Virus record (IMG/VR): IMGVR_UViG_3300031629_000065
Span: 1 to 25,985 of that record
Origin: a virus
Reading direction: 5' to 3' (one strand)
Length of the DNA: 25,985 nt
The notes beneath the pieces are model-generated. The model was not told the origin of the DNA, ran no database searches, and saw nothing but the letters and a program-made list of their open reading frames with translations. Position numbers and translations under genes: made by a program. Shown in pieces: positions 1-25,985 of this stretch (its first letter is position 1; each line of letters opens with the position of its first letter).

Positions 1-1133
1 TATTCAGAACTATAAGTGTAGATAAGAACACAGGATCAGTAGGCCATAAAATAATCTCTCTTCCTTCTTTTAACGGACTATATAAAGATTACTCAGACAT
101 AATCGCTGATTTAAAAGAACTAATGCGTTCTCCTGATATACAAAGAGATCAAAAAGCAAAAGACTTATTTGAGCTTATCAGAACTAACTTTAGAAAACTA
201 CAATCTTACTTAAGAACTGAAAGACCAGAACAATACGAACTTATGAGAATGAGACGTAGTATGGAAGAAGCAGTTACTGGACTTAAAAGACTAAAATATG
301 ATAATCTAAATGAAGCTAAACAAGACATATACGATAAATTTTTAGATAACCCATCTTCGCCAAAAGGTAGAGCAAAGGCATTGATATTAAAGTTTACAAA
401 AGAATATGGAGATGATGCTTCATCAATGGCTGTAGATAGATTCGCTAGTAAAAACAACCTAAAACCTGAAGAAAAGTACATATTAAAATATATTACTAAA
501 AACGATATTAAAATATCTTCACAATCAGGAGGACCAGAATTCTCAGCAGTAAGTGAAGCAGCATACTTAAAAGAGCTTGAAAAAGAAGAACCGGCACCAG
601 AAGAACCAGCAGACATGGACGCTCCAAAAGAGACAGTCCTAGAAGATGCTACTGATACCATCTTAGGTAAGTTTCCAACACTATCTAAAGCAATCATTAA
701 ATTACAAACTAAGCAATTTAGAGAATTTGTTGACACAGTGGATTGGGTATCACCAAGACCATCATCATTCAGGGTTAACCTTAAAAATGGACAACACTAC
801 ATCCTAAAATGGACTGGTACCGGTTTTGAAGCTCAAATAATGGGAAAGAGGTACTACATTGATAAAATAGACGATTACCAACAGGCATTAGATAAAATGA
901 CTAGACTCTATCAAGAAGGTCCAATGTCAGGAGCAGGGGAAGCAGAAGCAGAAGACACCGGAGGTGGCGGAGGCGGAGGCGGGGACTTTCCTGGAGGAGA
1001 AGGTGGAGCCGAAGGCGGTGAAGAAGGAGAAGCAGGAGCAGAAATACCAGCAGGAGATGATGCACCAGCAGAACCAGCAGATTTAGGAGGAGAAGAAATA
1101 GACTTTGAAGACGGAGCAGAACCAGAAGCATAA
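1..1133 (+). CDS. 5'-truncated phage protein with acidic/Gly-rich C-terminal tail
   Basis: I do not recognise the function. The frame is open from base 3 to the TAA at the end, so the gene enters from outside the window. The first ATG (base 123) is preceded by 40 in-frame sense codons and is probably internal. The visible part starts with a charged helical region rich in Arg, Lys and Glu. An acidic Pro/Glu linker follows (around codons 190-205 counted from base 3), then a compact segment containing VDWVSPRPSSFRVNLKNG and a YYIDKI stretch that looks like a small beta-rich domain. The last 75 or so residues are low complexity: Gly, Glu, Ala and Pro with a run of eight glycines (bases 960-983). 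Such tails are usual on disordered virion or core proteins, but that role is inference. It heads the group leading into the terminase. Confidence 0.8.
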   Translation, partial: FRTISVDKNTGSVGHKIISLPSFNGLYKDYSDIIADLKELMRSPDIQRDQKAKDLFELIRTNFRKLQSYLRTERPEQYELMRMRRSMEEAVTGLKRLKYDNLNEAKQDIYDKFLDNPSSPKGRAKALILKFTKEYGDDASSMAVDRFASKNNLKPEEKYILKYITKNDIKISSQSGGPEFSAVSEAAYLKELEKEEPAPEEPADMDAPKETVLEDATDTILGKFPTLSKAIIKLQTKQFREFVDTVDWVSPRPSSFRVNLKNGQHYILKWTGTGFEAQIMGKRYYIDKIDDYQQALDKMTRLYQEGPMSGAGEAEAEDTGGGGGGGGDFPGGEGGAEGGEEGEAGAEIPAGDDAPAEPADLGGEEIDFEDGAEPEA

Positions 1134-1143
1134 TAATAAAGAT

Positions 1144-1578
1144 ATGAAAGATAATTTTAACCTTAAGAGTTTTTTAACAGAGAATAACCTTACTGCTAAT
1201 ACTAGGAAAGGATTAAATGAAGAAGAAGGTGTTCCACATTATACTAAAGACGGTAAAGAATGGAAAGGTAAACTACATAAGATGCCTGACGGTTCACTAA
1301 TGTCAGGTAAACCCCATGATGAAGGTGGAAGTGGTCCTAATGGTGAAAGTGAAAAACTATACCATAAAGAAGACTTGAAAGAACAAGAAGATTGGCAAGG
1401 AAAAGAATGGAAAAATAGAAAACTTTTAATTGAAGTAGTAGAAGGTCTTCAAAGAGAGCTAGAAGAAATAGAGGATGTTAAACTATGGGATGACCAAACA
1501 TCAAATGACTGGTGTCATGATGCAATTGAACAACTAACAGCAGCAGCACAAAGCATAATAGGAGAAAGAAAAGAGTAA
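1144..1578 (+). CDS. Small acidic protein with capsid-targeting-like N-terminus
   Basis: A 144-aa hydrophilic protein of unknown function. I chose the ATG at 1144 over the in-frame ATG at 1105. The longer form would overlap the previous gene by 29 nt and add a 13-residue polar stretch, whereas 1144 follows a typical A-rich leader and puts a leader-like peptide at the N-terminus: MKDNFNLKSFLTE then NN. The peptide ends L-T-E, matching the T4 prohead protease consensus (I/L)-x-E and resembling T4 internal-protein capsid-targeting sequences. A second candidate site, L-N-E, lies at residues 24-26. The middle carries a Gly/Lys/Asp-rich segment with HKMPDGSLMSGKPHDEGG, and the C-terminal half is an amphipathic, Glu-rich helical region with two Trp. 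It may be a head-packaged internal protein; this rests only on the leader. Confidence 0.75.
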   Translation: MKDNFNLKSFLTENNLTANTRKGLNEEEGVPHYTKDGKEWKGKLHKMPDGSLMSGKPHDEGGSGPNGESEKLYHKEDLKEQEDWQGKEWKNRKLLIEVVEGLQRELEEIEDVKLWDDQTSNDWCHDAIEQLTAAAQSIIGERKE

Positions 1579-1582
1579 TTAT

Positions 1583-2704
1583 ATGAGTCTTATAGATAAA
1601 GTTTTACTAGAATGGTCATACAGAACCGAAAAAGGATATCCAGACATTAATAGTGTTAAGGATATTGCTCTGTTTGAATCTATTTTTGGTTTTAATTTAA
1701 TAAACGAAGCAAAGCACCCATTTGAATACCTTTCTAAAGAAGCACAAGCACTCGGTAAAGAGTTAATACTAAAGCTTAACTTAGATGATGATGAGATAAT
1801 AGCTCATGCTAAAAATCGTATTATCGTATATACAGATAAGAAGAGATCAGATATTTTCGTAGCACTTCAAAATTTAGGTTATGAAAAAGACCAGATTACA
1901 GGTTCAAGTGGTGGAGGGTTTAGAACACCAGAGGGGATAGAAATCATACATAAGAATCAAACCTCAGTAGGAGATGCAGGCTTAGATAACGAGGCTATTG
2001 TAGTTGCTAAAATAAACGAATTAATTAACGTTCATGGAGGTCCTATAAATGTAACAATAAAACCATCTCAAGGAAATATAGTTTTCCAATATCCTAATGT
2101 TGAAAGTGCAGTATCTGTAGGAAGAGAAACCGGAGATAATAAAAAAGCAGACATTAGACTTTATAATAGCTCTGGAGAAATTCCTATATCAATAAAAAAG
2201 GACGGCCCATTTAGATGGTCATCAGCAATGACAACTCATAGGGACGTATTCGATAACGTACTATTACCGGGTATGGGAGAAGGCACAGAAGATTTAAAGC
2301 TAGTACAGGATGAAAATAATCCAAAGCTATTAAATATGATAAACCCTAAAAATAATAAACCTTACGGAAGTATATACGTACTAAATGCCCCAGGTATGGG
2401 TTACGATGCATTAGCATTCGGATCAGATAAAGCAGTAGTAGTCAAAAGAACATTCACAGAATTAGACTTTAAATTTGATAAAGACACATTAACTATTACA
2501 TCATCTAGAAACTACGAAAAAGATGAAGATTTCGATAAAGAAGATAAGCCAATTATTCGATTTGAAAGAAATGCATCAAAAGCAACAAATACAGAAGGAC
2601 ACGCAGGAAGAGGTATTACAATTAGAACCGTACCAATAAAAGGCTTTTTAAGTACTACTTCAAGAGCAAACGTTTTAAAACTAGATTATAAGGATCTAAA
2701 ATAA
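1583..2704 (+). CDS. Protein with possible PD-(D/E)XK-like core and capsid-targeting-like leader
   Basis: A 373-aa protein starting 4 nt after the previous stop and ending 3 nt before the terminase. The N-terminus MSLIDKVLLE ends L-L-E, and a second site (I-N-E then A) is at residues 40-42, so a prohead-protease-removable leader is possible. The middle holds a Gly-rich turn (GSSGGGF), then a helix with NEAIVVAKINELI, then D190 in KADIRLYN and a hydrophobic strand ISIKK ending at K205-K206. Helix Glu, Asp, then strand x-x-K is the order seen in PD-(D/E)XK nuclease folds, but Ser203 sits where the second acid is usual, so catalysis is uncertain. The downstream region (around residues 210-340) is unrecognised. 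Alternatives are a structural protein with a nuclease-like fold or an accessory packaging factor. Confidence 0.8.
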   Translation: MSLIDKVLLEWSYRTEKGYPDINSVKDIALFESIFGFNLINEAKHPFEYLSKEAQALGKELILKLNLDDDEIIAHAKNRIIVYTDKKRSDIFVALQNLGYEKDQITGSSGGGFRTPEGIEIIHKNQTSVGDAGLDNEAIVVAKINELINVHGGPINVTIKPSQGNIVFQYPNVESAVSVGRETGDNKKADIRLYNSSGEIPISIKKDGPFRWSSAMTTHRDVFDNVLLPGMGEGTEDLKLVQDENNPKLLNMINPKNNKPYGSIYVLNAPGMGYDALAFGSDKAVVVKRTFTELDFKFDKDTLTITSSRNYEKDEDFDKEDKPIIRFERNASKATNTEGHAGRGITIRTVPIKGFLSTTSRANVLKLDYKDLK

Positions 2705-2707
2705 GTT

Positions 2708-4282
2708 ATGGCACAAGACATAAAGAAGATAATAGCACAGGAATATATTAAGTGTGCGAAGGATCCGGAATACTTTATGAAAAAGTATTGCTACATCCAG
2801 CACCCCACTAGAGGACGTATATTGTTTAATTTATACCCTTTTCAAGGAAAAGTACTTCATTTATTTAGAGACAATCAATTTCTTATTGTTTTAAAATCTA
2901 GACAGCTAGGTATATCTACTTTAGCAGCTGGATATTCTCTATGGTTAATGTTATTTCATAAAGATAAAAACGTTTTAGCATTAGCTACTACACAAGCAAC
3001 AGCCCGTAACTTAGTTACAAAGACGATGTTTATGTACGACCAGCTACCTAAATGGTTAAAACTACCGGCATTAGAGAAAAACAAATTATCACTAAGATTA
3101 TCTAATGGGTCTAAAATTACAGCTAAATCATCTAATGCAGATGCAGCTCGTTCTGAAGCAGTATCGTTACTGTTAATTGATGAAGCAGCATTTATAGATA
3201 ATATTGACGAAACATTCGCAGCAGCACAACAAACATTAGCTACAGGTGGACAGTGTATGTCATTATCAACCCCTAACGGAATTGGTAACTGGTTTCACCA
3301 GACATGGGAAAAAGCAGAAACAGCAGAGAATTCTTTCGTAGCTGTAAGACTACCTTGGACAGTACATCCTGAAAGAGATCAGAAATGGAGAGATCAACAA
3401 GATGCTGATTTAGGACCTAGAATGGCAGGACAGGAATGTGACTGTGATTTCTTAGCTTCCGGAGATACAGTATTTGAACCAGACGACATGATGTTCATAG
3501 AACAGAGTTATATCAAAGACCCTATGGAAAGAAGAGGAGTTGACGGTAACTTATGGGTATGGGAAGGAGTTGACTATAATAAATCATATATGGTAGTAGC
3601 GGATGTTGCTAGAGGAGACTCTGCAGATTACTCTGCATTTCATGTATTTGATATAGAAACTTGTACTCAAGTAGCAGAATACAAAGGTAAACTTTCACCT
3701 AAAGACTACGGTAACGTACTAGTAGGGATTGCCTCAGAATATAACGACGCTCTGTTAGTTGTAGAAAATGCTAACATAGGTTGGGCAACCATCGAACAAG
3801 TGATGGAGAGAGAGTATAAGAACCTATATTACAGTTCTACAGGCAATATGGAGACAGTAGAATCTTATATGTCTAAGTACGAAAGAGATAAACTTGTACC
3901 TGGATTCACTATGTCGGTAAGAACTAGACCATTAGTTATTGCTAAGATGATCGAATACGTTAGGGAGAAGGCAGTTACTATACAGTCTAAGAGACTCGTA
4001 GCTGAAATGAGAGTATTCGTATGGAAGAACGGTAAACCTCAAGCACAGGTGAACTACAACGATGATTTACTTATAGCATGTGCAACTGCACTATATGTTA
4101 GAGATACGGCATTAAGAATGAGACAGCAGGGTATGGACTTAGCTAGAGCACAGTTATCCTCTTTTCATAACCTAAACTCTAAAAACCCAGCAATACTAAA
4201 AAATGTTGGTAATATGCAAAATAATCCGTATATTGTTAATAATGGACATACTGAAGAAGATATATCCTGGTTACTAAACTAA
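2708..4282 (+). CDS. Terminase large subunit (T4 gp17-like)
   Basis: This is the packaging motor ATPase and headful nuclease, which docks on the portal and drives DNA into the prohead. The ATPase domain has a Walker A-like segment SRQLGIST at residues 64-71, Walker B LLLIDEA at 154-160 with the catalytic Glu, and a coupling motif LSTPNGIG around 186-193. The RNase H-like nuclease domain shows Asp299 in VVADVARGDS, Glu353 in LLVVENANIG and the late acidic pair D452/D453 in NYNDDLLIA. Length is 524 aa, shorter than T4 gp17 (610 aa) but typical of marine T4-like relatives. It is followed directly by the portal. In T4 the tail sheath and tube genes sit between these two; they are absent here. No small terminase is recognisable in the window. 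Confidence 0.97.
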   Translation: MAQDIKKIIAQEYIKCAKDPEYFMKKYCYIQHPTRGRILFNLYPFQGKVLHLFRDNQFLIVLKSRQLGISTLAAGYSLWLMLFHKDKNVLALATTQATARNLVTKTMFMYDQLPKWLKLPALEKNKLSLRLSNGSKITAKSSNADAARSEAVSLLLIDEAAFIDNIDETFAAAQQTLATGGQCMSLSTPNGIGNWFHQTWEKAETAENSFVAVRLPWTVHPERDQKWRDQQDADLGPRMAGQECDCDFLASGDTVFEPDDMMFIEQSYIKDPMERRGVDGNLWVWEGVDYNKSYMVVADVARGDSADYSAFHVFDIETCTQVAEYKGKLSPKDYGNVLVGIASEYNDALLVVENANIGWATIEQVMEREYKNLYYSSTGNMETVESYMSKYERDKLVPGFTMSVRTRPLVIAKMIEYVREKAVTIQSKRLVAEMRVFVWKNGKPQAQVNYNDDLLIACATALYVRDTALRMRQQGMDLARAQLSSFHNLNSKNPAILKNVGNMQNNPYIVNNGHTEEDISWLLN

Positions 4283-4284
4283 TA

Positions 4285-4293
4285 CTATTTATA
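4285..4293 (+). promoter_or_regulatory. CTATTTATA box upstream of portal gene
   Basis: Nine-base CTATTTATA in the 26-nt gap between terminase and portal, ending 15 nt before the portal ATG. The same box, or one mismatch of it, occurs in six other gaps of the window. Its reverse complement TATAAATAG resembles the T4 late promoter core TATAAATA, but on the opposite strand to the genes. Promoter function is inference. Confidence 0.4.
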
Positions 4294-4308
4294 AAAAACG
4301 AACACTAG

Positions 4309-6225
4309 ATGGCTGATAAAACTCTTTTCGGTAGGTTAACAAGGCTCTTTGCAACAGACGTAGTAATACGTAATGTTGGGGGAAAAGAATTAAAAGTTAC
4401 CGATATAAACAAAATACAACAGACTGGTAAGTTTGAGACTAATTCTCTACTTGACAGATTTACTAGACTATATCAGTACAATAAGTCTAATATGTTTAGT
4501 GCTAATCTAAACTACCAGACCTTACGTATTCAACTATATGCAGATTATGAAGCAATGGACAGCGATCCTATTATAGCTTCAGCATTAGATATTATAGCTG
4601 ATGAAGCAACAGTAAAAAACGACTTCGGAGAAATACTCGGGATTAAATCCTCAGACGAAAACATACAGAGGGTACTTTATAACTTATTCTACGATGTAAT
4701 GAACATTGAGTTTAACTTATGGTCTTGGGCACGTAATATGTGTAAATATGGAGATTTCTTTTTAAAGTTAGAAATAGCAGAGAAATTTGGAGTGTATAAT
4801 GTACTTCCGTATACAGTTTACCATATAGCTAGAAAAGAAGGACTAGATCCTGAAAATCCTAGTAAAGTAATATTTGAACTAAATCCTGACGGTATAGGAG
4901 CATCATCTGATACTTCCTACCTACCTAACCAGAAAAGTTCTGCTATTACTTTAGAGAATTACGAAATGGCTCATTTTAGATTAATATCAGATACTCACTA
5001 TTTACCGTACGGAAGATCTTATCTAGAGCCAGCTCGTAAGATATTTAAACAAACAACACTAATGGAAGATGCGATGTTAATACACCGTATAATGAGAGCA
5101 CCTGAAAAGAGAATGTTCTATGTTAATGTTGGATCTATACCTCCTAATGAAGTAGAGCAGTTTATGCAAAAGACTGTTAATACTATGAAAAAAACTCCTT
5201 ATGTTGATCCTCAAACAGGTCAATATAACTTGAAGTTTAATATGCAGAATATGATGGAAGATTATTACCTACCAGTAAGAGGGGGTGATACATCAACTAG
5301 AATAGAAACTACTAAAGGATTAGAATACGACGGTACTAACGATGTACAGTACTTACAAGCTAAGTTATTTGCAGCATTAAAAATACCTAAAGCATACTTC
5401 GGATATGAAGGAGACTTAAGCGGTAAAGCAACTTTAGCAGCAGAAGATATAAGATTTGCAAGAACAGTTGAAAGAATTCAAAAGATATTAGAATCTGAAT
5501 TAACTAAAATTGCACTAGTACATTTATATACACAAGGATTTACAGGAGAAAGTTTAACTAACTTTGAACTTAAGTTAACTACTCCTTCTATTATATTTGA
5601 ACAAGAGAAAGTAGCATTATTAAAAGAGAAGATAGATCTAGCATCACAAATGCAAGAAACTAAACTATTCTCCTCAGACTATATTTACGAAAATATATTC
5701 GATTTATCAGAAGATGCTTATATGGAAATGAGAGATCTAGTACTTGAGGATACTAAAAGAGGATTTAGAAGAGCACAAATCGAAGCCGAAGGTAACGATC
5801 CAGCTAAATCCGGTATGACTTACGGTACACCACATGATTTAGCTTCTATGTACGGTAGACGATCAGTATCTACTCCAAAAGGAGGAGGTCAAGATGAGCT
5901 ACCAGCAGGATATGCTGAAGTTAAAGACGATGAACCTATATCAGACTGGGGACAACCTGGACCTGAAGGTGGCAGACCTAAAGAAAAGTCTTCTGTATAT
6001 GGTACTACTAAAGCAATGGGCGGCAGAGACCCACTAGGTAGCCACGGAATGCATGGTGGATTTCCAAGCGATAATGAAAATATAAGTGAGGTAAGGACTT
6101 CCAAAGCTAAGCTTGAGTATCTCAGGAATGAAGAGATGTTAAAGCACATTGTATTTACTAAAAACAGCGATTCAACCGATGGAGACTTGTTAAAGGAGGA
6201 AAACATAAAAGATTTAGGTAAGTAG
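4309..6225 (+). CDS. Portal protein (T4 gp20-like)
   Basis: This dodecameric portal forms the head vertex where assembly starts, DNA enters and the neck attaches. The 638-aa protein opens with LFGRLTRLF, then has the usual alpha/beta wing region with MDSDPIIASALDIIADEAT, ARNMCKYGDFFLKLEI and a clip region near DTHYLPYGRSYLEPARK. The most diagnostic stretch is SGKATLAAEDIRFARTVERI around residues 371-390, preceding the crown helices. It is longer than T4 gp20 (524 aa). The excess is a hydrophilic Gly/Pro-rich C-terminus from about residue 490 (MTYGTPHDLASMYGRR onward) that looks flexible. The position directly after terminase and before head-core genes agrees with the call. The ATG follows an A-rich leader without a Shine-Dalgarno. 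Confidence 0.95.
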   Translation: MADKTLFGRLTRLFATDVVIRNVGGKELKVTDINKIQQTGKFETNSLLDRFTRLYQYNKSNMFSANLNYQTLRIQLYADYEAMDSDPIIASALDIIADEATVKNDFGEILGIKSSDENIQRVLYNLFYDVMNIEFNLWSWARNMCKYGDFFLKLEIAEKFGVYNVLPYTVYHIARKEGLDPENPSKVIFELNPDGIGASSDTSYLPNQKSSAITLENYEMAHFRLISDTHYLPYGRSYLEPARKIFKQTTLMEDAMLIHRIMRAPEKRMFYVNVGSIPPNEVEQFMQKTVNTMKKTPYVDPQTGQYNLKFNMQNMMEDYYLPVRGGDTSTRIETTKGLEYDGTNDVQYLQAKLFAALKIPKAYFGYEGDLSGKATLAAEDIRFARTVERIQKILESELTKIALVHLYTQGFTGESLTNFELKLTTPSIIFEQEKVALLKEKIDLASQMQETKLFSSDYIYENIFDLSEDAYMEMRDLVLEDTKRGFRRAQIEAEGNDPAKSGMTYGTPHDLASMYGRRSVSTPKGGGQDELPAGYAEVKDDEPISDWGQPGPEGGRPKEKSSVYGTTKAMGGRDPLGSHGMHGGFPSDNENISEVRTSKAKLEYLRNEEMLKHIVFTKNSDSTDGDLLKEENIKDLGK

Positions 6226-6228
6226 CCC

Positions 6229-6237
6229 ATATTTATA
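6229..6237 (+). promoter_or_regulatory. ATATTTATA box upstream of the 284-aa gene
   Basis: ATATTTATA, a one-base variant of the recurring box, lies in the 28-nt gap after the portal stop. It ends 16 nt before the next ATG, almost the same spacing as the box ahead of the portal. Function as a promoter is inference. Confidence 0.3.
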
Positions 6238-6253
6238 ATAGTAAACGTATAGA

Positions 6254-7108
6254 ATGAAGATAAAACACTCTAAGTATAAAAATACCGGACTAATATTCGA
6301 ATTATTAGTTAAGCAGATTGCTGCGGATACTTTGTCAAAGAAGGATTCACCAGCCGTATCTATTATAAAGAAGTACTTTACCGGGAAAACATCATTAGCT
6401 GCTGAGTTTAAACTTTACGAATTTGTAATCAATTCTAAAGGTATTAATCAAAAAAGAGCAGAGACAATTCTTACTTCTATTTCAGAAGTAGCTAGAAAGA
6501 TATCTCAAGCTAGTTTAAAGAAACAAAAGTATGACCTTATTTCTACTATTAAAGAAAGCTACGATGTAGAAGAGTTCTTTAGCATACAAGTTAGAAACTA
6601 TAAACCATTAGCTGCTTTATATTGTTTGTTTGAGTCTTATAATTCAACTAAGGTATTAGACCCTAAGTCTTTAGTAGATAATAAGATGACTATATTAGAA
6701 CACCTTACTGATAATTCTCAAGATAAGAACAAAGTAAAAGATTCACTTATAGAAGAATACTCAGGATACGATAAAGATCTAAAACTACTTACATTTAAAA
6801 TACTATTAGAGAAATTCAACGATAACTATAAAGACCTACTTCCAGAACAAAAAAATATCCTTAGGGAATTTATTACGTCTGTAAACTCAACAGCAAGATT
6901 GAGAAACGTAGTTAATGAAGAGCTTACAAAAATTTCTAAAATAGTAAATACTTTATCTAAGAACATTAAAGACGAAGTAGTAAAAATAAAATTAGCAGAA
7001 GTATCAAAGAGTATAGTTATACTTAATAAAAAAGAAACTGTAAAAGATACTCATTTAGTTAATCTTATGCAGTATTACGATTTAGTTAACGAGTTAAGAA
7101 GCTTATGA
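6254..7108 (+). CDS. Unrecognised 284-aa helical protein in prohead-core position
   Basis: I do not recognise this family by sequence. The protein is Lys-rich, almost wholly helical in appearance and without membrane segments or a signal peptide. The N-terminus MKIKHSKYKNTGLIFELLV is followed by repeated amphipathic helices (ISEVARKISQASLKKQKYD; LKLLTFKILLEKFNDNYKDL; ELTKISKIVNTLSKNIKDEV). It occupies the slot between portal and prohead protease where T4 has the small core genes 67 and 68, so a role in prohead core or portal-vertex assembly is plausible but inferred. The length is far above T4 gp67 (80 aa) or gp68 (141 aa), and direct homology cannot be claimed. Its stop overlaps the next ATG as ATGA, so the two are probably translationally coupled. 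Confidence 0.8.
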   Translation: MKIKHSKYKNTGLIFELLVKQIAADTLSKKDSPAVSIIKKYFTGKTSLAAEFKLYEFVINSKGINQKRAETILTSISEVARKISQASLKKQKYDLISTIKESYDVEEFFSIQVRNYKPLAALYCLFESYNSTKVLDPKSLVDNKMTILEHLTDNSQDKNKVKDSLIEEYSGYDKDLKLLTFKILLEKFNDNYKDLLPEQKNILREFITSVNSTARLRNVVNEELTKISKIVNTLSKNIKDEVVKIKLAEVSKSIVILNKKETVKDTHLVNLMQYYDLVNELRSL

Positions 7109-7281
7109 AAAGATCAGACCTTACAAGATTAGTTAAAGAGGTAATGAAAGAGGCTAATGTAACAGGAGGTACAGCTACGTTTACACCTGGTACAGGAGAA
7201 CAGTTCGCTACTCCTAATTTTCTAGGTAAAGCTACTAAGGCAAAAAAGATATTAAAAAAACAAGGATATAAAGAAATATAG
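7105..7281 (+). CDS. Small 58-aa protein coupled to the upstream gene
   Basis: A short ORF filling the gap between its neighbours. Its ATG overlaps the upstream TGA (ATGA), and its TAG lies 3 nt before the next ATG, so the packing itself argues that it is a real gene. The product starts MKRSDLTRLVKEVMKEA, an amphipathic basic/acidic helix. A central patch GGTATFTPGTGEQFATP is rich in Gly, Thr and Pro, and a Lys-rich tail ends KKQGYKEI. The central patch looks like a conserved small-protein signature I associate from memory with uncultured T4-like phages; no function is known to me. By position it corresponds to the small core genes (67/68 in T4), but sequence similarity to them is not visible. 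Confidence 0.8.
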   Translation: MKRSDLTRLVKEVMKEANVTGGTATFTPGTGEQFATPNFLGKATKAKKILKKQGYKEI

Positions 7282-7284
7282 TCA

Positions 7285-9453
7285 ATGAGAACAGCAACCG
7301 AAAAATATAATGCAGTCCTAGAGGGCACTTTGAGCAAACAAGTATTTGTTCAACAGATGAGAAGTGAATTTCCACAATTCATTACTAATGTAAATGCATA
7401 TCCAGATACTGTACAAATTCTTAAAAACAAAGGAATGATTTATGAGGCTATAAAAGCTCCAGCTAAATCAATTGAACAGTTAGAAGCTAACTTTAATATT
7501 AATATAGTCGAAAGAGGTATTGATATGGAATTAGAAGCTAAAGGAATTGATCCAACTACAAACGTTAATAAGGAAGATTACTTAGCAGCTAAGAAGATTG
7601 TTATATCTAACTTAATGAAAGATCAGCTTCACTACCTTAATATAGTAGCAGGAGAAGATAATAATGTAGACAAGCACGATAAAGCAGTTGAAGTTAAAAG
7701 AGGAGAGAAGCAAGTAGATGGATTTAACGGTTTAAAGAATGCAACACTAAAAGAAGGTGTTTATACAGAAGATGCAGAAGAAGATGCTAAAAATGATATG
7801 GATAATGCTACAGGATGGCACGATGATCCTAGAAAGGATGAAGGCTCAGAAGAAGCAGTAGATCCAGCAGTTTACGGAGACATTGGAGCAGCATACTTGG
7901 CAGGATTTAACAAAGAACACTCTTTAAGCTTAGACCAATTAGAAGAATTAGGACGTAAGATTGTTAAACAAATCTATAAAGGAGATATTGAAGCAGCAAA
8001 AGCTAAACACCTTTCAGAACAAGACGCTATGTACGCACCCGATGATGATGAATTTGAAGCAGAGCAATGTGCACACAGAGCAAAAGAAATTGGGCACTTA
8101 TTTAAAGGGTATGATGACCAAGTGATATATGATTTTGTAAAAACACACAGACAAGATATTAGAGGAGCTTCAGATGAAGAAATCCAAAATGAATTTGAAG
8201 AATTTATATCTGTCAACTATGAATCTGGAGCAGACATGCAAGAAAACGAAGTAGAAGAAGCAATGTCAGACGAATTTATGGATGATGTTAAATCTTACGG
8301 TAAAGACGAACAAATTAAACCTTATAAAATAGGAGATAAATTCTCAGTAGATTTTGACTATGAAGGAATGCTTAAAACAGGCCTTAAAGTTAGAATTAAT
8401 ACTCCATTAAAGACTATGCAAGCTATCTTTGATTCTTTCGAAGATGTAAACTACCATAGTGAAGGAATGCACTTATCATACGTAATAGATGCAGTAGAAG
8501 AAGGAGATAGAGAAGAAGCATTAGATAGTCTTAAGAAATTCAGAGGAGCTATTAGTAAAACACTAACTAACATTGCTGAAGGAGTATTTCCAATAAGAGA
8601 AGCAGAAGAAGGATACGTTAAGAGAGAAAAAAGAGTAGAGGGATTATATGAAGCTCGTAGAAAAAAAATACAAGGTGGTAAAATAGTCACAGAAAATGAT
8701 TATGAAACTGGCGGGTATGTAGAGTCTATGGGTCCTCAATTTGATAAAGCAGTAGACTTAGTAGTTTCTGAGTTTGGAGAATGGAAAGCTGGTCCAATGA
8801 CAGAGCCAGGAATGATACCTCATGCTAAATCAGACGTTATAGCTTATATAGATCAAAAACTTGAAGCTTCCTTACAAGAAGAGAAAGGTACAGATCATGA
8901 TAACGATGGAGATATAGACGGAGACGATTATAAGGCTGCAAAAGACATAGCAATTAAAAAAGCATTAAAAGAGAATGTTAAAGGCATGATCGTTAATATG
9001 CTTAAAGAAGCTACTATCAATGAAGCTGCTACTGCTAAATTAGCAGAATGGGGAGAATCTTATGAAGGCTTTGAAGGTATTAAACCAGTAGTGAATGAAC
9101 TGGAAAATCTTGTAACAGAGATAGAATCTTTCTATGATAAGATGAGAGGAAAGATCCAAGGAGCATTTGCTAAGACAGCAGAATTTAGAAACGAAGAGGG
9201 ATTAAAGATTGGAGCATTTATCGCACCATCATTAGAAGCAGCATTTAGAAAAGATCTAGCTCCAGTAGTAAAACAAGGGCTTACTAAGAATGTGGACTTA
9301 CCTAAAGTACGTACAATATCTAAAGCAGAAATTGATGCTAATAATAACGGTACAAAACCATTAGGAGAAGAAGAAATGTATGAAACTCCTAAACAAAGTG
9401 TTTTTTCACCTAACATCAATGAAAGAAAGACTAAGTACACTAAAAGAAAATAA
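7285..9453 (+). CDS. 722-aa acidic protein with EF-hand-like loop, probable head/core component
   Basis: A long, acidic, soluble protein of unknown function between the small core-position gene and the prohead protease. Residues 1-150 are helical (YNAVLEG, then QVFVQQMRSEFPQF). An acidic linker with repeated Glu/Asp follows, then a domain around 325-440 containing KPYKIGDKFSVDFDYEGML. Around 478-530 is a second domain with YVESMGPQFDKAVDLVVSEF and a GPMTEPGMIPHAK turn. Residues 537-549, DHDNDGDIDGDDY, form a calcium-loop-like sequence followed by a Lys/Ala helix. The C-terminus is helical and ends in a basic tail. The many (I/L)-x-E triplets, acidity and location suggest a prohead core protein or protease substrate, but this is inference. 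It starts 3 nt after the previous stop and ends 3 nt before the protease gene. Confidence 0.85.
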   Translation: MRTATEKYNAVLEGTLSKQVFVQQMRSEFPQFITNVNAYPDTVQILKNKGMIYEAIKAPAKSIEQLEANFNINIVERGIDMELEAKGIDPTTNVNKEDYLAAKKIVISNLMKDQLHYLNIVAGEDNNVDKHDKAVEVKRGEKQVDGFNGLKNATLKEGVYTEDAEEDAKNDMDNATGWHDDPRKDEGSEEAVDPAVYGDIGAAYLAGFNKEHSLSLDQLEELGRKIVKQIYKGDIEAAKAKHLSEQDAMYAPDDDEFEAEQCAHRAKEIGHLFKGYDDQVIYDFVKTHRQDIRGASDEEIQNEFEEFISVNYESGADMQENEVEEAMSDEFMDDVKSYGKDEQIKPYKIGDKFSVDFDYEGMLKTGLKVRINTPLKTMQAIFDSFEDVNYHSEGMHLSYVIDAVEEGDREEALDSLKKFRGAISKTLTNIAEGVFPIREAEEGYVKREKRVEGLYEARRKKIQGGKIVTENDYETGGYVESMGPQFDKAVDLVVSEFGEWKAGPMTEPGMIPHAKSDVIAYIDQKLEASLQEEKGTDHDNDGDIDGDDYKAAKDIAIKKALKENVKGMIVNMLKEATINEAATAKLAEWGESYEGFEGIKPVVNELENLVTEIESFYDKMRGKIQGAFAKTAEFRNEEGLKIGAFIAPSLEAAFRKDLAPVVKQGLTKNVDLPKVRTISKAEIDANNNGTKPLGEEEMYETPKQSVFSPNINERKTKYTKRK

Positions 9454-9456
9454 AAC

Positions 9457-10035
9457 ATGGCACAATTACTAGTAGATGTAACACCGTTTAAGTCCGTACT
9501 TAAAGAAGCGAAAGGGAGACCTGGAGTTTTTGAAGTAGAAGGAGTTATGCAAAGAGCAAAAGCACAGAACCAGAATGGTAGAGTATATGCTAAGCCAATT
9601 TTAGAAAGAGAATCTAAGAAATACACAGAAGAATTTGTTAAAAACGGGAATGCTTTTGGTGAATTAGATCATCCAGAATCTCCTGTAGTGTCATTAAAGA
9701 ATGCTTCTCACATAGTCAAAGACTTATGGTGGGATGGAGATGATTTGATGGGAAGAGTAGAACTACTTAATACTCCATCAGGAAATATAGTAAAAGAAAT
9801 AATTAAGGCTGGTCATACTATAGGGATATCCTCTAGAGGAACAGGATCAGTACAGCAGACAAACGAAGGTACTTTAGAAGTACAAAACGATTTTGAATTA
9901 GTTTGTTGGGATTTCGTATCTAATCCTTCTACACATGGTGCATTTATGAACCCAGTTGCATTATCAGAAAGTAAATTAAGACCTGCTAAATACAGCAACT
10001 TAAATTTAATAATTAACGATATATTGAGAGCATAA
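9457..10035 (+). CDS. Prohead core protease (T4 gp21-like, serine peptidase)
   Basis: This maturation protease digests the scaffold and trims capsid and internal proteins after (I/L)-x-E. The 192-aa sequence shows the family landmarks: NQNGRVYAKPIL near residue 38, catalytic His72 in GELDHPESP, and the serine of GISSRGTG (Ser125 or Ser126) on the conserved strand, followed by the ELVCWDFVSNPST block. T4 gp21 is 212 aa, so the length is normal. A possible self-cleavage site is L-K-E then A at residues 15-18. The gene sits ahead of scaffold and major capsid genes as in T4. Its TAA shares its last base with the ATG of the next gene (TAATG), which suggests coupled translation. Confidence 0.94.
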   Translation: MAQLLVDVTPFKSVLKEAKGRPGVFEVEGVMQRAKAQNQNGRVYAKPILERESKKYTEEFVKNGNAFGELDHPESPVVSLKNASHIVKDLWWDGDDLMGRVELLNTPSGNIVKEIIKAGHTIGISSRGTGSVQQTNEGTLEVQNDFELVCWDFVSNPSTHGAFMNPVALSESKLRPAKYSNLNLIINDILRA

Positions 10036-10844
10036 TGAAATTATCCAAAATAATCTTAGAGAATTACGATGATGATAGTTTATTTACTTTTGGCTATGAT
10101 CTACAAGACATAGGTAATGTAGAGAACTATTTAAAAGCGAATTACGAAAAAGGAATAGATTATGAACTACACATAGGTAGAGGAGATGACTTACCAAACG
10201 CTGTTACCCTACTTAATCCGGATATGGAAGATGATGTAGAACTTGGTAACTTATTAGACGCTGCAAAAGATACTGACGAATCAGATTATGAATCATATAG
10301 AAGAGAAGAAGATGATTACGCTAATAATGAATTAGACGAAGGTGAAAACTTTTCTGCTTTAGCTGCAGCAATGGCTAAAGAATTAGAAGGTAAAGAGGTT
10401 AAGCAAGATGATCAAGCTAACGAAGTAGTTGGAGTATTAGGAATACTTAGTTACGTACTATTATCCAATACAATAGCTAATATGCTTTCTTCTATGGCTA
10501 AAAAGATAGCTAAGAAACAAGGATGGCAGAAAACAGATGATATAGCAACAAAAATTTATGATTGGACGCATAAGAACGAAGCAGCTTTTATGTCACCAAT
10601 TAAAAGAGTGCTATCAGTAGTAATGATAGGACCAACTAAAAAATACATTGACCCAGTTACTAAAGGACTATATGCTTTATTTATATTCTTCTTAGCAGGT
10701 CAATACGGAGGTGATGTAATCGCTTCAATCAGAAAATCAGCATGGGGACAAACAGCATTCGCTTCAGTAAAATCTCTAGTTAAAGGAAAAGAAGTACATA
10801 CCCTAGTAAGAGACGTCTTAACAGACATCGGGCTATTAGGATAA
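10035..10844 (+). CDS. Acidic protein with two hydrophobic segments and capsid-targeting-like leader
   Basis: A 269-aa protein of unknown function. The N-terminus MKLSKIILE then N ends I-L-E, a predicted prohead-protease site. The same MKLS-x-II-x-E leader recurs on the 99-aa protein near 15.7 kb. Residues 55-130 are strongly acidic and probably disordered. Two hydrophobic segments stand out, around residues 131-151 (VVGVLGILSYVLLSNTIANM) and 211-232 (GLYALFIFFLAGQYGGDVIA), with a weaker one near 191-200. A basic helix follows the first. A membrane-active protein encoded between protease and scaffold, and tagged for the head, would fit an internal protein released at DNA ejection, but this is inference. 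Alternatives are a prohead membrane anchor (T4 proheads start on the membrane) or a holin-like product, the latter less likely from position. Confidence 0.8.
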   Translation: MKLSKIILENYDDDSLFTFGYDLQDIGNVENYLKANYEKGIDYELHIGRGDDLPNAVTLLNPDMEDDVELGNLLDAAKDTDESDYESYRREEDDYANNELDEGENFSALAAAMAKELEGKEVKQDDQANEVVGVLGILSYVLLSNTIANMLSSMAKKIAKKQGWQKTDDIATKIYDWTHKNEAAFMSPIKRVLSVVMIGPTKKYIDPVTKGLYALFIFFLAGQYGGDVIASIRKSAWGQTAFASVKSLVKGKEVHTLVRDVLTDIGLLG

Positions 10845-10849
10845 GGTAA

Positions 10850-10877
10850 TTCCTCGGACGCTACCGACGGGCAGGAA
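10850..10877 (+). ncRNA. GC-rich hairpin just after the membrane-protein gene
   Basis: TTCCT (10850-10854) pairs with AGGAA (10873-10877). Inside, CGG pairs with CCG around a six-base ACGCTA loop, leaving an unpaired ACGGGC. This short stretch is markedly more GC-rich than its surroundings and codes for nothing visible. No known RNA family was recognised. It could be a processing site or 3' end structure upstream of the terminator. Confidence 0.4.
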
Positions 10878-10881
10878 AGTT

Positions 10882-10912
10882 AACCATCTTTTACAGGTGG
10901 TTTTCTTGTTTT
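10882..10912 (+). terminator. Rho-independent terminator between protease block and scaffold gene
   Basis: AACCATC (10882-10888) pairs with GGTGGTT (10896-10902) with one T-G wobble around a seven-base loop, followed by the T-rich TTTTCTTGTTTT. Stem plus T-tract is the classic intrinsic terminator form. It ends the transcript running through the protease and membrane-protein genes ahead of a fresh leader for scaffold and capsid genes. Confidence 0.7.
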
Positions 10913-10920
10913 CGTAAAAA

Positions 10921-10936
10921 GTATATATTTATATAC
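10921..10936 (+). promoter_or_regulatory. AT palindrome with promoter-like box ahead of scaffold leader
   Basis: GTATATATTTATATAC is a seven-base inverted repeat around TT. It contains ATATTTATA (10925-10933), a variant of the recurring intergenic box, and lies 9 nt after the terminator T-tract. The position suits a promoter or operator for the scaffold-capsid transcript, which would then carry a leader of roughly 90 nt. Function is inferred. Confidence 0.4.
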
Positions 10937-10941
10937 ATAAT

Positions 10942-11003
10942 AATCAGTCTCTATACTGATTCCAACAATTTATAATTTTCTATTACGATTTATAATAATC
11001 GTA
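10942..11003 (+). promoter_or_regulatory. Two perfect hairpins in the scaffold-gene leader
   Basis: Two perfect inverted repeats lie in tandem. AATCAGT (10942-10948) pairs with ACTGATT (10955-10961) around CTCTAT, and TACGATT (10984-10990) pairs with AATCGTA (10997-11003) around TATAAT. Both have a seven-base stem and six-base loop, with 22 nt between them. The second ends 26 nt before the scaffold ATG. They could stabilise the mRNA or bind a regulator. No known riboswitch was recognised. Confidence 0.5.
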
Positions 11004-11029
11004 GAAACCCACAACAAACATTTATTAAA

Positions 11030-12106
11030 ATGGCAAACAAAGATTTATTCAAGCAAGCAATTGCTGAAGCAAAATCTGTACGTTCCGCTGCTATTGCTAA
11101 CGCGAAAGAAGCCCTAGAAGAGTCTTTGACTCCTCATTTAAAAGATATGTTAGCTGCAAAACTTCAAGAGATGGAAGACTCTTCCACAGAAGAAGCAGTA
11201 ACTGAATCTGATGAGGTAGAAGAAGGTAACTATGAGGCTAAAGACGAAGTAGTAAAAGAGGAAGATGCAGATACTGAAGTATCCGATGAGGATGCTCCAG
11301 AAGAAGAAGAATTAGACGGAGAAGAAGAAATCGCACCTATGGAGGATGAAGCAGAAGAAGCTGCTGACGAAATAGACGGAGATGAAGACTTATCTAAATT
11401 ATCAGTCGATCAATTTAAAGATCTTATTAGAGATGTAATAGCAACCGAAATGGGAGCTGAAGCAGGTCTAGAAGGAGAAGATGAATTAGGAGCTGATATG
11501 GATGCAGGAATGGAAGCAGAACCAGAAATGGGAGCTGAACCAGAAATGGCTCCAGAAGACGGAGAAGGTGAAGAAGAAATTGACTTAGACGAATTACTTG
11601 CAGAACTAGAAGGTTTAACTACCGAAGGTGAAGAAGCAGATAAAGACGATAAGCCAGTAGAAGAAAGTACAGAAAACGAAGTATCAGCAGAATCAGATTC
11701 TAAAGAGAAAAACGTTAATGATACTTTGAAGGAAGCTAAACAGAATAGTGCAGACCTTAAAGAAGCTCTTATAACAGTAGAGACTTTAAGACATGAACTA
11801 AACGAAGTTAACATTCTTAACTCTAAACTATTATACGTTAATAAAATTTTCAAAGCTAATTCATTAACTGAAAGCCAGAAAGTAAGCATAATCGCTGCAT
11901 TCGATAAAGCTGAAACAGTTAAAGAAGTAAAATTAGTTTTCGAAACAGTATCAGACAATATTGTCGCACCAGCTAAAACCAATCTTAAAGAACATAGAGG
12001 TATGGCTTCTAGAGCTACAGGAACTACAGCAAGTAATCCTCCAGTAATAGGACAAGTATCAGAAGCAGTATTAAGAATGCAGAAATTAGCAGGTATTATT
12101 AAATAA
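11030..12106 (+). CDS. Prohead scaffold/core protein (T4 gp22-like)
   Basis: This is the main internal scaffold, around which the major capsid protein assembles and which the prohead protease later destroys. The 358-aa protein begins with helices rich in Ala and Lys and with I-A-E then A at residues 11-14, a good protease site near the start, as in T4 gp22. Residues 40-225 are extremely acidic (long Glu/Asp runs with Met, Gly and Pro). The diagnostic part is the helical segment around residues 266-306, YVNKIFKANSLTESQKVSII followed by FDKAETVKEVKLVFETV, which matches the conserved YVNK..LTE.QK pattern of T4-like gp22. The C-terminus ends RMQKLAGIIK. T4 gp22 is 269 aa; the extra length is the acidic insert. 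It precedes the major capsid gene by 33 nt, the T4 order. Confidence 0.85.
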   Translation: MANKDLFKQAIAEAKSVRSAAIANAKEALEESLTPHLKDMLAAKLQEMEDSSTEEAVTESDEVEEGNYEAKDEVVKEEDADTEVSDEDAPEEEELDGEEEIAPMEDEAEEAADEIDGDEDLSKLSVDQFKDLIRDVIATEMGAEAGLEGEDELGADMDAGMEAEPEMGAEPEMAPEDGEGEEEIDLDELLAELEGLTTEGEEADKDDKPVEESTENEVSAESDSKEKNVNDTLKEAKQNSADLKEALITVETLRHELNEVNILNSKLLYVNKIFKANSLTESQKVSIIAAFDKAETVKEVKLVFETVSDNIVAPAKTNLKEHRGMASRATGTTASNPPVIGQVSEAVLRMQKLAGIIK

Positions 12107-12139
12107 CATTAATTATAAACTTAAATTAAAATTTCAATT

Positions 12140-13732
12140 ATGGAAATTAACAATCTTTTAGAAAGCTCAAACAGCTTTAAAAGCTTACAAGCTGACTCAG
12201 CAAAATTAGCTGAGAAGTGGAGTGCTTCAGGTTTGTTAGAAGGGATCACTGATGAAAGAGTAGCTACAAACATGGCTATGATTTTAGAGAACCAAGCTAA
12301 ACAAATCGTAGCAGAAGCAAATAACACAGGTGCATCTGGTACTTCAGCAGGCTTTACAGCAGGCGCAGGAGAACAATGGGCTGGTGTTGCATTACCTTTG
12401 GTAAGAAAAGTATTTGCTCAAATTAGTGCACAGGATTTCGTATCTGTACAACCAATGTCTTTACCTTCAGGTCTAGTATTTTATCTAGATTTCAAATATG
12501 GTACTGCCGCTAACGGACGTACTGATGGAGAAAATATGTACGGTAACGTTACTGACGGTGCTAACAAAATGGGTGTTGATGTAGATCCTTCAGGAGGATT
12601 ATACGGAGCAGGTCAATTTGGTTACACTATCAACGGTGTATCTGGAACTGTAGCAGCAGCTGCAGTAGGAGCTGCAAAGCTTAAAGATGTAGGATTCGAT
12701 GCTGGTATTACATTAGCTGAATACGAAACTGTATCTATCGCTTTATCTTCTATTCCTAACTATGACGTAGAAGGAGTTCGTGCATTCGGATTAACTTCTG
12801 GTTCAGTAACAATCAACAAGCAATTCACTAAAATCTCAGGATCTAACTTAGTATTCGTACAAACAGTAGGAGCAGGAGATATTACTGATGCAGATAACGT
12901 TCAAGTAACTTATCACAAACAACCAACAGACAACACAAGAGGCGATTTTGAAGCTGACGGTGGTGTAGCAGTTGATACTTCTATTTCTATTCCAGAAATC
13001 GATGTTCAATTACAATCTGAGGCAATTGTTGCTAAGACTAGAAAGTTAAAAGCACAATGGACTCCAGAATTTGCTCAAGATCTTAACGCATACCATTCAA
13101 TTGATGCAGAAGCTGAATTAACTTCTTTGTTATCTGAATACATCTCTATGGAGATTGATTTAGAAATCTTAGATATGTTGATCAAAGGCGCTACAACAAC
13201 TGAAAAATGGTCTGCAGAGAACAACAAAGTCTTTAAAGGCGGTGCTTGGTCTTCAGCAACTTCAGATTTTTACAATACTCAAGGACAATGGTTCCAAACA
13301 TTAGGAACTAAAGTACAGAAAGTATCTAACAAGATTCACCAAAAGACCTTAAGAGGTGGTGCAAACTTCGTAGTATGTTCTCCTTCAGTAGCAACAATCT
13401 TAGAATCAATTCCAGGATATGCTGCACAAACTGACGGTAACCAAGAGAAATTTGCAATGGGTGTACAGAAAATTGGTAGCTTAGCTAACCGTTTCCAAGT
13501 TTACAAGAATCCTTATATGACTGAGAACATTATGTTGTTAGGTTACAGAGGTGGACAGTTCTTAGAAGCTGGTGCAGTATATGCTCCTTATGTACCATTA
13601 ATGATGACTCCAATGGTATACGATCCAGAAACCTTCACTCCAAGAAAAGGTTTAATGACTCGTTATGCTAAGAAAATGATCAGACCAGAATTTTATGGTA
13701 AGATCTATATTTCTGACTTAGAGTTAGTATAG
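12140..13732 (+). CDS. Major capsid protein (T4 gp23-like, HK97 fold)
   Basis: This is the main shell protein of the head. The 530-aa length matches T4 gp23 (521 aa). The N-terminal pro-region of about 59 residues (MEINNLLESSNSF onward) should be removed by the prohead protease. The best site is V-A-E then A-N-N at residues 57-62, aligned with the known T4 cleavage before its residue 66. The mature part begins with a Gly/Ser/Thr-rich arm and continues with WAGVALPLVRKVFAQISAQD and VSVQPMSLPSGLVFYLDF, signature blocks of gp23. A middle region (around residues 165-285) has an insertion-domain-like character. The C-terminal half holds LKAQWTPEFAQDL, TLRGGANFVVCSP and PRKGLMTRYAKKM. It is closed by a strong terminator 26 nt downstream, as expected for a highly expressed gene. 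Confidence 0.96.
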   Translation: MEINNLLESSNSFKSLQADSAKLAEKWSASGLLEGITDERVATNMAMILENQAKQIVAEANNTGASGTSAGFTAGAGEQWAGVALPLVRKVFAQISAQDFVSVQPMSLPSGLVFYLDFKYGTAANGRTDGENMYGNVTDGANKMGVDVDPSGGLYGAGQFGYTINGVSGTVAAAAVGAAKLKDVGFDAGITLAEYETVSIALSSIPNYDVEGVRAFGLTSGSVTINKQFTKISGSNLVFVQTVGAGDITDADNVQVTYHKQPTDNTRGDFEADGGVAVDTSISIPEIDVQLQSEAIVAKTRKLKAQWTPEFAQDLNAYHSIDAEAELTSLLSEYISMEIDLEILDMLIKGATTTEKWSAENNKVFKGGAWSSATSDFYNTQGQWFQTLGTKVQKVSNKIHQKTLRGGANFVVCSPSVATILESIPGYAAQTDGNQEKFAMGVQKIGSLANRFQVYKNPYMTENIMLLGYRGGQFLEAGAVYAPYVPLMMTPMVYDPETFTPRKGLMTRYAKKMIRPEFYGKIYISDLELV

Positions 13733-13757
13733 TCTATATCTTGACTAAATTATTAAG

Positions 13758-13781
13758 AGAGGCCTTCGGGCCTCTTTTTTT
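13758..13781 (+). terminator. Strong UUCG-loop terminator after the capsid gene
   Basis: AGAGGCC (13758-13764) and GGCCTCT (13769-13775) form a perfect seven-base stem closed by a TTCG tetraloop, running into a tract of seven T (13775-13781). This is a textbook intrinsic terminator and the strongest in the window. It insulates the capsid gene from phoH. Confidence 0.93.
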
Positions 13782-13786
13782 ATGTC

Positions 13787-13795
13787 CTATTTATA
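13787..13795 (+). promoter_or_regulatory. CTATTTATA box ahead of phoH
   Basis: CTATTTATA begins 5 nt after the capsid-gene terminator T-tract and ends 26 nt before the phoH ATG. A gene placed right behind a strong terminator needs its own start signal, which makes this copy the best argument that the box is a promoter element. Confidence 0.5.
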
Positions 13796-13821
13796 GTTAT
13801 AAATCAAATAAAGTTATAAAC

Positions 13822-14508
13822 ATGCCACAAAGACACCATACCGATGAGGTATTTTCAGTAAAGAAGAGGCCTAAGAACCCAATTAAATTTAAAGTACAAT
13901 TAAACGAAGAACAAAAAGAAGCTAAAGCTAAAATTCTTACTGCTCCAATAACAGTCATTAAAGGAATGGCAGGATCTGGTAAGACATTAATAGCAACTCA
14001 AGTAGCTTTAGATATGTTATTTACCAAACAAGTAGATAAGGTTATTATAACAAGACCTACTGTGTCTAAAGAAGATATAGGCTTTTTACCAGGAGATATA
14101 AGAGAAAAAATGGACCCTTGGTTAGCGCCTATCTATCATAACTTACACATGCTTTACAGCAAAGAAAAAGTAACAAAATTAATAGATGACGAAATTATAG
14201 AAATAGTTCCTTTTGCTTTTCTAAGAGGAAGGACTTTTGTAAATGCATTTGTAATAGTTGACGAAGCTCAGAACGTAACACATACTCAAATGGAAACCGT
14301 AATCGGAAGATTAGGGAAAAATTCTAAAATGGTAATATGTGGAGATATGGCTCAAATAGACTTAAAAGACAAAAGAGAAACTGGATTTTCTTTTCTATCT
14401 AGAATTGAAGAGAACGTAGAAGGCTTTCAAACAGCTTCATTAGAAACCAATCATAGACACGATATAGTGGCACCTATCTTGAAAGTATACCAAACCTTCA
14501 GAGATTAG
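13822..14508 (+). CDS. phoH: PhoH-like P-loop ATPase
   Basis: A 228-aa PhoH-family NTPase, common in marine phages. Its role in infection is unsettled, with links proposed to phosphate stress and RNA metabolism. Walker A is GMAGSGKT at residues 48-55, Walker B is FVIVDEAQN, and the RP-T-VSKEDIGFLPGD, ICGDMAQIDL and ETNHRHDIV blocks are all present. The start is the ATG at 13822. A longer reading from a TTG at 13741 would run through the capsid terminator and is rejected. It lies as an apparent single gene between the capsid gene and the neck genes, with its own upstream box, an unusual place for phoH within a head-neck cluster. Confidence 0.95.
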   Translation: MPQRHHTDEVFSVKKRPKNPIKFKVQLNEEQKEAKAKILTAPITVIKGMAGSGKTLIATQVALDMLFTKQVDKVIITRPTVSKEDIGFLPGDIREKMDPWLAPIYHNLHMLYSKEKVTKLIDDEIIEIVPFAFLRGRTFVNAFVIVDEAQNVTHTQMETVIGRLGKNSKMVICGDMAQIDLKDKRETGFSFLSRIEENVEGFQTASLETNHRHDIVAPILKVYQTFRD

Positions 14509-14511
14509 TCC

Positions 14512-14532
14512 CTATTTATTAGAAAACTAATA
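14512..14532 (+). promoter_or_regulatory. CTATTTATT box and overlapping AT hairpin ahead of neck gene
   Basis: CTATTTATT (14512-14520) follows the phoH stop by 3 nt and ends 13 nt before the next ATG. TATTAG (14517-14522) can pair with CTAATA (14527-14532) around AAAA, overlapping the box and ending one base before the start codon. The stem is AT-rich and weak. Confidence 0.4.
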
Positions 14533-14533
14533 T

Positions 14534-15682
14534 ATGGCAAATGTAACTATATGGAACGGAAGTTCTACCTTTGCACCAGGTAATACTCCATTCGGGTTTT
14601 ACGATGCAGACAGCTCTTTTCAACAAGATGCTGATAAAGTTGCTAAATTCTGTGCTACCAGATTAGGGTACCCTCTAATGGATGTAGAATTGAATAACAA
14701 CTCTTTTTATGCATGTTTTGAAGAAGCTATAACTACATATGGTAATGAAGTATTTCAATACAATATAAGAGAGAATTATTTAGGTTTAGAAGGCTCTTCT
14801 ACTGGTAGTAGAGGTTCTTTGAACAACCAAGTAATTGATCCAACCATAAGTAGAATTATACAAATATCTCAACACTACGGAACAGAAGCTGGAGTAGGTG
14901 GAAACGTAACTAAACATACTGGTTCAATAACGATCAATAGAAATGTACAAAATTATGATTTTGATGCATGGTCAACAGAAAATAACATTTCAGGAAAGAT
15001 TGAAGTAAGAAAAATCTTTTATGAAGCTGCACCAGCGATACAAAGGTATTTTGACCCTTATGCTGGAACAGGTACAGGTGTACAGTCTTTAATGGGAGCA
15101 TTTGACTTTGGAAAATTTAGTCCTGGAGTTAACTTTTTATTAATGCCAACATCTTATGATGTACTAAAGACACAAGCAATTGAATTTAATGATCAAATTA
15201 GAAAGTCCGCTTTTTCGTTTGAAATGACAAATAATAAATTAAAGTTATTCCCAATACCTACTGCATCAGGAAGTTTACATTTTGAGTATTATAAGATGGA
15301 AGACAAAGCATCAACTAACTTTAACTCTAACAATTCAGTAATTACAAATGTTTCTGAAGTACCTTATGAAAATATACAGTACAAACAAACTAATAGTGTC
15401 GGTAGACAGTGGATTTTCCAATATACTTTAGCATTAGCAAAAGAACTATTAGGATATATCAGAGGGAAGTATGCAACAGTACCAGTACCGGGATCAGAAG
15501 CAACTCTTAATCAAGCTGACCTGCTTGCAGATGCAAGAAGTGAAAAAGGAGCTTTATTATTAAGTTTAAGAGAGCTATTAGATATGACATCTAGAAGTAA
15601 ACAATTAGAAGCACAGGCTAAAGAATCTGAAGATGTAGAGAACATTTTAAAGTCTGTACCAATGGTAATATACGTAGGTTAA
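14534..15682 (+). CDS. Probable neck protein (T4 gp13-like)
   Basis: A 382-aa structural protein, tentatively the head-neck connector that closes the portal after packaging (gp13 role). The start MANVTIWNGSSTFAPGNTPFGFYDAD leads into a helical part with DADKVAKFCATRLGYPLMDV and FYACFEEAITTYGNEVFQYN. A beta-rich middle (residues 130-270) follows, then a helical C-terminus with RQWIFQYTLALAKELLGYIR and a Lys/Glu-rich helix ending SVPMVIYVG. The position behind capsid and phoH and before gp14- and gp15-like genes fits the T4 neck set 13-14-15, but T4 gp13 (309 aa) is not recognisable in detail. The assignment rests on order and on memory of similar uncultured-phage proteins. The last base of its TAA is the first base of the next ATG. 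Confidence 0.6.
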   Translation: MANVTIWNGSSTFAPGNTPFGFYDADSSFQQDADKVAKFCATRLGYPLMDVELNNNSFYACFEEAITTYGNEVFQYNIRENYLGLEGSSTGSRGSLNNQVIDPTISRIIQISQHYGTEAGVGGNVTKHTGSITINRNVQNYDFDAWSTENNISGKIEVRKIFYEAAPAIQRYFDPYAGTGTGVQSLMGAFDFGKFSPGVNFLLMPTSYDVLKTQAIEFNDQIRKSAFSFEMTNNKLKLFPIPTASGSLHFEYYKMEDKASTNFNSNNSVITNVSEVPYENIQYKQTNSVGRQWIFQYTLALAKELLGYIRGKYATVPVPGSEATLNQADLLADARSEKGALLLSLRELLDMTSRSKQLEAQAKESEDVENILKSVPMVIYVG

Positions 15683-15981
15683 TGAAACTATCACAAATTA
15701 TATCTGAAATTACATTCAGAACATTCGAAGCAATGATTAAAGTTACCTTTGGTGATGAAGGTCCTAGCAAATATGATGATGCTATTAGAGCATTACCTGG
15801 TGTAACAACAGTTACATTAGCAAGTCAAGACCAAGAATCATTAGTTGCTACATATAAAGTAAAACTTATAAGTCAAAAAGAAGGAACTGAAGCATATGAA
15901 GCTTTTAAAAAAAATGCCATGACTAAATACAGTAATATAGTTAGTATGGAAATAGGAACAGAAACAATAGAAGAGAAATAA
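15682..15981 (+). CDS. 99-aa ferredoxin-fold-like protein with capsid-targeting-like leader
   Basis: A small protein of unknown function between neck genes. The first nine residues, MKLSQIISE, end I-S-E and closely match the leader of the membrane-segment protein at 10035 (MKLSKIILE), although the rest is unrelated. After the leader the pattern is strand (FEAMIKVTFG), helix (PSKYDDAIRALPG), strand (VTTVTLAS), strand (LVATYKVKLIS), helix (AYEAFKKNAMTK), strand (IVSMEIG). This is a beta-alpha-beta-beta-alpha-beta order like ferredoxin/ACT-type folds. TAATG overlap on the left and direct abutment on the right tie it to the neck operon. It could be a head-packaged internal protein or a small neck accessory; neither is shown. 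Confidence 0.75.
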   Translation: MKLSQIISEITFRTFEAMIKVTFGDEGPSKYDDAIRALPGVTTVTLASQDQESLVATYKVKLISQKEGTEAYEAFKKNAMTKYSNIVSMEIGTETIEEK

Positions 15982-16476
15982 ATGCTATTTGGATCGAACA
16001 GAGATTTTGACTTATTGGTTAACATCAATAGGGAACTGCTACATGATATTGTAGAGCAAGAAGTTTTATACCATAAATTGAGTATAGAAGATTCTAGTAT
16101 GAACCTATATGGAGAATCATTACAGAAATCTTATTGGAACGCAGTTAAAATAGCCTGTTTAATTACTAGAGGAGATCAAGTAATAGATATAAAAGAATTT
16201 GGTCCTGATTTAGGAAGAGAAGCATCTTTTGCATTCATCAAACAAGACTTAATAGACTCAGAACTACCTCCAGAGGTAGGAGATATAGTACAATGGCATA
16301 ATGATTTTTATGAAGTTGATACAGTTAGAGAGAATACCTTATTTCTAGGAAGAGATAATACATACAATCTTACTAGCAGTACATCTGGATTCGGTTCATC
16401 TATGTCGATTATAGTTGATGCTCATTTAACAAGAGCAGACAGAGCAGGAATAACAGAAGCAGTAAATAGAGAATAA
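15982..16476 (+). CDS. Probable neck/head-completion protein (gp14-like, tentative)
   Basis: A 164-aa soluble protein starting immediately after the previous stop. It has an N-terminal helical half with LLVNINRELLHDIVEQEVLY and a MNLYGESLQKSYW segment. A beta-rich half follows, with ACLITRGDQVIDIKEFGPD, LPPEVGDIVQWHNDFYEVD and RENTLFLGRD. The EVGDIVQWHNDFYEVD part resembles the beta-barrel of head-tail connector proteins. Being between gp13-like and gp15-like genes, it takes the place of T4 gp14, though it is much shorter than that protein (256 aa). The assignment is by context plus general resemblance. It ends 1 nt before the next ATG. Confidence 0.55.
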   Translation: MLFGSNRDFDLLVNINRELLHDIVEQEVLYHKLSIEDSSMNLYGESLQKSYWNAVKIACLITRGDQVIDIKEFGPDLGREASFAFIKQDLIDSELPPEVGDIVQWHNDFYEVDTVRENTLFLGRDNTYNLTSSTSGFGSSMSIIVDAHLTRADRAGITEAVNRE

Positions 16477-16477
16477 T

Positions 16478-17293
16478 ATGGCTGGAAAGAAACCTATACC
16501 GAAAAGTCAAGAGCAATTATCTGCAGCCCTTACAGGAGCTTCAATTGATAAAAGCAAAGATCGCGCTATGCAAATAAGAAGGGATAACGATACAGTTAAA
16601 AACTTCAGCGTAGGTATAAAAGATATTGATGAAGCAATTTACTATTACTTTAATGAAGTACTGCAACCAACTGTAACACAGAACGGCAAACCTATAAAGG
16701 TACCTCTTGTATATGGTTCTCCTGAACGATGGGCAGCAATGCAAAAAGACGGGTATTACCGAGATAAGAACGGTAAGATGCAAGCACCTTTAATAGTGTT
16801 TAGAAGAGATAGTATCTCAAAAAACAGAAACTTAGGAAACAAATTAGATGCTAACGGACCAAACAATATGGGAGTGTTTAAAACTTCCTATTCTAAAAGC
16901 AATATTTACGATAATTTTGGGATATTAAACAATAGGAAACCTCAAGAAGAGTATTATGCAGTAGCTATACCAGATTATGTTAATATAGTATACTCTTGTA
17001 TAATATACACCGACTATGTTGAACAAAATAATAAAATTGTCGAAGGAATAAACTTTGCATCTGACTCTTATTGGGGAGATCCAGATAAATATAGATTTAG
17101 AGCACAGATAGACACCTACACTACTTCAGCAGAAATAGTACAAGGTAGCGATAGGATGATTAAGACAGAATTTAACATTACATTACTAGGACATATAATA
17201 TCAGATACTATCAATGCACATATGCACAACAATCGTAAAGTATATAGCAAGTCAGAGGTCAAATTTACTTCAGAAAATGAGTCTAGCCTTTAA
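16478..17293 (+). CDS. Probable tail terminator/sheath stabiliser (T4 gp15-like)
   Basis: A 271-aa protein, the same length as T4 gp15 (272 aa), which caps the tail and joins it to the neck. After a polar N-terminus it shows the pattern typical of this family in T4-like phages: IDEAIYYYFNEVLQPTV, then KVPLVYGSPERWAAMQKDGY with RDKNGKMQAPLIVFRRDS. A YDNFGILNNRKPQEEYYAV segment follows, then the beta-alpha-beta stretch VNIVYSCIIYTDYVEQNNK. The C-terminal half has strand-rich KTEFNITLLGHII. The gene closes the neck block; the next gene belongs to the fibre region after a 71-nt gap. The function is inferred from order and motif resemblance. Confidence 0.65.
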   Translation: MAGKKPIPKSQEQLSAALTGASIDKSKDRAMQIRRDNDTVKNFSVGIKDIDEAIYYYFNEVLQPTVTQNGKPIKVPLVYGSPERWAAMQKDGYYRDKNGKMQAPLIVFRRDSISKNRNLGNKLDANGPNNMGVFKTSYSKSNIYDNFGILNNRKPQEEYYAVAIPDYVNIVYSCIIYTDYVEQNNKIVEGINFASDSYWGDPDKYRFRAQIDTYTTSAEIVQGSDRMIKTEFNITLLGHIISDTINAHMHNNRKVYSKSEVKFTSENESSL

Positions 17294-17301
17294 TCAGGTG
17301 A

Positions 17302-17310
17302 CTATTTATA
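17302..17310 (+). promoter_or_regulatory. CTATTTATA box ahead of the fibre region
   Basis: CTATTTATA lies 8 nt after the gp15-like stop and 54 nt before the next ATG, in a 71-nt gap. A small GTAG/CTAC hairpin follows in the same gap. It would start the fibre transcript if the box is a promoter. Confidence 0.4.
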
Positions 17311-17364
17311 CTAAAGTAGGCAACTACGACGGTTTTCTTAATATTATAAAATAGCAAAGCTTTA

Positions 17365-20300
17365 ATGTCAAAGTTCATAGGAGAAATATCAGGATCACTC
17401 GTCTTTAGAAAAGACAACGTGATGCAAACCGAGTTAAGACCAGGGATGAATGCCTTGAACTTAACAGGTTCGTTGAACATTACAGGGTCCTCACTTACTT
17501 TTAATGGATCTGATGTAATTAACCGTATAGCTTCATTAGAAGCTGGAAGTGCTACTGGATCTTCGTTACTCCCTTTAAACTTACACTCAAGCTCAATAAA
17601 TACCTATACTGGATCAGTAGATAAGCGTTTAGCAGCAATAGAAATTGTTTCCGGAACACTAGAAACTAAGGTAGAAGCATTAGAACAGTTAACTTCATCA
17701 TACTTTAGTAGAGTAGATGCTAGTAACATAGTATCATCATCTATTCAAGTAGAAGGATTAGGGTTCATAAAGAATGCCTTATCCGGTTCACAACAATTAC
17801 TTAACTTAGGATTTAAAAGAGATGTAATATCCGGGTCACAACAGATTGCTTCTTTAGGATTTGTTACCTCTTCAGGAATAGCAAGTTTTAACCAACTAAG
17901 TAACATACCATCTTCTATTATAAGCTCTTCTGCACAAATAGAATCTTTATTATATATTACAGGATCAACTTATCAGGAGATTACAAGCAAACCACCGGGT
18001 ATAGTTTCTTCTTCTGCTCAAATTACAGCATTAGGCTTTGGAACAGTTAACTCTGGTACAATATCATCGTCATTACAGATTGAATCACTAGGGTTTGTAA
18101 CATCTTCAGCAACTACTGACGTAGAAGGGCTTAATACCTTTACTGGGTCAATAGAAATTAAGGTAGATAACCTAACATCAGCTTCTGGATCATACCTTAC
18201 CGGTATTAATGCAGGTATACTGTCTTCATCAGCACAAATAACAGCTTTAGGATACATAACAGCATCAGTAAGTTCAGATGTAGCAGGACTAAACACATTT
18301 ACATCATCTATACAGACAGAAGTAAATTCTATTAAGGCTGTAACGGGTTCATTCCTTAGTTCTTTACCTAATAGCATTATATCTTCATCAGCTCAGATAT
18401 CCTCATTAGGATTTCTATCTTCTGCACATACAGAGATACCAGAAGGTACTATATCATCATCTCTACAAATAGGAACACTAGGATACATCACTTCTTCAGT
18501 TCAATCTGATGTTACCGGTCTTAATACCTTTACAAGCTCAATAGAAGCTACAGTTCAAGGGCTATTAAGTGCTACTTCATCATATGCTGTAGGAAGTCAT
18601 AGTGATATAACAAGTATTAACCTATTTACAGGTTCTATTCAATCTAAAGTCGATAATTTGACTTTAAGCACTGGTTCCTTACAAAATGAAGTTAATGCTC
18701 TTAAAGCATCTACAGGGTCTTACTTAAATTCACTAAATGCAGGTATATTATCCTCTTCTTTACAAGTAGAAGCATTAGGATACATAACAGCATCAGTTAA
18801 AGCAGATGTAACAGGCTTAAACACATTTACAGGCTCAATAGAAGCCTCAGTACTAGGTCTTTTACAGGCTACATCTTCATATGCTGTAGGAAGTCATAGT
18901 GATATAACAGGATTAAATAATAAAACCGGTTCTTTCGCTAGTACAGGGTCTAATACCTTTATAGGTAACCAAATAGTTACCGGAAGCATAATACCAGGTT
19001 CATCTACTAATGATTTAGGTACATCTGCTAAACCTTGGCAACATTTATATATCAGCTCAGGGTCTATTAAGTTTATGAACAAAGATGGAACTCAACAATC
19101 AGCTTTTAATAACCAATTTGATGGTAATAGAGTAGTATCTAACACAGAACACCCTTTATTTAACTCATATAACCCTGGAACAGCAAATACAATAGAAGAT
19201 TTCTTAGAAGCAGTCTTTTACCCTAATACAGCACCGACTATATCAACAGGTAACCAGGTAGTAGCAGAATATGAACCTATAGGAACAAACTTAGTTACAT
19301 TAGCTGGAGCAGATGCTGAATCTCAAGCAATTACATTCACAATAGATAGTTCTTATACAGATGGATATGTAAATATTACTAGTGGGGTACTAAAGCTAGC
19401 AGCTTTACCTACAGTAGCAGCATTTAATACAACTGATAGAGGAGATAGCGTATTCGCACACCCAGTAATTGTTAGAGCAACAGATACTATAGGAGCTTTC
19501 ACATTAAAGACTATATATGTAACAGTAACTGCAAATGCAGCACCACAATTTAGAGAAACAAGCGTTGGAGGTAATGTAATAAGCTCTTTCACTACATCTA
19601 GAAATGAAAACGCAGCAGCAGGAGAGATAACAAAGATATATTTTACAGATACTGAAACTGACACTATAACAATCACATCAGGATCAGATTCAGGTGATTT
19701 ATTTAGTATAGTTAAGTCACCAACCTACGTAACTATCAATCAGGTAACTGGTTCATTAGATTATGAAACAAAAACAACACATACACTAAGCATTACAGCA
19801 TCTGATCAACATTTTAGTGATGGAGATGACAGCAATTCATTTGTACAGATTCCTATCACTATTAACGTAACAGATAATACACAGCCAACTGTCAATGCTC
19901 AAACAGTTACTGGATTAAGTGAGAATAGTGCAGGTAATGCAGCTGCAGGAACAATAACAGCAACTGATCCAGAAGGAGATACCATAGTATTTAAAACAGT
20001 TACATTAATTGGTATAGAATTAGATTCATCAGCAATCTCGTTAGGTACATACACTGGGACTAGTGTCTCTGATCCAACAGAAAATGCTTTTGACATATCA
20101 TCAACCGGAGTAGTAACAAGAAAAGCAGCAGTTTTCCTTAACTCCGATATAGTTAATAGCTATAAGTACCGAGTTACTGTTACTGATGCTTATAACAACG
20201 GTACAGATACAGGTATAATAACAATCCCGATATCTGATGATGGTGCTCCTACTATTAGTGGAGAGACTTCTTTATATGTAATTGAATCAGCTACTAATGG

Positions 20301-22053
20301 ATCATCATTATACGATAATTCAAATGGATACTCTGGAACTACATCACAATTTACAGCTAACCAATCAGTAACATGGGGTGTCACACCGAACAGTAAGTTA
20401 GCAATTAATAGCTCAGGCTATCTAACAGTTAATTATAATGTATCAGGATCATCTGAAGTAGGAGGAACACAGATTAACGGAACAGTAACAGCAACTAATG
20501 CTTTTAATACACCTTCAACACAGAACTTTACATTAAACGTAACAGATAATACAGCCCCTACTATAACATTTACTAATACTAATGCTAACTTAAATACTAA
20601 CAAGGCAATCGCTGGAAACAACCTAGTAGCATTAGCATTTAATGACTCAGAAGGAAATACAATAGACTATACTTCTTATTCAGCATCATTTAATGGAGAT
20701 AGCTTAGAATCAGTTGTATCTGGTACTTCTAGGTTGATAAGAGCTACTTCTCCTCTAACAGCCGGTGTATATTCAGTAACAGCATCAATTGCCGACGAAC
20801 ATGGCTTTGAAACTAGGACATCTAGTCATGCATTTACAATTGCACAAGCACAAACTGGTACATTAACTAATAACGGTACATACTATATAATAGAATCAGC
20901 AGGAACTGGTGACATTATTAGAACCAATACCAATGGAAGAACAGGAACACAGGGAGATGTCGGAGTTAATTATAGTCCAAACTATGGATCACAAGTAGTA
21001 CAAGCTTTTACTTCTTCTAATGATGCGATAGCAGTTAATAGTAGCGGTAATTTAAGTCTTAACCTTAATATTAGCGGTTCTACTACTGGATCAGGAGATA
21101 CTATAACAAGTACTATACAGTACCAAGACCAATACAACAATCACGGTAGTTCAAACATAACTATTAATGTAGCAACAAATAATAACCCATCAGTTACTAT
21201 ATCAGAACAAGGTTCTTTAGAAACAGATAGCATAACATCAGGAGTATTAACAGCAACTGTTAGTATATCAGACACAGAAGCAGATTATCCGATTACTTTA
21301 GCACTATCCGGTACACATGCTTCATCATTTACTGCAGTATCTAATAATAGTAATGGAACATCATTCAATATAAATGCAAATAGTGCTTTAGCAGCAGGAA
21401 CTTATAGCTTTACAGCTACAGCCACTGATGCTTTCGGGAAAACAGGTACAGATACAGGTAATGTAGTTATAGCTCAATCAGCTGACTACGGTAAAGTGTA
21501 TGTTTATACTTCCACATATGGTTCAGATGCTGGTTTTGGAGGTAATTATAATGCAGTAATGGGAGCAAGTACTCTTAATGGTGATACTCCTCCACAAGTT
21601 ACAGCATATACAGGAAATACAGCATCACCTTATTATAAATTTAAAGCAGGAGCGATAGGAGACAGTTCAATATCATTAGCAGGATCACAATCAGCAACAT
21701 TACAGGCAACACTTAGTGGGTCTAACTTAGATACAGTACTAGCATCAGCAGGATTAATTTCTGCAGCTACAACTGGACAGATAATAGTTCTATTTCCTTC
21801 TGGATCAGATATGAGCAACCTACCGACATCTATTCAAGAGACCTTTAACAGTGTAGCAGGAGGAGCAGTCCCTTGTTTGAATGTAGATGGAGGAGGATTC
21901 TTAATAGAGACAGGGGAATTACATTCTATAGTGCTCGACACTGCTCATTTAGGATATAACGAATGGTTTGTATTTGGTAGAAAGTCACAAAATGCAATAG
22001 CAACAGCTTTTAAAATAAGACTTGTTGCAGCTAACGGAAGTCTACCAACATAA
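17365..22053 (+). CDS. Giant fibre/adhesin with SSAQ repeat array and cadherin-like modules
   Basis: A 1562-aa virion surface protein, probably a tail or capsid fibre. Residues 1-50 form a head (MSKFIGEISGSLVFRKDN). Residues 110-510 carry about ten copies of an ISSSAQI-x-x-LGF(I/V)TSS unit, often alternating with a DV-x-GLNTFTGSIE unit. Next is a stretch with TNDLGTSAKPWQHLYISSGS around 545-565, an element common at the end of fibre shafts. From about 620 to 1370 come six or seven beta-sandwich modules, each opening near (A/N)-P-T/S-I-type residues and carrying Thr-Ala-Thr-Asp strands and DNTAPT linkers, like cadherin/Ig-type repeats with Asp-rich calcium-like loops. The C-terminal 190 residues form a distinct domain starting YGKVYVYTSTYG with GGFLIETGELHSIVLDTAHL. 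Host-binding or shaft roles are inferred. No signal peptide is seen. Confidence 0.85.
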   Translation: MSKFIGEISGSLVFRKDNVMQTELRPGMNALNLTGSLNITGSSLTFNGSDVINRIASLEAGSATGSSLLPLNLHSSSINTYTGSVDKRLAAIEIVSGTLETKVEALEQLTSSYFSRVDASNIVSSSIQVEGLGFIKNALSGSQQLLNLGFKRDVISGSQQIASLGFVTSSGIASFNQLSNIPSSIISSSAQIESLLYITGSTYQEITSKPPGIVSSSAQITALGFGTVNSGTISSSLQIESLGFVTSSATTDVEGLNTFTGSIEIKVDNLTSASGSYLTGINAGILSSSAQITALGYITASVSSDVAGLNTFTSSIQTEVNSIKAVTGSFLSSLPNSIISSSAQISSLGFLSSAHTEIPEGTISSSLQIGTLGYITSSVQSDVTGLNTFTSSIEATVQGLLSATSSYAVGSHSDITSINLFTGSIQSKVDNLTLSTGSLQNEVNALKASTGSYLNSLNAGILSSSLQVEALGYITASVKADVTGLNTFTGSIEASVLGLLQATSSYAVGSHSDITGLNNKTGSFASTGSNTFIGNQIVTGSIIPGSSTNDLGTSAKPWQHLYISSGSIKFMNKDGTQQSAFNNQFDGNRVVSNTEHPLFNSYNPGTANTIEDFLEAVFYPNTAPTISTGNQVVAEYEPIGTNLVTLAGADAESQAITFTIDSSYTDGYVNITSGVLKLAALPTVAAFNTTDRGDSVFAHPVIVRATDTIGAFTLKTIYVTVTANAAPQFRETSVGGNVISSFTTSRNENAAAGEITKIYFTDTETDTITITSGSDSGDLFSIVKSPTYVTINQVTGSLDYETKTTHTLSITASDQHFSDGDDSNSFVQIPITINVTDNTQPTVNAQTVTGLSENSAGNAAAGTITATDPEGDTIVFKTVTLIGIELDSSAISLGTYTGTSVSDPTENAFDISSTGVVTRKAAVFLNSDIVNSYKYRVTVTDAYNNGTDTGIITIPISDDGAPTISGETSLYVIESATNGSSLYDNSNGYSGTTSQFTANQSVTWGVTPNSKLAINSSGYLTVNYNVSGSSEVGGTQINGTVTATNAFNTPSTQNFTLNVTDNTAPTITFTNTNANLNTNKAIAGNNLVALAFNDSEGNTIDYTSYSASFNGDSLESVVSGTSRLIRATSPLTAGVYSVTASIADEHGFETRTSSHAFTIAQAQTGTLTNNGTYYIIESAGTGDIIRTNTNGRTGTQGDVGVNYSPNYGSQVVQAFTSSNDAIAVNSSGNLSLNLNISGSTTGSGDTITSTIQYQDQYNNHGSSNITINVATNNNPSVTISEQGSLETDSITSGVLTATVSISDTEADYPITLALSGTHASSFTAVSNNSNGTSFNINANSALAAGTYSFTATATDAFGKTGTDTGNVVIAQSADYGKVYVYTSTYGSDAGFGGNYNAVMGASTLNGDTPPQVTAYTGNTASPYYKFKAGAIGDSSISLAGSQSATLQATLSGSNLDTVLASAGLISAATTGQIIVLFPSGSDMSNLPTSIQETFNSVAGGAVPCLNVDGGGFLIETGELHSIVLDTAHLGYNEWFVFGRKSQNAIATAFKIRLVAANGSLPT
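17727..18920 (+). repeat. In-gene direct repeats encoding the SSAQ array
   Basis: Imperfect tandem coding repeats. Two copies are identical over 33 nt (18580-18612 and 18877-18909), 297 nt or 99 codons apart. Another pair is identical over 23 nt (18247-18269 and 18775-18797), 528 nt or 176 codons apart. All spacings are multiples of three, so recombination between copies would change shaft length in frame. Confidence 0.85.
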
Positions 22054-22070
22054 TAATATAAAGATAGAAT

Positions 22071-22877
22071 ATGCCAGTATTTACATCAATATTAGAGTTA
22101 ACATCAGCAGCCAGTAGTTCGGGTGTTGCGTTTGCGGATATACAGTACCTAAAAGGTGCATTCTATACAGTAAGAGACACCTCAGATCTTAATAACATAC
22201 CAGCAAACAGGGCAACAGACGGACAAATAGTTTGGGTTGAAGGATCTTCAGCTACATATCAAGCATCTGTTACATTAGCAGATTATGTTAGTACCTTTGC
22301 TGATTCAGTAACATGGAGTGTATTTAATGGCTTTGGAGGAAGTGGAGGAGCATCAACATTAGGAGACTTATCAGATGTAAATACTGGTTCATTAGACGAT
22401 GGAGATGTATTAGCTTGGAGTCAATCAAATAATAGATGGGAACCACAGAATATATCAGGAACTGGAGATATTGCAGCAGTATTTGCAGGAGATGGACTTT
22501 CAGGAGGAGGAACTCAAGGTTCTGTATCATTAGATGTAAATGCAGGTTCAGGTATCACTTTAGACAGTAACGGTGTAAATGTTAACACAGGTTCATCACA
22601 TTTTATTAATGCAGTTACAATTTTAGCTGGAGCATCCAGTATATTTGCACAAACTGGATCATATCATTCAACAAATAGAAATATAGAGGTAACAGGATCG
22701 ATGTCTATCAATATGACAGGCAATACAAATCCTTTCACTCTTACATCAGGATCTAAAGAACTATTTAAGGTTTCAAGTACCGGAGTTCTTTTATTAACAT
22801 CTCAATCTACTATACCAACACCAGTAGTCGGAGGATTGTATTTTGACTCTGATAAAAACTTATATTTTGGTTCTTAG
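22071..22877 (+). CDS. Fibre/tail-associated protein, 268 aa
   Basis: A small fibre-type protein following the giant gene by 17 nt. Its N-terminal domain, around residues 1-90 (MPVFTSILELTSAASSSGVA to TWSVFNGFGG), contains a WVEGSSATYQASVTL segment. A linker LGDLSDVNTGSLDDGDVLAW with Trp after it (NNRWEP) follows; this is a short motif common in phage fibres. Residues 135-180 carry AGDGLSGGGTQGSVSLDV with GITLDSNGV, the same repeat type that occurs in the next gene. The C-terminal end is Ser/Thr/Gly-rich beta structure ending GGLYFDSDKNLYFGS, a phrase like those at trimer tips. It is probably a structural fibre or its hinge; the exact role is unknown. Confidence 0.75.
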   Translation: MPVFTSILELTSAASSSGVAFADIQYLKGAFYTVRDTSDLNNIPANRATDGQIVWVEGSSATYQASVTLADYVSTFADSVTWSVFNGFGGSGGASTLGDLSDVNTGSLDDGDVLAWSQSNNRWEPQNISGTGDIAAVFAGDGLSGGGTQGSVSLDVNAGSGITLDSNGVNVNTGSSHFINAVTILAGASSIFAQTGSYHSTNRNIEVTGSMSINMTGNTNPFTLTSGSKELFKVSSTGVLLLTSQSTIPTPVVGGLYFDSDKNLYFGS

Positions 22878-22885
22878 TATTAAAC

Positions 22886-22902
22886 TAAATAGCCTATTTA
22901 TT
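22886..22902 (+). promoter_or_regulatory. Palindromic CTATTTATT box ahead of fibre paralogue 1
   Basis: TAAATAG-C-CTATTTA is a perfect seven-base inverted repeat with a one-base centre. It embeds the recurring CTATTTATT box (22894-22902) and its mirror, and lies 60 nt before the next ATG in an 85-nt gap. It may be a two-way promoter or operator. Confidence 0.4.
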
Positions 22903-22906
22903 AACA

Positions 22907-22929
22907 ATGCCAAAAGGCATAAAATTTTT
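22907..22929 (+). terminator. Weak hairpin ATGCC-AAAA-GGCAT in the leader
   Basis: ATGCC (22907-22911) pairs with GGCAT (22916-22920) around AAAA and is followed by AAAATTTTT. The stem is short and the T-run is delayed, so it could be a weak terminator for the upstream fibre gene or a leader hairpin of the downstream gene. Confidence 0.35.
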
Positions 22930-22962
22930 ACTAACAAATAACAATAAAATAATTACAACAAA

Positions 22963-24405
22963 ATGGCAGAATGGAAAAAAATTGTCGTATCCGGGAGTGG
23001 TTTAGCCCAATTAGCGAATGATGCTAATTTCTTAACAACAACAGGAAACGGTTCAGGATTAACAAACGTTGCAGCAGCTTCAGTAGCAGCAGGCAATGTA
23101 ACAGGCTTAAATGAGGCTATTGATGATCAAGTTAATTCGGTGTTAGGAAGTGCGGACGGTTCTGTTACTTTGACATATAACGACTCAGCAGGAACATTAG
23201 ACTTATCAGTACCAGCAGGTGATGTAACGGGAGTTGCAGCAGGAGCAGGACTTACTGGTGGAGGAGCAGCAGGCGACGTAACACTTAACGTAATTGGCGG
23301 AGACGGTATCACAGCTAATGCAGACGAATTAGAAGTAACTGTAGATGGTTCAAGTATTGAATTATCAGCATCAGACGGTACAGGAGCAGTTAGAGTAAAA
23401 GCTGGCGGTATTGCAGAAGGACATCTTGCTGATGATTCAGTAACAGCAGCAAAATTAGCTGACTCAATCAATTCAGCTATTTTAGCTAACACTAATAAAA
23501 CAGGAATTTCTGGAGCTCAAGTAACAGCAATTACAAACAACAGTGCTAAATTAACAAATGCAACTCACTCAGGTGAAGTTACAGGAGCCGGAACACTTAC
23601 AATAGCAAACGGTGCAGTAGTTGAAGATAGAATTGCAGATAATGCAGTAACAGCAGCTAAATTAGCAAATACAGCAGTATCACCAGGTACATATGGTAGT
23701 ACAACAGTAGTACCAGGAATTACAGTTGATGCACAAGGACGTATTACAGGTGTAACTTCTAATACTATTGCAACTTCATTTAATGTAGCAGCCGATTCAG
23801 GAACTACAGATTTAGTAGCAGGAGGCGAGACATTAACTTTCGAAGGTGGAAGTGGTATCGCATCAACAGTATCAGCAAACAAAGTTTCTTTTGCATTAGA
23901 TAACGGAATCGTTTCAGCTTCTAACTTCAGCGCACCTTCACAAGGTACAATGAGATCAGGACAAAACGGAGTTAACACAGATGTAGATTTAGGTCTACAA
24001 ACTACTGACTCTCCAACATTCGTTGGATTAACTTTATCAGGAAATGCTACAGTAGCAGGTAATTTATCTGTTAGTGGAGACTTAACATATATTAATACGA
24101 CTAACCTTGCAGTAACAGATAAGTTTATCTTATTGAACTCAGGATCTGCCAACCCAGATGAAGGTGGTATTATAATTGATGAAGGAAACGGAGTAGGACA
24201 CGGTTTTGTATTTGATAATTCAGATTCAAGATTCGGTGTTAATCAATCAGTAGATTCAAAAGTTAACGGGACAGCCGCTAATGAAGCATATGTTGCTTTA
24301 GTAGTAGATGAGGATAACGCAGCCCACGACATTGCAGATACCGAATACCACAAAAGAGGTAACATGAAGGTAAATTCTTCAGACGATATCTTTATCTACG
24401 TATAG
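22963..24405 (+). CDS. Fibre protein paralogue 1 (480 aa)
   Basis: A beta-rich fibre-type protein. It opens MAEWKKIVVSGSGLAQL, nearly the same start as the next gene. Residues 30-300 hold Gly/Ala/Thr repeats, including AGAGLTGGGAAGDVTLNV, two copies of a DSVTAAKLAD/NAVTAAKLAN unit, and a TVDAQGRITGVTS unit. All are common in trimeric phage fibres and S-layer-like shafts. From D386 the C-terminal block DKFILLNSGS...GGIIIDEGNGVGHGFVFD is shared with the next gene and ends IFIYV. Such blocks usually form a fibre tip or trimerisation module; the exact function is unknown. An A-rich leader precedes the ATG. A hairpin follows the stop. Confidence 0.82.
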   Translation: MAEWKKIVVSGSGLAQLANDANFLTTTGNGSGLTNVAAASVAAGNVTGLNEAIDDQVNSVLGSADGSVTLTYNDSAGTLDLSVPAGDVTGVAAGAGLTGGGAAGDVTLNVIGGDGITANADELEVTVDGSSIELSASDGTGAVRVKAGGIAEGHLADDSVTAAKLADSINSAILANTNKTGISGAQVTAITNNSAKLTNATHSGEVTGAGTLTIANGAVVEDRIADNAVTAAKLANTAVSPGTYGSTTVVPGITVDAQGRITGVTSNTIATSFNVAADSGTTDLVAGGETLTFEGGSGIASTVSANKVSFALDNGIVSASNFSAPSQGTMRSGQNGVNTDVDLGLQTTDSPTFVGLTLSGNATVAGNLSVSGDLTYINTTNLAVTDKFILLNSGSANPDEGGIIIDEGNGVGHGFVFDNSDSRFGVNQSVDSKVNGTAANEAYVALVVDEDNAAHDIADTEYHKRGNMKVNSSDDIFIYV

Positions 24406-24420
24406 TAGATTAATAATAAT

Positions 24421-24449
24421 GAGGGAGAGAACTTAACCACCTCTCCCTT
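24421..24449 (+). terminator. Hairpin between the two fibre paralogues
   Basis: AGGGAGAG (24422-24429) and CTCTCCCT (24441-24448) form a perfect eight-base stem with an eleven-base loop, extended by a G-T pair. It lies 15 nt after the first paralogue's stop. The downstream stretch is A/T-rich but has no T-run, so it may be a terminator or an mRNA-stabilising structure. Confidence 0.6.
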
Positions 24450-24509
24450 ACTATTATATTATAAAAATTAGGTTAAGATTAACATTATCATTAGAAAATA
24501 CAATAAGAC

Positions 24510-25763
24510 ATGGGTTGGAAGAAAATAATTGTTAGTGGTTCACAAGCTATATTAGATTCATTAACAGTAGACAACGGCTTATCAGCCGCATCATTTAGTG
24601 GAGGTGGAGCAGGCATCACAGGAGTAGTACACAACTCTGGTGAAATTGCATCTGATATATCTGGATCATTTAATGCAGTATCTGCATCTATAGCTACAGA
24701 CATAGCAAATATATCTACAGACTTTGGAAATATAGCAAATAAACCCACTCTTATATCATCTTCAGCACAAGTTGAAGCAACATTACTAGATAATACTGTA
24801 ACATTCGGTACAGGAACAGTAACAGCCGCAGCCTTCGTAGGTAATGGCTCTCAATTATCTGGAATAACAGTAGATCAAGCAGCAACACTTGCTAGTACAT
24901 TTACTAACCAAACATCAGTAGAGGTAGTACATAACTTCTCTTCTCCAAACATTAATACAACAGTTTACGATGCAGACGGGTATCAAATTATACCTGCTTC
25001 TGTAAGAGCAAACTTAAACGATAGAGTAACAGTAACCTTTTCTACAGCAACATCAGGTAGAATAGTAGTAGCTAAAGGTGGTCATATTATATCTGGATCA
25101 ATAGCGTACTCAACCATATCAAATATTCCAACACTAGTATCTGGTTCAACTCAAGTAGATTTTGATTCAATTCAAAACAAACCTACAACTATTTCAAATG
25201 CACAAGGTACTAAGTTATCAAGCATAACAGTAACTCAAGCAGTTAACTTAGATTCAATGGAGTCTAACATAACTACTAACAATAGTAAATTAACAGCTAA
25301 TACATCTAATGTAACCGCAGCAGGAGCATTAATGGATTCAGAAGTAAGTAACTTAGCAGCTGTAAAAGCAATTAACCAAAGTCTAGTAACATCAGCATCT
25401 CCAACCTTTGCAGACTTAACAATATCAGGTGATTTAATTGTACAGGGAGATACAACTACAATATCTACAGCTAACCTATTAATCGAAGACAAGTTTATTC
25501 TTTTAAACTCTGGATCAGCAGGAACAGCAGACGGTGGTATCGTAATAGATGAAGGAAGTGGTAATGGCCATGGATACATATACGATTCTGCTACCGAAAG
25601 ATTTGGTTTTCATAATTCATTAAGCTCAACAGCAACCTCAGCAACTCCTCAAGCCTTTGCTTCAGCAGTAGTAGATATAGATGCCGGACACAGTGACATA
25701 TCAGAATACCAAAAGAACGGTAATGTTAAAGTAGATACTGGCAATATATTTATATATGCTTAA
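24510..25763 (+). CDS. Fibre protein paralogue 2 (417 aa)
   Basis: Tandem paralogue of the previous gene. It starts MGWKKIIVSGSQAILDSL and carries one ISSSAQVEATL unit and one LVSGSTQVDFDSIQNKPT unit of the kind seen in the giant fibre gene, which links all three. A middle domain, around residues 130-200, has TNQTSVEVVHNFSSPNINTT and GRIVVAKGGHIISGS. The C-terminal block from D327 (DKFILLNSGSAGTADGGIVI, then DEGSGNGHGYIYD and an IFIYA end) aligns with that of the first paralogue. The middle regions differ, so the two probably share an attachment or trimerisation end and vary in the exposed part. Receptor binding is plausible, not shown. Confidence 0.82.
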   Translation: MGWKKIIVSGSQAILDSLTVDNGLSAASFSGGGAGITGVVHNSGEIASDISGSFNAVSASIATDIANISTDFGNIANKPTLISSSAQVEATLLDNTVTFGTGTVTAAAFVGNGSQLSGITVDQAATLASTFTNQTSVEVVHNFSSPNINTTVYDADGYQIIPASVRANLNDRVTVTFSTATSGRIVVAKGGHIISGSIAYSTISNIPTLVSGSTQVDFDSIQNKPTTISNAQGTKLSSITVTQAVNLDSMESNITTNNSKLTANTSNVTAAGALMDSEVSNLAAVKAINQSLVTSASPTFADLTISGDLIVQGDTTTISTANLLIEDKFILLNSGSAGTADGGIVIDEGSGNGHGYIYDSATERFGFHNSLSSTATSATPQAFASAVVDIDAGHSDISEYQKNGNVKVDTGNIFIYA

Positions 25764-25782
25764 AAAATTAAAATTAACAGTT

Positions 25783-25985
25783 ATGGGATTAATTACAAAA
25801 GGTAAAATTACAACAGGAAAAGGAGCTAATGTAGAGAATGCAAAAGCAAAGGAAAAAGCAGAAGCTGTTAAAACATCGGCTCTGAAAGCCCCTCCTACTA
25901 TATTTTCTCCTGAGGAAGTTCAATTCATTATTAGTAAAATGCGTCAAGCAGACTACAAGGGAGTCGAACTAGAAACTTCATTTAT
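25783..25985 (+). CDS. Small phage protein, 3'-truncated by the window edge
   Basis: The frame is open from the ATG to the window end, 67 codons with no stop. The start is MGLITKGKITTGKGANVENA, Lys- and Ala-rich and probably unstructured. It is followed by TIFSPEEVQFIISKMRQADY then KGVELETSF, a helical segment of the type found in small conserved proteins of uncultured T4-like phages (F-x-x-E-E/L-x-F-I/L...). Function is unknown to me. It follows the second fibre paralogue by 19 nt with an A-rich leader. Confidence 0.7.
   Translation, partial: MGLITKGKITTGKGANVENAKAKEKAEAVKTSALKAPPTIFSPEEVQFIISKMRQADYKGVELETSF

Follow-up and report, generated by a model that had tools for sequence, protein, structure and literature searches.

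Which protein does a marine T4-like bacterial virus encode immediately before its terminase gene, and does this protein travel in the virus head? At this place the stretch analysed here (the window, 25,985 nucleotides) has an ORF whose product of 373 aa, with the N-terminus MSLIDKVLLE, had been described in an initial annotation as a possible nuclease-fold protein tagged for the head. We found that it is probably a nuclease resembling restriction enzymes, preceded by a constant start peptide (features are collected in the table). The reading we prefer, and consider reasonably likely, is that of a virion cargo which is targeted to the prohead, cleaved from its leader, injected and able to cut DNA, and whose payload is swapped as a cassette.

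Features of the window, with positions counted from its first nucleotide
Feature	Positions	Strand	Observation
Whole gene: leader, accessory domain and PD-(D/E)XK-like domain	1583..2704	+	373 aa; phrog_12709
Constant N-terminal leader, residues 1-42 (~41 residues), predicted prohead-targeting propeptide	1583..1708	+	Common to unrelated payloads
LLE, residues 8-10, first putative prohead-protease motif	1604..1612	+	E10 in 57/58 distinct proteins, E11 in the other
LFE, residues 30-32, second putative motif	1670..1678	+	E32 in 55/58 distinct proteins, E33 in one more
INE, residues 40-42, third putative motif, leader/payload junction	1700..1708	+	[LIV]xE with E at 38-46 in 58/58
Accessory domain, residues ~48-129	1724..1969	+	Model; profile similarity to payload family 4
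PD-(D/E)XK-like nuclease domain, residues ~130-352	1970..2638	+	Alignment, model, structural matches
E137, helix glutamate	1991..1993	+	Invariant 35/35
D190	2150..2152	+	Invariant 35/35
S203-I204-K205, (D/E)xK position	2189..2197	+	S and K invariant 35/35
Terminase large subunit, 3 nt downstream of the gene, locus anchor	2708..4282	+	phrog_2 E 5.2e-48; Pfam PF03237 E 1.6e-11
gp21-type head maturation protease, predicted leader processor	9457..10035	+	phrog_207 E 1.9e-53

The leader recurs at the same locus on other proteins. Its first 44 residues matched gene 193 of Flavobacterium phage immuto, which sits three genes before the terminase and has a different C-terminus. A leader scan matched 248 stretches, 145 of which encode relatives; among the best 80 of these 145, the gene ended 15 nt or less from the terminase gene at 77 loci, and of the other three, two had distances of 646 and 1,248 nt and one was on a truncated contig. 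The C-terminal parts of 87 proteins (79 of the 80 leader loci, with the truncated L102 dropped, six from earlier scans and two phage records) fell into 11 groups, ten with a D...(S/E)xK motif and one acidic and without it. Nine payload groups have D..SxK (in family 2 it was found by eye, at a spacing exceeding the pattern used for the other groups), and only immuto, whose payload family is known from one sequence, has the canonical D..ExK. What the initial annotation had noticed as an LLE motif is part of a conserved block of about 41 residues joined to unrelated C-termini. In leaderless hhalign comparisons with reversed controls, 4 of 45 payload-family pairs stood clear, two over the nuclease (families 0-8 and 1-2; the window belongs to family 0) and two over the accessory domain (0-4 and 1-8); the nuclease part of family 4, unlike its accessory domain, was not detectably similar to that of the window. 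The other 41 pairs were indistinct from the reversed controls, so that shared ancestry of all payload families does not follow from sequence. The leaderless comparison superseded an hhalign run on leader-containing alignments, whose scores reflected the leader. In an uncultured 484-kb jumbo phage (L038:4989-6065) this leader is joined to an acidic protein of low complexity that lacks a nuclease motif.

We found that the leader peptide itself is selected. Between payload clusters mean pS was 0.48 and pN 0.098, and the resulting pN/pS of 0.20 (44 distinct DNA sequences from 79 loci, 814 pairs) indicates purifying selection at the protein level. The T4 targeting sequence has hydrophobic residues at positions 4, 7 and 8; the window leader is likewise a short N-terminus with hydrophobic residues at these positions (one T at position 4 among the 44 sequences) and Glu at position 10, and a gp21-type protease is encoded in the same phage. 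The LLE reported by the initial annotation proved to be a [LIV]xE motif at residues 8-10 that is kept in all 44 distinct leader DNA sequences. At the leader/payload junction (residues 38-46) the motif was present in all 58 distinct proteins, compared with 11.6% of payload windows of the same size. The leaders are related and these counts are thus not independent; all 39 distinct junction 11-mers (the jumbo phage left out) keep [LIV]xE, against a permutation mean of 9.2 and a maximum of 19 in 2,000 runs. Since the junction sequences vary while the motif stays, inheritance alone is a poor explanation of the motif counts. E10 was absent from leader variants L168, L207, L210, L211 and L216, and the junction Glu was kept wherever the junction was read.

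Family-3 payloads, examined as the best 80 of 283 relatives, provided a second view of this junction. They mostly begin A-[YF]-x-[FI]-P or similar and follow a variety of leaders, almost all with a final xE at the same junction (..NLNE, ..DLTE, MIKLIDILYE, MFTFKGYLAE, MKTFKQFFRE and ..VLDE); ..LLLRE and ..LRSE precede the payload start in fusion proteins, and in leaderless homologues the protein begins at M-AYDFIP. In family-0 relatives from other marine viral contigs the leaders are short, for instance MAITFAQFINEA. Leader conservation, junction motifs and leader exchange are indirect evidence that the head tag proposed by the initial annotation is probably right. In a near-identical 139-kb contig, early [LIV]xE occurred in 9 of 13 head-region ORFs and in 25 of 148 elsewhere (p 1.2e-4), with head-region borders of our choosing, unverified start codons and 3 of 164 ORFs left out (one encoded on the opposite strand, the rest lying between the two segments).

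Several other genes near these loci deserve mention. In or near the head region of the window, early [LIV]xE or FLTE leaders were seen at 1105-1578, 10035-10844, 11030-12106, 12140-13732 and 15682-15981. Upstream of the payload in L078, L081 and L091, several small consecutive genes begin with M.(N/D)F(D/N)LRKFL.E; they represent a further leader family, whose tails are diverse. Two genes upstream of the window payload lies a gene cut by the window start (1-1133). By eye, the C-terminal domain that it encodes is similar to the N-terminal region of proteins at several of the loci L219-L240; there a family-3 payload is fused to that protein, as if attached straight to a core protein.

The same payloads are also found without the leader. 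Relatives of families 0, 1, 3, 7 and 8 occur leaderless in cyanophages, KVP40-like phages and some other phages and, where read, mostly in the replication region, so head delivery is not essential to the payload role. Eight cyanophages were read, and in each a slot close to gp41 and MazG carries a leaderless payload: family 0 in S-8S55; family 1 in Syn1, S-CAM22 and MED4-213; family 3 in S-RSM4 and SynMITS9220M01; family 7 in S-RIM2; and family 8 in S-CAM9. That the same families rotate through this slot points to a single common role inside infected cells, to which packaging, if real, would be an added feature. The next gene encodes a KWDGAP-motif protein in seven of the eight, with a cytidyltransferase instead in SynMITS9220M01; KWDGAP may be a ligase/nucleotidyltransferase-like motif, and a nuclease-ligase pair is possible. 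A KWDGAP protein after the payload gene was noted at L172, L173, L174, L175, L176, L178, L035 and L039 (seven cyanophages and one Vibrio phage). Leaderless homologues near the gp41 helicase and replication genes, together with the 3-nt distance of the window gene from the terminase gene, would fit an intracellular late- or middle-gene nuclease that is not packaged and either breaks down DNA of the host or of rivals or acts on replicating DNA, its leader serving only as a region open to homologous recombination or as a dock to another assembly factor, for example the terminase or portal. We regard this as unlikely, because the leader is constrained as a peptide, the junction [LIV]xE is kept though its position and neighbours change, the family-3 payload has different leaders with the same xE end, and some lineages have the gene 0.6-1.4 kb from the terminase, still with its leader or else fused to another protein.

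As to the payload of the window, profile search placed the protein (P0001) in phrog_12709, a family of unknown function (E 2.5e-16), which five phage homologues also matched (E 1.8e-25 to 8.4e-186). Pfam (E <= 1) and NCBIfam gave no match, PDB sequence searches gave nothing useful, and ten sister-payload proteins had only sub-threshold Pfam matches. Relatives in viral contigs were found at 10 loci in one scan and at 24 in a second scan with alignment, the two sets overlapping. By tblastn, 71 phage records matched at E <= 0.01: 67 from Vibrio, Stenotrophomonas and Xanthomonas phages, at about 25-31% identity over the payload among the matches listed, and four from Flavobacterium phages, in which only the leader was matched. 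A Synechococcus phage gave a weaker match (E 0.04); its protein is also a member of phrog_12709. In GTDB genomes, one core motif gave 64 pattern matches and no relative, and a plasmid search with the family-1 payload had no match. Among ten proteins scanned with PADLOC, type II restriction-enzyme models matched those of family 6 (E 4.8e-8) and family 8 (E 1.7e-4), and the other eight, the window protein included, had no restriction-enzyme match. In a literature search of titles and abstract openings, mostly outside subscription journals, this locus was not described among the matches listed.

In an alignment of 35 sequences (the window protein and viral contigs, some at 23-28% identity), 12 columns were invariant: G133, E137, K188, D190, S203, K205, W212, S214, F279, G280, D282 and G344. 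Helix Glu, strand Asp and catalytic Lys thus follow in the order of a PD-(D/E)XK core, with Ser replacing the second acid in all 35, so that the helix Glu, D190 and S203-I-K205 noticed in the initial annotation go beyond chance resemblance. D, S and K were also invariant in families 1, 2, 4, 6, 7 and 8 (2 to 10 sequences each) and, even with leaderless phage homologues at about 27-33% identity, in families 1, 3, 7 and 8; the alignments of families 2, 4 and 6 are less diverse, and family 5 consists of two near-identical proteins only. In family 3, E145, D218, S231 and K233 were invariant in 33 of 33 sequences. The initial annotation had doubted activity on account of the Ser, a doubt that the alignments do not bear out: S-x-K is invariant in the window family and recurs in eight other payload families, and the site looks like a maintained active-site variant rather than decay. 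Since the second acid varies within the superfamily (PMC4652773), Ser makes the site less canonical and leaves superfamily membership unaffected. Passages of the same BsaWI paper describe active enzymes with a moved or altered second acid and give the CCGG family (NgoMIV, Cfr10I, BsaWI) as PDX21-53KX12-13E, with the acid shifted past the Lys. We judged a CCGG-type compensating acid unlikely for the window protein, which has T218 and H219 at those places; a search for a compensating acidic residue, a check suggested by the initial annotation, yielded no clear one, the acids invariant in all 35 being E137, D190 and D282.

The AlphaFold2 model of the window protein (mean pLDDT 86.9) has two leader helices (3-14 and 25-35), followed in the payload by helix 135-151, strands 155-161, 168-173/175-178, 191-195 and 198-205, and helix 220-230. 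The first of these payload helices starts beside E137, D190 abuts strand 191-195 and K205 ends strand 198-205; judged by these hairpin positions, D190 and K205 are probably not far apart. The element order and the top Foldseek rows point to an alpha-beta-beta-beta-alpha-beta core: against PDB no row reached E <= 0.001 (best E 0.081), and the first eleven were Holliday-junction resolvases of PD-(D/E)XK fold. HinP1I was the best nuclease match by VIA-align, at a Z of 6.1 over 158 residues, which is below 8 and lies among unrelated rows. In BFVD, a set of predicted viral structures, 11 matches had E <= 0.001, phage homologues included. Two of the matches there were chlorella-virus endonucleases with good E-values and modest superposition: Nt.CviQII (E 9.0e-8, TM by query 0.34, rmsd 8.5) and CviJI (E 2.2e-7, prob 1.00, TM 0.43/0.44, rmsd 15.2 over 359 columns). 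In these model comparisons CviJI and Nt.CviQII are the best characterised matches, with a weak one to HinP1I. Together with the invariant E-D-SxK, the predicted core and the BFVD matches support the nuclease fold suggested initially.

A model of family 3 (pLDDT 87.4, built with 33 sequences) has the layout of the window model, with two leader helices, accessory domain and nuclease, D218 before a strand and S231 and K233 in the next. The two families have no detectable sequence similarity (hhalign P 0.21) and the same element order in both models. The best solved matches of the family-3 model were HinP1I (Z 9.3, 202 residues) and MspI (Z 7.5, 200 residues), followed by resolvases and restriction enzymes; its three BFVD rows at E <= 0.001 were phage or viral proteins without described function, with no CviJI/Nt.CviQII-type enzyme among them. 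The accessory domain (window residues 48-129) perhaps has a role in DNA reading. Nucleotidyltransferase-like PDB rows for this domain (Z up to 6.7) were considered and not used.

The Ser found in nine payload families and the T218 and H219 at the CCGG-family place could also mark loss of catalysis, the protein being a dead PD-(D/E)XK relative that acts as a DNA-binding internal protein in DNA condensation, end protection or inhibition of host restriction, like T4 IPI*, which passages of PMC3012670 present as an inhibitor and not a nuclease. We consider this quite improbable: invariance of all four residues, E, D, S and K, across diverse sets of 35 and 33 sequences would be unexpected for a dead site, immuto has canonical ExK at the same locus, families 6 and 8 match restriction-enzyme models, and active enzymes with a changed second acid are described in the BsaWI paper passages.

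One pair of loci indicated how payloads may be replaced. Upstream of their genes, L060 (family 7) and L078 (family 2) match over 400 of 400 nt, and downstream they are 99.46% identical across 1.3 kb; the genes themselves share their first 112 nt exactly, are unrelated from codon 38, and become similar again at the stop codon. These sequences show a cassette swap, and the best reading is that phages trade the payload half by recombination at the stop codon and within the constant leader. An alternative, a free-standing endonuclease of homing or exclusion type that spreads its cassette by cutting an empty or alternative allele, would fit the sharp borders, the rapid exchange at one site and the presence of I-Ssp6803I (a homing endonuclease by PDB title) among weak Foldseek rows, but we judged such a role of the window gene very unlikely, because eight of eight long contigs (~99-177 kb) have exactly one leader each, payloads replace one another behind the same leader and do not insert, and the leader and junction motif are kept throughout.

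In the virion-cargo reading that we prefer, the leader of about 41 residues would take the protein into the prohead core, where the gp21-type protease would cut after the conserved [LIV]xE sites, the last at the junction. The freed restriction-endonuclease-like nuclease would then leave the head with the phage DNA and, once inside the next cell infected, cut DNA there; the likeliest target is the host chromosome, with rival phage or mobile DNA as the alternative. Because the same tag in related viruses carries at least eight other swapped nuclease-like payloads, these viruses probably inject ready-made DNA-cutting enzymes. QueC, involved in 7-deazaguanine synthesis, was detected in 9 of 10 related phage records searched (8 above cut-off), and a protective DNA modification is therefore possible; the transglycosylase PF01702 was detected in none of the ten phages by a search that also misses Moby, whose record annotates one. 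In contig G001 (L124-L130; e.g. 51571-52804 and 58845-59660) QueC was found by profile and two ORFs are QueE- and QueD-like by eye; 7-deazaguanine DNA modification is possible in this phage. We tentatively offer a wider picture, which we hold to be possible without leaning towards it, of restriction turned outward: marine T4-like phages would carry polymorphic, virion-borne, sequence- or modification-specific endonucleases behind one interchangeable propeptide, with their own genome protected by modification, cassettes traded between lineages and families rotating in cyanophages, in an arms race with host or rival-phage DNA.

If the cargo reading is true, these marine phages bring restriction-like enzymes, made in advance, into the cell together with their genome, much like giant algal viruses, and exchange them in the manner of toxin cassettes. 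A common role that can be tested would then fall to five PHROG families whose function is unknown (12709, 1462, 8438, 2496 and 13937), the leader would be available as a portable head-targeting tag, and the payloads would supply new endonucleases. Besides, which proteins T4-like phages inject, and why they vary, would become approachable from sequence.

Several known systems resemble this locus in part. Among solved structures, HinP1I and MspI are the best matches of the family-3 payload, and HinP1I the best nuclease match of the window protein; they differ in the absence of a leader, and sequence identity is about 10%. To our knowledge, both enzymes are without a canonical second acid. Polyvalent proteins of phages and plasmids are predicted, in passages of PMC5512222, to be packaged or transferred and injected in host conflicts, and thus share predicted packaging and injection with the window protein; in contrast, they have 2 to 15 domains, and those passages describe no constant propeptide with a swapped single nuclease. 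MuF polymorphic toxins similarly combine a constant phage N-terminal domain with exchangeable C-terminal toxins, some of them predicted nucleases (sections of PMC5576092). However, the MuF domain is encoded beside the portal in temperate phages, with a small ORF as candidate immunity gene, whereas the window locus has a gp21-type propeptide in T4-like phages, neither an immunity gene nor a cognate methylase gene was noticed there, its protein has no Pfam match at E <= 1, MuF included, and its gene precedes the terminase. The closest characterised structural matches in the model comparison, CviJI and Nt.CviQII, link the window protein to chloroviruses, which differ in being algal viruses whose enzyme genes adjoin methylases. 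We know of no propeptide or prohead protease for the chlorovirus enzymes. It has been reported for the group, not for CviJI itself, that the restriction enzymes are packaged without their methylases and presumably start host DNA breakdown within 5 min (passages of PMC7019647). Finally, T4 internal proteins have propeptides 10-19 residues long, in which residues 4 and 7 serve targeting and residues 8 and 10 processing, and Asp at position 10 blocks processing and not targeting, according to sections of PMC9026906. The window leader, at about 41 residues with three motifs, is longer, and its payload is a restriction-like nuclease encoded next to the terminase rather than a small inhibitor such as IPI*. 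EcoRI and staphylococcal nuclease have been loaded into T4 heads via IPIII or its CTS (passages of PMC9026906 and PMC3012670), and, according to parts of PMC3012670, a conserved targeting sequence is all that the internal proteins of T-even phages have in common. As in IPI, IPII and IPIII of T4, the window locus combines a conserved N-terminal signal with a variable payload.
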